Shown here: positions 1 to 64,000 of the stretch, piece after piece
Position numbering within the stretch: position 1 is the stretch's first letter
How the letters are laid out: the number at the start of each line of letters is the position of its first letter
Source of the DNA: Phreatobacter sp.
GTDB lineage: Bacteria > Pseudomonadota > Alphaproteobacteria > Rhizobiales > Phreatobacteraceae
DNA length: 64,000 bases
NCBI RefSeq assembly: GCF_022843985.1
Contig: NZ_JALHMP010000008.1
Coordinates: 62,001 to 126,000 of the forward strand
Reading direction: 5' to 3'
Position numbers and translations under genes: made by a program
Notes under the pieces: generated by a model
What the model saw: the letters and a program-made list of their open reading frames with translations, nothing else
Database searches by the model: none
What the model was told of the DNA's origin: nothing

Positions 1-2
1 GC

Positions 3-542
3 TTTCTCGACGGCAAGGGCGTCACGTCCGGGTCGACCGTCGGCCTTTCGAACCTGCTCGCCGAAGCCGATCGCAGCCGGCTGTTGCGCGGCGAGGCCGT
101 GCGGCGCGAACTGGCCTGGCCCGGGATCGGCAACGAGGCCGTCTGGCTGGAGGCCATCTTCTCCGTCCTCAACGACATCGAGGGCCGGCCGGAGCGCATC
201 CTGATGTGTGCCGTCGACATCACGAACCGTCGCCGCGCCATGGAACAGACGAACCAGGCCCTGGCCGAGGTCCTCCATTCGGCCGATCAGATCGGCGCCA
301 TCACCAGCGCTATCGAGACCATCGCCAAACAGACCAACCTGCTGGCGCTCAACGCGACCATCGAGGCGGCGCGCGCGGGCGAGGCTGGCAAAGGCTTCGC
401 CGTCGTCGCCCAGGAGGTCAAGATGCTCGCCTCGCGCTCGTCGTCCTCGTCGTCCGAGATCTCCGCCTTGCTGGAGACCAGCCGCAACCGGATCGGGGTG
501 CTGGCCGAGACCCTCGAGAGCCTGAACGTCCAGGCGGCCTGA
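3..542 (+). CDS. methyl-accepting chemotaxis-type signalling protein, C-terminal part (5' end outside window)
   Basis: Frame 3 is open from the left edge, so the TTG start given by the ORF track at 84 is internal and the gene begins upstream. The visible part starts with a segment like the end of a PAS/PAC domain ([14 protein letters not shown], then AVDITNRR). It continues into a chemoreceptor signalling hairpin with the hallmark tip [20 protein letters not shown] followed by GFAVVAQEV. No membrane segment or HAMP domain is visible, which suggests a cytoplasmic PAS-MCP receptor that controls CheA. The signalling domain is short and stops soon after the tip. The ligand is unknown. Confidence 0.85.
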
Positions 543-814
543 CCTAAAGTCCGGCGAAATGCGGACGCATCCCGCCGGCGCGAACCTCGCGCGCCGGCTG
601 TGGCGCCGGTGCGGGTGGAAAGCGCCCGGCGCCGATCCCGGTAGCGGCATAAGCGGGGGACGAAAGCCCCTATCCGGGGGTGACGAACAGTTCAAACACC
701 CCGCGCCACATTCATCAGCGCGGGGCCGCGCCTCGCCATGGCGAAGCGGTGCTGGCGGAGGCGGGTGACGGCCGGCCAGCTGAGCGGCACCGGCCCGCCA
801 ATGCGTCACTCCTG

Positions 815-2092
815 TCAGCGGAAGACGAGCGTCGGCAGAGCCAGTGAGATCCAGGGCACGTAGGACAGCACCATCAGGCAGGCAAAGATCACGCCGATGA
901 AGACCGGCAGGTACCGCATCATCTTGTCGATACTGGTGCCTGCCACCTGCGCGGCAGCAAAGAGGTTCACGCCGAACGGCGGCGTAATCATCCCCATGGC
1001 CAGGTTCACCACCATGACCGTGCCGAAGTGGACGCTGTCGATGCCCAGCCGCTGCGCCGCCTCCGCCAGGATCGGCGCCAGCACGATGATGGAGGCCGAG
1101 GTCTCCACGAACATGCCGATCACGAACAGGAACAGGTTCACGGCCATCAGATAGGAGTTCGCATCGTCGAAGGTCTTGACCAGCCATTCGGCTGCCATGT
1201 CCGGCACGCCCTGGCGGTTGAGCAGCCAGGAGAACAGCGTCGCGGCTGCGATGATGAACATGATGACCGCCGAGCTGATCACCGACTTCTTGAAGATCGG
1301 GTAGAGGTTGGGCAGCCGGATCTCACGGTGGATGAAGACGCCAACGATGATCGCGTAGACCACTGCGACCACCGAGGCTTCGGTTGGCGTGGTGATCCCG
1401 CCATAGATGCCACCCAACACCACCACCGGCATCAACAGCGCCCAGCCGGCCTGCTTCGTTGCCACCAGGAAGGGCAGCCGACCTTCGCCATCGTTCTTGC
1501 CCCAGCCCTTGATGCGGCACCAGATCAATACGGTCGCGACCAGCGCGCTGGAGATGAGGAGCCCAGGTCCGAAGCCCGCGATGAACAGCTCCGGGATGCT
1601 CGTCTGCGTGCTGACGCCGTAGAGGATCAACGGGATGGAGGGCGGTATGATCACGCCGAGTTCAGCGGCGGTTGCCTGCAGAGCCGCGGCGAAGGCCACG
1701 GGGTACCCTGCGCGGACCAGTGCCGGGATCATGATCGCGCCGATGGCGAAGGTGGTCGCGACCGACGAACCGCTGATGGCAGCGAAGATCATGCAGGTCA
1801 GGACGCAGGTCGCGGGAAGCCCGCCCTGGATGCCGCCCACGATCGACTTCGCGAAATCCACCAGCCGGCGGGAGATGCCGCCGACATCCATCAGGTTGCC
1901 GGCCAGGATGAAGAAGGGGATCGCCGCCAGCGGAAAGCGGTCGAGCCCGATGAAAAGCTGCTGCGCCGCCACGATCAGCGGGAAATTGGTGTAGCCGGTG
2001 AGCCCGACCACGGCGGCCAGGCCGATCGCCACCGCAACAGGGACGCTGGTTGCAAACAGCACCAGCATCACGGTGAGCATCATGCCGCTCAT
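815..2092 (-). CDS. dctM: TRAP transporter large permease (DctM family)
   Basis: Large integral membrane subunit of a tripartite ATP-independent periplasmic transporter, which couples solute uptake to an ion gradient. The 425-residue product is almost entirely hydrophobic. It carries family-type segments such as PFFILAGNLMDVGG near the N-terminus, the AELGVIIPPSIPLILYG region, and TPPFGVNLF near the C-terminus. The ORF track extends this frame to 2716, but that part is the shadow of dctQ. The start MSGMML at 2092 overlaps the dctQ stop as ATGA, which implies translational coupling. The substrate cannot be read from the permease. Confidence 0.93.
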   Translation of the reverse strand: MSGMMLTVMLVLFATSVPVAVAIGLAAVVGLTGYTNFPLIVAAQQLFIGLDRFPLAAIPFFILAGNLMDVGGISRRLVDFAKSIVGGIQGGLPATCVLTCMIFAAISGSSVATTFAIGAIMIPALVRAGYPVAFAAALQATAAELGVIIPPSIPLILYGVSTQTSIPELFIAGFGPGLLISSALVATVLIWCRIKGWGKNDGEGRLPFLVATKQAGWALLMPVVVLGGIYGGITTPTEASVVAVVYAIIVGVFIHREIRLPNLYPIFKKSVISSAVIMFIIAAATLFSWLLNRQGVPDMAAEWLVKTFDDANSYLMAVNLFLFVIGMFVETSASIIVLAPILAEAAQRLGIDSVHFGTVMVVNLAMGMITPPFGVNLFAAAQVAGTSIDKMMRYLPVFIGVIFACLMVLSYVPWISLALPTLVFR

Positions 2093-2697
2093 GACGCGTT
2101 CTCCAGTTCTTCCGACCGGCGGTCGAGGAAATGCGCCATCGCGCCCACCATGGCCAGCAGCGCACCCAGCGGAATGGCGGCATAGGCATAGGCCATCGAG
2201 AACTCGAGGCCGGCGATGGTCTGAAACTGGACGCGTTCGGTCATGGCCCAGCCGAACCAGAACATCACGCCGAGGAAGGAGAGCACGCAGGCAAGAGACA
2301 TCGCCTCGATCGTCCGCTGCAAGGCGCCGCTCGTGAAGCGTTGCGCGACATCGATCGAGACCAGCGCTCCTGCGCGAAGCGCGACCGCCACGCCGAGATA
2401 GGCCATCCAGATCAGCGCGACCCGCACCAGCGCTTCCGACCAGGAGGACGGTGTCTCGGTCGCGAAGCGGGCGACCACCTGCCAGGCACCGGCGGCCACG
2501 GCGATCGCCATGGCGAGGCAGGCGACCATGGCCGCGAGCTCGGTCGTGACGCGATCGAGGGTCAGAACGGCGCGGCGCGCCAGGGCGCGGGCGCCGCTGG
2601 CCTGGCCGCCACGGTGGCCCGCCCACAGGGCGAAGCCCACGGCAGCGACCGTTGCAACGGCGGTCACTTGCAGGGGCATGACATTGATCGCGTTCAT
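2089..2697 (-). CDS. dctQ: TRAP transporter small permease (DctQ family)
   Basis: Small membrane subunit of the TRAP transporter, 202 residues with four predicted membrane segments. It has the family-typical W-EAL-R--L-W--YLG pattern (SSWSEALVRVALIWMAYLG) in the middle. The N-terminal 45 residues before the core are longer than in many DctQ proteins and include an extra hydrophobic stretch. It lies between dctP and dctM on the same strand and overlaps dctM by four bases. A perfect GC-rich hairpin separates it from dctP. Confidence 0.9.
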   Translation of the reverse strand: MNAINVMPLQVTAVATVAAVGFALWAGHRGGQASGARALARRAVLTLDRVTTELAAMVACLAMAIAVAAGAWQVVARFATETPSSWSEALVRVALIWMAYLGVAVALRAGALVSIDVAQRFTSGALQRTIEAMSLACVLSFLGVMFWFGWAMTERVQFQTIAGLEFSMAYAYAAIPLGALLAMVGAMAHFLDRRSEELENAS

Positions 2698-2721
2698 CTG
2701 TTCTCCAGCGCGGCAAGGAAA

Positions 2722-2751
2722 GGGGGCGCAGGGTTCGAGCCCTGCGCCCCC
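2722..2751 (-). promoter_or_regulatory. perfect 12-bp hairpin between dctP and dctQ
   Basis: GGGGGCGCAGGG and its exact complement CCCTGCGCCCCC flank a six-base loop TTCGAG. No U-run follows on the minus strand, so full termination is unlikely. Such elements after binding-protein genes commonly protect the 3' end of the upstream mRNA or cause partial termination, giving more binding protein than permease. That role is inferred here. Confidence 0.7.
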
Positions 2752-2773
2752 GGTCAGGCCAGTACAGCCAGGC

Positions 2774-3760
2774 TCACGAGCCGGGGCGCCAATCCCGGAT
2801 GCGGCGGAGCAGAGCGCTGTCGAGGCCCTGCTCGATCTGCGTGGCCCCGGAGGCGAGCGCGGCCTGGAAGGCGGCGCTGTCCACCTGCGTCACCACAGTC
2901 ATGCCGCGGCGGCGCAGTTCGTCGACGCCGGTCTGTTCGTCGGAGGTGACGCGCGCGCGGTTCGCCGCGGCCGCATCGCGGCCGGCCTGCACAAGCGCGG
3001 CGCGATCCTGCGCGTTCAACCGGCTCACGAAGGCCGGGTTGCAGAGCAGCAGCGCCGGCGAATAGACGTGGCCGGTCAGCGTCAGGAAGCGTTGTACCTG
3101 GTTCAGGTTGTTGTTCAGGATCACCGGGATCGGGTTTTCCTGCCCGTCCACCGTCCCCTGCTGCAGCGCCGGCACCAGTTCGCTGAACGCCATCGGCGTC
3201 GGCAGTGCGCCGAGCGTCTGGAAGGCGCGCATGTGCACGGGGTTTTCCATGGTGCGCACCTTCAGGCCACGCACATCGGCGGGTGAGTTCACCTCGCGCC
3301 GGCTGTTGGTCATGTGGCGGAAGCCGTTCTCGAGCCAGGCCACCGCATAGATGCCACGCGCGGGGAAACGCTGAAGAAGTTCCTGGCCAATCGGGCTGTC
3401 CAGCAGGCCGCGGGCATGGGCGGTGTCACGGAACAGGAAGGGCACGTCGAGGTTGCGGGTTTCCGGGACAAAATTGCCGACCGGGCCTGTCGAGGTGATG
3501 GTGCACTCAATGGTGCCGATCTGTACGGCCTCGATCGTCTCGCGCTCGTTGTCGTTGCGCTGATAGACCACGCGGAAGCGGTTGTTGGTCAGCCGCTCGA
3601 AGGTTTCCTTGAAAGCGGTCGTGCCGGCGCCGTAGTGGCTGTTGATCCCGATCGGATGCTGGAAGGTCACCTGGGTCTGGGCCAGGGCCGGGGCGGCGCC
3701 GAGCGCCAGCGTGGCGCCAATCGCCAAGGTCTTGAGGCCCGTTCGGCGGGTCATCGTCAT
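2774..3760 (-). CDS. dctP: TRAP transporter substrate-binding protein (DctP family)
   Basis: Periplasmic solute receptor of 328 residues. The N-terminus MTMTRRTGLKTLAIGATLAL...ALAQ is a signal peptide with a twin-arginine pair and probable cleavage after ALA. The mature protein has the DctP fold signature: the GLKVRTMENPVHMRAFQTLG segment with the arginine that normally binds the ligand carboxylate, then FSELVPALQQGTVDGQENP. This residue pattern favours an organic acid ligand, but the specific substrate is not evident. It is the first gene of dctP-dctQ-dctM, so the promoter should lie upstream of 3760. Confidence 0.92.
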   Translation of the reverse strand: MTMTRRTGLKTLAIGATLALGAAPALAQTQVTFQHPIGINSHYGAGTTAFKETFERLTNNRFRVVYQRNDNERETIEAVQIGTIECTITSTGPVGNFVPETRNLDVPFLFRDTAHARGLLDSPIGQELLQRFPARGIYAVAWLENGFRHMTNSRREVNSPADVRGLKVRTMENPVHMRAFQTLGALPTPMAFSELVPALQQGTVDGQENPIPVILNNNLNQVQRFLTLTGHVYSPALLLCNPAFVSRLNAQDRAALVQAGRDAAAANRARVTSDEQTGVDELRRRGMTVVTQVDSAAFQAALASGATQIEQGLDSALLRRIRDWRPGS

Positions 3761-4200
3761 GGTTCGCGTCTCCCTATGCCGAAGAGTCTCAAATGGCCTC
3801 CGGCTTCCCGTGTTCTATAGCCAGTGTATCGCGGCCTCTACAAGCCCATGCGCGCTCGGAGAGCCTTCCGTGGATAATTCCGGCGAACTTACATGTTGAT
3901 GCGCTCCCGCACACCGCTTGTCACCCAACCGCGTCGCTCGCCGGCGAAAAAACGGGATGGCGCCCTCGGCCGGGGTGGCAATCAAGAACAGCCGGCCACA
4001 TCGCCGGGCCATAGAGCGGGCCAGCGCCCCCTGGCGTGCGATGGCTCAGGGCGAATGGCCTATCGGGGGCAAAGGCATCGACCCGGGAGGCGATCCTCGG
4101 CAGTTCGCCCGGCGGCGTAGAGTGCTTGCAGACGCGATTGATGGACCGGCCGCGCGATCCGAAAGTACCGTTTAGGCTATTGGAATAACGAAGAAAATTT
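3761..4200. other. intergenic region between dctP and tRNA-Gln
   Basis: About 440 bases with only short shadow ORFs (for example 3918-4175) that lack ribosome-binding sites and recognisable proteins. It must hold the promoter of the dctPQM operon on the minus strand. I cannot assign a specific promoter or operator. Confidence 0.5.
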
Positions 4201-4274
4201 TGGCTGGGGGACCTGGATTCGAACCAAGATTCTCGGAGTCAGAGTCCGATGTTCTACCGTTGAACTATCCCCCA
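4201..4274 (-). tRNA. tRNA-Gln (anticodon CTG)
   Basis: The reverse complement folds as a tRNA. The acceptor stem TGGGGGA pairs with TCCCCCA, followed by discriminator G and an encoded CCA. The anticodon stem TCGGA/TCCGA encloses the loop CTCTGAC with anticodon CTG, and the T-arm contains GGTTCGAATCC. The length is 74 nt with CCA. Confidence 0.96.
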
Positions 4275-4487
4275 GCAACGCCTCAAAGGAGGCGCGCTGT
4301 CGATGCGAGGCGCGGTGATAGTCGATTGCGCCGGGCTGTTCAAGCCCCGGCCGACAGCCTTTTTGGCTGTGACCGCCAGACGGCTTGCAGCCGGCCCCCG
4401 CCCTGATACACTCCAGATCAACTGAACAGAACAGCCGTTCGTCCGTCGAGCGCTCCTGCGTTCCGGTCACCGGCGGGAAAGGTCGCC

Positions 4488-5618
4488 ATGACCCACGAGC
4501 CGCCCCGCGGTTCGCCGGGAAATTTCGGCGTGCGTCCGGTCGCAGAGGGTCATGCGGGCGAGTCCCGCGGCCATCAGCCGCATCGGCCGCGCAGGCTCTA
4601 TGCCGCGCTGGATCTCGGAACCAACAATTGCCGCCTGCTGGTGGCCAAGCCCGAGGGCGCGAGCTTTCGCGTCGTCGACGCATTTTCCCGCATCGTGCGG
4701 CTGGGCGAAGGCCTGGCGCAGACCGGCCGCCTGAGCGAAGCGGCGATGGACCGCGCCGTCGAGGCGCTGAAGGTCTGCCGCATCAAATTGCGCGACCGCC
4801 AGGTGGCCCGCGCCCGGCTCATCGCCACGGAGGCCTGCCGCCAGGCTTTAAACGGCGCCGATTTCATCGCCCGCGTCACGGCCGAGACTGGGCTGGCACT
4901 GGAGGTGGTCGACCGCGGCACCGAGGCGCAACTGGCGGCGCAGGGCTGTGTGCCGCTGGCCGATCCGCGGGCGCGCGGCGTCATTCTCTTCGACATCGGC
5001 GGTGGCTCCTCTGAGATCGTCTGGCTGCTGCCGCGCGGCCCTGGCCGGCAGGGCGGCCCGCCGACGGCCGAGATCCTCGGCTGGACCTCGCTGCCGGTCG
5101 GCGTCGTCACGCTCGCCGAACGGCACGACGGCAAGCACGTCACACGCGAGAGCTTCGGGCGCATGGTCGACGAGGTCGCCGCCATGGTCGAGCCCTTCGC
5201 CCATCGGAAGGCGATCCAGGCGCAGATCGAGCACCTGCACATGCTGGGGACATCGGGCACGGTGACGACGCTCGCCGGCGTCCATCTCGGCCTGCCGAAA
5301 TATGATCGGCGCCGTGTTGACGGAGCCTGGCTCGCGGCCGGCGAGGTCGACATCATCCTCGATCAGCTGCTCGCCATGACCTACGACGACCGCATCGCCC
5401 ATCCCTGTATCGGGGCCGAGCGGGCCGACCTCGTTCTCGCCGGCTGCGCCATTCTGGAAGGCATGCGCCGGCATTTCCCCTGCCAGCGGCTGCGTGTCGC
5501 CGACCGGGGCCTGCGCGAGGGCATCCTCGTCAGCCTGATGCGTCAGGACGGCGTGTGGCGGCGGCCTTTCCACCACCGCGAGCAGGATCGGCCCGCCGGA
5601 TCGGGAGGTGCCAGATGA
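4488..5618 (+). CDS. ppx: Ppx/GppA family phosphatase (exopolyphosphatase / pppGpp phosphatase)
   Basis: ASKHA-fold enzyme expected to hydrolyse polyphosphate or the pppGpp gamma phosphate. The phosphate-binding motifs YAALDLGTNNCRLLVA (after about residue 40) and VILFDIGGGSSEIVW (about 165) are intact. At 376 residues it is the short, single-module form common in alphaproteobacteria, lacking the C-terminal HD-like extension of E. coli Ppx. The first roughly 35 residues are charged and look disordered, so a later start is possible. Its stop overlaps the rlmE start as ATGA, an arrangement often seen in related genomes. Confidence 0.9.
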   Translation: MTHEPPRGSPGNFGVRPVAEGHAGESRGHQPHRPRRLYAALDLGTNNCRLLVAKPEGASFRVVDAFSRIVRLGEGLAQTGRLSEAAMDRAVEALKVCRIKLRDRQVARARLIATEACRQALNGADFIARVTAETGLALEVVDRGTEAQLAAQGCVPLADPRARGVILFDIGGGSSEIVWLLPRGPGRQGGPPTAEILGWTSLPVGVVTLAERHDGKHVTRESFGRMVDEVAAMVEPFAHRKAIQAQIEHLHMLGTSGTVTTLAGVHLGLPKYDRRRVDGAWLAAGEVDIILDQLLAMTYDDRIAHPCIGAERADLVLAGCAILEGMRRHFPCQRLRVADRGLREGILVSLMRQDGVWRRPFHHREQDRPAGSGGAR

Positions 5619-6355
5619 CGACCAAGTCCGGCGGCGGCCGTGAGCTCGCGGTGCGGCTCAAGACCGCCAAGAAGCGCACCACCAGCCAGCAGAAATGGCT
5701 CGAGCGCCAGCTCAACGACCCCTACGTCGCCCGCGCCAAGCGCGAGGGCTGGCGCTCGCGCGCCGCATTCAAATTGATCGAGATCGATGACCGGGCAAAG
5801 CTCCTGAAGCCAGGCCAGCGCATCGTCGACCTCGGGGCTGCACCGGGCGGCTGGCTTCAGGTGGCGGCCAAGCGCATCGGCCTCGACCAGGGCCGCGGCA
5901 AGATCGTCGGCATCGACCTCCTCGACGTCGACCCCGTCCCCGGCGTCGCCTTCATGAAAGGCGACTTCACCACCGACGAGGCGCCGCTGCGGCTGAAGGA
6001 GATGCTCGGCGGCGAGGCCGACGTGGTGCTCTCCGACATGGCGGCCAATGCGACGGGCCATCGCAAGACCGATCAGATCAAGATCATCTATCTCGCCGAA
6101 CTCGCCATCCATTTCGCCCGCGAGGTGCTGGCTCCCGGCGGCCACTTTCTCTGTAAGGTGCTGCAGGGCGGCACGGAGGGAGACCTGCTGGGCGACCTGA
6201 AGCGCGACTTCGCCACGGTGAAGCATATCAAGCCGCAAGCGAGCCGGGCCGATTCCAAGGAGCTCTACGTGCTCGCCATGGGGTTTCGGGGCCGCGGCGC
6301 GGTCCCGCCCGGCGGGACTCAGGACGCCGCATCGCCGGAGGACGACAGGGTCTGA
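5615..6355 (+). CDS. rlmE: 23S rRNA 2'-O-methyltransferase RlmE (FtsJ/RrmJ)
   Basis: SAM-dependent methyltransferase that modifies the 2'-O of a uridine (U2552 in E. coli numbering) in the 23S rRNA A-loop. The product is 246 residues. It contains RSRAAFKLIEID with the first catalytic lysine, the SAM loop DLGAAPGGWLQVA, the catalytic Asp in DVVLSDMAANATGH, the second Lys in FLCKVLQGG, and the final Glu in SKELYVLA. The start at 5615 (MTTKSGGG) is preferred over the upstream track start because it forms the ATGA junction with ppx. The last 37 bases overlap the DUF2783 gene on the opposite strand. Confidence 0.95.
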   Translation: MTTKSGGGRELAVRLKTAKKRTTSQQKWLERQLNDPYVARAKREGWRSRAAFKLIEIDDRAKLLKPGQRIVDLGAAPGGWLQVAAKRIGLDQGRGKIVGIDLLDVDPVPGVAFMKGDFTTDEAPLRLKEMLGGEADVVLSDMAANATGHRKTDQIKIIYLAELAIHFAREVLAPGGHFLCKVLQGGTEGDLLGDLKRDFATVKHIKPQASRADSKELYVLAMGFRGRGAVPPGGTQDAASPEDDRV

Positions 6356-6564
6356 GCGGGAAGGCCGAGGTTCTCCAGCGCCGTCGCGACGCAGGTGTCG
6401 AAATCGAGCCCGTCGCCTGCCCGATGGGCCATGACGATGACGAGCTTCGCGAGGAACAGTGACTGATGCGCTTCCCCGGCCTCGTCGATCGCCGCGGCGA
6501 GTTGGTCGTAAACGCGCTCCAGCGCCTCGAAGGCAAGTGACGCAGGTGGCGACGTGGCGGTCAT
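6319..6564 (-). CDS. DUF2783-like small protein
   Basis: An 81-residue soluble, probably helical protein (FEALERVYDQLAAAIDEAGE, then LVIVMAHRAGDGLDFDTCV). It resembles the short DUF2783 proteins encoded beside FAD-dependent aromatic monooxygenases. It is translationally coupled to the monooxygenase (ATGA overlap at 6561-6564), which suggests it works with that enzyme, although no biochemical role is known. Its 3' end overlaps rlmE tail to tail. The family assignment is by overall pattern, so moderate. Confidence 0.7.
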   Translation of the reverse strand: MTATSPPASLAFEALERVYDQLAAAIDEAGEAHQSLFLAKLVIVMAHRAGDGLDFDTCVATALENLGLPAQTLSSSGDAAS

Positions 6565-8246
6565 AACGATCTCCCGAGGCCGGCGTCGAGGGTGGCGAGG
6601 ATCTCGGCCGGGACCGCCCGCCGCCAGCGGCCGGCGACATGGAGGTCAGGCCTGACGAGATAGACCGTGCCGGGAAGCGCGTCATAGGCGCTGGCGAGGT
6701 GACCGCCGGAATCGGCGAGCGGAACCGCGCAGGAATGGTCGAGCGTGCCGCCGACGATCAGGGCGCGCAGGCGCGGCTCGCGCGTCGCCAGCGCCGCGAC
6801 CAGCGCCGCAGTCTCGCCGGGCACTGCCCCGTCGGCGAAAACCAGTGCCGTGAAGCCGTCGCCGAGATGATCGGAAAGGAAGCCGTCGGCAAGGCGGACG
6901 TTGGCCAGCGCGGCGCCCGAGACCGGACCCGCATCAAACTCCGCATCGCGGCCGGCGAAGGGCGTCAGCGGGCTCGCGCCATAGGTATAGGGCTGCATCT
7001 GGCGTGGATTGGCGAAGGCCTTGGCGAAGTCCTCGGTCAGGGCGAGCGACAGCACCGCCTCGCGCACCAGCCGGTGGCCTGATGTCGGCGGCGTCATGAA
7101 GCGCGTGCTCTTGGTGGCATTGGCAAAGACGTCGAGCGTGGCGCCGCGCCTTTCGGGCGAGTAGCTGTCGAGGAGACGCGCATCGGCGGCGCCGTTCAGC
7201 ACATAGGCGAGCTTCCAGCCGATATTGTGGGCATCGGCGAGGCCGTTGTTGAGGCCGCGCACGCCGAAAATCGGCACGATGTGGGCGCTGTCGCCGATGA
7301 AGATCACGCGGCCATGGCGGTAGTCGTCGAGGGCGAGGGTGTTGGCGGTGTAGATCGACCACCATTCGAGTTCCCAGGGCCCGTCATGGCCGAGATCGGC
7401 GAGGATGGCGCCGACGCGGGCGCGGATCGTCGCCTCGCGCACCGCCTCTTCCGGGCTCTCGCCGTCACGCAGCTGGTAGTCGACGCGCCAGATGGCGTCC
7501 GGCTGCTTGTGCATCAGAACTGTGCCGCCTGGATTGGAGGCCGGGTCGAACAGGGCGCGCCTCTCGGTCGGGTGATCAAAGGCCATCTTCACATCGGCGA
7601 TGACGTAGCGTCCCTCGTAATTGTCGCCCTTCAGCCGCAGGCCGAGCTGCCCCCGCATGGCGCTGCGGGCGCCGTCGGCGGCGAGCACCCAGGTGGCGGC
7701 GAGCGGATAGGCCCCGTGCGGGCTCGCGACCGTCAGGGTCACGCCGCCGGGTCGGTTATCGGTGGCCGTTACCTCACTCTGCCAGCGGAAGGTGACACGC
7801 CCACTCGCGAGGCAGGCGTCGTAGAGGAACTGCTCGGTAAATTGCTGCTGCAAATTGTACATGGGCCGGAACTTTTCGTCGTCGGAGTCCGGCATAGTGA
7901 GGCGGTAGATCTCGCGGCCGCGATAGGAGCTGCGACCGGTCGTCCAGCCAAGGGCTTTGGCGAGAAAGGCTTCGACCGCGCCGATCCGCTCGAAGATGTG
8001 GAAGCTCGACCGCGCGATGCAGGTGGCCCGGCTGCCATCGTTGAAGGTCGGCTTGGCGTCGAGCACCAGGGACTCTACGCCGTAGCGCGCCAATGTCAGG
8101 GCGGCGGTCATGCCGATGGGCCCGGCGCCGACGATAACGACGGGGTGGACCGGACGGTTGCCGTCGAGTTCGGCTGCGCGCTCGGCCACAAAATGCGGAT
8201 AGGAAAAGTAGAGGGAGTCCAGCGGCCCCCTGCCCTCGGGTCTCAC
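6561..8246 (-). CDS. FAD-dependent aromatic monooxygenase (PheA/TfdB/MhpA type)
   Basis: Class A flavin hydroxylase of 561 residues, expected to use NAD(P)H and O2 to hydroxylate an aromatic ring. It has the N-terminal dinucleotide fold PVVIVGAGPIGMTAALTLARYG, the central GRVIFIGDSAHIVPIFGVRG motif that binds FAD ribose and pyrophosphate, and a thioredoxin-like C-terminal domain typical of the phenol hydroxylase branch. The size fits 3-(3-hydroxyphenyl)propionate hydroxylases. The substrate is not determinable. It is the first gene of a two-gene unit with DUF2783 and diverges from the Crp/Fnr regulator, which may control it. Confidence 0.9.
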   Translation of the reverse strand: MRPEGRGPLDSLYFSYPHFVAERAAELDGNRPVHPVVIVGAGPIGMTAALTLARYGVESLVLDAKPTFNDGSRATCIARSSFHIFERIGAVEAFLAKALGWTTGRSSYRGREIYRLTMPDSDDEKFRPMYNLQQQFTEQFLYDACLASGRVTFRWQSEVTATDNRPGGVTLTVASPHGAYPLAATWVLAADGARSAMRGQLGLRLKGDNYEGRYVIADVKMAFDHPTERRALFDPASNPGGTVLMHKQPDAIWRVDYQLRDGESPEEAVREATIRARVGAILADLGHDGPWELEWWSIYTANTLALDDYRHGRVIFIGDSAHIVPIFGVRGLNNGLADAHNIGWKLAYVLNGAADARLLDSYSPERRGATLDVFANATKSTRFMTPPTSGHRLVREAVLSLALTEDFAKAFANPRQMQPYTYGASPLTPFAGRDAEFDAGPVSGAALANVRLADGFLSDHLGDGFTALVFADGAVPGETAALVAALATREPRLRALIVGGTLDHSCAVPLADSGGHLASAYDALPGTVYLVRPDLHVAGRWRRAVPAEILATLDAGLGRSL

Positions 8247-8372
8247 GGCTGCGTTTCCTTCCCGTCGCGTCTTGCCCGCGACCTTGCCAGGTCAAGGGGA
8301 GCGGGCCGCGTCCCAGGTGTCAAGGACCCGGCCGACTTGAACCCGACGCTCCAATGGCTCAGGTTCGCAGCC

Positions 8373-9059
8373 ATGGAACAACGCTCGAACCCTGCCGGCC
8401 CGGCCGCGGCCTGGCTCGACCGCATCGGCACCTTTGCCGGGCTGGACGCCGCATCGCGCCAGGAGATCGCCCGGCGGGCGCGGATCCTCCACTTGCCCAA
8501 GGACGGCCGTCCCTTCGCATCCGGGGCGCCCTGCGAGGCCTATCTCATTGTGCTCGATGGCTGCGTGCGCGTGCAGATTGTCGCCGAATCCGGCCGCGAG
8601 ATTGTGCTCTACCGGGTCTCGGCCGGCGAGAGCTGCGTCCTGACGACGTCCTGCCTGCTCAAGCACGAGCCTTACGCGGCCGAGGCTCTCTGCGAGAGCG
8701 CCGTCACCGCCGTCGCGATCCCCGCACCGCTGTTCCGCGACCTCCTCGGCTCCTCGCCGGCCTTCCGCAATGCCGTGCTGGAGAGCTATGCGACGCGGGT
8801 CGCCGACCTGATCATGACCTTCGAAGAGCTTGCCTTCCGCCGCCTCGACCGCCGGCTGGCGGAAACGCTGGTCGAGCGGGCCGTGGACGGGGCCGTCACC
8901 GCGACCCATCACGACCTCGCCGTCGAACTGGGGTCGGCGCGTGAGGTGGTCAGCCGGGCGCTGAAGGCCCTGGAGCAGGAGGGCGTGGTGGCGCTCGGCC
9001 GCGGCGTGATCCGAATCACCGCACCGGACAAGCTCGCCAGACTCGCCCGCGCCGTGTGA
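8373..9059 (+). CDS. Crp/Fnr family transcriptional regulator
   Basis: A 228-residue regulator. A cyclic-nucleotide-binding-type beta roll (about residues 15-125) is followed by a dimer helix and a winged helix (about 150-220) with the recognition helix in GSAREVVSRALKALEQEGVV. It lacks the N-terminal cysteine cluster of Fnr but has two close cysteines in GESCVLTTSCLL within the sensor domain and others nearby, so redox or sulfur sensing is possible. The ORF track runs this frame back to 7227, but the start at 8373 (MEQRSNP) gives a normal family length. A DUF2892 gene follows 86 bases downstream. Confidence 0.88.
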   Translation: MEQRSNPAGPAAAWLDRIGTFAGLDAASRQEIARRARILHLPKDGRPFASGAPCEAYLIVLDGCVRVQIVAESGREIVLYRVSAGESCVLTTSCLLKHEPYAAEALCESAVTAVAIPAPLFRDLLGSSPAFRNAVLESYATRVADLIMTFEELAFRRLDRRLAETLVERAVDGAVTATHHDLAVELGSAREVVSRALKALEQEGVVALGRGVIRITAPDKLARLARAV

Positions 9060-9145
9060 CCAGGTCACCGACAGGAACGGGGAAAGAGCGTTTCATGCGG
9101 TCACAGGCTACGGCTCTTCCGCCGGCGCCCCTGACGGAGGCTCCC

Positions 9146-9361
9146 ATGTTCAGCACCAATATCGGTGGTATCGACCGCGTCCTGCGCATCGTCGCCGGCA
9201 TCGCCCTGCTGCTCTTTGCCATCACCGGCATTCCGGCGACCGGCTACAACTGGCTCGGCTGGATCGGCATCGTGCCGCTCGCCACGGCGGCGCTCGGCTG
9301 GTGCCCGGCCTATACGCTGCTCGGCATGAACACCTGCCCGGCATCGACCCGCCAGGGCTGA
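9146..9361 (+). CDS. DUF2892 (YgaP-type transmembrane) protein
   Basis: A 71-residue inner-membrane protein with two hydrophobic segments and the family ending GWCPAYTLLGMNTCP. In other bacteria this domain is found alone or fused to rhodanese (YgaP) and often sits beside a Crp/Fnr gene, as here. The start at 9146 is chosen because GGAGG lies six bases upstream. An alternative start at 9094 would add 17 residues. The stop codon abuts the stop of the convergent aphA-like gene with no spacer (TGATCA). Confidence 0.85.
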   Translation: MFSTNIGGIDRVLRIVAGIALLLFAITGIPATGYNWLGWIGIVPLATAALGWCPAYTLLGMNTCPASTRQG

Positions 9362-10387
9362 TCAGGCGACGGCCTCGAACCCGCCCAGAACGGCCGTGAG
9401 ATTGGGACCGAGCTGGTCGGAGAGATAGCCGCCCTCCTGGACGAAGAGCGTCGGCAGGCCCATCCGCGCGATGGCCTCGCCGGCGCGGCGGAACCCGGCC
9501 GCGGTCACCTTGGCGCCGCCGAAAGGATCGTCGGCGGAGGCATCGAGACCGAGGGCGATCACCAGCATGCCCGGCGTGAAGGCGGCGATCGTCTTCGCCG
9601 CGGCTTCCACCGCCGCGACATAGGCATCATCGCTCGCCCCGACCGGGATCGGAAGGTTGAGATTCGCACCCTCGCCGGCCCCGGTTCCACGCTCATGCGC
9701 ATAGCCCCAGAAGAAGGGGTAGAAGCGCGACGGATCGGCATGGACCGAGACGGTCAGGACGTCGGCACGGTCGTAGAAAATGTCCTGCGTGCCGTTGCCG
9801 TGGTGGATGTCGATGTCGAGGATCGCCACCCGGTCATGGACCGCGCGCAGATATTGCGCGGCGATGGCGGTGTTGTTGAGGAAGCAATGGCCGCCGGCGG
9901 CGTCGCGATAGGCGTGGTGGCCTGGCGGCCGGCACAGCGCATAGGCGGCGCGTTCGCCCTCGATGACGAGTTCGGCGGCGGTCACCGCGACATCGGTGGC
10001 CGAGGAGGCCGCGAGCCAGGTGTCCGGACCGATGCCGCAGGCCATGTCCTGCATGTACCAGCCGGCGCGGCCGGTGATGGATTGGGGCATGGTGCCGCCG
10101 CGGCGGACAGGGTGGACGTTGCCCAGCACCTCGTCGGAGGCATCGGCGAGCGTTTGCCACTCGGCGGCGGCCTCCTCCAGAAAGCGCAGGTAATCGACGG
10201 AATGGACGCCGAGCCGCGGTCCCTGGCCAAAGGGCTCGCTCGGCACTGTTGGGTGGTTTCCCGCCTTCAGGCCTGCCATGAGTCGCTCGGCGCGCTCCGG
10301 GCGCTCTTCCCCCTGAGCAAACTTGCCGCGCAGGATGAAACGCTTGGGGTCATGGCCTGTGTGCAGGTCGGTGAAGACGGCTTTCAT
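9362..10387 (-). CDS. aphA: acetylpolyamine amidohydrolase (histone deacetylase family)
   Basis: Zinc-dependent deacetylase of 341 residues, the same length as characterised bacterial acetylpolyamine amidohydrolases. The metal and catalytic motifs are clear: CRPPGHHA with the His pair, ILDIDIHHGNGTQDIFY with zinc-binding Asp and His, a later Asp in ALGLDASADDPFGG, and the glycine-rich end VQEGGYLSDQLG. The start at 10387 (MKAVFTDLHTGHD) matches the family N-terminus. The ORF track's longer start adds sequence unlike the family. Likely role: hydrolysis of N-acetylated polyamines or related amides in the cytoplasm. It starts a region rich in C-N hydrolases. Confidence 0.9.
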   Translation of the reverse strand: MKAVFTDLHTGHDPKRFILRGKFAQGEERPERAERLMAGLKAGNHPTVPSEPFGQGPRLGVHSVDYLRFLEEAAAEWQTLADASDEVLGNVHPVRRGGTMPQSITGRAGWYMQDMACGIGPDTWLAASSATDVAVTAAELVIEGERAAYALCRPPGHHAYRDAAGGHCFLNNTAIAAQYLRAVHDRVAILDIDIHHGNGTQDIFYDRADVLTVSVHADPSRFYPFFWGYAHERGTGAGEGANLNLPIPVGASDDAYVAAVEAAAKTIAAFTPGMLVIALGLDASADDPFGGAKVTAAGFRRAGEAIARMGLPTLFVQEGGYLSDQLGPNLTAVLGGFEAVA

Positions 10388-10659
10388 GACGGGATTCGAC
10401 CGGGCTGGAGAAGATGGCGCCATGTTCCCCGGATGGCGGGCCGAGGCAAGGGCGGCGTGTGGCGACGTGGTTTGCGCGAGCGCATCACGATGAACGGGAA
10501 ACTGGGCATCTGCGACGTACGTCCTTCGCAACAAGCTGCCTGATTCAGCCCGACGGCGCCCCGCTGCGCGATACGCCGCCGGGCGCGCAGCACGGCTGCG
10601 CCGGCGATGGTTGCTCGGCCGCCGCGCGCGGCTAGGCTCGCCCTCGCTCCGGAGCTGCC

Positions 10660-11949
10660 ATGCCTCTCGATCCCACCCTTGCCGACCAAATCGTCACTGC
10701 CGTCGATGCCGGATTCGACCGCCAGATGGCGCTGACGGCCGATCTCGTCCGCTTTCCCTCGACGCGCGGCCGCGAGCACGCCTGCCAGGACTTCGTGCTC
10801 GCCGCGATGAAGCGCCGCGGCTGGGCCACCGAGCGCTTCGCCATGGAGCCGGCGGCCCTCGCCCGCCATCCCGGCGGCTCGCAGGTAACGGCGGACCATT
10901 CCGACGCGCCGATCGTCGTCGGCATCCACCGCCCGCGGGCCGAGACCGGCCGCACGCTGATCCTGCAAAGCCATGTCGACGTCGTGCCGCCGGGACCGCG
11001 GGACCTGTGGTCGCGCGATCCCTTCGAACCGCATCGCGAAGGCGACTGGTTCTATGGCCGCGGCGGCGCCGACATGAAGGCCGGCCACGCCGCCATGTTC
11101 GCGGTCTTCGATGCGCTGGCCAGCATCGGGCTGCAGCCGGCGGCGACCGTCACGGTCCAATCCGTGGTCGAAGAGGAATCCACCGGCAACGGCGCGCTCC
11201 AGTGCCACCTGCGCGGCTACAGAGCCGATGCGGTGCTGATTCCCGAACCGGAGGACGAGAAGCTCATCCGCGCCAATACCGGAGTCGTCTGGTTCCGCGT
11301 CGCAGTGGCCGGCCTGCCCGTCCATGTCAGCCAGGCGGGGACCGGGCAGAACGCCATCGAGGCGACGCAGGGCGTCATCCGCGCACTGCGTGACCTCGAG
11401 GCGCGCTGGAATGCCAGGAAGAACGAGTTCCGCCACTTCGAAGAGGTCGACCACCCGATCAACCTGAACATCGGCATGATCGAGGGTGGAGACTGGGCTT
11501 CCTCAGTGCCGGCCTGGTGCGTCATCGACTGTCGGATCGCGATCTATCCGGGCGAATCCGCCGAAACGATGATGCGCGCCATCGAGGAGGCGGTGATGGG
11601 CGCAGCGCGGGGCGACAGGTTCCTCGCCAACAATCCGCCACGCGTTACGTTCACCGGCTTCACCACCGAAGGCTATGTGCTGCAGCCGGGGTCGGAGGCG
11701 GAAGCGGTGCTCGCGCGTGCGCACGAGACGGCAACCGGCAGCACGCTGCAGGATCTCGTCACGCCGGGCTATCTCGATACCCGGGTCTATGCCCTCTACG
11801 ATAAGATTCCGGCGCTCTGCTACGGCCCGATCTCGGAGAATATCCATGGCTTCGACGAGCGTTTCTCGATCAGCAGCATGCGCCGCGTGACCCGGACGAT
11901 GGCGCTCTTCGTCGCCGAATGGTGCGGCACCGAGCCGATCGCGTCCTGA
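10660..11949 (+). CDS. M20 family metallopeptidase / ArgE-DapE-type deacylase (copy 1)
   Basis: Di-zinc amidohydrolase of 429 residues. The metal and catalytic motifs are LILQSHVDVVPPG (His and catalytic Asp), YGRGGADMKAGH (bridging Asp) and VVEEESTGNGA (catalytic Glu and metal Glu). The dimerisation domain carries HVSQAGTGQNAIEA with the substrate-binding His. Members cleave N-acyl amino acids or similar amides, and the substrate here is unknown. A close paralogue follows 37 bases downstream, with long identical stretches such as SVVEEESTGNGALQCHLRGY, indicating tandem duplication. Confidence 0.9.
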   Translation: MPLDPTLADQIVTAVDAGFDRQMALTADLVRFPSTRGREHACQDFVLAAMKRRGWATERFAMEPAALARHPGGSQVTADHSDAPIVVGIHRPRAETGRTLILQSHVDVVPPGPRDLWSRDPFEPHREGDWFYGRGGADMKAGHAAMFAVFDALASIGLQPAATVTVQSVVEEESTGNGALQCHLRGYRADAVLIPEPEDEKLIRANTGVVWFRVAVAGLPVHVSQAGTGQNAIEATQGVIRALRDLEARWNARKNEFRHFEEVDHPINLNIGMIEGGDWASSVPAWCVIDCRIAIYPGESAETMMRAIEEAVMGAARGDRFLANNPPRVTFTGFTTEGYVLQPGSEAEAVLARAHETATGSTLQDLVTPGYLDTRVYALYDKIPALCYGPISENIHGFDERFSISSMRRVTRTMALFVAEWCGTEPIAS

Positions 11950-11986
11950 CCCTCACCTTCATCGACCTCTGCCCGGAGCAAAGCCC

Positions 11987-13270
11987 ATGGCCCTCGATCC
12001 CGCCCTCGCCGACCGTATCGTCAAGGCCGTCGATGACGGGTTCGATGCCCAGCTCGACTATCTGAAGACGCTGGTGCGCTATCCCTCCCAGCGCGGCGAC
12101 GAGCATGCGGTGCAGGACTTCGTGTTCCAGGAATTGCGCAAGCGCGGCTTCGCCATGGAGCGCTTCGCCATGGACGAGGAGGCGATCAAACGCCATCCCG
12201 GCGGGTCGCCCTTTTCCGACACCCACTCGACCGCGCCGATCGTCGTCGGCATCCACCGTCCGAAGGCGGAGACCGGCCGCAGCCTGATCATGCAGGGCCA
12301 TATCGACATCGTGCCGTCCGGGCCGCTGGAGATGTGGACCTCGCCGCCCTACGAGCCGCGCATCGACGGCGACTGGTTCTACGGCCGCGGCGCTGGCGAC
12401 ATGAAGGCCGGCCACGGGGCCATGGTCGCCGTCTTTGACGCCCTGAGGCGGACGGGCCTGCAGCCGGCAGCAACCGTCTATGTGCAATCCGTGGTCGAGG
12501 AGGAATCGACCGGCAACGGGGCGCTGCAGTGCCACCTGCGTGGCTACAAGGCCGAGGCGGCACTGATCCCCGAGCCGAGCCAGGGCAAGATCACCCGCGG
12601 CAATGTCGGCGTCGTCTGGTTCCAGTTCACCGTGCAGGGCCATCCGGTCCATGTGCGCGAGGCGGGCGCAGGCCAGAACGCCATCGAGGCGGCCTTCGGC
12701 ATCATCGGCAAGCTGCGCGAACTTGAGGCGTTCTGGAACACCAAGACGCCGAACCACCCGCTCTTCAAGGACGAGCCACACCCGATCAATCTCAATATCG
12801 GCAAGATCAAGGGCGGCGACTGGGCCTCCTCCGTGCCGGCATGGTGCACGGTCGACTGCCGCATCTCGATCTTTCCCGGCGAGACACCGCAGGAGATGAT
12901 GCGCGCCATCGAGGACACGATCTCCAAGGCGGCGCGCGCGGACCGCTTTCTCGCCAACAACCCGCCGAAGATCGCCTGGAACGGCTTCACCACCGAGGGC
13001 TATATCCTCGCGCCCGGCTCCGAGGCCGAGGCTGTGCTGGCGCGGGCCCACCAGCGCGCCTGGGGCGAGCCGCTCAAGGAGAGCGTCACGCCCGCCTATC
13101 TCGACGGGCGGGTCTATGCGCTCTTCGACAAGATCCCGACGCTCAATTACGGCCCCTCGGCGGAGCGCGTTCACGGCTTCGACGAGCGCTTCTCCATCGA
13201 GAGCCTGCGCAAGGCGACGAAGTCGATGGCGCTGTTCGTCGCCGAATGGTGCGGCACCGAACCGGTTTGA
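11987..13270 (+). CDS. M20 family metallopeptidase / ArgE-DapE-type deacylase (copy 2)
   Basis: Second tandem M20 enzyme, 427 residues, aligning with copy 1 over its whole length. Motifs are intact: LIMQGHIDIVPSG, YGRGAGDMKAGHG, SVVEEESTGNGAL, and HVREAGAGQNAIEA in the dimerisation domain. It differs from copy 1 in the first catalytic-site neighbourhood (GHIDI versus SHVDV) and in surface loops, so the two probably prefer different substrates. An amidase gene follows 89 bases later in the same direction, so the three probably form one transcription unit. Confidence 0.9.
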   Translation: MALDPALADRIVKAVDDGFDAQLDYLKTLVRYPSQRGDEHAVQDFVFQELRKRGFAMERFAMDEEAIKRHPGGSPFSDTHSTAPIVVGIHRPKAETGRSLIMQGHIDIVPSGPLEMWTSPPYEPRIDGDWFYGRGAGDMKAGHGAMVAVFDALRRTGLQPAATVYVQSVVEEESTGNGALQCHLRGYKAEAALIPEPSQGKITRGNVGVVWFQFTVQGHPVHVREAGAGQNAIEAAFGIIGKLRELEAFWNTKTPNHPLFKDEPHPINLNIGKIKGGDWASSVPAWCTVDCRISIFPGETPQEMMRAIEDTISKAARADRFLANNPPKIAWNGFTTEGYILAPGSEAEAVLARAHQRAWGEPLKESVTPAYLDGRVYALFDKIPTLNYGPSAERVHGFDERFSIESLRKATKSMALFVAEWCGTEPV

Positions 13271-13359
13271 GCGGGACGCCCGCCGGCACACCCGGGCCTT
13301 GACCGGAACCATTGCCATTGCCGACAGTCCCCATCCCGAACCCGCCTGGAGTGCCGTCT

Positions 13360-14661
13360 ATGCCTACCTCCGTCCGCGATGCACTCGAAGCCTCGCTCGC
13401 CCGCATCGATGACCCCTCATCCGACGGCCGGGTCACCTACACCAAGGTCTATGCAGAGCGGGCGCGGGCCGAGGCGGACGCCGCCGATGCGCGCGCCAGG
13501 GCCGGCGTGAAACTGTCGCCGCTCGATGGCTGGGTCATCTCGGTCAAGGACCTGTTCGACGTTGCCGGCGAGGTGACCACGGCGGGCTCCACCATCCTGC
13601 GCTCGCAGCCGGCGGCGAGTGCCGATGCACCGACGGTAGCGCGCCTGCGCCAGGCCGGCGTGGTCATCGTCGGCAAGACCAACATGAGCGAATTCGCCTT
13701 CTCGGGCATCGGCATCAATCCGCATTTCGGCACGCCCGGCAATGCCGCCGACAAGAGCCGTGTTCCCGGCGGATCGTCGTCGGGCGCCGGCGTCTCGGCC
13801 GCCGAGGGCACCGCCCGCATGGGCCTCGGCTCGGATACCGGCGGGTCGATCCGCATTCCCGCGGCGCTGAACGGCTGCGTCGGGTTCAAGCCGACCTATG
13901 GCCGGATTCCCCTGGAGGGTGCCTTCCCCCTCTCCTACGCGCTCGACACGATCGGACCGCTGGCAAAGACCGTCGCCGACTGCGCCGCCACCGACGCGGT
14001 CCTCGCCGGCGAGCAGCCCTGGACGCTGACGCCCGCTCCCCTGGCAGGGCTCAGGCTGGCGATCCCGCGCGGTCGCCTGTTCAGTCAGATGGAGCCGGAG
14101 GTCGAACAGGCCTTCGAGGCCTCCACCGCCCGCCTCACCAGGGCCGGCGTCCGCATCTCCGACATCTCGATCGAGGACCTCCTGCAGGAACTCGCCGACG
14201 CCATGGCGAAAGCCCCCTTTGTCGCCATGGAGGCGGCCGCCGTGCATGCGGAATGGATGGAGGAAAGGGCGCGGGACTTCGACCCGCGCGTGCTCGCGCG
14301 GGTGCGGATCGGTGCCAAGGCTGCCGCCCCGGACTATATCCGCCTCGTCAACAAGCGGGCGGAACTGGTCGCCCGGATGCGCGACAGGCTCGCCGATATC
14401 GATGCCCTCATCCTGCCGACGACGCCGATCCGGGCACCGAAGATCTCCGACCTGATCGCTTCCGACGACCAGTTCTGGACCGCCAACGGGCTCGTGCTGC
14501 GCAACACCACCGTCGGCAACATCTTCACCTTCACCGGGATCTCGCTCCCCTGCCCGCAGGTGAAGGGCCTTCCGGTCGGCTTCATGCTGACGTCGCTGGC
14601 CGGGCAGGACCGCCGGCTGCTGCGCATGGCCGCGGCGGTGGAGAAGGCCTTCGCCGGCTGA
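13360..14661 (+). CDS. amidase (amidase-signature family)
   Basis: Serine amidase of 433 residues with the Ser-cisSer-Lys triad: Lys in WVISVKDLFDVAG, the glycine- and serine-rich stretch VPGGSSSGAGVSAAEG, and the nucleophile region LGSDTGGSIRIPAALNG. It hydrolyses carboxamides to acids plus ammonia or amines. The start at 13360 (MPTSVRDAL) is preferred over the track's 13312 because TGGAG lies upstream and the family alignment begins there. Together with the two M20 genes it suggests stepwise breakdown of an acylated amide compound. Confidence 0.9.
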   Translation: MPTSVRDALEASLARIDDPSSDGRVTYTKVYAERARAEADAADARARAGVKLSPLDGWVISVKDLFDVAGEVTTAGSTILRSQPAASADAPTVARLRQAGVVIVGKTNMSEFAFSGIGINPHFGTPGNAADKSRVPGGSSSGAGVSAAEGTARMGLGSDTGGSIRIPAALNGCVGFKPTYGRIPLEGAFPLSYALDTIGPLAKTVADCAATDAVLAGEQPWTLTPAPLAGLRLAIPRGRLFSQMEPEVEQAFEASTARLTRAGVRISDISIEDLLQELADAMAKAPFVAMEAAAVHAEWMEERARDFDPRVLARVRIGAKAAAPDYIRLVNKRAELVARMRDRLADIDALILPTTPIRAPKISDLIASDDQFWTANGLVLRNTTVGNIFTFTGISLPCPQVKGLPVGFMLTSLAGQDRRLLRMAAAVEKAFAG

Positions 14662-14677
14662 GGCGGCTCTAAACGAC

Positions 14678-14702
14678 GATGGCCGGGCATTGCCCGGCCA
14701 TC
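14678..14702. terminator. hairpin terminator between convergent amidase and chemoreceptor genes
   Basis: GATGGCCGGGC and GCCCGGCCATC form an 11-bp stem with loop ATT between two convergent genes, so it may act in both directions. A T-tract is weak on either side. Confidence 0.65.
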
Positions 14703-14731
14703 GCTGCAAGATTTGCTGGGAGGGCCAGGGC

Positions 14732-16435
14732 TCAGGCCGCCTTGACCTCCTTGAGGAAGGCGCCGACCGCCTGGCGAAGACCGGCAATGTCGCCCTCGAG
14801 ACCCTTGGCGACATCGTTGAGCGCACCGACGGCGGAACCGGTCGCCTTCAGGCGCTCCGACACGCTGGCGATGGACCGGCCGGCCGTCTGCGCGACCGAG
14901 GCGGTGCCCTCGACGCTGATGCCGATCTCCTGGGTCGCCTGGGCCTGCTGGTCGATGGCGGTGGAGATCGCCTCGCTCGCCCGGCGCATGCGCACCACCG
15001 TCTCGGTGATGCCGCCCATCGAGGCGACGCTGCGGCCGGTCGCCTGCTGGATGGAGGCGACCTGGGCGGCGATATCCTCGGTGGCACGGGCGGTCTGGGA
15101 GGCGAGTTGCTTCACCTCAGAGGCGACCACGGCGAAGCCGCGGCCGGCCTCGCCGGCGCGGGCCGCTTCGATGGTGGCGTTGAGGGCCAGCAGGTTGGTC
15201 TGCTCGGCGATGGCGCGGATCAGCTCGACCACGGCGCCGATCTTCTCGCCCATGGCGGCGAGACCGGAGACGTCGCTGGAGGCCGATTCCACCGCCTGCG
15301 TCGCCTCGGAGGACACTTTCATCGCCTCTTCGGTCTGGCGGCGGATCTCGACGATGGCCGCGTTGAGTTCCTCCGTCGCACCGGCGATGCCGGTGACGCG
15401 GTGCAGGGTCTCCTCCGTCGCCTGGACCGTCTCGCGGACGCCGGCATCGGCGGCTTCGCCCGCCGCATAGACCGTTCCGGTGGCGCCGGTCACGGAGACG
15501 GCGCGCGAGGCGACGCGGTCCATGACGGAACCGATGGCCTGGTCGAAATGGCTGACGGCCGTTTCCATCGTCGCGCGGCGGGCCAGTTCGGCGGCACTGC
15601 GCTGGTCCTCGGCGCTGCGCATCTGCGCACGCTCGGCGAGGCTCTGGGCTAGACCGCCGACAGCGCGGGCAATGAGGCCGATCTCGTCCTGACGGGCGGC
15701 GTGGCGCGACATGTCGACCGTGCGATCCTCGGCCAGACCGATGATCGCTGCGGCAGCCTCGCGCACCGGCTTGAGGAAGTAGGTCAGCAGGAAGAACACG
15801 CCGACCGCGGCGACGATCGCCAGCAGGGCCATGGCGATGATCACGCCTTCCCGCATGCTGGCGGCGGAGGCGTCGGCGTTGGCCTTGCTGACTCCGGCGC
15901 CGAGCGCGCCGAGGATGCGGTTGTCGGGCGTGACGATCGGCACATAGCGGGCGATGCGCGGGATGTTGCCCACGACGATGTGGTCGGTCAGCACCTCGCC
16001 TCGGCCGATCGCCTGCGCGATGGGCGAGGAGGCCGGGATGCGCGAGCCCATGACGCGGTTGCCCTGCTGGTCGCGCACGGACGACGAGAAGCGGATCAGG
16101 TCACCCGTTGCCGGGTCGCGGCGGAACAGGGACGCTCCGTCGGCGGCGTGATCGACGATGCGGTGATCGCCCTCGGCCGGCAGGGCGCTGGCGCGGATGC
16201 GCACGACCGGACCCGTCGCGCTGGCGCGATCCATCTTGCCTTCGGGAAGCGCGAGTTCTGCTGCACGGCTCATCTGGAGGCTGCGGTCGGTGACCTGGCC
16301 TTCGACGATTTCGGCCATGCGGGCGTCGATCTGCGACACGGCATAAAAGCCGGATCCGAGGCCGACGGCGGCAATGACGAGGGCCGCAAGGGCGGCAACC
16401 CGCGCCGCGAGAGGGAGTCGAGACAATAAGTGCAT
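14732..16435 (-). CDS. methyl-accepting chemotaxis protein
   Basis: Transmembrane chemoreceptor of 567 residues. TM1 ([18 protein letters not shown]) precedes a periplasmic sensor of about 150 residues that resembles a single-Cache domain ([21 protein letters not shown], then [18 protein letters not shown]). TM2 ([21 protein letters not shown]) is followed by a HAMP domain and the signalling domain with [20 protein letters not shown]. The track start at 16546 is too early. [12 protein letters not shown] at 16435 gives a proper membrane start. The ligand is unknown. It lies just downstream of the catabolic run on the same strand, so it may sense a related compound, which is inference. Confidence 0.9.
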
Positions 16436-16567
16436 GATAGCCCCAGGAGAATGAATTTCACTCAGACCATCGGGGGTTGCAGTTAACAAAACGGTACGAT
16501 TCGACCATCGCAGCTGAAGAATTGCAACTGATGGGTGCAACTGCATGCCAAACCGGCGGTTATCCGA

Positions 16568-18487
16568 TCAAAGCGGCGCCGTCATGCGTTTCAACCAGGC
16601 GCGGTCGGCACCGGTCAGGCGCCCTTCCAGCAGGCTCCGGGTCCGTGCGTGATAGGCATCAAGCCATTGCCGCTCGGCCGCGGTGAGCAGCCCCGCCACG
16701 ATGGCGCGGCGGTCGAAGGGGCAGAAGGTGATCGTCTCGAATTCCAGGAAGCCCGGCTTAGTGCTTTCGGTGACCACGATCAGATTTTCGAGGCGGATGC
16801 CATGCGACCCGGTCTCGTAGAAGCCAGGCTCGTTGGACAGGATCATGCCGGGCTCGAGCGGAACCTGCGACAGGGGCGAGATCCGAGCCGGCCCCTCATG
16901 CACGCCGAGATAAACGCCGACACCGTGGCCGGTGCCGTGGTCGAAGTCGAGACCGGCCTGCCAGAGCGCTCGGCGGGCGAAACCGTCGATGGCGATGCCG
17001 CCCGTGCCCTTGGGAAAGCGGGCGGTGGCGACCGCGATGTGACCCTTGAGGACCAGGGTGTAGTGCTCCTTGAGACGCTTCGGCACACCGCCCACGGCGA
17101 TGGTGCGGGTGATGTCGGTGGTGCCGTCCAGATATTGGGCACCGGAATCGACGAGCAGGAACGTCCCCTTCTCGACCTTTCGTTCGGTCGCCGGCGAGGA
17201 CCGGTAATGAACGATGGCGCCGTTCGAGCCGGCGCCGGCGATGGTGGTGAAGCTGGCGCCGCGGTGCAGGGCATCGGCGCCGCGGATCTCCTCCAGCTTC
17301 GCCATGACGGCGAGTTCGCCCTGGCCGACCGCCTCACGGTCGACCCAGTGGAGGAAGCGCGCCATGGCCGCGCCGTCGCGGATATGCGCCCTGCGGGTGC
17401 CGGCAAGTTCCACCCGGTTCTTGCGTGCCTTGGGCAGGACCGACGGATCCTGGCCATGAATCAGTGTGGCGCCGGCCGCGGTCAGCCGGTCGGCAATCCA
17501 GGCGGTCGCGGTCTCCGGTTCGATGGTCACCGCCTGTCCGGACCATTCCTGCAGCCCCTCGGCGAAAGCCTCGAGGGGGCGCACGGTCACGCCGTTGCCG
17601 AGATGGGCGGCAAGGCCCGGCGTGAACTTCGCCTGGTCGACGAACCAGGTCGCGTGGCCGTCGGCGGCGAGGATCAGGAAGCTCTGGACCAGCGGCGTCG
17701 CCGGGGTGTCGCCGCCGCGCACGTTGAGCAGCCAGGCGATGGAATCCAACTGGTTGAGCACGGCCGCCTGGGCGCCGCGCGCGGCAATCTCCTGGCCGAT
17801 GCGCGCGCGCTTGTCGCCACTTGCCTCACCGGCGAATTTCAGCGGCTGGGCATGGATGGCGGAATAGGGATCGCCGGGCTGGCCGGACCAGATTGCATCG
17901 ATGGGATTGATGTCGAGCGCCACAAGCGCAGCACCCGCCTTGCCGAGCGCCTCGCGCCAGCGCTCGGCCTCCCGGACCGGTGTGATGCGCGGATCGAAGC
18001 CGATGCGATCGCCGGTCTTGACCCTGGCCGCGAGCCACTCGATGGCGGGGGGCTTCTTGAAGTGGCGGCAGGTGACGACGGAGGCGTCCGTCTCGGCCGG
18101 CGCCTGCAGGGTATAGCGACCGTCGACGAAGAGCGCAGCCTCCTTCGGCAGGATGATGGCAAAGCCTGCCGATCCGGTGAAACCGGTGAGCCATTGCAAC
18201 CTCTCGGCGCGGGCCACGAGATATTCGCCCTGATGCTCGTCGGCCCGCGGCACGAGGAAGGCTGCAAGCTTGTCCTTCTTCAGGATCTTCTGCAGCGCCG
18301 GAATGCGGCTGGCGTCACGGCTGAAGGCGGGCTTCGGCAGTTCAGCCAGCGCGGCGGCGATTACCTGCCTGTCGGCAGCGCTCGCGCCGGGACAGGCCGC
18401 CGCCATCCAGCCGTCGGCGGTCTTGCCCGGCGGGGTGGCGCGGACGCGGGCAAGGAGCGGCTTCAGGGCCTTGAGGTCGACAGGCAT
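16568..18487 (-). CDS. pepP: Xaa-Pro aminopeptidase P family protein (M24B)
   Basis: Cytoplasmic di-metal peptidase of 639 residues, the large three-domain aminopeptidase P form with two creatinase-like N-terminal domains. The C-terminal pita-bread domain (about 350-560) has the metal ligands in LLVDSGAQYLDGTTDITRT (two Asp), HGTGHGVGVYLGVHEGP (His), SNEPGFYETGSHGIRLENL (Glu) and the final Glu region. It removes N-terminal residues before proline or cleaves related X-Pro-like bonds. It follows the FAD oxidoreductase by eight bases and appears to be the last gene of the long minus-strand operon. Confidence 0.92.
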   Translation of the reverse strand: MPVDLKALKPLLARVRATPPGKTADGWMAAACPGASAADRQVIAAALAELPKPAFSRDASRIPALQKILKKDKLAAFLVPRADEHQGEYLVARAERLQWLTGFTGSAGFAIILPKEAALFVDGRYTLQAPAETDASVVTCRHFKKPPAIEWLAARVKTGDRIGFDPRITPVREAERWREALGKAGAALVALDINPIDAIWSGQPGDPYSAIHAQPLKFAGEASGDKRARIGQEIAARGAQAAVLNQLDSIAWLLNVRGGDTPATPLVQSFLILAADGHATWFVDQAKFTPGLAAHLGNGVTVRPLEAFAEGLQEWSGQAVTIEPETATAWIADRLTAAGATLIHGQDPSVLPKARKNRVELAGTRRAHIRDGAAMARFLHWVDREAVGQGELAVMAKLEEIRGADALHRGASFTTIAGAGSNGAIVHYRSSPATERKVEKGTFLLVDSGAQYLDGTTDITRTIAVGGVPKRLKEHYTLVLKGHIAVATARFPKGTGGIAIDGFARRALWQAGLDFDHGTGHGVGVYLGVHEGPARISPLSQVPLEPGMILSNEPGFYETGSHGIRLENLIVVTESTKPGFLEFETITFCPFDRRAIVAGLLTAAERQWLDAYHARTRSLLEGRLTGADRAWLKRMTAPL

Positions 18488-18495
18488 GGGGGCTC

Positions 18496-19899
18496 TCAGG
18501 GTTCGGCGCTGACGAGGAGGGCCGCCTCACGACCAGCGATGCGTCCCAGCACCACGGCCGTCAGGAGTCCGTTGCCGGAAAGATAGCCGGAGGCGTCCGG
18601 TCCCGACACCCCTACCGCAGCGCCTCCTGCCGCGAAAAGATTGGGGAGCGGCGCGCCACCGGTCCGCAGCACCCGCGCAGTGCCGTCCACGGCGAGGCCG
18701 CCCTGGGTGTGGAACAGGGCTCCGGTGACCTTCACGGCGCAGTAGGGCGGCACCAGGTCGGGCAGGCCCGACCAGTCGCGGCCGAAGCCGTCCGTTCCTC
18801 GACGGCGCTTGAGATCGGCGACGGATTCGAGAGTCGCGCGAATCACTTGGGGCGGAATACTCAGACGCGCCGCCAGTTCATCCATCGATTCCGCTTGAAG
18901 AACGGCGCCCGCCGCCTCGGCCCGGCGGAAGTCCTCGAACTGGCGGGCGATGCCGGCGATGCGCGCGTCGAAAAGGTCCCAGGCAATGCCGCCGGGCTGG
19001 CCGAGCACGGCAAGCGCCGCCTCCGAATAGCCGGAGGCCTCGTTCCAGAACCTCTCCCCTGCCGTGTTGACCTGACAGCCGCCCTCCATGATCACCGCCC
19101 AGGAGACAAGGATGCCGTGGGGATGGGCGACGGAGCCATGGCCCTGATGCCCGCTCATGTGGCGTAGCCCCGCCCCCAGCGCCTCCCCCCAGAGAACCGC
19201 GTCCCCCTGGTTGCCGGGATGGCCGAAATAGAGCGCGTCCTTGAGAGCGGGGATGTGCTCGGCGACGAGATCCTTGTTGCCGCCATAGCCGTTGCAGGCG
19301 AGGACGAGCGCCGCACAGCCGATGCGCTCCCGCGACCCGTCCGGTCGCGTGGCGACGAGGCCGCGGACACGACCTTCCGGCGTCGCGACGAGGGCCTCAA
19401 CTCGCGCCCCGGTGACGATGTCGATTCCAGCGGATTCGACGGCGGCGCGCAGCCGGTCGATCAGTTCGGATCCGGCGCGCGAGGCGAGGCCGTGCATGCG
19501 CCGCGCGGAGTGGCCGGGATAGGAGAAATCGGCGATCACCGTGAAGGCGAGGCCATGGCGCTCGGTGAGCCAGTCAATGGCCGGGCCGGCGCCCGCCGTC
19601 ACCACCTCCAGCACGGCGGGGTCGGCCGCGCCATGGGCCTTGGCCTGGATGTCGTGGGCGAAGGACGCGGCGCTGTCCGCTATGCCGGCCGCCCGCTGCG
19701 CTGCGGTGCCGGCGGCCGGGATGAGCCCCGCCGAGAGGGCCGTCGAGCCCTGGGGTAGCGCATCACGCTCGAAGACTACTGGGTCGATGCCCGCCTCCCG
19801 GGCGGCCAGCGCCGCACAGAGTCCAGCCGCCCCGCCGCCGACGATGGCGACCGGCACGGTCAGGTCGAAGGGGAGGTCATCGCTCAGGATGCGGGGCAT
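18496..19899 (-). CDS. FAD-dependent oxidoreductase (fumarate reductase / ketosteroid dehydrogenase-type)
   Basis: A 467-residue flavoprotein of the FAD_binding_2 family. It has an N-terminal Rossmann motif VAIVGGGAAGLCAALAAREAG, the glycine-rich ALVLACNGYGGN segment, and a C-terminal FAD loop GPDASGYLSGNGLL. Relatives reduce or introduce a C=C bond next to a carbonyl (fumarate reductase, 3-ketosteroid dehydrogenase). No heme-binding CxxCH or signal peptide is present, so it should be cytoplasmic. It sits between the cysteine hydrolase and pepP in the catabolic operon. The substrate is unknown, and saturating or desaturating an acid or imide intermediate is a plausible role. Confidence 0.85.
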   Translation of the reverse strand: MPRILSDDLPFDLTVPVAIVGGGAAGLCAALAAREAGIDPVVFERDALPQGSTALSAGLIPAAGTAAQRAAGIADSAASFAHDIQAKAHGAADPAVLEVVTAGAGPAIDWLTERHGLAFTVIADFSYPGHSARRMHGLASRAGSELIDRLRAAVESAGIDIVTGARVEALVATPEGRVRGLVATRPDGSRERIGCAALVLACNGYGGNKDLVAEHIPALKDALYFGHPGNQGDAVLWGEALGAGLRHMSGHQGHGSVAHPHGILVSWAVIMEGGCQVNTAGERFWNEASGYSEAALAVLGQPGGIAWDLFDARIAGIARQFEDFRRAEAAGAVLQAESMDELAARLSIPPQVIRATLESVADLKRRRGTDGFGRDWSGLPDLVPPYCAVKVTGALFHTQGGLAVDGTARVLRTGGAPLPNLFAAGGAAVGVSGPDASGYLSGNGLLTAVVLGRIAGREAALLVSAEP

Positions 19900-19906
19900 G
19901 GGGCCC

Positions 19907-20503
19907 TCACCCGCCGATCTCCGCCATCAGCGCGGCGACCGAGGCGATCCGCGCCACCGGCTTCAGCCCGGCAATGGCCTCGTCATGCACCTGCGGCGAG
20001 AAGGCCGCGCAGCCATCGGCGATGACGGTCACGTGGAAGTCGCGGACATGGGCGTCGCGCACCGTCGAGGCGACACCGCCATTGGTGACGATGCCGCAGG
20101 CGAGGAGCGTGTCGATGCCTGCCTTCTTCAGCACCCATTCAAGCCGCGACATGTAGAAGGCGGAATAGGCGACCTTCTCCACCTTGATGTCGACCGGCTG
20201 CAGGGCGTCCACCGTGTCGTGGCCCCAGGAGCCGGGCACGAAATCGCCGCTTCCGAGGAAGGGACGCAACTGCTTCAGATGGTCGGAGATGAAGGGCTCG
20301 CCGCCCTTGCCCGGGACGAGGGTGAAATGGGTGGAGACGATCCAGCCTCCCCTCGCCCGGATCAGGTCGGCCAGCGGCTTCAGGCGTTCCGGCAGCGCGG
20401 CGATCTCGGGCGCGGACTGCCGCGCCCGGCCATAGGCGCCGTCGGGGTGGAGGAAGTCGTTCTGCAGGTCGCAGACGAGCAGCGCGGTGCGGGCGAGATC
20501 CAT
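19907..20503 (-). CDS. cysteine hydrolase, isochorismatase family
   Basis: A 198-residue Asp-Lys-Cys amidohydrolase. Asp is in ALLVCDLQNDFLHPDGAY, Lys lies in the middle region before FYMSRLEWVLKKAGI, and the nucleophilic Cys is in LLACGIVTNGGVASTVRDA. The family includes N-carbamoylsarcosine amidase, maleamate amidase, nicotinamidase and ureidoacrylate hydrolase, so a half-amide or carbamoyl substrate fits. The start overlaps the hyuA stop by one base (TGATG), which implies it acts on the product of the HyuAB reaction. The exact substrate is unresolved. Confidence 0.88.
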   Translation of the reverse strand: MDLARTALLVCDLQNDFLHPDGAYGRARQSAPEIAALPERLKPLADLIRARGGWIVSTHFTLVPGKGGEPFISDHLKQLRPFLGSGDFVPGSWGHDTVDALQPVDIKVEKVAYSAFYMSRLEWVLKKAGIDTLLACGIVTNGGVASTVRDAHVRDFHVTVIADGCAAFSPQVHDEAIAGLKPVARIASVAALMAEIGG

Positions 20504-22548
20504 CAGGCGCCTTCCAGGACGAGGTTGCCGAAGCGGTCGACGCGCGCCCGCTGCCCGGGCGGCACGAGGATCGTGGCGTCCGGCTGTTCGAGCACGGCCG
20601 GGCCCTCCACCACCGCATCGACCGGCAGGTCAAGGCGGGAGAAGACCGCCGCCTCGCGCCAGCCGCCGAACCAGACGGGACGGCTGCCGGTGCGCGCCTT
20701 GGCCAAGGACGCGGAGGCCTCCGGCGCCAGCGCGGCGAGGTCGATGGCCGGGCGGCGGCCGATGGCCGTGGTGCGCAGGTTGACGATGCGGATGCCGAGG
20801 CCGGGAAGCAGGCGGGAAAAGGCCCGCGAATAGGCGGCCTCGAAGGCCTTCCCGACGATAGCGGCGGTGATGCCGGTGCGGCCCCCGGTCAGCGTCACCG
20901 GCAACGGCACGGCGACGGTGTGGGTCTGCCCGAGATAATGCATGTCGAGTTCGTAGGTGACGTCGATCCGCCCGACGGTGAGGCCGGCGCCGGCGACGAC
21001 GGCGTGGGCGGCCGCGCCCTCCTCCGCCATACGGCGATCGAGGGCCTCGGCATCGAGGCTGCCGAGCACGAGGTTCAGCGTCTGCACCTGGTCGTGGCGG
21101 ATATCGGCCATGACGCAGCCCATGGCCGAGGTGACACCGGGAAAGCGCGGCACCAGCGCCGCCTTGAGGCCGATATCGGCGATCAGGGCGCCGGCATGCA
21201 AAGCGCCGCCACCACCGAAGGGCACGAAGGCGAAAGTCCCGGGATCGTGGCCGCGCTCCACCGAGACGAGGCGGATGGCGCCGGCCATGCGCGCATCGGC
21301 GATGCGCACGACCGCCTCGGCCGCCTCCTCCGGCGTGAGGCCGAGCGGTTCCCCGACATGGCGGGCGAGCGCCCGCCGCGCCGCCTCGACGTCGAGCCGC
21401 TGGAGCTTGCCGCCGATGGGTCGGTCGGCATTGATGCGACCGAGCACGATGTTGGCGTCGGTGAGCGTCGGGCGGTCGTTGCCCTGCCCATAGGCCACGG
21501 GGCCGGGGCGCGAGCCCGCGCTTTCGGGACCGACCTCGAGAAAGCCGCCGCGGTCGACGCGGGCAATAGAGCCGCCGCCTGCCCCGATCGTGGTGATCTC
21601 GATCATCGGCGAGCGGATGACGAGGCCGAAATCGATGGTGGTCTGGGAGGCCAGAGCCGCCTCGCCGCCGGCGATCAGCGACACGTCGAAGGAGGTGCCG
21701 CCGAGGTCGCCGGTGATGATGTCAGGAAAGCCGGCGGCGGTGGCGATGGCCGCCGCGGCGATGACGCCGGCGGCGGGGCCCGACAGGGCCGTGCGCACCG
21801 GCAGGCGGCGGGCGGTCGCCGTCGACATGACGCCGCCATTGGACTGGACGATGTGGAAGGCGCCGGCAAAGGCCTCGCCCGCCAGTGCCGCTTCCAGCTT
21901 GGCGAGATAGGAGCCGACGACGGGTTGCAGGTAGGCGTTGAGCGCGGTGGTCGAGGCCCGCTCGAACTCGCGGATCTCCGGCAGGATCTCGGAGGAGACC
22001 GAAACGTGCTCGTTCGGCCAGACAGCGCGGGCGGCCGCGGCCGCGGCCCTCTCGTTGGTGGGATTGGCATAGGCGTTGACGAAGACGACGGCGAGCGCCG
22101 TCGCGCCCGCGGCGACCAGGGCCCGCGCCGCGGCGGCCACCTCCACCGGGTCCACCGCCTGACGCACCGTGCCGTCGGCGAGGGTCCGCTCGGCGACCTC
22201 GACGCGCAGGTCGCGGTCGGCGATGGGGGTGAAGTCGCCCCACAGGCCCCAGGTGTTGCGGCGGTCGCGGCGGCGCATCTCCAGCACGTCGCGGAATCCC
22301 GTGGTGGTGATGACGCCGATACGCGCGCCCTTGCGCTCCAGCAGCGCATTGGTACCGACCGTCGTGCCGTGGACGATGGAGCCGAGGTCCGACAGGGCGC
22401 CGAAAGTCTTCAGCCCCTCAAGGAAGCCAACGGCCTCATCACCGCGGTTGGACGGGACCTTGGCGGTGCGGAACGTGCCGGTCGCCTCGTCCAGGAAGAA
22501 CAGATCGGTGAAGGTGCCACCGACATCGACGCCGACGAGGGTGGTCAT
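20503..22548 (-). CDS. hyuA: hydantoinase / 5-oxoprolinase family subunit A
   Basis: ATP-dependent ring-opening amidohydrolase subunit, 681 residues, of the HyuA/oxoprolinase/acetone carboxylase-beta superfamily. The N-terminal ASKHA nucleotide-binding motif is LVGVDVGGTFTDLFF. Central motifs are VHGTTVGTNALLERKGA, then DLGGTSFDVSL and a glycine-rich ETTIGAGGGSIA-like segment. The start at 22548 overlaps hyuB by four bases, and the track's longer ORF is a shadow extension. With HyuB it should hydrolyse a lactam, hydantoin or cyclic imide at the cost of ATP. Confidence 0.92.
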   Translation of the reverse strand: MTTLVGVDVGGTFTDLFFLDEATGTFRTAKVPSNRGDEAVGFLEGLKTFGALSDLGSIVHGTTVGTNALLERKGARIGVITTTGFRDVLEMRRRDRRNTWGLWGDFTPIADRDLRVEVAERTLADGTVRQAVDPVEVAAAARALVAAGATALAVVFVNAYANPTNERAAAAAARAVWPNEHVSVSSEILPEIREFERASTTALNAYLQPVVGSYLAKLEAALAGEAFAGAFHIVQSNGGVMSTATARRLPVRTALSGPAAGVIAAAAIATAAGFPDIITGDLGGTSFDVSLIAGGEAALASQTTIDFGLVIRSPMIEITTIGAGGGSIARVDRGGFLEVGPESAGSRPGPVAYGQGNDRPTLTDANIVLGRINADRPIGGKLQRLDVEAARRALARHVGEPLGLTPEEAAEAVVRIADARMAGAIRLVSVERGHDPGTFAFVPFGGGGALHAGALIADIGLKAALVPRFPGVTSAMGCVMADIRHDQVQTLNLVLGSLDAEALDRRMAEEGAAAHAVVAGAGLTVGRIDVTYELDMHYLGQTHTVAVPLPVTLTGGRTGITAAIVGKAFEAAYSRAFSRLLPGLGIRIVNLRTTAIGRRPAIDLAALAPEASASLAKARTGSRPVWFGGWREAAVFSRLDLPVDAVVEGPAVLEQPDATILVPPGQRARVDRFGNLVLEGA

Positions 22549-24197
22549 GCCTTCGCTCCGGTCACATAGCCGAGCCGCTGATCGCGCGCGGTCGCCGCCG
22601 GATCGCGCCCGGCGGGATCGCCGAAGCCGCCGCCGCCCGGTGTCTCCAGCCTGACACGGCCGCCCAGGCCAAGCTTCACCCCGGTGACCTTGGAGGCCAT
22701 GGGCGGGGTCCCGGTGACGCCGCCATCGGTCCAGGTGAAACGGTTGAGAGCCCCCTCCCCGCCGCCATTGACGCCGAAGGGCGCGAAGCGGCCGCGTTCG
22801 CCGAGCAGGAAGACGTCGGCCCCGCGCGGGTCCAGCACCTCGATCTCGTAGATGGCGCCGAGGCCGCCGCGATGGGCGCCCAGGCCGGCGGAATCGGGCC
22901 GTAGCGCCCATTGCGTGAACAGGATGGGATAGGCTGCCTCGAGGATCTCCACCGGCGGCATGGTGGCGGTCGAGATCGGATTGTTGGCGTGGTTGAGCCC
23001 GTCACTCTCGGGATTGCCGCCGAGACCGCCGCCGAAGAAGTTGAACATCACCCAGCGGCTGCCATCGGCGCGATGACCGGCCATGGAGAGGGCGTTGATC
23101 GTGCCGAAGGGGCCGGCGGTGGCGCGATCGGGCACCGCCTTCGCCAGGGCGCCGAAGACGACCCCGATGAGGCGCAGGATCGTCTCGGTATAGCCAGCCA
23201 TGGGCTTGGGCGCCCCGGCGCCCAGCAGGGTCGTCCCCGGCACGATGAAGGTGATCGGCTTGAGGCACCCGGCATTGGCCGGCACATCGGTGAAGACATG
23301 CTTGAGCGCGACATAGCAGGCAGCGATCGTCGTCGGCACGGAGATGTTGATCGGGCCGGCGCAGGGCGGCGAGGAGCGCGAGAAGTCGAGCACCATGGTC
23401 TCGCCCGCGATGGTGAGGTCGAGCGCCACCGTCAGCCGCGCGTCGACGATGCCGTCATTGTCGAGATAGTCCTCAAAGGCATAGGTGCCGTCCGGGAGCG
23501 CGGCGATCGCCTCGCGCATAAGCGCCTCGGCGCGGCTGGAAAAGGCGACGAAGGCCCGGTCGATGGTGGCGGCGCCATACTGGTCGAGCAGGGCCTTGAG
23601 CCTGATCTCGCCGAGATCGAGCGCGTTGAGCTGGCCGTTGAGGTCGCCCCAGTTCGAATTCGGCAGGCGGGAATTGGCGGTGAGGATGTCGAGGATGTCC
23701 TGCCGGGTCTCGCCGGCCGCGACCAGCTTCACCACCGGGATCAGCACGCCTTCCTGGAAGCTCTCGGTCGCCACCGGATTGTAGCCGCCAGGGACATTGC
23801 CGCCGATGTCGAGCCAATGGCCGGCCGAGGCGAGCCAGCAGAACAGGGCGCCGTCACGGAAGACCGGCCGGACCAGCCGGAAATCATTGAGATGGGTGCC
23901 GCCGGCATAGGGGTCGTTGAAGATGAAGGTGTCGCCCGGGGCAAGCCCGCCCTGGGCCTTCACCTTGTCGATCACCGCCTTGACGGCGAAGGCCATGGCA
24001 CCAACGAAGATCGGCAGGCCCTTGGTGCCCTGGACCAGCGTGTCTCCGGTATCGCGGTGGTAGAGGCCGTGGCAGGCATCGCGCGCCTCGGCGATGATCG
24101 GGTTGAAGGCGGAGCGATAGAGCGTCGCGTCCATCTCGTCGGCGATCTGTTCCAGCCGCCCCTTGAGGACCGCGAGGGTGACGGGATCGAGCGTCAT
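22545..24197 (-). CDS. hyuB: hydantoinase / 5-oxoprolinase family subunit B
   Basis: Partner subunit of HyuA, 550 residues, beginning MTLDPVTLAVLKGRLEQIADEMD as family members do. It includes the N-terminal motif RDACHGLYH and LPIFVGAMAFAVKA, the conserved FIFNDPYAGGTHLND, and a C-terminal glycine-rich end TPGGGGFGDPAGRDP. The family includes N-methylhydantoin and caprolactam-type amidohydrolases. It is coupled by ATGA junctions to the ICL/PEPM gene upstream and to hyuA downstream, so these enzymes are co-translated. Confidence 0.92.
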   Translation of the reverse strand: MTLDPVTLAVLKGRLEQIADEMDATLYRSAFNPIIAEARDACHGLYHRDTGDTLVQGTKGLPIFVGAMAFAVKAVIDKVKAQGGLAPGDTFIFNDPYAGGTHLNDFRLVRPVFRDGALFCWLASAGHWLDIGGNVPGGYNPVATESFQEGVLIPVVKLVAAGETRQDILDILTANSRLPNSNWGDLNGQLNALDLGEIRLKALLDQYGAATIDRAFVAFSSRAEALMREAIAALPDGTYAFEDYLDNDGIVDARLTVALDLTIAGETMVLDFSRSSPPCAGPINISVPTTIAACYVALKHVFTDVPANAGCLKPITFIVPGTTLLGAGAPKPMAGYTETILRLIGVVFGALAKAVPDRATAGPFGTINALSMAGHRADGSRWVMFNFFGGGLGGNPESDGLNHANNPISTATMPPVEILEAAYPILFTQWALRPDSAGLGAHRGGLGAIYEIEVLDPRGADVFLLGERGRFAPFGVNGGGEGALNRFTWTDGGVTGTPPMASKVTGVKLGLGGRVRLETPGGGGFGDPAGRDPAATARDQRLGYVTGAKA

Positions 24198-25078
24198 GCC
24201 CCGCCCCCAGCCGGGTCATAGCGTTTGCCCGCCTCCAGCAGCGCGGTGGTGCCGACGATGTCGGCGAGTTCGTCGAAGGAATACATCTCCTCGCGCACCG
24301 CATCGGAAGTGCCGTCGGCCCGGAGCGTGTCATAGAACCGGCGGGCTGACTTTGCCATGGACCGGACCACACCGGCTGAAAAGACCACGAGGCTGTAGCC
24401 CATGGCCTCCAGGTCACTGACCGGCGTCATCGGCGTGCGGCCCCCCTCGACCATGTTGGCCATCAGCGGCCGGATCCGGCCGAGCCGCGCCGGGACGGCT
24501 GAGAGTTCGTCGCGGGTGCGCGGGGCCTCGACGAAAATGATGTCGGCCCCCGCCTCGGCATAACGCTCGGCCCGTTCAAAGGCCCGCTCGAAGCCCTCGA
24601 CGGCGCCGGCATCGGTGCGGCCGATGACGAGCATGCCGTTGGCGCGGGCATCCACCGCTGCCTTGATCTTGCCGACCATGTCCTCCGTCGGCATCACGTC
24701 CTTGCCGCGCAGATGGCCGCAGCGCTTGGGGAAGGTCTGGTCCTCGATCTGGATGGCTGCGGCCCCGGCCCGTTCGAAGACACGGACGGTGCGCTGGACC
24801 GAGATGGCATTGCCGAAGCCGGTATCGCCGTCGACGATCAGCGGCACGCTCACCTTGTCGGCGATGCGGGCGATGACGTTGCTCACCTCGGTCATGGTGG
24901 TGAGCCCGATATCGGGCATGCCGAGCTGCGTATAGGCGATGCCGGCACCAGTCAGGTAAAGCGCCTCGAAGCCGGCATCGACGGCGATCTGGGCGGTGAG
25001 CGGATCGACAACGCCGGGCGCGACCAGCACGGGGCGCCGGTCGAGCCGGGCGCGCAGAATCTCGGCAGGGCTGGTCAT
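24194..25078 (-). CDS. isocitrate lyase / PEP mutase family enzyme (2-alkylmalate lyase-like)
   Basis: TIM-barrel enzyme of 294 residues. It shows Mg-binding VDGDTGFGNA, the family signature KRCGHLRGK that places the catalytic Cys, and IIFVEAPRT. The length fits methylisocitrate, dimethylmalate and citramalate-type lyases or oxaloacetate decarboxylase, not full isocitrate lyase. The start at 25078 (MTSPAEILRARL) is the family N-terminus, while the track's 25246 start is too long. It lies between livF and hyuB. Splitting an alkylmalate to pyruvate plus a short acid is the inferred role, given the LeuCD-type hydratase across the regulator. Confidence 0.85.
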   Translation of the reverse strand: MTSPAEILRARLDRRPVLVAPGVVDPLTAQIAVDAGFEALYLTGAGIAYTQLGMPDIGLTTMTEVSNVIARIADKVSVPLIVDGDTGFGNAISVQRTVRVFERAGAAAIQIEDQTFPKRCGHLRGKDVMPTEDMVGKIKAAVDARANGMLVIGRTDAGAVEGFERAFERAERYAEAGADIIFVEAPRTRDELSAVPARLGRIRPLMANMVEGGRTPMTPVSDLEAMGYSLVVFSAGVVRSMAKSARRFYDTLRADGTSDAVREEMYSFDELADIVGTTALLEAGKRYDPAGGGA

Positions 25079-25139
25079 CGGCAGTCTCCGGCAAGGCGCT
25101 TGGTCATGAAAGACTTGGAAGGACAATGACGGGCCACTG

Positions 25140-25853
25140 TTACAGGCCCAGATAGGCGCGGCGCAGATCGTCGCTCGCAGCGAGGTCCGCTGCTGTCCCG
25201 GACAGCGCGAAGATGCCGTTTTCCAGAATGAAGGCACGGGAGGCAACCTCCAGCGACTGGACGACGTTCTGCTCTACGAGCAGGATAGAGAGCCCTTCGG
25301 CATGGATCTGCCGCACCAGGGTGAACATTTCCTCCACCAGCAGCGGCGAGAGGCCGAGCGAAGGCTCGTCGAGAATCAGCAGCTTCGGCTCGGCCATCAT
25401 GCCGCGGCCGATGGCGAGCATCTGCTGCTCGCCGCCCGAAAGGGTTCCCGCCAGTTGACCGCTGCGCTCGCGCAGGCGGGGAAAGGTGGAGAATACCCGC
25501 TCGAGATTGCCGGCGCGCACCGCCTTGCCGCGCCGGTAGGAGCCCAGCACGAGATTCTCGCGCACCGTCATGTTGGGGAAGATCTTGCGCCCCTCCGGGA
25601 CGTGGATCAGGCCGCGCGCGACGATCTCGCCGGGCGACGCGCGGGTGATGTTCTCGCCGAGGAAGTGGACCGTGCCAGCGCTGGAGCGCAGGATCCCCGA
25701 CAGGACCATGTTCAGCGTCGTCTTGCCAACGCCGTTGGAGCCGAGGACGGCGACGATCTCGCCGGGGGCGACGCTCATCGACAGGCCACGCAGGATTTCC
25801 GTCGCGCCATAGCCGGCGACGAGGCCGTCCACGGACAGGATCGGCTCAGCCAT
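25140..25853 (-). CDS. livF: branched-chain-type ABC transporter ATP-binding protein LivF
   Basis: ABC ATPase of 237 residues with Walker A GSNGVGKTT, signature LSGGEQQMLAIGR and Walker B LLILDEPSLGL. The IFALSGTAADLAA end and the AYLGL C-terminus are typical of LivF. The start at 25853 (MAEPILSVDG) overlaps livG by eight bases. It energises uptake with LivG at the inner membrane. The neighbouring catabolic genes suggest an amide-type rather than amino-acid substrate. Confidence 0.93.
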   Translation of the reverse strand: MAEPILSVDGLVAGYGATEILRGLSMSVAPGEIVAVLGSNGVGKTTLNMVLSGILRSSAGTVHFLGENITRASPGEIVARGLIHVPEGRKIFPNMTVRENLVLGSYRRGKAVRAGNLERVFSTFPRLRERSGQLAGTLSGGEQQMLAIGRGMMAEPKLLILDEPSLGLSPLLVEEMFTLVRQIHAEGLSILLVEQNVVQSLEVASRAFILENGIFALSGTAADLAASDDLRRAYLGL

Positions 25854-26586
25854 GGGCCGCCCCCTTCTGCAGGCGTCCCGCCGCGCCGTGACCGAGATAG
25901 GCCTCGACGACCGCCGGATTGCCCACCACCTCAGCCGGCGTGCCGGCGGCGATAAGGCGACCGTTGGCGAGGACATGGACATGTTCGCACAGGCTCATCA
26001 CCGCCTGCATGACATGTTCGATCATCAGGATCGTCACCCCGGCGTCCCGGATCGCCCGGATCACCGGGATGATGTCGCGGATCTCGGAGGGGTTGAGGCC
26101 GGCTAGCACTTCGTCGAGTAAGACGAGGCGCGGACCGGTCGCCAGCGCCCGGGCGAGCTCCAGCCGCTTGCGTCCGGCCACTGTCAGCGAGGCGGCCGGG
26201 CGGCCGAGATCGGTGAGACCGACCCTCTCCGCCACCGCCCCGGCATGGGCCATGGCGTCGGCCCGGTGGGGGAAGCGCAGATAGGCGCCAACCGCGATAT
26301 TCTCCAGCACGGACAGGCCGGCAAAGGGCTGGACGATCTGGAAGGTGCGAGCGATACCGAGGACCGCGAGCCTCTCCGGCGTGCGCCCGGTGATGTCTTC
26401 GCCGCAGAAGAGCACACGACCGGCGCTCGGGGTCTGGAAGCCGGAGACCAGCGTGAAGAGCGTGGTCTTGCCGGCGCCATTCGGGCCGATGAGCCCGGTG
26501 ATCGAGCCCTCGGGCACGGTGAGGCTGACGTCGCTGACCGCGACGAGGCCGCCAAAGCGCTTGGTGAGGCTGTGGACCTCCAGCAT
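25846..26586 (-). CDS. livG: branched-chain-type ABC transporter ATP-binding protein LivG
   Basis: ABC ATPase of 246 residues. It has Walker A GPNGAGKTT, the Q-loop region IARTFQIVQPFAGLSVLEN, and LVLLDEVLAGLNPSEI as Walker B. The signature motif is degenerate (LTVAGRKRLELARAL instead of LSGGQ), as in many LivG proteins. The final KGAAHG reads through the livF start region. It lies directly after livM with a one-base overlap. Confidence 0.92.
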   Translation of the reverse strand: MLEVHSLTKRFGGLVAVSDVSLTVPEGSITGLIGPNGAGKTTLFTLVSGFQTPSAGRVLFCGEDITGRTPERLAVLGIARTFQIVQPFAGLSVLENIAVGAYLRFPHRADAMAHAGAVAERVGLTDLGRPAASLTVAGRKRLELARALATGPRLVLLDEVLAGLNPSEIRDIIPVIRAIRDAGVTILMIEHVMQAVMSLCEHVHVLANGRLIAAGTPAEVVGNPAVVEAYLGHGAAGRLQKGAAHG

Positions 26587-27587
26587 CAGCGCCCTCCCCC
26601 GGCCCTGAGGAGGCCGATGAGGCCACGCGGCGCAAAGGCGATGACGACGATCAGCAACAGGCCGTAAACGACGAGGTCGACGCCCGGAACGGCGGAGCCG
26701 AAGGCGGAGTGGATCAAGGTCTTCGCCGCCTCGCCGAGCCCGATCAGCGCGACGGCGCCGATGAGCGGGCCGAAAACCGTGCCGATGCCACCGACGATGG
26801 GGGCGAGAAGCGCCTCCACAGAGATCCAGGCCCCATAGGCGATGTTGGCGTCGACATAGAGGAACTTCTGGGTGTAGAGCGCGCCGGCCACGGCGGTGAC
26901 GGCTGCCGAGAGCGTGATCGCCTTGAGCTTGACCGTGAGCGTGTCAACGCCGAGGGCGCGGGCGGCGTCCTCGTTTTCCCTGACGGCCACGAGCCAGGCG
27001 CCGAAGCGCGAGCGCTCCAGCAGGCGGTTGAGGAGGAGAACGACGGCGACGAAACCGAGCGCGAGGTAGAAGAAGGCGGCCGGCGCCTCGAACTGCATCT
27101 GGCCAAAGCCGATGCGCAGCGGCACCAGCGTGCCGGCGGCGCCGCCGGTGATCGGGGTGGCGTTGGCGAGGATACGGAAGACCTCGGCGAAGGCGAGCGT
27201 GACCAGCGCGAAATAGGAGCCACGCAGGCGGGCGCGGAAGGCGAGCAGGCCGATCACCGCGCCGACCAGGCCGCCCAACGCCATGGCCACCGGCAGCGCC
27301 GCCCAGGCATTGACGCCGTAGCGGGTCTGCAGCACCGCCTGGGCATAGGCGCCCGTGCCGAAGAAGGCGGCGTGGCCGAAGGAGAACTGGCCGCCATAGC
27401 CGCCGGCGATGTTCCAGCCCTGTGCCGCCAGAGTGATAATCAGGATGAAGATCATCAGGTTGTAGAAGGTGTTGGCACCGGCGAAGAGGCCGGCGCTAAC
27501 GAGCATGGGCACGGCCAGCGGCAGGGCCGCAAGGGCTGCGATGGCGATGAGGATCGGGCGATAGGCGGCGAAGGTTCCGGAACTCAT
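26586..27587 (-). CDS. livM: branched-chain-type ABC transporter permease LivM
   Basis: Inner-membrane permease of 333 residues with about nine hydrophobic segments. It has the characteristic AAQGWNIAGGYGGQFSFGHAAFFGTGAYAQA near residue 60 and RENEDAARALGVDTLTVKLKA in the ATPase-contact loop. It overlaps livH by four bases and livG by one. It forms the heterodimeric channel with LivH. Confidence 0.93.
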   Translation of the reverse strand: MSSGTFAAYRPILIAIAALAALPLAVPMLVSAGLFAGANTFYNLMIFILIITLAAQGWNIAGGYGGQFSFGHAAFFGTGAYAQAVLQTRYGVNAWAALPVAMALGGLVGAVIGLLAFRARLRGSYFALVTLAFAEVFRILANATPITGGAAGTLVPLRIGFGQMQFEAPAAFFYLALGFVAVVLLLNRLLERSRFGAWLVAVRENEDAARALGVDTLTVKLKAITLSAAVTAVAGALYTQKFLYVDANIAYGAWISVEALLAPIVGGIGTVFGPLIGAVALIGLGEAAKTLIHSAFGSAVPGVDLVVYGLLLIVVIAFAPRGLIGLLRAGGGR

Positions 27588-28465
27588 GCCTTCGCCCCGA
27601 ACAGGCCGGTCGGGCGAAACAGCAGGACCAGGATGAAGATGAGGAAGATGCCGATCTGGCCAAGGCTTTCGCCGAGATAGAGGCCCGACAGGCTCTCGAC
27701 GACGCCGATGACGAGGCCACCGACCAGGGCGCCTGCGATCGACCCCATGCCGCCGAGCACCACAACGGTGAAGGCGACGAGGACAAAGGCATTGCCGACC
27801 CGCGGATTGACGTAGAACGACGGCATGAGCAGGCAGGCGGCCACTGCCAGCGTCGCCGCGCCGAGGCCGAAGGTGACGGCATAGATGTGGTTGACGTCGA
27901 TGCCGACGAGGGAGGCGCCGAGCTTCTCCTTCGCCACAGCCCGGATCGCCTTGCCGGTATCGGTCAGGGCAAGGATGGCCCAGAGCGCGGCGGCGACGAC
28001 CAGCGCGACGCCGAAGCCGATGACGCGCGGCAGCGACAGCAGCGCGAAGCCGAGATCGACCACGGAGAAGGAATAGTCGAGGGTCAGCGACCGCGTGTCG
28101 GAGCGGAAGATGGCGAGGAGGAGGTTCTCGATGACGATCGACAGGCCGAGTGTCACCAGGAGGATAGCGCCGTCATCGTTGCGGCTCGCCGGCGAGATGA
28201 CAAAGCGCTGCAGGCCGTAGCCGAAGGCGAAGAACAGCGGCGTCAGCGGCAGGATGGCAAGGTAGGGATCGATGCCGAAGCCGAGATGGGCCACGAGGAC
28301 GGCGAACATGGCCAGCGTCAGCATGGCGCCATGGGCGAAGTTGATGATGTGAAGAACGCCATAGACCAGCGTCAGGCCGAGCGCCACGAGGGCATAGACG
28401 GCGCCGGTGAGCAGGCCGTTGAGCACGGCCTCAAGCACGATCTGCGGCGGATAGGACCTGAACAC
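27584..28465 (-). CDS. livH: branched-chain-type ABC transporter permease LivH
   Basis: Inner-membrane permease of 293 residues. Its N-terminal pattern is NGLLTGAVYALVALGLTLVYGVLHIINFAHGAM, the LivH hallmark, followed later by GKAIRAVAKEKLGASLVGIDVN, the cytoplasmic coupling loop. It is the first permease gene after livK. A perfect GC hairpin lies in the livK-livH gap. Confidence 0.93.
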   Translation of the reverse strand: MFRSYPPQIVLEAVLNGLLTGAVYALVALGLTLVYGVLHIINFAHGAMLTLAMFAVLVAHLGFGIDPYLAILPLTPLFFAFGYGLQRFVISPASRNDDGAILLVTLGLSIVIENLLLAIFRSDTRSLTLDYSFSVVDLGFALLSLPRVIGFGVALVVAAALWAILALTDTGKAIRAVAKEKLGASLVGIDVNHIYAVTFGLGAATLAVAACLLMPSFYVNPRVGNAFVLVAFTVVVLGGMGSIAGALVGGLVIGVVESLSGLYLGESLGQIGIFLIFILVLLFRPTGLFGAKA

Positions 28466-28492
28466 GGGAGAAGAACCTCACCGGCATGACGA

Positions 28493-28520
28493 CCCCGCGG
28501 CGGGCGAACCGGCCGCGGGG
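28493..28520 (-). promoter_or_regulatory. perfect 9-bp hairpin between livK and livH
   Basis: CCCCGCGGC and GCCGCGGGG pair exactly around a ten-base loop in the 76-base gap between the binding-protein gene and the permeases. There is no U-run. Its position parallels the dctP-dctQ hairpin. A role in partial termination or mRNA stabilisation is inferred. Confidence 0.65.
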
Positions 28521-28541
28521 CGGGGGAGCGGGGCGGCAGCG

Positions 28542-29759
28542 TCAGCCGGTGACCGGGAAGACCGGTTTGGCGTCGGCAAAGGTGTCAGGGAAGATCACCT
28601 TGATGTCGCCATTCTGGACCTGGGTGTTGACCGGAGCGGCGGCGGTGTTCTGGCCGTTCTCGAACTTCGTCGGACCATAGGGCATGATGTGGTCGGTGAA
28701 GGTGGAGGTCGCCATGGCCTCGATGATCTTGATGCGATCGCGCGAACCGGAGCGCTCGATGGCATCGGCAACCAGCCGCACCGAGGAATAGTTCAGCGGC
28801 ACGTTGTAGAGCCAGAAGCGGCCCGTGGCCTCGACCTGTCGGCGCAGCTCGGCTGTCTTCGGCTTGCGCGGATCGGCCCAGTGGTTGCAATCCATGACAT
28901 TGTTGGCGGCGTCGGGGAATTCACGGACAAAGCGGAAGTTCGAGGCCGCACCGTTGAGCACCGCATAGATGCCCTTGGGACGGATCCGCTGCTGCTGCAT
29001 CGTCCGGGCGAGCAGCACGAACTCGCCGTAATAACTCGACGGGATGACGAGGTCGGGGTTGAGCGCCCGGATGCGCAGGGCGACATTGGACATGTCGCGG
29101 GCCGGCGTCGGATGCGGGATGGTCTCGAGGATCTGGAAGCCGAGGGCTGACAGGCGATCGTTCATCAGCTTGGCGAGGCCCGAGCCGAAGAGGCCGTCCT
29201 CATGGACCAGCACCACGGTCTTGGCCGGCTTGCCGGCGGCATCGTTGAGCTTGACCAGGTTGTCGATGGCGGCGCGGGTCACGGCGCCGAAGCCGGGGCC
29301 GAAGCGGAAGGTGTTCTTCAGCCCACGCGAGACGATCTGGTCGGAGACGCCGACATCGACCGCATAGGCGATGTCGTAGCGCGAGGCGGCCTGCGAGGCG
29401 GCGAGGCAGATCGGCGAGGCGAAGCCGCCGACGATGGCGGAGACGCCCTCGGCATGCATCTTCTCCACCTCCTGGGAGCCCGCCTCCGGACTCGAGCGGG
29501 CGTCGCCGAAGACCATTTCGATCCTGGCGCCGCCGAGCGACTTGATGCCGCCGGCCTTGTTGATCTCGTCGATGGCAAGCTGGGCGCCGAGGCGGCCATA
29601 TTCGCCGTCCTGGGCGAGCGCCCCGGTCACCGGCTGGAGGATGCCGAGTTTCACGGGGGCGGCTTGCGCCCGCAGGAGGCCCGGGGCCGAGAGGATGGCG
29701 GCACCCGCGGCGCCGGACTTCAGAAGGCTGCGTCGCGTCGTTTCATTCCAGGCGGTCAT
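28542..29759 (-). CDS. livK: ABC transporter substrate-binding protein (LivK/Peripla_BP_6 family)
   Basis: Periplasmic binding protein of 405 residues. The N-terminus ETTRRSLLKSGAAGAAILSAPGLLRAQA is a twin-arginine signal peptide, suggesting export of a folded protein. The mature domain begins VKLGILQPVTGALAQDGEYG and has the type I periplasmic-binding fold seen in amide- and branched-chain-amino-acid-binding proteins. GGAGAAG lies 8-14 bases before the ATG. It is the first transporter gene downstream of the GntR gene. The ligand is presumably the compound degraded by the downstream enzymes. Confidence 0.92.
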   Translation of the reverse strand: MTAWNETTRRSLLKSGAAGAAILSAPGLLRAQAAPVKLGILQPVTGALAQDGEYGRLGAQLAIDEINKAGGIKSLGGARIEMVFGDARSSPEAGSQEVEKMHAEGVSAIVGGFASPICLAASQAASRYDIAYAVDVGVSDQIVSRGLKNTFRFGPGFGAVTRAAIDNLVKLNDAAGKPAKTVVLVHEDGLFGSGLAKLMNDRLSALGFQILETIPHPTPARDMSNVALRIRALNPDLVIPSSYYGEFVLLARTMQQQRIRPKGIYAVLNGAASNFRFVREFPDAANNVMDCNHWADPRKPKTAELRRQVEATGRFWLYNVPLNYSSVRLVADAIERSGSRDRIKIIEAMATSTFTDHIMPYGPTKFENGQNTAAAPVNTQVQNGDIKVIFPDTFADAKPVFPVTG

Positions 29760-29795
29760 GGTCGCTCTTCTCCGTCTGTTACACTCTGAAAGACG

Positions 29796-29811
29796 ACCGG
29801 CTTCGGCCGGT
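29796..29811 (-). promoter_or_regulatory. short hairpin between gntR and livK
   Basis: ACCGGC and GCCGGT flank a four-base loop in the 101-base gap. On the minus strand the hairpin is followed by CGTCTTTC. It may be a weak terminator or attenuator that separates regulator from transporter expression. Support is limited. Confidence 0.4.
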
Positions 29812-29860
29812 TCTTGTCATTCTGTCGAAGCCGCCAGCCGCGAGGCCGGTGGGAATCCTG

Positions 29861-30667
29861 TCAGTCGTTGGCGCCGGCCCCGTTCAGGCCGACGCCCATG
29901 CGCAGGCGCTCGACCGGGGACCACAGCCTGTCTCCGCCGGAATCGATGCGGACCAGATCCATCTGGAAGGAATAGCGGTCCGGCCGGTAAAAGGCCGCGA
30001 GATGCTCGATGCCGCGCCGCTTCACGTCGAAGACCACGCGGTTCAGCGACAACAGCGGCGCACCGATGTCGACGCCGAGCGCCTCGGCGATGTCCGGACC
30101 TGCGAGGGCGGCGGAGATCGTCTGGGTGGCACGATCGACCTTGACGCCGGAGCGCTCGATGAGGGTCAGAAGCGGCTGCACACCCAGTTCCGCCTCGGTA
30201 AAGGTCATGCCGATGCGTTGAGGCACATGGGTGACGAGATAGGAGAAGGGCTCGCCGTCGATGATGCGCACGCGCACCGAACGCTGCACCCGCTCGCCGG
30301 CGTCGAGCCTCAGCGCCTCGGCGACATCGGGATTGGCGTCCACATAGCCGAACTGCAGGAGCCGGACGTCGGTGGACCGCCCCATCTCGACCAGATGGGC
30401 GAGCGCGTTCGACAGGTCCGCGACGATCGGCCGCTTGATCATCCGCGCCGTGATGAAGGTTCCGGCACCCGGCCGGCGTGAGATCAGACCCTCGCGCTCG
30501 AGTTCCGCCAGCGCCCGGCGAATCGTCACGCGTGAGACGTCGTGCAGATCGGCGAGGTCCGGCTCCGACGGCAGGCGGGTGCCCGGCGTCAGTTCCCCCG
30601 ACGAGATTCGGTCGCGCAAGGTGAGATAGACCCGGCGCGTCTTGGATGTTTCGATGGCTTCAGCCAT
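29861..30667 (-). CDS. GntR family regulator, HutC/UTRA type
   Basis: A 268-residue regulator. An N-terminal winged helix (GELTPGTRLPSEPDLADLHDVSRVTIRRALAELEREGLI, about residues 20-70) precedes a UTRA effector-binding domain (about 95-250). The start at 30667 has GGGAG upstream, and the track start at 30748 is less likely. It is upstream of livK on the same strand and divergent from the LeuCD-like genes, so it probably controls both arms in response to a pathway compound. Confidence 0.9.
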   Translation of the reverse strand: MAEAIETSKTRRVYLTLRDRISSGELTPGTRLPSEPDLADLHDVSRVTIRRALAELEREGLISRRPGAGTFITARMIKRPIVADLSNALAHLVEMGRSTDVRLLQFGYVDANPDVAEALRLDAGERVQRSVRVRIIDGEPFSYLVTHVPQRIGMTFTEAELGVQPLLTLIERSGVKVDRATQTISAALAGPDIAEALGVDIGAPLLSLNRVVFDVKRRGIEHLAAFYRPDRYSFQMDLVRIDSGGDRLWSPVERLRMGVGLNGAGAND

Positions 30668-30795
30668 GGGCTCGCTCCCTCGCAGTCCGGTTGTCACACC
30701 GGGGCGCATTGGCGCGGACCCCTTGCTAGGCAGTGCGACGGTTTGCATTTGTCTGCCGGCCTGTTCGATGGATAGAGATAAAGATATTTCTAGCT

Positions 30796-30815
30796 TTGTC
30801 TATCCTATGATACAA
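30796..30815. promoter_or_regulatory. candidate GntR operator between gntR and leuC-like gene
   Basis: An interrupted inverted repeat, TTGTCT...GATACAA, sits in the 182-base divergent spacer. It contains GTCTATC, close to the GT-N-TA-N-AC pattern of HutC-type sites. TACAAT at its right end could be a -10 box for the leuC-like gene. This is a candidate only. Confidence 0.4.
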
Positions 30816-30849
30816 TGTTGGCTCGTCAAGCGTCGCCTTGGAGTCGAGA

Positions 30850-32247
30850 GTGCAGTTGCCCGCCACCCTGTTCGACAGGCTCTGGGATCGCCACGTGGTC
30901 AGCAGCCGCGCCGATGGCCTGTCGCTGCTGTGGATCGACCGCCATTTCGTCCATGAAGGCTCGCATCACGCCTTCGGCCAGATTGCGGCCCGGGGCGTGC
31001 CGGTGGCGCGGCCGGACCTCACTTTCGGGGTGGCCGATCACTATGTTCCGACCCGCGGCCGTGACGGCCCGGTGCCCGATCCCTCCATCGCCCGCATGGT
31101 CGCCCAGCTTGGCGCCAATACCGCCGCCCATCACATCACGCTGTTCGGGCTCGATGACAGGCGACAGGGCATCGTCCATGTGACGGGTACCGAACAGGGC
31201 CTCACCCTGCCGGGCCTCACCGTCGTCTGCGGCGACAGCCACACCTCCACCCATGGGGCCTTCGGCGCCTATGCCTTCGGGATCGGCGCCTCCGAGGTCG
31301 CCCATGTGCTGGCGACCCAGACGCTCTGGCAAAAGAAGCCAAAGCGGATGCGGGTCAGCGTCGAGGGACAGACCGCGCCCGGCATCACCGCCAAGGACAT
31401 CATGCTCACCGTCATCGCCGCCATCGGCGCCGACGGAGCAGCTGGCCACGCCATCGAATATGCGGGCTCGGCGATCCGGGCGCTGTCGATGGAGGGGCGG
31501 ATGACTCTCTGCAACATGTCCATCGAGGCCGGCGGGCGCTGCGGCATGGTGGCGCCCGACGCCACCAGCATCGCCTATCTCAAGGGCCGGCCCTTCGCCC
31601 CTGAGGGGGCGCTGTGGGACCTGGCCTTGGCGGACTGGGCCGACCTCGCCAGCGACGCCGACGCCGTCTTCGACCGCGAGGTGAGTTTCGCCGCGGCCGC
31701 TATCGCTCCGACCGTCACCTGGGGTATCAGCCCGGAACAGGCCCTGCCGATCGATGCCCACGTGCCCGATCCCGACCGCATCAGCGACCCGATCAAGGCG
31801 GCAGCGGCGCGCGATGCGCTCGACTACATGGGGCTCTCGCCGGGACAGGCGCTGCAATCGGTCGCCATCGACCGGGTTTTCATCGGCTCGTGCACCAATG
31901 CGCGCATTGAGGACCTGCGCGCCGCGGCGCAGATCCTTGCCGGCCGCAAGGCGGTGGTGCCGGGCCTGGTCTCGCCGGGCTCCTCGCTGGTCAAGCGCCA
32001 GGCCGAGGAGGAGGGCCTCGCCCGCATCTTCACCGAGGCCGGGCTGGACTGGGTGGAATCGGGCTGTTCCATGTGTGTCGGCATGAACGGCGACATGGTT
32101 CCCGCGGGCGAGCGCTGCGCCTCGACAACCAACCGCAATTTCAAGGGCCGCCAGGGGCCGGGCGCGCGTACCCACCTGATGTCCCCGGCCATGGCGGCGG
32201 CGGCGGCCGTCAACGGCCGGCTCACCGATGTCAGGCGATTCGGATGA
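30850..32247 (+). CDS. leuC: 3-isopropylmalate dehydratase-type large subunit (LeuC family)
   Basis: Aconitase-superfamily [4Fe-4S] hydro-lyase, 465 residues. The cluster cysteines are in IGSCTNARIEDL and SGCSMCVGMN, and other motifs are VCGDSHTSTHGAFGA and TSNRNF-like TTNRNFKGRQGPG. The GTG at 30850 is preferred over the track's TTG at 30838. GGAG lies seven bases upstream and the N-terminus QLPATLFDRLWDRHVV then matches LeuC. The next gene is the small subunit. It could be leucine biosynthesis, but its position opposite a catabolic GntR unit suggests hydration of a methylmaleate-type acid instead. Confidence 0.88.
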   Translation: MQLPATLFDRLWDRHVVSSRADGLSLLWIDRHFVHEGSHHAFGQIAARGVPVARPDLTFGVADHYVPTRGRDGPVPDPSIARMVAQLGANTAAHHITLFGLDDRRQGIVHVTGTEQGLTLPGLTVVCGDSHTSTHGAFGAYAFGIGASEVAHVLATQTLWQKKPKRMRVSVEGQTAPGITAKDIMLTVIAAIGADGAAGHAIEYAGSAIRALSMEGRMTLCNMSIEAGGRCGMVAPDATSIAYLKGRPFAPEGALWDLALADWADLASDADAVFDREVSFAAAAIAPTVTWGISPEQALPIDAHVPDPDRISDPIKAAAARDALDYMGLSPGQALQSVAIDRVFIGSCTNARIEDLRAAAQILAGRKAVVPGLVSPGSSLVKRQAEEEGLARIFTEAGLDWVESGCSMCVGMNGDMVPAGERCASTTNRNFKGRQGPGARTHLMSPAMAAAAAVNGRLTDVRRFG

Positions 32248-32825
32248 AACCCTTCACCTGTGACACGGCCGCAATGCTGAAGCTGCCGGTGGCCAATATC
32301 GACACCGACCAGCTTATCCCGGCGCGCTTCATGAAGGAGCCGCGCCAGCCGGAGGGCTATGGCCGCTTTCTCCTGCACGACCTTGCCGCCGAGGGCACCG
32401 CCCCTGCCCCCCGCGCCGGCCAGACCATCCTGGTGGCACGGCGCAATTTCGGCTGCGGCTCGTCGCGCGAGGCAGCGGTCTATGCGCTGGCGGATTTCGG
32501 TTTCCGCGCCGTCATCGCCCCCACCTTCGGCGACATCTTCGCGTCCAATTGCGTCAAGAACGGCGTGGTGCCGGCCATGGTGAGCGAGGAGGACGCGGAA
32601 AGGCTGCTCGACACCGCGGACCTGCCGGTCACCGTCGACCTCGCGGCGCAGACCATCGCCTGCGGCAATGTCGTGGTACCCTTCGCTATCGATCCGGTGT
32701 GGCAGACGCAATTGCTGAACGGCTGGGACGACATCGACCTGACGCTGGCCGAAGGCGATGCCATCGCCGCCTTCACGGCGCGCGATGCCGGAGCAAGGCC
32801 CTGGGCGGCGCCGCGGCGGCGTTGA
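32244..32825 (+). CDS. leuD: 3-isopropylmalate dehydratase-type small subunit (LeuD family)
   Basis: Swivelling-domain subunit, 193 residues. Motifs are NIDTDQLIPARFMKE, RNFGCGSSREAAVYALADFGFRAVIAPTFGDIFASNC and KNGVVPA. It overlaps the large subunit by four bases (ATGA). Together they form a heterodimeric hydro-lyase acting on 2-alkylmalate or maleate-type acids. The track's upstream extension is spurious. Whether it is the leucine enzyme depends on whether the genome has another leuCD. Confidence 0.9.
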   Translation: MKPFTCDTAAMLKLPVANIDTDQLIPARFMKEPRQPEGYGRFLLHDLAAEGTAPAPRAGQTILVARRNFGCGSSREAAVYALADFGFRAVIAPTFGDIFASNCVKNGVVPAMVSEEDAERLLDTADLPVTVDLAAQTIACGNVVVPFAIDPVWQTQLLNGWDDIDLTLAEGDAIAAFTARDAGARPWAAPRRR

Positions 32826-32850
32826 GATTGCGTACGTTTTGACGTACACT
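32822..32850 (+). promoter_or_regulatory. yefM-yoeB promoter with embedded palindromic operator
   Basis: TTGAGA (32822-32827) and TACACT (32845-32850) are spaced 17 bp as -35 and -10 boxes. Between and overlapping them lies the perfect inverted repeat GTACGT-TTTG-ACGTAC (32832-32847), similar in style to the TGTACA palindromes bound by YefM. The predicted transcription start falls on or next to the antitoxin ATG at 32857. Confidence 0.65.
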
Positions 32851-32856
32851 CTTTCC

Positions 32857-33111
32857 ATGCGTGTCAAGACCTCGACCGAACTTCGCAAGACCCTCGCCGC
32901 CACTCTTGATCAGGTGACGGCCGACCATGCACCGGTGCTGATCACCCGTGAGGGCGGCAAGCCGCCCGCGGTGCTGATCTCGCTGGAGGATTACACGTCG
33001 ATGGAGGAGACGACCTATCTCCTCAAGAGCCCGCGCAATCGCGAGGAACTCTTGGCATCGATCGCCGAACTCGATGCCGGGCTGGGGGTCGTCAGGAAAC
33101 TGGAGGAATGA
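32857..33111 (+). CDS. yefM: YefM/Phd-type antitoxin
   Basis: An 84-residue type II antitoxin. The N-terminal half MRVKTSTELRKTLAATLDQVTADHAPVLITREGGKPPAVLISLEDY is the YefM DNA-binding and dimer fold. The C-terminal half (ETTYLLKSPRNREELLASI) is the toxin-binding helix. It should repress its own promoter through the GTACGT palindrome. There is no obvious Shine-Dalgarno sequence and the predicted mRNA may be leaderless. It overlaps the toxin gene by four bases. Confidence 0.93.
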   Translation: MRVKTSTELRKTLAATLDQVTADHAPVLITREGGKPPAVLISLEDYTSMEETTYLLKSPRNREELLASIAELDAGLGVVRKLEE

Positions 33112-33362
33112 TCATCGCCTTCTCGCCACGCGGCTGGGCGCACTACCGATACTGGCAGGACACGGATCGGCAACTCCTGAAAAGACTCAACAACCTCATC
33201 GACGAGTGCACCCGAACGCCCTTCACCGGCACCGGCAAGCCCGAGCCCTTGAAAAACGAACTCCAGGGCTGGTGGTCGCGGCGTATCGACCAGGAGCACC
33301 GCCTCGTCTACCGCGTGCGCGGCGAGGTACTCGAGATCGCCCAGTGCCGCTACCGCTACTGA
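33108..33362 (+). CDS. yoeB: YoeB-type mRNA interferase toxin with His83 replaced by Arg
   Basis: A ribosome-dependent endoribonuclease of 84 residues, the same length as E. coli YoeB. Substrate and catalytic residues are recognisable in GKPEPLKNEL (Glu46, Lys49) and WWSRRIDQEHRLVY (Arg59, Arg65). The C-terminus reads CRYRY where YoeB normally ends CRYHY, so the usual catalytic His83 is Arg (codon CGC). The rest of the fold looks intact. Activity may be reduced or may use a RelE-like Arg mechanism. The gene ends three bases before the convergent gst gene. Confidence 0.92.
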   Translation: MIIAFSPRGWAHYRYWQDTDRQLLKRLNNLIDECTRTPFTGTGKPEPLKNELQGWWSRRIDQEHRLVYRVRGEVLEIAQCRYRY

Positions 33363-33365
33363 GGT

Positions 33366-33983
33366 TCACTCCCCTGCCAGTGCCGCCTTGACGGCCGGGC
33401 GCTCGCCCATGCGGGCGAGGTGGTCGGCGACGCGCGGGAACTGCGCCATGTCGACGCCGTCGCCCTCCAGCCAGCGCGTTACTGTGAAGAGATAGGCGTC
33501 CGCCACCGAATAGGCTTCGCCCATGACCCAGGGGCCGCGGAAGAAGTCGTTCTCGATGAGGCGGAAGCTCGCCGCCATGGTCTCCGGCACCTTGCGGCGC
33601 ATGTCGAGAAAGGAACTCTCCTCGGTCGCCCAGCGGGCGCCGCGGTGCTTGTGGGCGTGGTTCACATGCACCGTGGAGGCGAGGTAGCTGTTGAAGGCCT
33701 GCATCTGCGCGAAGGCGAAGGGGTCGTCGAGCGGCGCCAGGGCCTTGTCCGGATGGCTCTGGGCGACGAAGGCGAGGATCGCGACGTTCTCCGTCAGCAC
33801 GCCACGTTCGGTGACCAGGGCCGGGACGCGACCCTTGGGATTGACGGCGAGAAAGGCCGGCTTGGTCTGCTCGCCCGAGGCGAAGTCGACCCGGACGGGT
33901 TCATAGGCCGCGCCGGCCTCTTCCAGCGCGATGCGCGAGGCCAGCGCGCAGGTCTTCGGGCCGTAGAAGAACTTCATCGTCAT
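33366..33983 (-). CDS. glutathione S-transferase family protein
   Basis: A 205-residue cytosolic GST. The thioredoxin-like N-terminal domain (MKFFYGPKTCALASRIALEEAGAAYE) has a Ser/Cys-type region as in bacterial beta-class enzymes, and the glutathione site is PKGRVPALV followed by LTENVAIL. The C-terminal helical domain ends with FPRVADHLARMGERPAV. It starts four bases after the tyrS stop, so the two are probably co-transcribed. The substrate is unknown. Confidence 0.9.
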   Translation of the reverse strand: MTMKFFYGPKTCALASRIALEEAGAAYEPVRVDFASGEQTKPAFLAVNPKGRVPALVTERGVLTENVAILAFVAQSHPDKALAPLDDPFAFAQMQAFNSYLASTVHVNHAHKHRGARWATEESSFLDMRRKVPETMAASFRLIENDFFRGPWVMGEAYSVADAYLFTVTRWLEGDGVDMAQFPRVADHLARMGERPAVKAALAGE

Positions 33984-33987
33984 GGTC

Positions 33988-35241
33988 TCACCCTGCCTTC
34001 ACCAGCACATGTTTCTTGCGGCCGAAGGACAGCTTGGCGACGCCGTCCCTCAGGGCCTTTTCGGTCACCACCGCCTGAGCGTCGGTCACCGTCTCGTCGT
34101 TGAGTTTCAGACCACCGCCCTGGACCTGGCGACGGGCCTCGCCGTTGGAGGCGACAAGGCCGGCGCGGACGAACAGGCTGAGGACGCCGATACCGGAGGC
34201 GAGTTCGGCGGCCGGGACGGTGACCACCGGCAGGTCGTCGCCGAGCGCGCCCTGTTCAAAGGTCTTCTTCGCCGTCGCGGCGGCGGCCTCGGCGACGTCG
34301 CGACCGCGCACCAGCGCGGTGGCTTCCGTCGCCAGCACCTTCTTCGCCTCGTTGATCTCGGCGCCCTGGAGAGCGGCGAGGCGGTCGATCTCGGCCATCG
34401 GCAACAACGTGAACAGCTTGAGGAAGCGGGCGACGTCACCGTCCTCGGTGTTCCGCCAGAACTGCCAGTAATCGTAGTTGGACAGCATGTCGGCGTTGAG
34501 CCAGACGGCGCCCGCCGCCGTCTTGCCCATCTTGGCACCGGACGACGTGGTCAGCAGCGGGCAGGTCAGGGCATAGAGCTGGTGGGTGCCCATGCGGCGG
34601 CCGAGATCGACGCCGGTGACGATATTGCCCCACTGGTCGGATCCGCCCATCTGCAGGTTGGTGCCGTAGCGGCGGGCCAGTTCGACGAAATCGTAGGACT
34701 GGAGGATCATGTAGTTAAATTCGATGAAGGAGAGTTCCTGCTCGCGCTCCAGCCGCATGCGCACGGAGTCCATCGTCATCATGCGGTTCACCGAAAAATG
34801 CCGGCCGATATCGCGCAGCATCTCGATGTAGTTGAGCCTCGTCAGCCACTCCGCATTGTCAGGCATGATGGCGTCAGTCTTGCCCTCGCCGAAGGTCAGC
34901 AGCTTCGCGAACACGCCCTTCAGCGCGTCCTTGTTGGCGTTGATGTCGTCGATGGAGAGGATCTTGCGCGTCTCGTCGCGGCCGGAGGGGTCGCCGACGC
35001 GGGTCGTGCCGCCCCCCATGAGCGTGATCGGCTTGCCGGCGCCGGTGGCCTGCATCCAGTGCAGCATCATGATCGACAGCAGATGCCCGACATGGAGCGA
35101 GGGCGCCGTGCAGTCATAGCCCACATAGGCGACGACACCCCCCTTGGCCGCCAGGGCGTCGAGACCCTGCATGTCGGAACACTGGTGGATGAACCCGCGC
35201 TCGGTGAGGATGCGCAGGAAGTCGGAGCTGGGGGCGGTCAT
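33988..35241 (-). CDS. tyrS: tyrosyl-tRNA synthetase
   Basis: Class I aminoacyl-tRNA synthetase of 417 residues that charges tRNA-Tyr. The HIGH motif appears as SLHVGHLLS, the KMSKS loop as GAKMGKT, and tyrosine-binding residues are in [14 protein letters not shown]. The C-terminal S4-type RNA-binding domain includes [16 protein letters not shown]. It diverges from anmK with a 98-base spacer. Confidence 0.96.
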
Positions 35242-35339
35242 GATCTTTCCAACGAGAGCTGAGGCCGGGACTTAACCCCGGAGGAGGCGCGGTGTAGCAG
35301 AGGCGGGGATCAATTTCACCCTTCGAATCGGCGGGACTC

Positions 35340-36431
35340 ATGCGCGCCATCGGCCTGATGTCGGGAACCTCCATGGACGGCGTCGACGTGGCGCTGGTCG
35401 AGACCGACGGCGAGACCATCGGCGGCTTCGGCCCGACCGGCTACCGCGCCTATAGCGAGGACGAACGCGCTATCCTGCGCGCCGCCCTGAAGGAGGGCGC
35501 GCAGATCACCGATCGCACGACCCGTACACCCCTCCTCGCCCGGGCCGAGGCCCTCGTCACCCGCGCCCATGCCGAAGCGGTCGAACTGTTCCTGGAGACG
35601 AACGGACTCGCGCGCGGAGACATCGGCGTGGTCGGTTTTCACGGCCAGACCGTGCTGCACCGCCCGGCGATCGGGCTGACCGTGCAGATCGGCGACGGGG
35701 TGGCGCTGCGCCAGCGACTCGGCATTCCCGTCGTCTACGATCTCCGCCAGGCCGACGTCGCGGCCGGCGGCCAGGGCGCACCGCTCGTGCCGGTCTTCCA
35801 CCGGGCTCTCGCCGCACAGGCCGCCCTCCCCCGCCCGCTGGCGGTGGTCAATATCGGCGGCGTCGCCAATGTCACACTGATTGCTGCGGACGAGGCGCTG
35901 CTCGCCTTCGATACCGGGCCGGGCAATGCGCTGGTCGACGACTGGATGGGCGAGCGGACCGGCGCGCGCATGGATGCCGGCGGCGGCGCTGCGGCGCGCG
36001 GGCGGGCCGACGAGGCCCTGCTCGCCTGGCTCCTGGTCCATCCCTTCTTCGCGAAGCCGCCACCGAAGTCCCTCGACCGCAACGCATTCTCCTTCTCGAT
36101 TGTCGGCAATGTCGCGACCGAGGACGGGGCGGCGTCGCTGACCGCCTTCACTGCGCGTTCGATCGCCCGCGCCGCCGATTTCGTGCCCGATCCGCCGGTG
36201 CTGTGGGTCGTCTGCGGCGGCGGCGCCAGGAACCCGGAGCTGCTGCGGCTTCTCGCCCATGCCACCGGCGCGGAAGTGCGCACCGGCGAGGATGTCGGCT
36301 GGTCGTCGGATTTCCTCGAGGCACAGGCCTTCGCCTTCCTCGCAGTGCGGTCGATGATGGGCTTGCCGCTGACCTATCCCTCGACCACGGGGGTCACGGC
36401 GCCCGTCACTGGCGGGATCGTCCTCGCCTAG
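35340..36431 (+). CDS. anmK: anhydro-N-acetylmuramic acid kinase
   Basis: ASKHA kinase of 363 residues in cell-wall recycling, converting 1,6-anhydro-MurNAc to MurNAc-6-phosphate with ATP. Motifs: MSGTSMDGVDVAL at the N-terminus, GFHGQTVLHRP, NIGGVANVTLI and FDTGPGNALVDDWM. The order tyrS and anmK as divergent neighbours recurs in alphaproteobacteria. A rhodanese gene follows 42 bases later. Confidence 0.95.
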   Translation: MRAIGLMSGTSMDGVDVALVETDGETIGGFGPTGYRAYSEDERAILRAALKEGAQITDRTTRTPLLARAEALVTRAHAEAVELFLETNGLARGDIGVVGFHGQTVLHRPAIGLTVQIGDGVALRQRLGIPVVYDLRQADVAAGGQGAPLVPVFHRALAAQAALPRPLAVVNIGGVANVTLIAADEALLAFDTGPGNALVDDWMGERTGARMDAGGGAAARGRADEALLAWLLVHPFFAKPPPKSLDRNAFSFSIVGNVATEDGAASLTAFTARSIARAADFVPDPPVLWVVCGGGARNPELLRLLAHATGAEVRTGEDVGWSSDFLEAQAFAFLAVRSMMGLPLTYPSTTGVTAPVTGGIVLA

Positions 36432-36473
36432 GCCATACTGAGATCCCCTGACTCACCCGAGCCGAGACCTGCC

Positions 36474-36791
36474 ATGCCTGTCCAAGATCTCTCCACCGAC
36501 GACGTCGCCCGCGGACTCTCCGCCGATTCGATCCTGCTGATTGACGTGCGCGAGCCGCACGAATTCCAGATGGCGCATATTCCGGGGTCGCTGAACCTGC
36601 CGCTCTCCAGCTTCGATCCGCGCGCCATTCCCAACCCGGACGGCAAGCGCGTCGTGTTCATGTGTGCGGCCGGCATGCGCTCGCTCCAGGCGTCGGAGAT
36701 CGCGCAGACTTCCGGCAAGCCTTACGACGCGCATCTGGCCGGCGGCATCAAGGGCTGGGTGATGGACGGGCAGGATATCGTGCGCGGCTGA
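36474..36791 (+). CDS. single-domain rhodanese-like protein
   Basis: A 105-residue sulfurtransferase domain with the active-site loop MCAAGMRSLQAS. The catalytic cysteine is present and is followed by AAGMRS, a six-residue loop as in GlpE or thiosulfate-type rhodaneses. It starts with the typical DDVARGL...ILLIDVREPHEF. No signal peptide is seen. It may transfer sulfane sulfur in the cytoplasm, and its partners are unknown. Confidence 0.9.
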   Translation: MPVQDLSTDDVARGLSADSILLIDVREPHEFQMAHIPGSLNLPLSSFDPRAIPNPDGKRVVFMCAAGMRSLQASEIAQTSGKPYDAHLAGGIKGWVMDGQDIVRG

Positions 36792-36823
36792 TCTGGCGCC
36801 CTGCCTCCCGGGTGCCCGGCCCG

Positions 36824-39800
36824 TCAGCGCTGGGCGGCGTCGCCCGGCATGGGCGGAGGGGTGGACGAGGCGCCGCGGAATTCGAACATCTTGCGCAGGA
36901 AGCCCGGCGTCACCGCCGACAGGGGATTGATGGTCAGGCGCGGCGCGCTGACCGCGCCGGCGATCTGGTAGGTGATGCCGAAAACGCCCTCGTCGGGCGC
37001 CCCACCGAGGAAGAAGCCGAGCACGGGGATGCGCGCGAAGATATTGTTCAGCGCATAGGCCGGCACATAGGTTCCGCGCAGCATCAGGCGGTCCCGGCCC
37101 GGATCGAACTCGCCCTCGACCGTAGCACCGATCGCCGCGCCCCAGAGCAGGCCGTCGGACACGGTCACCTTGCTGGCCGCGCGGGCGAAATTGGCGCGCA
37201 GGCGCGAGAAGGCGAAGGCGTCGTTCTGCTGCTGGCGCGGCGCATTGGGCCCGGTGCCGGCGGCCGCCACCATGCCGGAAATGGCCTGGTCGCCGCGGAT
37301 TCGGAAGTCGGTGATCTCGACACTTCCCTCGCGGATGGTCCCGTTGGGCTGCGGCGGGGTCATGATCAGCGCCAGGGTGCCGCCCTGGAGCGCGCGGTAG
37401 ATGTCGAGGAACCGCAGCAATGCGCCGGCATCGCCGGAACTGACTGCCAGCCGCTGCGCGTTGCCCTGGCCGCGCTGCTCGATGGCAAAGGGCGCATCGC
37501 GGCCGACGCGCCCCGATGCGCTGAGCGAGCGGATCGTCTGGCCCTGGCGGACCATGCGCATCTCAAACTGCCGGATCACCTCGCCGTTGCCGCCGACCAC
37601 GGCATTGGCCTTGAAGTCGATATCGACTTCGGTGGCCGCGGTGGCGGGCGCCAGGGCACCGGGACGCGCCGGCTCGGACAGGGACTTGATCAGGTGGCGG
37701 GCATCGATCATCTCGCCGCGACCGATGACGCGGTGGCCGCTGCCGGCGCGCTCGATGCGGATGTTGACCCTGTCGCCGTCTGACAGGTTATAGGCCGGGA
37801 ACACCCCGGCGATGAGGCCGCCCTTGTCGTCGAAGGTGGCGGAGCCGCGCACGAGCACGCCGCGGCTCTCCACGACGAGGTCCTCCAGCTTCCAGCCGTC
37901 GTCGCCCTCGACCGCGACGAAGCGCGCCTTGGCCGGCTGCCCCCGCGGCTTGCTCCAGCCGGGGAGAAGGTCGGCGAGGGTCGCGGGGCCGAGGTCGACC
38001 TCGACATTGTAGCGGCCGGAATCCTCGCCCACCGTCATCACCCTGACCGGGGTGGGGCCGACGATCCGCGGTCCGATATTGAGCCCGAGGCGTGAGCGGC
38101 CGCGATCATCCAGCGTCGCCGTCAGCCGGATCTCGGGCTTTGCATCGGGGCGGGGCTTGCGGTATTCGAAGTTGGCCTGGGCACCGCCAAGAACGCCCTG
38201 TCCGCGCATGGTGAGGCTGCGCGGAGTCGTCTGGACCTTGAAGGCGGCCCGCTCGACACGCATCTCGCCGAACGCATTATCGGCCGAAAAGCCGGTGAAA
38301 TCGGCATCGACGGCATAGTCGATCAGGTTAGCCTGGAAAGTGTCGGTCAGAGGAACGTTGACCGTGACCTGCGCCGTCACCATACCCTCCACCTTGCCGG
38401 TGGGGAGCGTCGGGCCAGTGGCTGCGCCCTTGAAGGCCTGCTCACCGAGCAGCGCGAAGGCGGCGGAAGCCGAGCCCTGGAGGCGGAACTTGGTCACCGA
38501 TTGCAGTGGCTGTATCCGGTGGTCGAGAATCTCGAACGTCCCCTGGGTGAGGATCAGCCTCTGGCCCACCGCGGGCTCGACGCTGCCGCGCTCCACGGTG
38601 AGGCTCGCCATCTGGCCGTCGACATCGAGATCGAGATCGGCATCCTTCAGCGGCGACATGCCTGGCATGACCCGCAGGGACGTCCCACGCAGTTTGGAGC
38701 GCACCGACAGCGCATCCTTTTCCAGCACCCAGTGCTTGCTCGCCAGCAGCCCGGCCGGAATCGCCATGCGGATGGCGGTGTCATCGGTGGTGCCGCCGCG
38801 CATGTTGTCGGCGACCCAGTCTCGGGCATGGGGGTTGGAGGCGCGCGGCCAGAGCGACAGGGCGGTTGCCAGCGGCATCCGCCCGGCGGTCACGTCGAGT
38901 TCGACGGCGGGCGATCCTTCGGCGAAGGTCAGCTTGCCGGCAATGCGCGCCAGCGTCTCGGCGCCCTGGTCGACCGTCATGCCGCCGAGAGCGAGCGTGC
39001 GGGTCGCCGGTTCGAAGACGAAACGGGCCCCGCTGACATTGATCGGCACCGGCGGCTCATGCGGATTGAGCACGGAGGTGACAGCCCGAAGGGCCTTCAG
39101 CTCGACGACGAAAGGCTCACCGCTGCGGGCCGGCGGGATCACCACACCATTGAGGGAGGCCCTGTTGTCGCCGGCGACGACCTCGACCCGATCGACGACG
39201 AGCCCCGGCGCAAGGGTGTCCCAGTGAACGTCGGCGGCGACGCTGTCGATGGCGACGCGCAGGGCTTCGTCGTTGACGTCGCCGACCTTGCCGGCGCCCA
39301 TGGTGACGCGGCCGTTAAAGGCGACGGGGTCGCCGTCGTCGCCGACCGTCGCCCGCAGGGTGCCGGAAATCGGCGTATCGGCGAAGACGACCTGGGGCCC
39401 CTGCAGGGCCAGCGACAGGTCGCGCGGAGCCATGTCGCGCATCGACAGGTCGATGACCCGGCGACCCGCGGCGTCACGCGGCGTGACGATGGCGGTGGAG
39501 GTCCAGCGGGCGCCCGAGCCCGACGCGTCAAGTTCGATCGACAGGCCGCCGGTGGTCGGGACGGTGAGGTCGAGATCGATGCCGGCGAAGACGAAACGCT
39601 TGCCGGACCGCACGTCGTCGACGATGACCGTGCCATTGCGCAGGCCGAAGCCGGCGAGGCGATGGCCGTCGAGCCCGGACTTCTCGATCAGGTCGAGCCA
39701 GATTCCGAGGCGCCGGAACGGCGACATTTCCGGCTCGGGCAAGGTCGAGTTCACTTCGGCGGCGGGGGGCGTTCCGCTGGCAGGCGGTTCGGTGACGCGG

Positions 39801-40402
39801 CCCTCTTCGGGAATCGGGGTGCGGAATCGCCCGGCGGCGAGAGCGATCTGGCCGTCCTCGCCGACCTTGAGGGCCACGGAGGCGCCGACGAGATCGATCC
39901 GGCGGATGGAGGGGCGACCGAGGATCGGTAGCGAATCGAGCCCGAGCGCGACACGCGGCATGGATGCGACGCGCCGGCCATCGCCGTCATGGACGACGAC
40001 GTCGCGGGCCTCGATCTCGACATTGCCGCTGCCGTCGCGGACGATCACCGCGGCGCCGATGGTCACCGTTCGGCCGTCCCCGAGCTGGTCGGACAGCGAC
40101 CGCGCGATCCACGGCGTCACCATGTCGAGGCCCATGCCGCCGCGCTGGATCTGCCAGGCAAGGAAGAGCAGGGGACAGATGATCAAGAGGAAAAGGCCGG
40201 CGATCGCCCCCGTGCAAACCCGGCGGCGGGTCGACCAACAGGACGGCGCACCACCGAAAACGCGCTTCAGGAAGGCCGGCACGCGCCGGTTGGCCCACCA
40301 GCCGGCAAATGCCCGCGCCGACCCGCGGCCCCATCCGCGCGCGCGGGGGGCGATCAAGGTCGTGTCGCACGGAGCCCGGCCCTGGTCGGGGCGCCAATCC
40401 AT
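36824..40402 (-). CDS. giant AsmA/YhdP-like (DUF3971) envelope protein
   Basis: A 1192-residue protein with one N-terminal membrane anchor (AIAGLFLLIICPLLFLAW, about residues 66-83) and a long beta-rich periplasmic region with DUF3971 and AsmA-C-like features (FNDEAL-type repeats, GVFGITYQIAGAVSAPRLTINPLSAVTPGFLRKMF near the end). It belongs to the repeating beta-groove family thought to bridge inner and outer membranes for phospholipid transport. The exact start is uncertain because the first roughly 60 residues are basic and may be partly untranslated. It converges with the rhodanese gene and diverges from bcp. Confidence 0.85.
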   Translation of the reverse strand: MDWRPDQGRAPCDTTLIAPRARGWGRGSARAFAGWWANRRVPAFLKRVFGGAPSCWSTRRRVCTGAIAGLFLLIICPLLFLAWQIQRGGMGLDMVTPWIARSLSDQLGDGRTVTIGAAVIVRDGSGNVEIEARDVVVHDGDGRRVASMPRVALGLDSLPILGRPSIRRIDLVGASVALKVGEDGQIALAAGRFRTPIPEEGRVTEPPASGTPPAAEVNSTLPEPEMSPFRRLGIWLDLIEKSGLDGHRLAGFGLRNGTVIVDDVRSGKRFVFAGIDLDLTVPTTGGLSIELDASGSGARWTSTAIVTPRDAAGRRVIDLSMRDMAPRDLSLALQGPQVVFADTPISGTLRATVGDDGDPVAFNGRVTMGAGKVGDVNDEALRVAIDSVAADVHWDTLAPGLVVDRVEVVAGDNRASLNGVVIPPARSGEPFVVELKALRAVTSVLNPHEPPVPINVSGARFVFEPATRTLALGGMTVDQGAETLARIAGKLTFAEGSPAVELDVTAGRMPLATALSLWPRASNPHARDWVADNMRGGTTDDTAIRMAIPAGLLASKHWVLEKDALSVRSKLRGTSLRVMPGMSPLKDADLDLDVDGQMASLTVERGSVEPAVGQRLILTQGTFEILDHRIQPLQSVTKFRLQGSASAAFALLGEQAFKGAATGPTLPTGKVEGMVTAQVTVNVPLTDTFQANLIDYAVDADFTGFSADNAFGEMRVERAAFKVQTTPRSLTMRGQGVLGGAQANFEYRKPRPDAKPEIRLTATLDDRGRSRLGLNIGPRIVGPTPVRVMTVGEDSGRYNVEVDLGPATLADLLPGWSKPRGQPAKARFVAVEGDDGWKLEDLVVESRGVLVRGSATFDDKGGLIAGVFPAYNLSDGDRVNIRIERAGSGHRVIGRGEMIDARHLIKSLSEPARPGALAPATAATEVDIDFKANAVVGGNGEVIRQFEMRMVRQGQTIRSLSASGRVGRDAPFAIEQRGQGNAQRLAVSSGDAGALLRFLDIYRALQGGTLALIMTPPQPNGTIREGSVEITDFRIRGDQAISGMVAAAGTGPNAPRQQQNDAFAFSRLRANFARAASKVTVSDGLLWGAAIGATVEGEFDPGRDRLMLRGTYVPAYALNNIFARIPVLGFFLGGAPDEGVFGITYQIAGAVSAPRLTINPLSAVTPGFLRKMFEFRGASSTPPPMPGDAAQR

Positions 40403-40639
40403 TCCGTCTCCATCTCTCGCCCGGGCCTCGTCGGCCCGGGGCCATCATGCGACACGGCGCATTCGGACACTTTTGCCTGATCCGGCTTAACCGAATGTTA
40501 GGCACGGTTCCATGGGGGCGGCGGTGCCATCCACGCCCCGTTCGAACATCGCCGCAGCGGGGCCGAGCGAAAATCCAATGATCTTGCGCAAGCGTAGACA
40601 CAAACCCCTAATGGGCAAAACCGACGAAAGGATGGCGCG

Positions 40640-41104
40640 ATGGGGCTGAATGTGGGGGACAAGGCACCGAACTTCTCGGTGGCGGGGGACCGGGGCGGCA
40701 TCGTCGATCTCGCTGCCCTGAAGGGTCGCAAGGTGGTGCTGTACTTCTATCCGAAGGCCGACACGCCAGGCTGCACGCAGGAGGCGAAGGACTTCACCGC
40801 GCTGAGGGCGGCGTTTGAGGCGGCCGGCACGACCGTCATCGGCATGTCCCGCGACCCGGCCAAGGCACTCGACAAGTTCCAGGCCAAACACGGCCTCGGC
40901 GTGGCACTCGGCTCCGACGAGGACGGGCAGGTCGTGGAAGCCTATGGCGTTTGGGTCGAGAAGAGCATGTACGGCAAATCCTATATGGGCATCGAGCGCG
41001 CCACTTTCCTGATCGATGCGGAGGGCAAGATCGCCCGCATCTGGCCGAAGGTGAAGGTGAAGGACCACGCGGCGGAGGTACTGGCGGCGGCGCAGGCGCT
41101 CTGA
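40640..41104 (+). CDS. bcp: thioredoxin-dependent peroxiredoxin (Bcp/PrxQ type)
   Basis: A 154-residue peroxiredoxin reducing H2O2 and alkyl hydroperoxides. The peroxidatic cysteine is in FYPKADTPGCTQEAKDF. The second cysteine typical of the CTxExxxF-C PrxQ pair is absent, so it is of the one-Cys type. MNVGDKAPNFSV-type N-terminus and GIERATFLIDAEGKI are family features. A 21-bp unit covering the last codons and stop is duplicated directly downstream. Confidence 0.94.
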   Translation: MGLNVGDKAPNFSVAGDRGGIVDLAALKGRKVVLYFYPKADTPGCTQEAKDFTALRAAFEAAGTTVIGMSRDPAKALDKFQAKHGLGVALGSDEDGQVVEAYGVWVEKSMYGKSYMGIERATFLIDAEGKIARIWPKVKVKDHAAEVLAAAQAL

Positions 41105-41127
41105 GCGGCGGCGCAGGCGCTCTTAGC
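41084..41127 (+). repeat. 21-bp tandem duplication spanning the bcp stop codon
   Basis: GCGGCGGCGCAGGCGCTCT-AGC occurs at 41084-41106 and again at 41105-41127. The two copies differ at one base: copy one reads TGA at the stop, while copy two reads TTA. The period of 21 bases keeps frame. Confidence 0.85.
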
Positions 41128-41234
41128 GGCAGCTCAGGCCCCTCACCTTACGGAAAGAACCGCTTACAGGGCACGGTTCGTTAACCTTAATGCGCGGTAA
41201 TGCGGCGTCTCGTTCGCGTAGGGATGGACGCCGG

Positions 41235-42590
41235 ATGCCGCAGCAGCCCAGCCAGCGATACAATCGCGCCCAGCTCGCCCAGGAAGCCAATCTGAGGGCT
41301 CAGGTTCCCACCGGAGCCCTCACACTCGCCTGGCGCGGCCGCGCCGGGACCCGCACCCTGTCGCTATCCTTCGCGCTGAGCGGGATCCTGCTCGTGGTGG
41401 CCCTCGCTCTCTGTTTGTGGGGCGTGGCGGTCACCAGCTATCTCGCCTTCAAGGATGACATCATCGGCGGCATGATGAGCCGGCAGGCGGCCCTGCAGCA
41501 CGCCTATGAGGACCGGATCCGCGACTTGCGCGCCCAGGTCGACCGATTGACGAGCCGCCAGATGGTCGACCAGACCGAACTCGAGCGGCGCGTCGATCAG
41601 GTCGCACGCCGTCAGGCCCTGCTTGAGACGCGGCAGGCCATCGTCACATCGCTGAAGGAATCGGTCGGCGCGCCGCTCCCGCCGAACCGGATGGGCGCAG
41701 TCCTGCCGGGCCGCAGTGCGGCGGCATCGCCCACCCCGCGGCCAGCAGTCGCCGCCGATACGGTACGCCTGACCCCGCCGGCGGAGCGCCAGTCGCGGCT
41801 CGAATCACGCGCCGTGGTCGCCGCCTTGCCCGACACCCCTGTCAGCTTCGCCGGGGAACCCTCTCATCACGACGTGGTCGCCCGGGTCGAGCGCTCGCTG
41901 GACCTCGTCGAGCAGAGCCAGCACGGGCTGCTCCAGGGCCTTGAGACACGCACCGAGCGGCGTGCCAAGCGCATTCGCGCCATGCTCGCCGAACTCGGGC
42001 TTGCCGAAACGCGCCTCGCGCCGGTCGCCCGCGGCGGTTCGACGGCGGGCACGGGCGGCCCGCTCATTCCCCTGCCCGCGCCGACGCCGGATGCATCGCC
42101 CTTCGAGAAGCAGGTGTTCCGGCTGCAGACGGTCATCCGCGACCACGACAGGCTGAACCGTCTGGTCGCCAGCATCCCGATCGCCCGTCCCCATTCCGGC
42201 GAACTCGAACTGTCGTCGGGCTTCGGTGCGCGGCTCGATCCGTTCCTGCGGACCTGGGCCATGCATTCGGGGATCGACTTTCGCGGCGCCACCGGCGAGC
42301 CCGTCTTCGCCTCCGGCAGCGGCCGGGTGAGCCATGCCGCCGCCCTCGGCGGCTATGGCCTGCTCGTCGAGATCGACCACGGCAACGGCATCACCACCCG
42401 CTACGCCCATCTGTCCCGCATCGAGGTGAAGGAAGGCGACCTGGTCGGCGTCGGCCAGCGTGTCGGGCGCATCGGCTCGACCGGCCGGTCGACGGGCCCG
42501 CACCTGCATTACGAGACCCGGGTCAACGGCGAGGCCGTCGACCCCATGCGCTTCGTGCGCGCCGGCTTGAGGCTCGCCTCCGCCGACTGA
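41235..42590 (+). CDS. M23 family (LytM-type) peptidase with membrane anchor and coiled coil
   Basis: Envelope protein of about 451 residues. It has a cytoplasmic N-terminus, one membrane segment (LSFALSGILLVVALALCLWGVAV), a long coiled coil (about residues 85-150), a linker, and a C-terminal peptidase M23 domain. Zinc ligands are visible as HSGIDFRG and GPHLHYE with YAHLSRI between, so it should be an active peptidoglycan endopeptidase or amidase activator. The track start at 41190 has no ribosome-binding site and overlaps a TTAACCTTAA motif. ATG 41235 has AGGGATGG upstream and is preferred. Confidence 0.88.
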   Translation: MPQQPSQRYNRAQLAQEANLRAQVPTGALTLAWRGRAGTRTLSLSFALSGILLVVALALCLWGVAVTSYLAFKDDIIGGMMSRQAALQHAYEDRIRDLRAQVDRLTSRQMVDQTELERRVDQVARRQALLETRQAIVTSLKESVGAPLPPNRMGAVLPGRSAAASPTPRPAVAADTVRLTPPAERQSRLESRAVVAALPDTPVSFAGEPSHHDVVARVERSLDLVEQSQHGLLQGLETRTERRAKRIRAMLAELGLAETRLAPVARGGSTAGTGGPLIPLPAPTPDASPFEKQVFRLQTVIRDHDRLNRLVASIPIARPHSGELELSSGFGARLDPFLRTWAMHSGIDFRGATGEPVFASGSGRVSHAAALGGYGLLVEIDHGNGITTRYAHLSRIEVKEGDLVGVGQRVGRIGSTGRSTGPHLHYETRVNGEAVDPMRFVRAGLRLASAD

Positions 42591-42660
42591 CCTGGCCCGG
42601 CGCGGCCTGGACGTGCATGCCATCGTCGTTCCCCGCGCGGGACAATTCGGGAGAGGATCC

Positions 42661-44622
42661 GTGACGGACCTGTTTCTGGCCTATCGGCGATCGGACAAAA
42701 GCCACGTCGACATCGTCCGGCAGGCGCTGGCCGAACTCGGAATCACCCTCCAGCCGGACATGGAGCCCAAGGGCCGAGGTGCGGCCAAGGCCCTGCGCGA
42801 GGCGGCGGCCGGTGCGCGCGCCCTTCTTGCCCTCTGGCCGGCCGAAATCCTCGACCCCACGGAGAATCATGCCGGCCTCTATAGCCTCGCCCGTACGGCC
42901 CACGAGGGCGGACGGCTCGCGGTGGCGCGGCTCAGTCCGCTGGCGACGGAGAGGCTGGAACCGCCGTTCGACTCCCTCCCGACGCCGGACCTGTCGGGCT
43001 GGCTCGCCGCCTCCGAGGCCAGGGATCCCGCCTGGCAGTCGCTGCTGGTGGCGCTGGGCGAAAAACTCGGGCGGCCGGGGCTTTCCGACCTCGCCCTGGC
43101 GATCGCCGCAGACCGCGAGGCCGACGGCGAGCCGGCCCAGATGGCCTTCGCCCGCCGCCATCCGAACGACCCGGCGACGCCAGCGATCTGGGCCCGTTTC
43201 GAGGGCACCGAGCGCGCGCGTTTCGCTGTCGCGTTCCGCAAGGTCCATAGCGTCCTGCAGGAACGCAACACGGTGGCACAGGACCGGCTGAAGGCACAGT
43301 TGGAGGCCTTCGCCGCCTATCTCAGGGCAGTGCGCACGGATCCGCAGGCGATTCCGCCCGACCCGCGCGAGGCGATGGTGGACGGCGTCGCGGCGCTGCG
43401 CGACAGCGTCGCGCGCCTGTCCGGAGAGAACGAGCGCTTGCGGACCGCGCTCGACCGAGCCGCGGCCGCACCGCCGCCTGTACCGGCCAATGGCAATCTC
43501 CCGCTCAGGTGGATCGGCATTTCTGCCGCCGCCTTTCTCGTCGGCAGCATGGCGGCGGTCGGCGTGACCGAATTCGCCGGCCCCCTGCGCGGCGATGCCC
43601 ATCCGCGGATCGCGGCCCTCGCGAAGGCTGCAGGCGAGAAGGCGCAGGTCGCCTCGAGTGCCGCTGCGGAACTCGCCCGGCTGCGCGAGCAGTCACGAAC
43701 GGCAGCCCGCCGCGCCGAAACGGCGGAAGCCAACCTGCGCATCGCCCGCACCCAGCTTGCCCACAGCCAGACGGAGTTGATCCAGCGGCAGACCCAGGCG
43801 GCCGAGGCGACGGGACAGGCACGGCGCAGCCAGACCGACCTGCAGGCCGCCCAGGCTGCCATCACCGTCGCCGAAAGGAAGGCGCAGGAGGCCACCGCCC
43901 GCGTCGCCAGCCTGGAGACCGAGGTGCAGTCGCTGCGCCAGATCGCGACCGCTGCAGCCGACAATGCCGTCACCACCGGCTCGGTCCGGCCGCGGCCGGC
44001 ACCCGAGGCCGCGACACCAGCCCCGGCTGCCGAGACCCAGGCTGCGCCACAGGTCGCGCCGATGCCGCAGCCGCGCCCCGAAGGCGATGTCACCGGCTCG
44101 GTTCCGCAAGACCCGCCGGCCGGGGTCGACGGGCCCTACCGTCACCGGCGGGACCGCTGGTCCTTCGCCATTCCCAAGGACTTCCGGCTCGACAGCGACA
44201 ACGACCTGCCGGGACCAATCAATTCGGTGCTGGTCCACGAGCATAACCGCGATGCCGTGGTTGTGGTCAGTGCCAACCACGCGCGCGGCGCCTGCACGGC
44301 ACAGGCCTGGTACTGGGACACGATCATCGAAGGCGCGCGTCCCCGCCGCGGTGAGGTGATGAGCGATGCTGGCCTGCCGCCAGGCGACGGCGGCTTCCGC
44401 GGGTTCTCGGTCCGCGGGCGCGGCGTGCTGCAGGGCGACCGCTTCCGCACCGATCTCGACTATTACGACCTGGTGGCGCAGAAGCGAAACGAGCCCGGCG
44501 TCGTCTATCTGGTCCAGGCCCGCTTCCCGCGCGCCATGGCGAGCGAGATGATCCGCGCAGTCAACACCATGTGGCGGGATTTCGAAGTGACCGGGCCGCG
44601 GGCCTATCCGACGCGTTGCTGA
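42661..44622 (+). CDS. TIR-like domain protein with transmembrane segment, coiled coil and C-terminal periplasmic domain
   Basis: A 653-residue protein of unusual architecture. Residues 1-130 resemble bacterial TIR_2 domains (TDLFLAYRRSDKSHVDIVRQAL, then ARALLALWPAEI and the typical end PDLSGWLAA). The WVRxEA-type segment with the NADase glutamate is not conserved. A helical region (about 180-265) precedes a membrane span (WIGISAAAFLVGSMAAVGVTEF). Then come a periplasmic coiled coil, a Pro/Ala linker, and a C-terminal domain (about 500-653; RWSFAIPKDFRL, NTMWRDFEV). GTG at 42661 has GGGAGAGGA upstream. Function unknown; probably a scaffold or sensor. Confidence 0.8.
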   Translation: MTDLFLAYRRSDKSHVDIVRQALAELGITLQPDMEPKGRGAAKALREAAAGARALLALWPAEILDPTENHAGLYSLARTAHEGGRLAVARLSPLATERLEPPFDSLPTPDLSGWLAASEARDPAWQSLLVALGEKLGRPGLSDLALAIAADREADGEPAQMAFARRHPNDPATPAIWARFEGTERARFAVAFRKVHSVLQERNTVAQDRLKAQLEAFAAYLRAVRTDPQAIPPDPREAMVDGVAALRDSVARLSGENERLRTALDRAAAAPPPVPANGNLPLRWIGISAAAFLVGSMAAVGVTEFAGPLRGDAHPRIAALAKAAGEKAQVASSAAAELARLREQSRTAARRAETAEANLRIARTQLAHSQTELIQRQTQAAEATGQARRSQTDLQAAQAAITVAERKAQEATARVASLETEVQSLRQIATAAADNAVTTGSVRPRPAPEAATPAPAAETQAAPQVAPMPQPRPEGDVTGSVPQDPPAGVDGPYRHRRDRWSFAIPKDFRLDSDNDLPGPINSVLVHEHNRDAVVVVSANHARGACTAQAWYWDTIIEGARPRRGEVMSDAGLPPGDGGFRGFSVRGRGVLQGDRFRTDLDYYDLVAQKRNEPGVVYLVQARFPRAMASEMIRAVNTMWRDFEVTGPRAYPTRC

Positions 44623-44646
44623 GGCGGCCCAGATAGCGGGACAACA

Positions 44647-44671
44647 AAAGGCCGCCCCGAGGGCGGCCTTT
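44647..44671. terminator. bidirectional Rho-independent terminator
   Basis: AAAGGCCGCCC and GGGCGGCCTTT form an 11-bp stem with a CGA loop between the convergent TIR-like and lysR genes. An A-run precedes and a T-run follows, so it can act on both strands. Confidence 0.85.
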
Positions 44672-44753
44672 CCGTTGCGCGGCGAAAGGAGAAGCCGCGA
44701 TCCATACCGCCTTCTCGCGAGATCTACTCCGGACGCTGCCCGGGATCACGGGG

Positions 44754-45650
44754 TCAGGGCGCCGTCTGGAATACTCTGCGCGCCAGGAAGCCGATGAAGG
44801 CGTCGGCCGCCGAGTTGCGCTCGCGGCCGGGGACCTCGATTGCCCAGGCTGCCAATTCGCGCGTCCTGTAGCCGCGCAGCAGCGGCACCAGCCGCCCGGC
44901 TTTCAGGTCGTCCTCGACGACGAAGCGCGGCTGCTGGATGATTCCGAGGCCGGCGAGGGCCGCCGCGAGAAGCGCATCGCCATTGTTGCTGGTGAGTCGC
45001 CCGGTGACGCGAACCCGCTGCTCGGCGCCGCCCGGTCCCCGGAACACCCAGCCGCGCCCCGGACTGGCATAGGCATAGAGCAGGCAATCATGGGTCATGA
45101 GATCGGTCGGCCGCTTCGGCGCGCCGTGGCGGTCGATATAGGCTGGCGTGGCACAGAGCACGGTCTCGATGAGCCCCAGCCGGGTCGCGGCGAACTCCGC
45201 AGCCGGCTGGTCACCGATCCTGACGGCGATGTCGAAGCCCTCATCGATCAGGTGCACCTGCCGGTCGAGGAGGACGACATCGACGCGCAGCCGTTGATGG
45301 GTCGCCATCAGTTCCGGCAGCCGCGGGACGATCTGGCGCCATCCGAAGGAGACGGGAACGCTCACCCGCAGCGTGCCGGCGACCTCTCGGGTGTCGTCGC
45401 CCGGCCGGACAAGGAGGTCGCGATAATGGTCGAGCACGGCGCGGGCGGTGTCCCGTACCCTCGCGCCGGCTTCGGTGAGGATCTGGCTGCGCGTGGTTCG
45501 GATCAGCAGCGGTTCGCCGATCCGTTCCTCCAGAGCGCGGATCAGGCGGCTGACCGCCATCCGGCTCAGGCCCAGTGAGGTTGCGGCCGCGGCCTGGCTG
45601 CCCAGTTCGATGGTGGCTGCGAAAGCCTCCAGTTCGGCGAAGCGGTCCAT
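44754..45650 (-). CDS. LysR family transcriptional regulator
   Basis: A 298-residue LysR protein. The N-terminal helix-turn-helix MDRFAELEAFAATIELGSQAAAATSLGLSRMAVSRLIRALEERIG is followed by a periplasmic-binding-like effector domain (TLRVSVPVSFGWRQIVPRLPELM). It is of the group often adjacent to dehydrogenase, esterase or hydrolase genes. A perfect palindrome ATTGTA-AC-TACAAT lies immediately before its start codon, consistent with autoregulation. The divergent target is probably the MBL-fold gene or the broken Tat-leader gene. Confidence 0.92.
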   Translation of the reverse strand: MDRFAELEAFAATIELGSQAAAATSLGLSRMAVSRLIRALEERIGEPLLIRTTRSQILTEAGARVRDTARAVLDHYRDLLVRPGDDTREVAGTLRVSVPVSFGWRQIVPRLPELMATHQRLRVDVVLLDRQVHLIDEGFDIAVRIGDQPAAEFAATRLGLIETVLCATPAYIDRHGAPKRPTDLMTHDCLLYAYASPGRGWVFRGPGGAEQRVRVTGRLTSNNGDALLAAALAGLGIIQQPRFVVEDDLKAGRLVPLLRGYRTRELAAWAIEVPGRERNSAADAFIGFLARRVFQTAP

Positions 45651-45653
45651 GGG

Positions 45654-45703
45654 TTATTGTAACTACAATGATATAATTTGCTCAAGATTTAGTTTATTGT
45701 AAC
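45654..45703. promoter_or_regulatory. candidate LysR operator pair
   Basis: The palindrome ATTGTAACTACAAT (45656-45669) sits five bases from the lysR ATG. The decamer TTATTGTAAC occurs at 45654 and again at 45694, exactly 40 bp apart, about four helical turns. The region is strikingly AT-rich compared with its neighbours. This fits a LysR tetramer site controlling divergent genes. Confidence 0.55.
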
Positions 45704-45751
45704 GAATTCCGATCATTGCGATAGATGGAGCCTCACCAAAGGCACGACGCC

Positions 45752-45870
45752 ATGACTACTCAGACCCCCTTTCCGTCACCGATCGCCGCCGGGCTCTGAC
45801 CGGTTTGCTGGCGACCCCGCTGCTGATGACAACGGCCGGCGTGAAGGGCGTCTACCTCGTTCAGCCCTGA
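45752..45870 (+). pseudogene. frameshifted remnant of a Tat-exported protein leader
   Basis: ATG at 45752 opens MTTQTPFPSP and stops after 15 codons. Adding one C to the CCCCC tract at about 45765-45769 would instead give MTTQTPLSVTDRRRALTGLL, continuing ATPLLMTTAGV, a convincing twin-arginine leader. That frame itself stops at 45868-45870 after VYLVQP. No mature domain follows. It is either a decayed gene beside lysR or a sequencing error upstream of a second lesion. Identity of the lost protein is unknown. Confidence 0.4.
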
Positions 45871-45943
45871 TCGCCGCTGCTGATGCTGCGGCAGTTCGAG
45901 CGCGGCGGCGGCCCGCCATTTCCCTCACACTCCAAGGTGTCAC

Positions 45944-46978
45944 ATGCGCCTGTTCAAACTGCCCAGCAGTGCTTTTCGCGCAGAACCTGTCTCGCCGTCG
46001 CGGCGAAGCTTCCTGGCCACGGCCTGTGCCTGCTGCGCGGTCTGGGCTCTGGACCCGTCCCCGGCCCTGGCGCAGTCGCCGGAGGTCCAGCGCCATATTG
46101 CCGCTGCGCGCGAGGCAGCCGGCACCGACCTTCTGTCCTATTTCGGCCTCAGCCAAATTGCCGCGCCGACACCCGGACTGCGGCAGGTATCCCCGGACGA
46201 ACTGATGCGCATGCCGACACCGCCTCCGGGCCGGGCCTTCGACAATCTGTTTTTCGTCGGCAATCGCTGGGTCAGCGCCTGGGCGCTCGTGACGTCGGAC
46301 GGCATCATCCTGATCGATGCCATGGACAATGACGACGAGGCCGAACACATCATCGATGCCGGCATGCGCAAGCTCGGCCTCGACCCCAGAGCGATCAAGA
46401 TGGTTGTCGTCACCCATGGCCACGGCGACCATTATGGCGGCGTCGGCTATCTCAAGCGGCAGTACAATCCCCGGATCATCGCCAGCACGCTCGACTGGAC
46501 GATGATGGAGACCGCGCTGGAATTCGACCGGCCGGACTGGGGACGCCCGCCGCAACGGGATGTCGCGGTCGACGACGGTGCCGTGCTGCGCCTCGGCGAC
46601 ACCACCGTCGATGTGCTGCTGACGCCTGGCCATACGATGGGAACGATCTCGCTGCTGTTCAACGCCAGAAGCGGCGGGACAACCCATCGGGTCATGCTCT
46701 GGGGTGGCACGGCGTTCAATTTCGGCCGCCGGAGCGATCGCCTGACCCGGATCAATGCCTATATCGACGGAACAGAGCGGGCGCGGGAGATCGCGGTGCG
46801 CCAGAATGTCGACGTTTTCATCTCCAACCACAATATCTACGACCGGGCGGTCGAGAAGCTGGAGACCATGGGCCGTGGCGGCCCGAATCCTTTCGTCCTC
46901 GGCTCGGCCACCACCGTCCGCGCCCTGACGGTCATGAACGAATGCGCCAAGGCGACCCGCGTGGTCTGGTCGAGCTGA
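45944..46978 (+). CDS. MBL-fold metallo-hydrolase, Tat-exported
   Basis: A 344-residue protein with a leader SPSRRSFLATACACCAVWAL and ALAQ cleavage site, so it is probably periplasmic via Tat. The metallo-beta-lactamase core has THGHGDHYGG (His-x-His-x-Asp-His), TPGHTMGTISLLF for the next ligand, and FISNHNIYDR for the last His. The pattern resembles subclass B3-like enzymes, but substrate specificity, including any beta-lactam activity, cannot be inferred. It lies between the lysR regulator and the puc operon and is likely controlled by the former. Confidence 0.85.
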   Translation: MRLFKLPSSAFRAEPVSPSRRSFLATACACCAVWALDPSPALAQSPEVQRHIAAAREAAGTDLLSYFGLSQIAAPTPGLRQVSPDELMRMPTPPPGRAFDNLFFVGNRWVSAWALVTSDGIILIDAMDNDDEAEHIIDAGMRKLGLDPRAIKMVVVTHGHGDHYGGVGYLKRQYNPRIIASTLDWTMMETALEFDRPDWGRPPQRDVAVDDGAVLRLGDTTVDVLLTPGHTMGTISLLFNARSGGTTHRVMLWGGTAFNFGRRSDRLTRINAYIDGTERAREIAVRQNVDVFISNHNIYDRAVEKLETMGRGGPNPFVLGSATTVRALTVMNECAKATRVVWSS

Positions 46979-46988
46979 CGGCGATCCC

Positions 46989-47013
46989 GGCGTCCGGCTG
47001 CCAGTCGGACGCC
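46989..47013 (+). terminator. GC hairpin after the MBL-fold gene
   Basis: GGCGTCCG and CGGACGCC form an eight-bp stem with a nine-base loop, ten bases after the stop codon. There is no T-run, so it is either a weak terminator or an mRNA 3'-end stabiliser. Confidence 0.5.
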
Positions 47014-47177
47014 CCTGACAGAACGGCCGATCGGGACGGTGATCCGGCGATGCCGGACCCGGCGGGCGGCCTGCTCGCTCTGCCCATTCCCCAATCGGTT
47101 TTCCGGCCATCGCTTTCAGGCGCGCCTGCCGCCGTCAAGGCTGTGCAGCCTGTGCACGTCCCCGCCCGCGATCGTCC
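47014..47177. other. intergenic spacer upstream of the puc promoter
   Basis: No gene or clear motif is seen here. Together with the puc promoter and its leader it makes up the 482-base gap between the MBL-fold gene and pucB. Confidence 0.5.
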
Positions 47178-47206
47178 TTGACAGCCTTTTGTAAAAATAA
47201 TATTAC
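47178..47206 (+). promoter_or_regulatory. puc operon promoter (sigma70-type)
   Basis: A consensus TTGACA (47178-47183) is followed after 17 bp by TATTAC (47201-47206). It is the strongest promoter-like match I noticed in the window. The predicted start at about 47212 would leave a leader of about 250 nt before pucB. Confidence 0.7.
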
Positions 47207-47215
47207 GCTACTAAA

Positions 47216-47233
47216 TGTCACATTAAATTGACA
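47216..47233 (+). promoter_or_regulatory. PpsR/CrtJ-type operator
   Basis: TGTCACATTAAATTGACA fits TGTC-N10-GACA exactly, the binding pattern of the photosynthesis repressor PpsR/CrtJ. It lies just downstream of the predicted transcription start of pucB, where binding would block the promoter under oxygen or high light. Confidence 0.75.
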
Positions 47234-47460
47234 ATCGGCCCCCAATGGGGAGCTCGGCGAAGAGCCTGCCGGTGCTGTCAACCGCATTCTCTCCAATCGA
47301 CCGGCCACGCCGTTCCGGTGGGTCGCCCGCTCGAAGGATCGACATTCGGTGCATTTGCACCGGCAGGGACTGCGCGCTGGCTGACTGCGGCGCGCAGGAG
47401 GCACGTGGATATGCGGGTCTCACAACGGGAGCGGTCTTGTCTCACTGAGGGAGAAAGCAA

Positions 47461-47622
47461 GTGGACAGTTTAGACGATCCAAACAGGGTCTGGCCAACGG
47501 GTCTGACCATCAAGGAGTCGGAGGCGCTGCACAGGCACGTCATCGACGGGGCGCGCGTCTTCTTTGCGATTTCGCTTTTCGCGCACATTCTTGTCTATAT
47601 CTACTCCCCCTGGCTCAAGTGA
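47461..47622 (+). CDS. pucB: light-harvesting complex 2 beta subunit
   Basis: A 53-residue antenna polypeptide missed by the ORF track because of its size. It starts with GTG, seven bases after GAGGGAG. It has a polar N-terminus, LTIKESEALHRHVIDGARVF with the conserved His24, and one membrane helix FFAISLFAHILVYIYSPWL with His42 as the bacteriochlorophyll ligand. The 18-residue spacing between these His residues matches LH2 beta chains. The N-terminal arm is about 12 residues longer than in Rhodoblastus acidophilus. The pucA gene starts 12 bases after its stop. Confidence 0.93.
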   Translation: MDSLDDPNRVWPTGLTIKESEALHRHVIDGARVFFAISLFAHILVYIYSPWLK

Positions 47623-47634
47623 CGGGGACCTCCG

Positions 47635-48036
47635 ATGAACAACGGTAGAATATGGTGCGTGGTCAATCCCACTGTCGGATTGCCGCTCTTCCTCGGCAGC
47701 GTCGCGCTGATTTCCTTCACGGTGCACTTCGCCGTGCTGAACAACACGACCTGGGTGGCCGACTTCTTCAAGGGCAAGTCGCGGACGACGGCACGCGCCG
47801 ACACCGCGCCGATTGTTCCGGTCGCCTTGCGTGCCGACGGCAACACCACGGTCGTCCTCAACATCGCTCCGACCGGCAACAGCGATGCCACCCGGCAGGT
47901 CATTGTGACGGTGACGCCGCAAGGGACGGCCAGCGTGGTGGACAGCCCGCCACGCGCAACCGCCAGCGCGACGGAAGGCTCGACCCGTGTGGTGGACAGT
48001 CCACCTGGGCGAATAGCCTTCGCCACACGAGAATGA
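47635..48036 (+). CDS. pucA: light-harvesting complex 2 alpha subunit with C-terminal extension
   Basis: The first 48 residues are a standard LH2 alpha chain. [17 protein letters not shown] supplies the formyl-Met side for B800, and the membrane helix has His31 as ligand for the B850-type ring. Trp40 is kept, but residues 44-45 are Phe-Phe, not the Tyr-Trp type that hydrogen-bonds bacteriochlorophyll acetyl groups. A further 85 residues, rich in Thr, Ala, Val and Pro with a repeated VVDSPP motif, extend into the periplasm. Typical alpha chains are 50-60 residues. Rhodobacter sphaeroides puc2A is a known extended case. Confidence 0.92.
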
Positions 48037-48045
48037 TGGCGCGCT

Positions 48046-48242
48046 CTGCCTTGAATGGGCGGTGACGAACAAGGCAGTCGTATGGTCCCGATCCGGACCT
48101 TGGATCCGGCTCTGGGGTCATGCGACTGCTCCCGCCAGACTTCGCGGCGCGGCCGGATCTGGTTGCGCCGGTCTCCTGTCAGGCCCTGCCTTGCCTCGCA
48201 AAGGCGCCCGGCCACCGTGCGATGCGGAACCGAAGGCAGGGC
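48046..48242 (+). promoter_or_regulatory. structured pucA-pucC intercistronic RNA region
   Basis: The 253-base gap between pucA and pucC contains CTGCCTTG (48046-48053) paired with CAAGGCAG (48070-48077), and GCCCTGCCTT (48183-48192) paired with AAGGCAGGGC (48233-48242). The same octamer recurs, so alternative pairings are possible. GATCCGGC (48103) and GCCGGATC (48152) form a further stem. Puc and puf operons elsewhere use such hairpins to stabilise antenna mRNA and lower downstream expression. Confidence 0.6.
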
Positions 48243-48289
48243 GTTTCGACGGTCCAAGCGGTTCACGACGCGATGAGCGGTGCGAGGCG

Positions 48290-49687
48290 ATGAATTCGAT
48301 CAGCCAGAGAGCGATGAGGGCTTGGGTCGGGCTCGGGCCGCGCTTCCTGCCCTTTGCGGATGCCGCCTCTGCCGGGGTGCCGCTGTCGCGCCTGCTGCGC
48401 CTGTCGCTGGTTCAGGTCTCCGTCGGCATGTCGCTGGTGCTGATGGTCGGCACACTGAACCGCGTCATGATCGTCGAGCTCGGCATCTCAGCCGCCCTTG
48501 TCGCAACCATGATCGCGCTGCCTGTGCTGTTCGCGCCGTTCCGGGTCTTGATCGGCCAGAGTTCAGACACCCATGTGTCGGTGCTCGGCTGGAAGCGGGT
48601 ACCCTTCCTGTTCAACGGCACGATGGTGCAGTTCGGCGGGCTGGCCCTCATGCCCTTCGCGCTGCTCGTGCTGTCGGGCGGCGGTGCGGCCAAGGACTAT
48701 CCGGTCTGGATCGGGCAGGCCGCCGCGGCCCTGTCGTTCCTGCTGGTCGGAGCCGGTGTCCATACCACGCAGACTGTGGCTCTGGCGCTTGCCACCGACC
48801 TGACCCGCGATGACCGCCGGCCAAAGGTGGTCGGGCTCATGTATGTGATGCTGCTGGTCGGAACCATCGCCAGCGCGCTCACCTTCGGCTATTTGCTAGA
48901 GGAGTTCACGCCGGGCCGGCTGATCCAGGTGATCCAGGGCACTGCCGTGGTGACGATCGTGCTGAATGGCATCGCGCTGTGGAAGCAGGAGGGCCTGAAG
49001 CGCATGACGGCCGCCGAACTGGCCGCTCCGCAACCGCGCTTCCGCCACTCGTTTGGACGCTACATGCAGGGCAAGGCGGCGCGACGCCGGCTGGTTGCCG
49101 TCGGCCTGGGCACGATGGCCTTCGGCATGCAGGACGTGCTGCTCGAGCCCTATGGCGGCGAGATTCTCGGGCTCTCGGTCGCCGACACCACCAAGCTGAC
49201 CGCCGCCTTGGCGGGGGGCGGGCTGATCGGCTTCGCCGCGGCCTCGCATGTGCTGAGCCGCGGCGCCGACGCCTTCGCGATTGCGGGGCTCGGCACGCTC
49301 GTCGGCATCCTCGGCTTTGCCGGGGTGATCGCCGCGGCCCCGGCAGGCTCCCCCATGCTCTTTGCCGCGGGCGTCATCGTCATCGGTGCCGGCGGCGGCC
49401 TGTTCGGGCATGGCACTCTGACCGCCGCGATGAACCATGCGCCGGAGGGCCAGGCCGGGCTGGCGCTCGGCGCCTGGGGCGCCATCCAGGCCACCGCGGC
49501 CGGGCTTGGCATCGCCCTCGGTGGCATTCTGCGCGACGTGGCCATGTCGATGGGAGCGCTGGAAGGCCTTGGCGCGGCACGGGGCTATATGATCGTCTAT
49601 GCAACGGAAATCGTTCTGCTCCTCGCAACCTTCGCAGCGATGTCCTCGCTGTTTCGGCGCGCCGGGAACCAGAGCAGCAGAGGCTAG
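48290..49687 (+). CDS. pucC: PucC-family LH2 assembly / bacteriochlorophyll transporter-like protein
   Basis: A 465-residue membrane protein of the major facilitator-like BCD/PucC family with about twelve hydrophobic helices, required for LH2 assembly in other phototrophs. Family features include the N-terminal LLRLSLVQVSVGMSLVLMVGTLNRVMIVELG, GWKRVPFLFNGTMVQFGGLALMPFAL, and THTTQT-like VHTTQTVALATDLT segments. ATG 48290 is chosen with GAGG upstream, and the track frame runs back to 48062 without family sequence. It follows pucBA and precedes the repeat protein gene. Confidence 0.93.
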   Translation: MNSISQRAMRAWVGLGPRFLPFADAASAGVPLSRLLRLSLVQVSVGMSLVLMVGTLNRVMIVELGISAALVATMIALPVLFAPFRVLIGQSSDTHVSVLGWKRVPFLFNGTMVQFGGLALMPFALLVLSGGGAAKDYPVWIGQAAAALSFLLVGAGVHTTQTVALALATDLTRDDRRPKVVGLMYVMLLVGTIASALTFGYLLEEFTPGRLIQVIQGTAVVTIVLNGIALWKQEGLKRMTAAELAAPQPRFRHSFGRYMQGKAARRRLVAVGLGTMAFGMQDVLLEPYGGEILGLSVADTTKLTAALAGGGLIGFAAASHVLSRGADAFAIAGLGTLVGILGFAGVIAAAPAGSPMLFAAGVIVIGAGGGLFGHGTLTAAMNHAPEGQAGLALGAWGAIQATAAGLGIALGGILRDVAMSMGALEGLGAARGYMIVYATEIVLLLATFAAMSSLFRRAGNQSSRG

Positions 49688-49723
49688 CGGCGCGCAGCGG
49701 CCGTGGAACCGGGACATCGGGAC

Positions 49724-50320
49724 ATGACACAGACAATCTGCAAACTTTTCGGCACGCCGAGCCAGGCGACAGAGGCTGCGGACAGGCTCCGAGCCACCGG
49801 CTATCGCCAAGTTTTCGTGTTTCTCGGTGCTCCATCCGGATCCGACGAGACAGAACCCGCAGCCGATCCGGGCGCCGTCAAGGCGATGATGGACGCCTAT
49901 ATCTACAAGCCCCACGCGGAGATCTATGCCCGTCACCTCGCCAAGGGCGCCAGCCTGGTAATGGTCCACGCCTATTGGGGCACCGCGCAGAAGGCGATCC
50001 GTCTGCTCAAGAGCTTCGATCCCCTGCCCGACGCCATCCCGAAACCGCCGATCCCAAGCCGCCTCATCTACAACCCGCGCACGCCGTTCTCGAGCACGTT
50101 CGAACTGCCGCTACTCACCGAGAAGGTGAGATATCCAGCCGAGACCATCTTTGGAACCCCTTCCCTGACCAGACGGCCGCGTCTGGTCACCTCCCGCCTG
50201 TTTCCGATCCTGTCGGGTGGCGCGTCACCGTTCTCCGGCCTGTTCAACCTGCCGCTCCTGACCAAGTCCAAGACCCCGTTTTCGTCGCTGTTCCGGCTGC
50301 CGTTGCTGAAGCGCCGGTAG
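49724..50320 (+). CDS. unrecognised puc-operon protein with PFSxLFxLPLL repeats
   Basis: A 198-residue protein 36 bases after pucC, likely in the same transcript. Residues 1-100 look like a small alpha-beta domain (QTICKLFGTPSQATEAADRL, then VFVFLGAP) of the YflT/general-stress-protein kind. Residues 120-195 carry three clear repeats, TPFSSTFELPLL (120-131), SPFSGLFNLPLL (168-179) and TPFSSLFRLPLL (184-195), plus two degraded ones between. The repeats are amphipathic and basic between units (RRPR, KSK, KRR). I do not recognise the family. Binding to LH2, pigments or the membrane surface is a guess from context. Confidence 0.75.
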   Translation: MTQTICKLFGTPSQATEAADRLRATGYRQVFVFLGAPSGSDETEPAADPGAVKAMMDAYIYKPHAEIYARHLAKGASLVMVHAYWGTAQKAIRLLKSFDPLPDAIPKPPIPSRLIYNPRTPFSSTFELPLLTEKVRYPAETIFGTPSLTRRPRLVTSRLFPILSGGASPFSGLFNLPLLTKSKTPFSSLFRLPLLKRR

Positions 50321-50403
50321 GAAAAGGCGAGCGCGTTGCAGATCCGCCGGTCGCGGCCGGCGGCCATCTCCATTCTTCGGGACCGTGGTCAGGCGCGCCA
50401 GTG

Positions 50404-51535
50404 TCAGTCCACGTCGTCCGTGTCGCCTGCCTTGGTGCCATAGGCGCGCATGGCGAGGGTTGCCTCCATGAAGCCGTCGAGGTCACCGTCGAGAACCTCA
50501 GACGGCACGCCCGAGGTCTTTCCGGTGCGGAGATCCTTCACGAGCTGGTAGGGCTGCAGCACGTAAGAACGGATCTGATGGCCCCAGCCGATATCGGTCT
50601 TGGCGGCGAATTCAGCGGCGGCGGCCTCCTCGCGAATCTTCAGCTCGCGCTCGTAGAGCTTGGCGCGCAGCATCTGCCAGGCCACCGCCCGGTTGGCGTG
50701 CTGAGAGCGTGAGCCTTCCGACACGACCATGACGCCGGTCGGATTGTGGACCAGGCGCACGGCCGATTCGGTCTTGTTGACGTGCTGGCCACCGGCACCG
50801 CCCGAGCGCATCGTGTCGACGCGCACGTCGCTCTCATTGATCTGGATGTCGATCTTGTCGTCCACCACCGGATAGACCGTCGCGGAAGCGAAGGACGTAT
50901 GGCGTCGGGCATTGGAATCGAAGGGCGAGATGCGCACCAGCCGGTGCACGCCAGCTTCCGTCTTCAGCCAGCCATAGGCATTGTGCCCCTTGATCAGCAG
51001 CGTCGTCGATTTGATGCCGGCCTCTTCGCCGGCACTCTCCTCGACCACCTCGACCTTGAAGCCGCGGCGCTCGGCCCAGCGCGTGTACATGCGCATGAGC
51101 ATCAAGGCCCAGTCCTGGCTCTCGGTGCCGCCGGCCCCGGCATGGACCTCCAGATAGGTGTCGTTGCTGTCGGCCTCGCCGGAGAGCAGCGCCTCGAGCT
51201 GCAGGCGCTCGGCGCGCTTGCGAGCCTCGACAAGCGCCCTGGCGGCCTCGTCCAGCGTCGCCGTGTCCCCCTCGTCCTCGGCCATCTCGGCGAGTTCGAG
51301 ATTGTCGGAGAGCTCGCGGCTGATCTCGGTCAGCGCATTCATGCGGCTGTCGAGCGCATTGCGCTCCTGCATGACCTTCTGCGCCTTCTCCGGATCGTTC
51401 CAGAGGTCGTTGGTTTCGGCGAGGGCGTTCAGTTCGGCGAGACGTTTGACCGAGACATCCCAGTCAAAGATGCCTCCTCAGGAGCCCGACAGACTCCTTG
51501 ATGGCCTCGGCGGTGGCGACGATGTCGGCACGCAT
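50404..51535 (-). CDS. prfB: peptide chain release factor 2 with programmed +1 frameshift
   Basis: RF2 recognises UGA and UAA and triggers peptide release. The main frame (50404-51372 in the track) has the SPF anticodon-like tripeptide in RISPFDSNARRH and the catalytic GGQ in RSGGAGGQHVNK. Upstream a short frame from ATG 51535 reads MRADIVATAEAIKESVGLLRRHL and stops at TGA 51466-51464. The junction AGGAGG-CAT-CTT-TGA-C matches the known autoregulatory +1 shift site, and continuing at GAC gives DWDVSVKRLAELN. The full product is about 376 residues. Confidence 0.95.
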
Positions 51536-52003
51536 GGGGCACTTCCCTTCAGGGTGGACGAAAAAGAGGGCGCACCCTAGTCACGTGCGCCCCGGTGTCA
51601 ATCGTCGCCGGCCGCGGCAAGGAGCCCGGCGCGCCGATCGGTGCCAGATCGTGAGGTCGAGGCAGAACGGGCAAGGGCGGACCTTGATCGGATTGCGCGG
51701 AGAGGCGACGACGACGGACCCGCAACGCGCTTCACCTATTGCATGGCGGGCGGCAAGGGACGAGTTCTGGCGAGACGGCGCGCCCTCCGCCCTGCCCTGC
51801 CAGTCCTGCATTTTCGGTGGATGACGCCCCACCCTCGCTGTAGCCGGCACCCGTTCGATCTTAGGCTCGATGCCGTCGGCCTTGCAGCCATGCGCGGCGG
51901 CCAAGAGTGTGGCATTCGCAGGTCCCAACGGCACGCCAGGTGTCCCTGCCATGCTGCATGGCCTAGAGTGAGGCGCAACCGTCAGGATGCAGGAGGGACC
52001 GTC
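51536..52003. other. divergent intergenic region between prfB and the nitroreductase gene
   Basis: About 470 bases with promoters expected in both directions. ORFs in the track across it (51641 and the minus-strand 51581-52762) are extensions or shadows of flanking genes without ribosome-binding sites. I see no recognisable RNA gene or repeat. GC content is somewhat lower than in genes. Confidence 0.45.
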
Positions 52004-52678
52004 ATGTCGCGCTACCAGCCGGTGCCACTGACCGACCACGTGGAATGGCCGGCAGACGAGATGCAGGCGCGCGCCGAGACCTTCCTCGCCGACATCCGCC
52101 GGCGGCATACGGTGCGCGACTTCTCCAGCCGTCCCGTCCCGCGCCTCCTTATCGAAACCTGCATCCGCGCTGCCGGCACGGCCCCGAACGGCGCCAACCA
52201 CCAGCCCTGGCATTTCTGCGTCATCGGCGACCCCGCAGTGAAGCGGCGCATCCGCGAGGCCGCCGAGACCGAGGAGCGGGAGTTCTATGCCGGCAAGGCG
52301 GGCGAGGAATGGCTGAAGGCGCTGGGTCCCCTCGGCACCGATCCCGACAAGCCGTTTCTCGAAACGGCGCCCTGGCTCATCGGCGTCTTCGGGGCGCGCC
52401 GCTCGGTCAGCGCCGACGGGGTGCTGCGGAAGAACTATTACGTGCCCGAATCGGTCTCCATCGCGGTCGGCTTCCTCATCGTCGCGCTGCACCAGGCAGG
52501 TCTCGTCAGCCTGACCCATACGCCCGCGCCGATGGGCTTCCTCAACGAGATCTGCGGCCGGCCGGACGAGGAGAAGCCCTACATCCTGATGGTCGTGGGC
52601 TACCCGGCACCGGGCGCCACGATCCCCGCCCATGCGCTGGAGAAGAAGCCGCTGGAGGCGATCGCCAGCTTCCTGTGA
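52004..52678 (+). CDS. nitroreductase family flavoprotein, iodotyrosine deiodinase-like
   Basis: An FMN enzyme of 224 residues with [14 protein letters not shown] and [16 protein letters not shown] as FMN-phosphate and isoalloxazine contacts. The segment [21 protein letters not shown] matches the active-site lid of the iodotyrosine deiodinase branch (Glu, Tyr, Lys). The start at 52004 follows a perfect AGGAGGGA, and the track start at 51641 is too long. Likely activity is reductive dehalogenation or nitroreduction. The natural substrate is unknown. It is transcribed divergently from prfB. Confidence 0.9.
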
Positions 52679-52749
52679 GGCAGCAGCGGCGGCAGGCATT
52701 GCACCGCCCCGCGCCCGCGCCAAAGGGGCGAGCGACCGTCCCGACAAAA

Positions 52750-52773
52750 GAAGGCGGCCCATGGGCCGCCTTC
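52750..52773. terminator. bidirectional palindromic terminator
   Basis: GAAGGCGGCCCATGGGCCGCCTTC is a perfect 24-base palindrome between convergent nitroreductase and mrcA genes. CAAAA lies upstream and TTCC follows. Confidence 0.75.
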
Positions 52774-52801
52774 CGGTGCTCGCCCTGATGGCCGGCAGCC
52801 G

Positions 52802-55258
52802 TCAGTACAGCCCGCCTGTGCCTGTGCCGATGGCGCGGTTGCTCTCGTTGGAAGGGCCGCGCCGCGGTCCGCCTGCGGCGGCCGAATCGAAGGGGTTGAT
52901 CAGCTGGTAGCTGTCCGGCGGGGCGGTGCCGGGCTTGAACGCCTCGAGGATGGCGCCGCCCGAGCCCGCGCCAGCCCGCAGGCCGGTGCGCGGGTCGATG
53001 CGGATCAGCTTGATGCCGGTTGGCACGCGGAAAGGTACGGCCGGACGGTCGGCCAGAGCCACGCGCATGAACTCCTGGAAAATCGGCACGGCGAGCGCAC
53101 CGCCGGTAGCATTGCTGCCAAGGGTCCGAGGCGTGTCATAGCCAACATAGACGCCGACCGCGAGATCAGGCGAGAAGCCGACGAACCAGGCGTCCTTGGC
53201 CTCGTTGGTGGTGCCGGTCTTGCCGGCGATCGGTTTGCCGAGGGCCCGCAGGGAGGTGGCGGTGCCGCGCAGCACGGCCCCCTCCATCATCGAGGTCATC
53301 TGATAGGCGGTCATCGGATCGAGGACCTGCTCGCGCCGGTCGACGAGGATCGGCTCGTCCTGGTTCTGCCAGCGCGGCGCCGTGCAGCCCTGACACTGGC
53401 GGTCGTCGTGTCGGAAGATGGTCGACCCGGTGCGGTCCTGGATGCGGTCGATGAGCGTCGGACGGATGCGGCGGCCGCCATTGGCGAACATGGAATAGGC
53501 GGCAGTCATGCGCATGACCGTCGTCTCGCCGGCGCCCAGCGAATAGGACAGGAACGAAGGCATGTCATCATAGACGCCGAAGCGCTTGGCATATTCAGCG
53601 ATGAGCGGCATGCCGACATCGTTGGCGAGGCGCACGGTCATGACGTTGCGCGAGCGCTCGATGCCGAAGCGCAGGGTCTGCGGACCATAGAACTGGCCGG
53701 AATAGTTTTCCGGTCGCCAGACCTCGCCACCATTGCCGGTGGCGAGTTCGAAAGGCGCATCCATCACCACGGTCGAGGGCGTGTAGCCGTTGTCGAGGGC
53801 GGCGGCATAGACGAAGGGCTTGAAGGCAGAGCCCGGCTGGCGGCGCGCCTGGGTGGCGCGGTTGAACTGGCTCTGGTCGAAGGAGAAGCCGCCGACCATG
53901 GCAAGGACGCGGCCCGTGTAGGGGTCCATGGCGACGAGGCCGCCTGAAACCTCCGGCACCTGGCGGAGGCGGAACTGGCCCTCGCGGCCGGCCAGCGGCT
54001 CGACATAGACGACGTCCCCGGCATTGAGGGTGCGGCCGACGGGACGGCGGGTCCAGCGGGCGCCCTCGGCGGTGATCAGGCCGAGATCGCGTGCCGGGCT
54101 GACCTGGCCCGAGGTCTCGCGGCCTGGATGCAGGCCGATACGCGCCGTCTCGCCCTGGGAGTCGATGACGACGGCGAGGCGCCAGCCGATATCGTTGAAA
54201 TTGCGGATCTCGGCGAGCTTGGTCCCCCAGTCGCCGCGCATGTCCTCGATGCGCGTCACCGGGCCCCGCCAGCCGCGCTGTTCGTCGAAGCGGATCAGTC
54301 CGGCCGTCAGTGCCTGGCGGGCGGCCATCTGCAGCTTGGGATCGAGAGTCGTGCGGATCGACAGGCCACCTTCGAGCAGCTTCTTGTCGCCGAACCGGTC
54401 GATCATCTCCCGGCGGACCTCCTCGGCGAAGAAGTCTGCAGCGAATTGCTGCTGCCGCGGCGAGCGCGGATTGACGGTCAGGGGCGTGCGGCGGGCCGCC
54501 TCGCCCTGCTCGGCGGTGATGTGGCCATCCTCGACCATGCGGCTGATGACGTAGTTGCGGCGCTCGACGGCACGGTCGCGGTTGCGGAAGGGGTGGAGCT
54601 GGGTCGGGCTTTTCGGCAGGGCGGCGAGATAGGCCGCCTCCGGCACGGTGAGTTCGTGGACCGACTTGTCAAAATAGACCAGGGCGGCGGCGGCGACGCC
54701 ATAGGCGCCGAAGCCGGGAATGACGAAGCCGAGATAGATCTCGTTGAGGTAGAGTTCGAGGATCTGGTCCTTGGTGAAGGCCGATTCCATGCGCATGGCG
54801 ATCAGCGCCTCGCGCACCTTGCGGTCCACCGTCTGCTCGCCCGACAGCAGGAAGTTCTTCGCCACCTGCTGGGTGATGGTCGAGGCGCCCTGGGGGCGGC
54901 GGTTGGTGCCGCGGTTCTGGAAATTGGTCAGGGCGGCGCGGGCAATGCCCGTCAAGTCGATGCCGTTATGCGAGTAGAAATTCTTGTCCTCAGCCGAGAG
55001 GAAGGCCTGGATGACCATTTTCGGCACGGCCTGAATGGGCAGGTAGAGCCGGCGCTCACGGGCATATTCGGCCATGAGCTGGCCGTCGGCCGCATGGACG
55101 CGGCTCATGATCGGCGGCTCGTAATTGCGCAGCGTGTTGTAGTCGGGAAGCTCCTTCGTCACCTGTGCGACATAGACGGCCACGCCGGCGGCGCCGAGCA
55201 GGAACACGATCGTCCCCAGCCCGAAAGCCCAGCCGAAGAATCGGAGAACCAGCCTCAT
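52802..55258 (-). CDS. mrcA: penicillin-binding protein 1A (bifunctional)
   Basis: Bifunctional peptidoglycan synthase of 818 residues from ATG 55258 (MRLVLRFFGW), or 830 from the track start. It has one N-terminal membrane anchor. The glycosyltransferase domain has SAEDKNFYSHNGID with the catalytic Glu, and GASTITQQVAKN. The transpeptidase has SxxK in PGSAFKPFVY, SRN in ERSRNVMTV and KTGTT. A short central insertion with OB-like sequence lies between. The C-terminus is Gly/Ser-rich. In Hyphomicrobiales this gene lies between amiC and prfB, as here. Confidence 0.95.
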   Translation of the reverse strand: MRLVLRFFGWAFGLGTIVFLLGAAGVAVYVAQVTKELPDYNTLRNYEPPIMSRVHAADGQLMAEYARERRLYLPIQAVPKMVIQAFLSAEDKNFYSHNGIDLTGIARAALTNFQNRGTNRRPQGASTITQQVAKNFLLSGEQTVDRKVREALIAMRMESAFTKDQILELYLNEIYLGFVIPGFGAYGVAAAALVYFDKSVHELTVPEAAYLAALPKSPTQLHPFRNRDRAVERRNYVISRMVEDGHITAEQGEAARRTPLTVNPRSPRQQQFAADFFAEEVRREMIDRFGDKKLLEGGLSIRTTLDPKLQMAARQALTAGLIRFDEQRGWRGPVTRIEDMRGDWGTKLAEIRNFNDIGWRLAVVIDSQGETARIGLHPGRETSGQVSPARDLGLITAEGARWTRRPVGRTLNAGDVVYVEPLAGREGQFRLRQVPEVSGGLVAMDPYTGRVLAMVGGFSFDQSQFNRATQARRQPGSAFKPFVYAAALDNGYTPSTVVMDAPFELATGNGGEVWRPENYSGQFYGPQTLRFGIERSRNVMTVRLANDVGMPLIAEYAKRFGVYDDMPSFLSYSLGAGETTVMRMTAAYSMFANGGRRIRPTLIDRIQDRTGSTIFRHDDRQCQGCTAPRWQNQDEPILVDRREQVLDPMTAYQMTSMMEGAVLRGTATSLRALGKPIAGKTGTTNEAKDAWFVGFSPDLAVGVYVGYDTPRTLGSNATGGALAVPIFQEFMRVALADRPAVPFRVPTGIKLIRIDPRTGLRAGAGSGGAILEAFKPGTAPPDSYQLINPFDSAAAGGPRRGPSNESNRAIGTGTGGLY

Positions 55259-55492
55259 CCGCTCAAATCGCGCCCTGCGGGCTGCGCCTCTCATCGTCCC
55301 CGAAAAGCCAAAGGTCGCCGGCTGGGGATGCCTTGTTCACACGTGACGCCATTCTAGCACGAAGACTGCGTCCAGCCCATCCGCACGGCCCGGCGCTGAA
55401 CCCCATTCTGGCAGCGGGAAACGCAGGAAAAAGACGGTTGCCCTGCGACTGTGGCGCAGATGTGACCCGCCGATGGCGCGGGGCGGGTCGCC

Positions 55493-56797
55493 TCACCGAC
55501 GTGCCGCCGGGGCCACGGGCGGCCCGTTGCGGGTGGCAAAAAACTGGTCGATGGCCCTGGCCACGGAATCCGCCGTGCGGTCTCGCCAGATCGCCGAGGT
55601 CAGCATCTCCACATCGCGGCGGCTGGTGACGAAGCCGAGTTCGACCAGCACCGAGGGGATGTCATGCGCCCGCAGCACCTGGAAACCGGCGGAGCGCAGC
55701 GGCAGGCGGTGCATGCGGGTCACCTGACGCATCTCGCCGGCGAGCGTGCGGGCGAAATTGGCGGAGTAGATGCGCGTCTCGCGGCGCGTCAGGTCGATGA
55801 GGATGTCGGCGACCTCTGAGGGTTCATCGGAGAGGTCGAGGCCGGCAATGGCGTCGGCCTTGTTCTCGCGCTCGGCGAGACGCTCGGAATCGGCATCGGA
55901 GGCCCGGTCTGAGAGGGTGTAGACGGTGACGCCGCGGGCATTCTCGTTGGCACCGCCGATGGAATCGGCATGGATGGAGATGAAGAGCTGGGCCCGCGCG
56001 TCGCGGGCGAGACGCACCCGCTCGCCCAGGGGAACGAAGATGTCGCGGTCCCGCGTCATCACCACGCGGTAGCGGCCGCCGGCAGCAAGCTTGTCGCGCA
56101 GCACCTTGGCAAAATCGAGGACGATCATCTTCTCCTCGTCGCCGGTGGAGGGGGCGATCGCGCCGGGATCGATACCGCCATGGCCGGGATCGATGACGAC
56201 GACCGGCGGGCCATTCTCCTCCTCGACGCGCGGCGACAGGCGTGGCCCCAGCGTCTCGCGATCGCCACGGCGGGCAATGTTGCTGACAGCACGGTCGGTC
56301 AGCGCGCGGCGGAAGCCATCGGCATCGGTGCGTACGAGGTCGAGATGCAGGCGTGGCGGCCGCCCGTCCTGACCCTCGATGGTGAGCGCCCGCTCGATCG
56401 CGGCAGGGCCTGTCAGCTCGATGACGATGCGCGACTTGCCCGGCGCGAAAAGGCCGAAGCGGAAGGTCTTGACCAGGCCACGACGGTCACCGGTCGGCGG
56501 CGCGATATGGAAATGGACCTCGTCGAGGTCGATGATGACGCGATAGGGATCGGCGAGGGCGAAGGCACGCATCTCGACCGGGCGGGTCAGGTCGAAGGTC
56601 AGGCGGGTGCGCGGGCCGTCGACGGACAGATGGGCCGCCGCGACCACGGCGGGCAGCGCGGTGCGGGCACCGTCGGCTGAAGCGGGAACGGCGCGCCCCG
56701 CGTACGACACGGCCCCCGTCGTCTGGGCATGGACGGAAGGCGCCGCGGCGAGGATCATCGCGGCCAGAACAACCATGATGACGAGGCGAACGACCAT
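55493..56797 (-). CDS. amiC: N-acetylmuramoyl-L-alanine amidase (AmiC-type, AMIN + Amidase_3)
   Basis: Periplasmic amidase of 434 residues from ATG 56797, with signal peptide MVVRLVIMVVLAAMILAAAPSVHAQ. An AMIN domain (about residues 35-150, with RTRLTFDLTRPVEMRAFAL) precedes a zinc amidase domain containing VVIDPGHGGIDPGA (His, with Glu in EEKMIVLDFAKV) and FISIHADSIGG, ending with a C-terminal Glu region VLVELGFVTS. It cleaves septal peptidoglycan. It lies upstream of mrcA on the same strand. Confidence 0.93.
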   Translation of the reverse strand: MVVRLVIMVVLAAMILAAAPSVHAQTTGAVSYAGRAVPASADGARTALPAVVAAAHLSVDGPRTRLTFDLTRPVEMRAFALADPYRVIIDLDEVHFHIAPPTGDRRGLVKTFRFGLFAPGKSRIVIELTGPAAIERALTIEGQDGRPPRLHLDLVRTDADGFRRALTDRAVSNIARRGDRETLGPRLSPRVEEENGPPVVVIDPGHGGIDPGAIAPSTGDEEKMIVLDFAKVLRDKLAAGGRYRVVMTRDRDIFVPLGERVRLARDARAQLFISIHADSIGGANENARGVTVYTLSDRASDADSERLAERENKADAIAGLDLSDEPSEVADILIDLTRRETRIYSANFARTLAGEMRQVTRMHRLPLRSAGFQVLRAHDIPSVLVELGFVTSRRDVEMLTSAIWRDRTADSVARAIDQFFATRNGPPVAPAARR

Positions 56798-56930
56798 GAT
56801 CCCCCGAGAATCGCGGCATGACGGCGAAAGGACCGCCAGCATCGATAGCTGATAGGGCCGGCCCGGTTAACTCCCCGTTAAGCATCGCGGCGGATTCGTC
56901 GGGGCGCCGTTGCGCCCCGGCAACGGCGGC

Positions 56931-57413
56931 TCAGGTGTCGCGGGCGCGGGTCTTCTCGACGAGATCGCGATAGGCTGGCGTGCCGATACCGACCTGGCCC
57001 CAGATCGGCCGCCGGCGTCCGCCGGGCGCGATGAGGTCATATTGCTCGTCGGCGGCCCAGAGGGCCACGATCTGCCGCGGGAACAGATGCCCCTCGGGAT
57101 CGAAAGCGGGAGCGCCGCCGCCCTCCGCAGCCGCGATGGCCCGGAAAAGATCGGCCGCCGGCGTGTCGGCACAGTCGAGGCCGGCCAGCGTCACGCGGTG
57201 GATCTCGGGCAGCGGGGCGACGCCGATGAAGCGGACGCGGCCGCCGGAATCATAGTCAACCTGCACCGATTCTTCGGCAAAGGCGTCCGATTCGGCATGG
57301 GTCGGCCCGGCGGCCAGGCCGGTCGCCGCCGCGGCCGCCCGCAGGGCCTGGCGCGTCGCGCCGAGCTTGAGCGGCCCCAATCCATCGTGGGGCACGAATT
57401 GCAGCCTGATCAT
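56931..57413 (-). CDS. hypothetical protein, LKLG-motif type
   Basis: A 160-residue soluble protein starting MIRLQFVPHDGLGPLKLGAT, with a conserved-looking N-terminal GxGPLKLGMxxxxVR-like motif seen in uncharacterised bacterial proteins that are sometimes immunity-like. It has no signal peptide or membrane segment. The ORF track runs back to 57791, but ATG 57413 gives this sensible N-terminus. It is upstream of amiC on the same strand with a 133-base gap. I cannot assign a function. Confidence 0.6.
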   Translation of the reverse strand: MIRLQFVPHDGLGPLKLGATRQALRAAAAATGLAAGPTHAESDAFAEESVQVDYDSGGRVRFIGVAPLPEIHRVTLAGLDCADTPAADLFRAIAAAEGGGAPAFDPEGHLFPRQIVALWAADEQYDLIAPGGRRRPIWGQVGIGTPAYRDLVEKTRARDT

Positions 57414-57660
57414 ATCGGACCCCGTCGATGGTTCGCGCGCCCCGCTGACGCGGCCCTGCGGCAGCGCTGTGACCTTCCCCTTAGCGGCATGGCCGTCCCG
57501 GGGATCACGACCCGCAGCAAGTGTGGGAATTGGGCAACAGACAAGACCTGTCGGAGCGCCAAATCCAGTGTTTCCATGGCTTTGTGATTGCGGCTTTTTC
57601 GCGAACAGGTCACCTCTAGTCCCCGTGTTTAACCACGATTCACCGCAGGGCAACGCCGAA

Positions 57661-58326
57661 ATGCAGAACGTCCCCCAGAGTGCCGCGTCCCCCTCTTCCG
57701 CGACCAACGGCGAGACGCAGCTGCTGTCGCGCCGCTTCTTCGTGCTGGCGGCTCCCGCGATCCTGACCACGGCCTGCACCACCGTCGGCACCGGCTCCTA
57801 CGGGACCATCACCGAGGGGCGCGTGACGCTGCCGGCCATGGACACGTCGGGCGTCAACCCGCGCTGGCTGCGCCAGACGGTGGCCTATAGCGGCGGCGAG
57901 GCTGTCGGAACCGTGGTCGTGCGGCCGTCGGAGCGCCATCTCTATCTGATCACCGGGCGCGGCACGGCGATCCGCTATGGCGTCGGCGTTGGCCGCCAGG
58001 GCGCGCTGTGGCACGGCCGGGCGGTGATCGGGCGCAAGGGCTCCTGGCCGAACTGGACCCCGACCGCCAACATGATCCGTTACGACCCCCGCAATGCCCG
58101 CTATGCCGGCGGCATGCCCGGCGGCATCAACAATCCGCTCGGGGCCCGCGCGCTCTATCTCTATCGCGGCAACCGGGACACGATGTACCGCCTGCACGGG
58201 ACCAATGTGCCCTCCTCGATCGGCACAGCGGTGTCTTCGGGCTGCATCCGGCTGTTCAACCACGACATCATCGACCTGCATGACCGTGTGCGGATCGGCA
58301 CCCCCGTGGTGGTGCTCGCCGGCTGA
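57661..58326 (+). CDS. L,D-transpeptidase (YkuD family)
   Basis: A 221-residue cell-wall enzyme that makes 3-3 cross-links or attaches proteins to peptidoglycan. The YkuD catalytic region MYRLHGTNVPSSIG...SSGCIRLFNHDIIDL contains the His and nucleophilic Cys. The N-terminus has LSRRFFVLAAPAILTTACTT, a twin-arginine-like leader followed by a possible but imperfect lipobox (LTTAC). ATG 57661 is preferred over the track start at 57367. It diverges from the hypothetical gene. Confidence 0.92.
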   Translation: MQNVPQSAASPSSATNGETQLLSRRFFVLAAPAILTTACTTVGTGSYGTITEGRVTLPAMDTSGVNPRWLRQTVAYSGGEAVGTVVVRPSERHLYLITGRGTAIRYGVGVGRQGALWHGRAVIGRKGSWPNWTPTANMIRYDPRNARYAGGMPGGINNPLGARALYLYRGNRDTMYRLHGTNVPSSIGTAVSSGCIRLFNHDIIDLHDRVRIGTPVVVLAG

Positions 58327-58347
58327 CGGCGCGCGCCCAGGTGACGA

Positions 58348-58367
58348 GAGGGGTCGCGTGGCCCCTC
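58348..58367 (+). terminator. weak hairpin after the L,D-transpeptidase gene
   Basis: GAGGGG and CCCCTC form a six-bp stem with an eight-base loop, 22 bases after the stop codon. It is followed by a pyrimidine run CTCCCTTA without a clean U-tract. Confidence 0.4.
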
Positions 58368-58381
58368 CTCCCTTATCCGGC

Positions 58382-58411
58382 TTGCCAATCCGCCCTTTGC
58401 GCCGCTACAAC
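58382..58411 (+). promoter_or_regulatory. candidate rne promoter
   Basis: TTGCCA (58382-58387) and TACAAC (58406-58411) are 18 bp apart. If used, it gives a leader of about 390 nt before rne. Long leaders are the usual target of RNase E autoregulation, and I see no specific known motif in it. It is the only site I could pick out in the 482-base gap between the two genes. Confidence 0.45.
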
Positions 58412-58808
58412 CCCTGCAGCATGGTTCGCGAGCCCGAGGGCGGCGAGTCGCGTTTGCCGCCGGTGACTTGGGATCCGGCTCCGCGGCTTCCCGTCCGACT
58501 GACGCTCCGTTCTGGTTTCTTGCCGAGATCAAGACGACCGTGCCCCTTCGCCGCATCTCGCGGCGCGTCACGTTCACGGGTGTGCGGCATGCCGGCATCG
58601 ACGGTTTTCGGGTCAGGACGAACGAGCGGCTCCACCGCTTTCGCTCGCCGCCCCGCCGTCAGCCTTCCGTCCGGCCCTACCCCCTTCCTTTCCGCAGCAT
58701 TGACGGCCGTGCGCCGGCGCCCTGTCGGCGCCGCCCCGGCATTTCTCGCCGAGCGGGGCCCTGTCGGGCCGGCGCCAGCGGCCGTCCCAACACACAAGAG
58801 TTCATCCG

Positions 58809-61688
58809 ATGGCCAACAAGATGCTCATCGATGCCGCCCACCCGGAAGAAACCCGGGTCGTGGTGGTCCGTGGTAATCGCGTCGAGGAATTCGATTTCGA
58901 GAGCCAGTCCCGCAAACAGCTGCGTGGCAATATCTATCTCGCCAAGGTCACACGGGTCGAACCGTCCCTGCAGGCCGCCTTCATTGAATATGGCGGCAAC
59001 CGCCACGGCTTCCTCGCCTTCTCGGAAATCCACCCGGACTATTACCAGATCCCGGTCGCCGACCGGGAAGCACTGCTCGCCGACGAGGCGCGCCAGCACC
59101 GCGAGGAAGATGACGAGGACAATGGCCGCAGCCGGCGTTCCGAACGTCCGGCCAAGGGCGGAAACGGACGACGCCGCCGCCGCAACGAACGGCGCCCGCG
59201 CAACGAGGCGGCTGATGCCAAGACCTCGGAAGCGGTGACGGGCGAAGCTGTACTCGACGGCGATCAGGAAGGCGATCGCGAAGCGATCATCGGGGCCACC
59301 GAGGCGGGAATGGCCGACGAGCAGCCGGCGACTCTCGAAGGCAGGGCGCTGGAAGTCGCCCCTCCGGAGGATCGCGCCTATGCTGTAGAATCCGACGGTG
59401 GCCCGTCCGAGGATGATGACGAGGACGGTGACGACGAGGAAAACGGCGACTCGGAAAACGGTGAGGGCCCCCGCGAGGAGGATCAGGTCGAATCCGTCGG
59501 CGCGGGTGATGCCTATGAGGACATGCCGGACCGCACCTTCCGTCCGCGCAAGCAGTACAAGATCCAGGAAGTGATCAAGCGCCGGCAGGTGATGCTGGTG
59601 CAGGTCGTCAAGGAAGAGCGCGGCAACAAGGGCGCGGCACTGACCACCTATCTGTCGCTCGCCGGCCGCTACTCCGTGCTGATGCCCAACACCGCCCGTG
59701 GCGGCGGCATTTCCCGCAAGATCACCAATGCGGTGGACCGCAAGCGATTGAAGGCCATCGCCGGGGACCTCGAGGTTCCGGACGGTATGGGCGTGATCCT
59801 GCGCACGGCAGGTGCAAACCGCACCAAGACCGAGGTCAAGCGCGACTTCGAATATCTCCTGCGCATGTGGGAGACGGTGCGAGAGACGACGCTGAAGTCT
59901 CACGCCCCGACTCTGACCTACGAAGAGGGATCGCTGATCAAGCGTTCCATCCGCGACCTCTATAACAAGGATATCGATGAGGTCCTGGTCGCCGGCGAGG
60001 AGGGTTACAAGGAGGCCAAGGACTTCATGCGCATGCTCATGCCGAGCCATGCGAAGAACGTGAAGCCCTATCGCGAGCCGCAGCCGCTTTTCGCCCGCTC
60101 GGGCGTCGAGGCGCAGCTCGATGCGATGTTCTCCAACACCGTCCAGCTCAAGTCGGGCGGCTATATCGTCATCAATCCGACAGAAGCGCTGGTCGCCATC
60201 GACGTGAATTCCGGGCGTTCGACCCGCGAGCACAATATCGAGGACACGGCGCTCCGGACCAATCTCGAGGCGGCCGACGAGGTTGCCCGCCAGTTGCGCC
60301 TGCGCGATCTCGCCGGCCTCATCGTCGTCGATTTCATCGACATGGACGAGGGCCGCAACAACCGCGCCGTCGAAAAGCGGATGAAGGATGCGCTGAAGAA
60401 CGACCGGGCGCGGATTCAGGTCGGTCGCATCTCGCATTTCGGCCTGCTGGAGATGAGCCGCCAGCGCATCCGCACCGGCGTGCTGGAGAGCTCGACCGAG
60501 ACATGCCCGACCTGCGGCGGCCTCGGCCATGTCCGCTCGGTCTCCTCGGTAGCGCTGCATCTGCTGCGCTCGGTCGAGGAGCAGTTGCTGCGGGCGGCGA
60601 CGCATGACGTCATCGTGCGCACGCGCACGGCCGTGGCGCTCTACGTCCTCAACAACAAGCGCGCCCATCTCCATGAACTGGAGACGCGCTTCCGGGTCAG
60701 TGTCGACATCAGCGCCGACGAGACCATGGCCGGCCAGCAGATGTTTGCCATCGACAAGGGCGCCCAGGTGCACACGGCGGAAACCGCCTACAAGCCGCCG
60801 GCCATCCTGCCCCTGCCCGTCGAGCCCGACGACCTCGTCGAAGAGGACTTCGAGGAGGACGAGGAGACCACCGAGGCTGAAGCGGAGAGCGGCGAAGGTC
60901 GCGCGCGCACCAAGCCCCGCGACCAGGGCGAGGCCGAGAGCGAGGAGAGCAGCGAGCGCCGGCGCAAGCGACGCCGTCGCCGCCGGCGCGGCCGCAACGG
61001 CGAGCGCGAGGACGGCGCCGAGGGTGCGGAGCGCGGTGGCCAGTTCGCCGACGATGACGGCTCGCCGGCCCGCGACGACGAGGGTGATGAAGAGGACGAA
61101 GCCGTCACGGCGACCGACGGCGAGCCAGGCGAAGCGGGCGGAGACGATGCCAGCGAGGCCGAGCGCCGGCGCCGGCGCCGCGGCCGGCGCGGCGGACGTC
61201 GTTCGCGCCGCGAGGACGAGGCCGTTGGCGTGGTCAGCGGTGCTGCCGATGATGTCGCAGCTGACGCCGAACAGCCTTCAGGGGAGGACCCCTTCCCGGT
61301 GCCGGCCGATCCGGAGGCGGAGGTCGCCGCCGAGACCGAGACGGTTGGGCGCGGTCCGCGCCATGCCGGCCGGCGCGGGCGCACGCCGCGCGCCGTCACC
61401 ATCACCGAGGACGGTGTCGCGCCGAGCGTGGCGGAGGCGGCCCCCGTACCGGCAGAGCGGCCGGCACGTCGCCGCCGGACGCCGCCCGCCGAACCGATCC
61501 CGGCGGCAGAACCCGTCGCGATCGCCGCGCCGCTTCCCGTCGCGGCCACGACATTGGCTCCCGAAGCGCCTGTAGCCGAACCGGTCAAGCGGCGCCGGAC
61601 CCCCGATCCCGAACCGGTGGACACGGTTCAGCCGGCGGCCGTGACCGCCAGGCGGGCCGGTTGGTGGAACCGCAAGGGCGCCGAATAG
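58809..61688 (+). CDS. rne: ribonuclease E/G
   Basis: Endoribonuclease of 959 residues that starts RNA decay. The S1 domain (MANKMLIDAAHPEETRVVVV, then GNIYLAKVTRVEPSLQAAFIEYG) is split by an acidic and basic insertion of about 150 residues, typical of alphaproteobacteria. The catalytic domain has VAIDVNSGRSTREHNIEDTALRTN and LIVVDFIDM with the magnesium-binding Asp pair, and the CPTCGGLGHV zinc-link. The C-terminal half is disordered, alternating acidic stretches with Arg-rich blocks (RRRKRRRRRRRGRNG) that bind RNA or degradosome partners. It ends in an arginine/proline tail. Confidence 0.95.
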   Translation: MANKMLIDAAHPEETRVVVVRGNRVEEFDFESQSRKQLRGNIYLAKVTRVEPSLQAAFIEYGGNRHGFLAFSEIHPDYYQIPVADREALLADEARQHREEDDEDNGRSRRSERPAKGGNGRRRRRNERRPRNEAADAKTSEAVTGEAVLDGDQEGDREAIIGATEAGMADEQPATLEGRALEVAPPEDRAYAVESDGGPSEDDDEDGDDEENGDSENGEGPREEDQVESVGAGDAYEDMPDRTFRPRKQYKIQEVIKRRQVMLVQVVKEERGNKGAALTTYLSLAGRYSVLMPNTARGGGISRKITNAVDRKRLKAIAGDLEVPDGMGVILRTAGANRTKTEVKRDFEYLLRMWETVRETTLKSHAPTLTYEEGSLIKRSIRDLYNKDIDEVLVAGEEGYKEAKDFMRMLMPSHAKNVKPYREPQPLFARSGVEAQLDAMFSNTVQLKSGGYIVINPTEALVAIDVNSGRSTREHNIEDTALRTNLEAADEVARQLRLRDLAGLIVVDFIDMDEGRNNRAVEKRMKDALKNDRARIQVGRISHFGLLEMSRQRIRTGVLESSTETCPTCGGLGHVRSVSSVALHLLRSVEEQLLRAATHDVIVRTRTAVALYVLNNKRAHLHELETRFRVSVDISADETMAGQQMFAIDKGAQVHTAETAYKPPAILPLPVEPDDLVEEDFEEDEETTEAEAESGEGRARTKPRDQGEAESEESSERRRKRRRRRRRGRNGEREDGAEGAERGGQFADDDGSPARDDEGDEEDEAVTATDGEPGEAGGDDASEAERRRRRRGRRGGRRSRREDEAVGVVSGAADDVAADAEQPSGEDPFPVPADPEAEVAAETETVGRGPRHAGRRGRTPRAVTITEDGVAPSVAEAAPVPAERPARRRRTPPAEPIPAAEPVAIAAPLPVAATTLAPEAPVAEPVKRRRTPDPEPVDTVQPAAVTARRAGWWNRKGAE

Positions 61689-61718
61689 GACTTGACCGTA
61701 AGCGGTCGAATAGGGATG

Positions 61719-61738
61719 CGGCCGGGAAAACCCGGCCG
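61719..61738 (+). terminator. Rho-independent terminator of rne
   Basis: CGGCCGGG-AAAA-CCCGGCCG is an eight-bp stem with a tetraloop, 30 bases after the rne stop, followed by TTTCCGTTT. Confidence 0.85.
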
Positions 61739-62056
61739 TTTCCGTTTGGTCGCGACGATTCGGTGACATGGCCGATTCGGCTGCGATTCGAGGTACCTAG
61801 AGACCGCAATCGCCGTCCGGCGCACGCGGCGGCGCCGCCCCGGCGTGAACGAAGCCGAAACGGCGCCCCCATCGCTGTCACGATTTTGCCACATCCGGAC
61901 ATGGCGCCCTGGGGATGATCGGCGAACTTATCCCTTGCGGAAACGGGAATCGCCGAGGGGCGCCGCGCCGGCTCAGAATCCGCTTGCCGAATCTCCCCGC
62001 GATTTCCGAGACTTGGAACAGCCAAGCGGCATTTCCCTGGAAAATCGAACGCATCC
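61739..62056. other. intergenic spacer between the rne terminator and the NrdR boxes
   Basis: About 320 bases in which I see only short shadow ORFs and no recognisable gene, RNA or repeat. With the NrdR boxes and the nrdJ leader it makes up the 784-base gap after rne. Confidence 0.45.
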
Positions 62057-62103
62057 ACACCATATTTAGGGGCTCGTTTACCCGGGCCCACTATATCTTG
62101 ACG
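62057..62103 (+). promoter_or_regulatory. tandem NrdR-like boxes upstream of nrdJ
   Basis: ACACCATATTTAGGGG (62057-62072) and CCACTATATCTTGACG (62088-62103) match the NrdR box acaCwAtATaTwGtgt at 12 and 11 of 16 positions by my count. Their starts are 31 bp apart, three helical turns, a spacing known for NrdR. They lie about 370 bases before the nrdJ ATG. Confidence 0.7.
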
Positions 62104-62472
62104 TCGTCAGTGCCTGAAGCCTAGGTTGCGGCCAGTTCGGCGGATCGTTTCAAGTCCCTGCCGGGCCTTCCCCAGACGGTTTTGAAGGCTGCTGACGCCC
62201 TGGCGCGTCGGCGCTGGAAAAGTGTCTCCGCACCCGATGGACGGTGTCCGCTTCAGCGGATCACGCCCGCGGCGGACGGAGCGACGCCAGGGGCCGTGCG
62301 ACAGGGCGCGGAGAGCATATCAACGAGCCGGCCCCCCCCTCTCCTGTGGAGAGCGGGAACAAGCCGGCCGCGGCGACAAACGGGGCCCGGATAACCGGGC
62401 GGGGCAGGTCTGGCTCGCTGGACCCAATGATGGCGTGGGAGCACACTCCCGGCCTGAGACGAGGATCGACAG
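62104..62472 (+). other. long nrdJ leader / intergenic region
   Basis: About 370 bases between the NrdR-like boxes and the nrdJ ATG, with only shadow ORFs. It contains GC-rich inverted repeats such as GGGGCCCGG...CCGGGCGGGG (around 62385-62405). I find no B12-box or other recognised riboswitch core. It is either a long 5' leader or includes an unrecognised RNA. Confidence 0.45.
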
Positions 62473-64000
62473 ATGCGCATCGACAGGCGTTACACCAAGG
62501 CCGGACAGTCTCCCTATGCGGAGATCGCGTTCCGCAAGGCGACGTCGGAGATCCGCAATCCCGATGGCTCGATCGTCTTCCGTCTGGAGGGCATCGAAGT
62601 CCCGGAGGCGTGGAGCCAGGTGGCGGCCGATATCCTGGCGCAGAAATATTTCCGCAAGGCCGGCGTTCCCGCGCGCCTGAAGCGCGTCGAGGAGAATGCC
62701 GTGCCGTCGTGGCTGTGGCGCTCGGCGCCCGACGACAAGGCGATGAAGGAACTGCCGGAGGCCGAGCGCTGGGTCGGTGAGACGACGTCGCAGCAGGTTT
62801 TCGACCGCCTCGCCGGCACCTGGACCTATTGGGGCTGGAAGGGCGGCTATTTCGACCAGGAGGCCGATGCGCAGGCCTTCTTCGACGAGTTGCGCTTCAT
62901 GCTGGCCCGCCAGATGGTGGCGCCGAACTCGCCGCAATGGTTCAACACCGGCCTGCACTGGGCCTATGGCATCGACGGCCCCGGCCAGGGCCATTACTAC
63001 GTCGATTTCGAGACCGGCAAGCTGACCAAGTCGAAGTCGGCCTATGAGCATCCGCAGCCCCACGCCTGCTTCATCCAGTCGGTCGCCGACGACCTCGTCA
63101 ACGAGGGCGGCATCATGGACCTGTGGGTGCGCGAGGCGCGCCTGTTCAAATATGGTTCGGGCACCGGCTCCAACTTCTCCTATCTGCGCGGCGAGGGCGA
63201 GAAACTCGCCGGTGGCGGCCGCTCCTCCGGCCTGATGAGCTTCCTGAAGATCGGCGACCGGGCAGCCGGCGCCATCAAGTCGGGCGGAACCACGCGGCGG
63301 GCCGCCAAGATGGTGGTGGTCGATGCCGACCATCCGGACATCGAGGCCTATATCGACTGGAAAGTGCTGGAGGAGCAGAAGGTCGCCTCGCTGGTGACCG
63401 GCTCGAAGATCGTCGCCAAGCACCTCAAGGCCATCATGAAGGCCTGCATCAATTGCGAGGGTGCAAATGGCGAGAAGCTGGACGCCTGTTTCGACCCGAA
63501 CCAGAACCCGGCGCTGAAGCGCGAGGTGAAGGCGGCGCGCAAGTCCATGGTGCCCGACAACTATATCAAGCGGGTCATCCAGTTCGCCAAGCAGGGCTAC
63601 AAGGACATCGACTTCCCGACCTATGACACCGACTGGGATTCCGATGCCTATCTGACGGTGGCCGGCCAGAATTCCAACAATTCCGTCTCGCTGAAGGATG
63701 ACTTCCTGCAGGCGGTGGAAAAGGACGGCGACTGGAACCTGACGGCGCGCATCTCCGGCAAGGTGATGAAGACGCTGAAGGCGCGCGACCTCTGGGAGAA
63801 GATCGGCCACGCCGCCTGGGCTTCCGCCGATCCGGGCCTGCATTTCAACACGACGATGAACGACTGGCACACCTGCCCGGCGGCCGGCCCGATCCGCGCC
63901 TCGAACCCGTGCTCGGAATACATGTTCCTCGACGACACGGCCTGCAATCTGGCCTCCGCCAACCTGCTGCAGTTCTACGATCCCAAGGCCAAGCAGTTCG
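62473..64000 (+). CDS. nrdJ: adenosylcobalamin-dependent ribonucleotide reductase (class II), N-terminal part
   Basis: The frame opens MRIDRRYTKAGQSPYAEIAF and stays open to the window edge, so it is absent from the ORF track. It contains the long-form B12-dependent RNR sequence: MVAPNSPQWFNTGLHWAYGI, FKYGSGTGSNFSYLRG, AGQNSNNSVSLKDDFL and ASNPCSEYMFLDDTACNLAS, with the Cys/Asn/Glu active-site region. It reduces ribonucleotides to deoxyribonucleotides using adenosylcobalamin. At least 509 residues are present and the C-terminus is missing. NrdR-like boxes lie far upstream. Confidence 0.93.
   Translation, partial: MRIDRRYTKAGQSPYAEIAFRKATSEIRNPDGSIVFRLEGIEVPEAWSQVAADILAQKYFRKAGVPARLKRVEENAVPSWLWRSAPDDKAMKELPEAERWVGETTSQQVFDRLAGTWTYWGWKGGYFDQEADAQAFFDELRFMLARQMVAPNSPQWFNTGLHWAYGIDGPGQGHYYVDFETGKLTKSKSAYEHPQPHACFIQSVADDLVNEGGIMDLWVREARLFKYGSGTGSNFSYLRGEGEKLAGGGRSSGLMSFLKIGDRAAGAIKSGGTTRRAAKMVVVDADHPDIEAYIDWKVLEEQKVASLVTGSKIVAKHLKAIMKACINCEGANGEKLDACFDPNQNPALKREVKAARKSMVPDNYIKRVIQFAKQGYKDIDFPTYDTDWDSDAYLTVAGQNSNNSVSLKDDFLQAVEKDGDWNLTARISGKVMKTLKARDLWEKIGHAAWASADPGLHFNTTMNDWHTCPAAGPIRASNPCSEYMFLDDTACNLASANLLQFYDPKAKQF

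Follow-up and report, generated by a model that had tools for sequence, protein, structure and literature searches.

Which light does an LH2 antenna absorb when its alpha chain carries phenylalanine at both residues 44 and 45? The question is raised by a puc operon in a stretch of 64,000 nucleotides (the window) from the genome of a freshwater Phreatobacter (contig 8, positions 62001-126000; 4.33 Mb in 53 contigs, assembly 100% complete). Four genes follow each other on the plus strand in the order pucB-pucA-pucC-gam, where gam is used as a label for an unnamed gene (Table 1). Directly upstream of the operon, a metallo-beta-lactamase-fold protein is encoded (45944-46978), which resembles subclass B3 models at scores far below the curated cut-offs.

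Table 1. Features of the puc locus with their positions in the window.
Feature	Position	Strand	Basis
PpsR/CrtJ-like palindrome pair, TGTAAAAATAATATTACG and TGTCACATTAAATTGACA	47190-47207 and 47216-47233	+	pattern search
pucB, LH2 beta chain, 53 aa, GTG start	47461-47622	+	PF00556 6.1e-9; best PDB match 7ze3_B 1.9e-23
pucA, LH2 alpha chain, 133 aa	47635-48036	+	PF00556 8.8e-11; 7ze3_A 1.2e-18; direct reading
PucA codons 41-45, Val-Ala-Asp-Phe-Phe, colour-tuning segment	47755-47769	+	direct reading, alignments
PucA C-terminal extension, residues 49-133	47779-48033	+	alignment
pucC, PucC-type transporter/assembly factor	48290-49687	+	PF03209 2.5e-141
gam, unnamed puc-operon gene, N-terminal domain and repeat tail	49724-50320 (longer ORF, GTG 49703)	+	conserved beside puc genes
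gam repeat tail, five tandem units with 15-17 residues each, TPFSSTFELPLLTEKV ... TPFSSLFRLPLLKRR	50078-50317	+	repeat analysis

The operon encodes an LH2 complex. Both chains scored above the Pfam cut-off for LHC (PF00556), His31 is present in alpha and His42 in beta, and pucC is adjacent. By alignment with the beta chain of Rba. sphaeroides (PMC8775250), His42 of PucB is the B850 ligand, while His24 and Arg32 form the B800 site. Since PucA and PucB align gaplessly to solved LH2 chains, the numbering of residues 44 and 45 is secure. Direct counting of codons located Ser27 at 47713-47715, His31 (CAC) at 47725-47727, Val41 at 47755-47757, Phe44 (TTC) at 47764-47766 and Phe45 (TTC) at 47767-47769; together with the alignment, this confirmed the His31 and Phe44-Phe45 that an earlier note had read from this DNA. 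None of the side chains at positions 41, 44 and 45 is a hydrogen-bond donor. Of five Phreatobacter puc loci that were read, four have Val41-Phe44-Phe45 (their full-length alpha chains are 80-86% identical to that of the window), and dN/dS of the PucA core was about 0.02-0.12 within Phreatobacter. Thus, Phe44-Phe45 is not a chance feature. The extension of about 85 residues, which is presumably periplasmic, was conserved in Phreatobacter and, to some extent, also in Elioraea (dN/dS about 0.24-0.29). An AlphaFold2 model of PucA with its tail had low confidence (pLDDT 54.5), with low-confidence strands in the extension. Many alpha chains of Rhodobacteraceae also carry a long C-terminal extension.

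The antenna genes belong to a genome equipped for phototrophy. In a profile search of the assembly, only a single puc pair and a single puf pair scored above the LHC cut-off. The search for further pucBA copies that the earlier note had proposed thus returned no others, and its caveat that other puc copies might dominate falls away, with a single pair in an assembly that is 100% complete. The puf locus encodes the reaction-centre L and M chains, and nitrogenase-like reductase subunits are encoded upstream of the reaction-centre genes; as expected, these would be chlorophyllide reductase. Phreatobacter has been counted among the aerobic anoxygenic phototrophs of Microcystis blooms (PMC11089705). 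The closest named relatives at the puc locus were Phreatobacter metagenome-assembled genomes, with full-length alpha chains 80-86% identical, and next came Elioraea. Within the genus, puc genes were patchy, occurring in 5 of 12 genomes. Phototrophy genes as a whole were likewise patchy in these genomes (G000-G011): some had puf and puc, one had puf only and several had neither.

In a comparison of nine LH2 structures, absorption was at about 850 nm with two hydrogen bonds to C3-acetyl groups, at about 825 nm with one and at about 800 nm with none (PMC9618040), and the characterised complexes that have lost the usual C3-acetyl donors are blue-shifted (PMC9618040, PMC8775250). Exciton coupling is also involved in spectral tuning, without a simple rule (PMC11440610). 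Two precedents lack these donors. First, PucD-LH2 of Rps. palustris (Val41-Phe44-Met45) has no C3-acetyl bonds and a single near-infrared band at 803 nm (PMC9618040; also PMC5783997). Its solved chains (7ZE3) were the best-scoring matches of both alpha and beta, and it shares with the window Val41, Phe44 and the lack of C3-acetyl donors; it differs by Met45 and Val27, in contrast to Phe45 and Ser27. Second, LH4 of the aerobic phototrophs Roseobacter denitrificans and R. litoralis (806 nm for Roseobacter) and Dinoroseobacter shibae (about 806 nm) carries Phe44-Leu45 and is a constitutive, sole peripheral antenna; for the Roseobacter LH4 with measured spectra, this motif is given as stated in a 2025 review (PMC12654162).

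The alpha chain of the window, with Val41, Phe44 and Phe45, has the donor-free set of positions of the LH4 (B800-only) type, whereas Val41 and Phe45 depart from the Tyr41 and Phe44-Leu45 of the B800-820 (LH3) type. With moderate confidence, its LH2 is therefore assigned to the LH4 type with a single band at about 800-810 nm. A blue shift had been predicted in the earlier note, and this part is well supported, both usual donors being lost. The range of 820-840 nm given there is probably too red, because the B800-820 complex that serves as precedent (Rbl. acidophilus 7050) has kept Tyr41 as a hydrogen-bond donor (PMC9618040 Table 1), whereas position 41 is Val here, as in the 803 nm case with zero bonds; the Phe44-Leu45 LH4 at about 806 nm likewise lies below that range. 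No absorption spectrum of Phreatobacter was found in the open-licence PubMed Central literature.

The Rhodobacteraceae offer a larger sample of this type. Among 30 LH2 alpha chains, 27 carried Ser27/Val41/Phe44/Leu45, two carried Ser27/Tyr44/Tyr45, which is the pattern of Rba. sphaeroides, and one had Tyr44-Leu45. Since 27 of 30 chains combine Ser27 and Val41 with Phe44-Leu45, these two residues belong with the blue-shifted LH4 type. Like the window, the sampled Rhodobacteraceae have Ser27/Val41/Phe44, a long alpha tail and gam behind pucC; they differ in Leu45 and in a gam repeat period of 25, compared with Phe45 and a period of 16.

The strongest competing reading is the one of the earlier note, i.e., a B800-820/830-type, LH3-like antenna with a band at about 820-838 nm (range 815-840 nm). 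It is unlikely, but it draws on measured spectra. The Tyr44Phe/Tyr45Leu mutant of Rba. sphaeroides absorbs at 826 nm (PMC9618040, PMC8775250) and the chain with Phe44 alone at 838 nm (PMC8775250), both with Ser27 present, and peaks at 821-837 nm are known from several aerobic phototrophs (PMC12654162). The double mutant is the main counter-evidence to the 800-810 nm band, and the 820-840 nm range survives mainly because of it. LH3 of Rhodoblastus acidophilus 7050 (1IJD) resembles the window in Phe44 and in the loss of both usual donors. However, natural LH3 retains Tyr41 (PMC9618040), whereas Val41 is shared with the PucD chain absorbing at 803 nm, and Val41-Phe44 is dominant in the Rhodobacteraceae, a family with reported LH4 spectra. 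LH3 of strain 7050 also differs by Leu45 and by being a low-light alternative to another LH2. The alpha chain of PDB 8z81 has Phe44-Phe45 and Ser27 like the window, but Tyr41. The band could also be displaced by the long tail of alpha or by the gam protein.

The operon might also be cryptic, with little or no LH2 made. The two palindromes upstream of pucB (Table 1) are relevant here. They conform to TGT-N12-AC(A/G), lie 26 bases apart from start to start and are located 228-271 bases before pucB; such a pair is what we take to be the PpsR/CrtJ pattern. Similarly spaced pairs were found upstream in L042, where the pair precedes pucB, and in Elioraea and L048, where the palindromes are 25-26 bases apart. 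The single motif was close to chance (seven exact TGT-N12-ACA in the window, 3.1 expected), and the evidence used is the conserved pair before pucB, not the window-wide count. As far as can be read from the DNA, a PpsR-type regulator may act at this candidate pair. The conservation of the palindromes and purifying selection on the core of pucA and on gam make a cryptic operon improbable. In its favour, Elioraea tepida possesses pucBAC, peaks only at 800 and 865 nm and has been suggested to be without LH2 (PMC8781829). However, a B800-only LH2 would be hidden in such a spectrum, and the case of E. tepida is therefore ambiguous. An LH2 of this kind is easily missed in routine whole-cell spectra, which may explain strains with pucBAC reported to be "without" LH2. 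The peaks of E. tepida would suit a B800-only LH2; this suggestion is based on the presence of pucBAC and the spectrum, and several Elioraea are Tyr-Trp.

A peak near 850 nm in spite of Phe-Phe, with hydrogen bonds supplied from elsewhere (by beta, by the tail of alpha or by gam), is very improbable: a bond does come from a beta-Trp in Phs. molischianum (PMC9618040 Table 1) and the beta chain of the window ends in a conserved Pro-Trp-Leu, but PucD beta also ends in Pro-Trp-Leu without restoring 850 nm, and no precedent was found that combines Phe44 and a non-donor at 45 with absorption there.

For the LH4-type reading, the following mechanism is proposed. The operon would encode the sole peripheral antenna of an aerobic anoxygenic Phreatobacter phototroph and, with the ligands present, would bind the normal B800 and B850 pigments. 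By homology, Val41, Phe44 and Phe45 would offer no hydrogen bond to the C3-acetyl group of either B850 bacteriochlorophyll. The acetyl groups would no longer be held in plane, site energies would rise and, judging from PucD-LH2 and the Roseobacter-type LH4, the B850 band would move to about 800-810 nm and merge with B800. Ser27 may keep a pigment anchored via its C13 keto group, as in Rba. sphaeroides. The gam product would be a probable accessory subunit, with its repeat tail running along the outside of the ring. Expression would probably be constitutive under PpsR-type control. The earlier note had supposed that the antenna is used under low light. PucD-LH2, one of five puc pairs, is made only in low light; the window genome, in contrast, has one pair and thus nothing to switch to, and the LH4 of the review is constitutive. 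The LH2 of the window is, thus, probably not reserved for low light.

Residues 44-45 varied among close relatives, and residue 27 went with residue 44 in most lineages. Four Phreatobacter loci were Phe-Phe at 44-45 and one (L043) was Tyr-Trp, while Elioraea loci were Phe-Phe, Phe-Trp or Tyr-Trp. In an unrooted PucC tree, L043 was placed inside the Phreatobacter clade as sister to a Phe-Phe species (support 100/99), and the Phe-Phe label required six changes, at least four of which are forced by well-supported branches; as the tree is unrooted, the direction of the changes cannot be read from it. Sequence comparison thus indicates switching between Phe44 and Tyr44 forms inside both Phreatobacter and Elioraea. 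In the first allele set, Ser27 was present in all 20 Phe44 alleles and Ala27 in eight of nine Tyr44 alleles. Ser27 and Phe44 changed jointly in five of six independent contrasts and never in the opposite direction (p=0.06). In Elioraea, L010 has Ala27 and Tyr44, and L011 has Ser27 and Phe44. Ser27 bonds the C13 keto group of a B850 pigment in Rba. sphaeroides (PMC8775250), and it may compensate for the lost acetyl bonds. Phe-Phe, Phe-Trp and Tyr-Trp on a nearly identical alpha chain within single genera constitute a natural series for hydrogen-bond control of LH2 colour. This series bears on possible compensation by Ser27 and on the gap between the 826 nm of the Rba. sphaeroides double mutant and the 803 nm of PucD.

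The fourth gene of the operon accompanies LH2 closely. For gam, no Pfam or NCBIfam family and, by sequence search, no PDB relative was found, nor was the family mentioned in the open-licence PubMed Central literature found. The family members comprised the window gene (49724-50320), L080-L089, L110-L117 and L152-L181. In the LH2 loci of Phreatobacter and Elioraea that were examined, relatives adjoin pucBA, and the same 5 of 12 Phreatobacter genomes carry gam and puc. Among 385 genomes sampled evenly from the class, ten non-self genomes gave a strong match (E below 1e-16), in every case next to pucBA; PucA matched in 11 non-self genomes, ten of which had gam (Fisher p about 6e-19, uncorrected for kinship of the genomes). 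In the Rhodobacteraceae, gam was present in 28 of 31 PucA-bearing genomes, usually about 2 kb away behind pucC, compared with one marginal match in 20 genomes without PucA. It was found in all 27 genomes with Phe44 and in one of three with Tyr44, the two Tyr-Tyr genomes lacking it. The gene order varied (pucBAC-gam, pucBA-gam-pucC or divergent). Between Phreatobacter species, dN/dS of gam was about 0.2-0.4 in both halves, indicating purifying selection.

The gam protein combines an N-terminal domain with a repeat tail. AlphaFold2 gave a pLDDT near 90 for residues 1-100 and below 50 for most of the tail. A fold search with the model returned PII/CutA-like matches (best E 0.07), which is suggestive only of a PII/CutA-type fold of the modelled N-domain, and some family members matched YflT weakly. 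Autocorrelation over 24 gam proteins gave an identity of 0.184 at lag 16 versus 0.081 for shuffles (z=19.9; z=18.0 at lag 32). The repeat consensus was N-P-[TA]-P-[LF]-S-S-x-[LF]-G-[LMWI]-x-x-L-[ST]-x, in which the P at the fourth position and the first S were fixed by the search anchor. Gam repeats of the Rhodobacteraceae had a period of 25 (z=23.6), and in five genera there were eight repeats spaced by 25, with one interval of 26, plus a degenerate last unit. This number invites comparison with a nonameric ring.

A repeat ribbon on the outside of LH2 has a precedent. The gamma ribbon of Rps. palustris LH2, reported only in Rhodopseudomonas, consists of 16-residue repeats, each with a serine ligating bacteriochlorophyll, and extends over six of the nine alpha-beta units (PMC9618040). 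This gamma (RPA1495; 7zcu_S), which PucD-LH2 also carries externally, showed 76% identity at lag 16. In gam, too, a serine-containing unit recurs in tandem every 16 residues, and the gene adjoins those of LH2, of which gamma is a subunit; unlike gamma, the gam protein has an N-terminal domain. Homology between the two was not found, as neither gam nor its profiles detectably matched 7zcu_S, which was present in the searched library. Because searches did not link them and the period varies within the family, as the 25-residue branch shows, the shared period is not taken as homology. By analogy, it is our hypothesis that gam works like gamma; that gam is gamma is not supported. Tentatively, and with more doubt than confidence, the gam family is proposed to be a gamma-type subunit that would wrap the LH2 ring with one repeat per alpha-beta unit and bind extra 800-nm bacteriochlorophyll, and would thus be part of a common architecture. 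If true, LH2 of many aerobic phototrophs has an overlooked third subunit, and Rhodopseudomonas gamma is one case of a general design. The main limit on novelty is the pucBACDE operon of Rhodobacter, with two further genes behind pucC (PMC9231093); in its position behind pucC, gam is compatible with PucD/PucE. A search with a Rhodobacter capsulatus PucA sequence gave best matches that were only 45-58% identical.

Further arrangements of the gam parts were observed. One Rhodobacteraceae genome (G664) has two different gam-type genes in tandem (L153 and L115); one has eight 25-residue repeats, the other is short. The N-domain alone occurs in the proteins L090-L093 and L120, several of which contain glycine-rich inserts; they occur in genomes that lack LH2 or at places away from it. 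An N-domain-only protein is also encoded in the window's own genome (C33).

Follow-up and report, generated by a model that had tools for sequence, protein, structure and literature searches.

The window, the whole stretch of 64,000 nucleotides from Phreatobacter sp. that was analysed, contains a puc operon in which the genes for the LH2 antenna are followed by one further open reading frame. The features of the operon are as follows.

47216..47233, + strand: PpsR/CrtJ-like palindrome TGTCACATTAAATTGACA, upstream of pucB
47461..47622, + strand: pucB, LH2 beta; GTG start; Pfam LHC at 6e-9; the Asp of the IDG motif is residue 29
47635..48036, + strand: pucA, LH2 alpha; Pfam LHC at 9e-11 over residues 4-41 of 133
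48290..49687, + strand: pucC, LH2 assembly transporter-like protein; Pfam PUCC at 4e-141; start at MNSIS
49724..50320, + strand: the protein in question, proposed LH2 accessory of the PucDE family; 198 aa, ATG start

The order on the one strand is thus pucB, pucA, pucC and the 198-aa ORF. The preliminary description placed a real gene 36 bases after pucC, and this holds: the gap from the end of pucC to the start of the ORF is exactly 36 nt on the same strand. An alternative GTG start lies in frame at 49703; in the alignment with relatives the ATG is the start that is kept. The terminator scan gave zero candidates between pucC and the ORF. Seven PpsR/CrtJ-like patterns are found in the whole window, and the palindrome at 47216-47233 is, judged by its sequence, a probable control site of the operon. 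Similar TGTN12ACA sites are found upstream of pucB in loci L001, L018-L021 and L025, but not in L016, L017 and L022. The nearest solved chains to the pucB product are those of Rhodopseudomonas palustris LH2 beta. At its C-terminus the pucA product is extended by about 80 residues, and an extension of similar length is present in the same-genus relatives. Upstream of pucB, positions 45944-46978 encode a protein of the metallo-beta-lactamase fold which resembles subclass B3 and is below the curated cut-offs of NCBIfam. The genome also has pufLM, on a different contig, and the host is therefore a purple phototroph. One close relative comes from a Phreatobacter MAG.

No name for the protein was obtained from searches of Pfam, NCBIfam and the PDB. 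It has zero matches in Pfam, PF11181 included, and among ten relatives none is named in NCBIfam, with Pfam giving only a sub-threshold YflT match for some of them. A plasmid collection searched for annotated relatives gave none of use; a PucC-like match in R. litoralis from this collection was set aside, being located between bchM and puhA and outside any puc operon. No signal peptide or transmembrane helix was seen in the protein. It consists of an N-terminal domain and a tail of repeats, with the following positions.

49724..50038, + strand: residues 1-105, the N-terminal domain, with a predicted ferredoxin-like fold (AlphaFold) and a distant relation to YflT (PF11181 sub-threshold in relatives)
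50078..50128, + strand: repeat 1, RTPFSSTFELPLLTEKV
50129..50176, + strand: repeat 2 (decayed), RYPAETIFGTPSLTRR, aligned with intact repeats of relatives
50177..50221, + strand: repeat 3 (decayed), PRLVTSRLFPILSGG, from the alignment with relatives
50222..50269, + strand: repeat 4, ASPFSGLFNLPLLTKS
50270..50317, + strand: repeat 5, KTPFSSLFRLPLLKRR

The N-terminal part had been described as small and alpha/beta in shape, and the AlphaFold model (33 homologues) agrees, giving residues 1-105 a confident beta-alpha-beta-alpha-alpha-beta-alpha order with mean pLDDT mostly 93-97. A fold search with this domain returned PII/CutA/ferredoxin-like matches, all of them non-significant. The closest named domain is the heat-induced stress domain YflT (PF11181), which the first 105 residues resemble in fold layout and in N-terminal residues and which several relatives match at E around 0.001; the best of these matches, 19.5-19.6 bits, are below the gathering cut-off of 26.2. 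The family differs from YflT further in that it lacks the glycine-zipper insert of the related stress proteins and adds the repeat tail. The role in photo-oxidative stress that had also been suggested would have this distant resemblance of the N-domain as its sole backing.

Three near-identical 12-residue repeats had been noted in the tail. Three such 12-mers do occur, at residues 120-131 (TPFSSTFELPLL), 168-179 (SPFSGLFNLPLL) and 184-195 (TPFSSLFRLPLL), and they are far beyond chance: the best triplet has 27/36 pairwise identities, and when the tail was shuffled 200 times the mean was 12.7 and the highest value reached was 17. Their mean pairwise identity is, however, only 75%, and the tail is better described as a row of five units, each some 16 residues long; three are well preserved and two, located between the first and the second good copy of the 12-mer, are decayed. 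No tandem repeat was found in the ORF at the DNA level. The 16-residue motif can be written x-P-[LF]-S-S-x-[LF]-G-[LM]-P-x-L-[ST]-x-x-x. When the relatives in the order and class groups are pooled, the tails show a period of 16 with strong harmonics at 32 and 48, and 25 out of the 44 distances between motifs are divisible by 16. The constant feature of the tail, in 60 repeats, is the conservation of the Ser, Pro and Leu core positions. The charge of the tail varies from +18 to -5 among members and is basic in most. The label amphipathic is not supported by structure prediction, as AlphaFold gives the tail low confidence and predicts disorder interrupted by short helical turns where the repeats lie; a single-sequence fold prediction of one long relative was also of low confidence. 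Compared with two close relatives, dN/dS is about 0.28 and 0.24 for the N-domain and 0.21 and 0.38 for the tail, and both halves of the protein are under purifying selection.

About 50 alphaproteobacterial genomes were found to carry homologues, and virtually all full-length copies adjoin pucB, pucA or pucC. A search with the single protein gave 12 carriers among 298 genomes of the order, all 12 with the gene adjoining pucB, pucA and pucC. LH2-type beta was looked for in 61 genomes of the order, made up of 60 with reaction-centre genes and G160, and was present in 21; the 12 highest-ranking betas are those of these same 12 carriers. A profile search added five more diverged copies, again beside puc genes, so that 17 of the 21 LH2-bearing genomes have the gene. 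LH2 without it is restricted in the order to one genus (four genomes, with several puc copies). The gene was not found in the 40 genomes without LH2-type beta, six of which were searched with the profile too, nor in G227, a genome of the same genus with pufLM and without LH2-type pucB. Another genome of the genus, G160 (locus L017), has pucBAC and the gene, with zero reaction-centre L/M genes found in an assembly 99% complete; these have been lost or are missing from the assembly.

At the level of the class, all ten full-length matches are in puc loci. The arrangement varies: the gene may follow pucC, stand between pucA and pucC, or be transcribed divergently from pucBA. In Rhodobacteraceae 20 LH2 loci were sampled; a homologue comes right after pucC in 17 of them, and an R. 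sphaeroides-like genome is among the rest. The weaker matches outside puc loci, among those inspected, mostly cover the N-domain only and several are YflT-type stress proteins. A gene occurring mostly outside phototrophs, the outcome that the preliminary description had set against its own proposal, was checked for, and the full-length homologues were found beside LH2 genes. The near-perfect linkage over many lineages strongly supports the suggested role in peripheral antennae, and the function is very probably specific to LH2.

The presence of the gene covaries with a single residue of LH2 beta. Residue 29, the Asp of the motif H-x-x-[VIL]-[IV]-D-G-x-R, is Asp in all 52 beta copies with the gene in the locus and is Asn, Leu or Ala in all ten copies without it. 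These are 62 beta copies in all, and no other column of alpha or beta combines invariance among carriers with complete separation of the two groups. Because the PucC tree requires only two independent losses of the gene, this link is suggestive and not proof. Among the solved LH2 betas, Asp is present in that of Rps. palustris, which has the gamma subunit, and Leu in that of R. sphaeroides, which does not. LH2 beta of Rbl. acidophilus also has Asp, and no gamma is known from its LH2 structures; the Asp would therefore not suffice.

Gamma is the only described LH2 protein found with a layout of this kind and may serve as the closest working model. In Rps. palustris it runs as an extended ribbon along the outside of the LH2 ring on its cytoplasmic side, spanning six of the nine alpha-beta pairs with one repeat per pair, and the Ser of each repeat binds an extra BChl; its authors considered it confined to Rhodopseudomonas (PMC9618040). 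The structures are PDB 7ZCU, 7ZDI, 7ZE3 and 7ZE8. Like the window protein, gamma is an LH2-dedicated repeat protein with an extended, disordered-looking chain, and its repeat period is 16, as in the tails of the window family. A GxPL[IL]xK-like core is in register between the two, and the beta of the gamma host has the same IDG motif. Gamma differs in having no N-terminal domain and in the position of its Ser: at the position before G, where gamma has the BChl ligand, most of the 60 repeats have Leu, Phe or Ile, and the conserved Ser is four residues before G.

Homology between the two is another matter. A consensus trimer of the repeat, searched against 177,635 PDB sequences, gave gamma as the only match, in register and at E 0.14, the query being biased in that it was written by hand from the alignment after gamma was known. 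A profile of the natural tails did not find gamma, and column permutation of tail against gamma gave P of about 0.10; on these two results direct homology was rejected. A search with gamma in the LH2 genomes of the order, including the genus without the window family, gave one match at E 0.52, which was taken as chance. Since the natural-tail profile was null, P is about 0.10 and the Ser ligand is without a counterpart at the same position, the parallel may be a coincidence. That the protein works like gamma is a reasonable hypothesis, that it is gamma is not supported, and the comparison suggests that the string of repeats may lie along the LH2 ring as gamma does.

The position of the gene points to a second known system. 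In R. capsulatus the gene pucDE is listed after pucB-pucA-pucC and is co-regulated with pucBAC (PMC5359404; PMC4634722). The window gene, like most of its relatives, is in the same slot directly after pucC, and in the 17 Rhodobacteraceae loci mentioned above this slot is occupied by a homologue of the window protein. Because most sampled Rhodobacteraceae carry the window family there, PucDE is very likely a member, and from position the window protein is probably a PucDE relative. The Rhodobacteraceae tails, compared in place of PucDE itself, have repeats of 25-26 residues with the core FWPMPLLS (xFWPMPLLSxK), against 16 in the order and class groups. A 14-kDa third polypeptide was reportedly seen in R. 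capsulatus LH2 in early work. The accessory role proposed for the protein stands, while its description as new does not fully do so, the slot having long been named pucDE in R. capsulatus and gamma of Rps. palustris offering a functional parallel.

Taken together, the results favour an LH2-specific accessory subunit or assembly factor of the PucDE type, with repeats that would bind the outside of the ring on its cytoplasmic face, a reading to which we give a probability of about 0.5. The ferredoxin-like N-domain would stay in the cytoplasm, and a flexible chain of 16-residue motifs would extend from it, with one alpha-beta pair as the docking site of each motif. The proposed site is on the cytoplasmic side at the outer rim of the ring, close to beta residue 29, the position at which all copies with the gene have Asp. 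Several adjacent alpha-beta pairs would in this way be held together by one protein, which could be a bound subunit, as gamma is, or could act transiently while PucC helps to build the ring. Binding of the tail along the ring, taken as a separate claim, has about an even chance by our analysis. One motif per alpha-beta pair would not be universal, as the period in Rhodobacteraceae is 25-26 residues. Binding of extra BChl by the tail is possible, if improbable and unsupported. A bolder version is more tentative than the main reading: a widespread alphaproteobacterial gamma-like family with an N-domain, wrapping the LH2 ring with motifs in contact with the beta Asp and lost together with that residue, with a possible contribution of pigment in some lineages.

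The ring-bound ribbon is put somewhat ahead of a transient factor outside the mature ring, which would act with PucC in the assembly or stability of LH2 (by delivering or inserting alpha and beta or shielding them from proteolysis) with the repeats binding nascent alpha and beta or PucC. That the gene adjoins pucC in most loci and that most solved LH2 structures are reported without a gamma-like chain are both consistent with such a factor, and R. capsulatus pucD and pucE mutants are said to make less LH2, or less stable LH2. We nevertheless hold it to be a serious contender at clearly less than even odds, since the strict 16-residue period and the covariation with the beta Asp suggest an ordered contact with beta and not loose chaperoning, and since some loci have the gene divergent or between pucB and pucC. 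A regulator or membrane organiser, in which the N-domain would sense a ligand or stress and the tail attach LH2 to the membrane surface or pack the rings, is quite unlikely. The likeness of the N-domain to YflT stress proteins, and loosely to PII/CutA folds, and the basic tail of most members agree with it, but no conserved ligand site was identified, the fold matches are non-significant, and electrostatic attachment was rejected as a general property because the charge of the tail is not conserved. Least probable by far is a general stress protein placed behind pucC by chance, which draws on the similarity of the N-domain to PF11181, as the full-length homologues are beside LH2 genes in many families with varied gene order, and the stress proteins of the same fold, to which the weak class and phylum matches belong as YflT-type proteins without repeats, have glycine-zipper inserts or other tails.

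The preferred reading, in which the protein is an accessory dedicated to LH2 and probably belongs to the PucDE family, keeps the observation and the outline of the function first proposed for this gene, and departs from it in the number of repeats, the amphipathic label and the full novelty. Its wide distribution was previously unrecognised. LH2, a textbook antenna, is usually described as alpha, beta and pigment; a companion that adjoins its genes in most of the alphaproteobacterial LH2 loci sampled and is absent from the named-family databases may be an overlooked standard component or assembly factor. The gene is lost in the R. sphaeroides-like lineage, which provides the main LH2 model. 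The covariation with the beta Asp makes the contact site directly testable, and if the ring-bound reading is true, gamma-like ribbon subunits are not peculiar to Rhodopseudomonas.

Expanded tails are found in some Rhodobacteraceae. A paralogue at positions 6990-8186 of locus L101 has many 15-residue repeats such as PGHKFMAKFPFAHLV, with zero puc genes in the 14.5 kb examined. Locus L165 has two tandem family members after pucC (positions 1175-3178), one of them with many 25-residue repeats, and long expanded tails are present in loci L148, L153 and L154 too.
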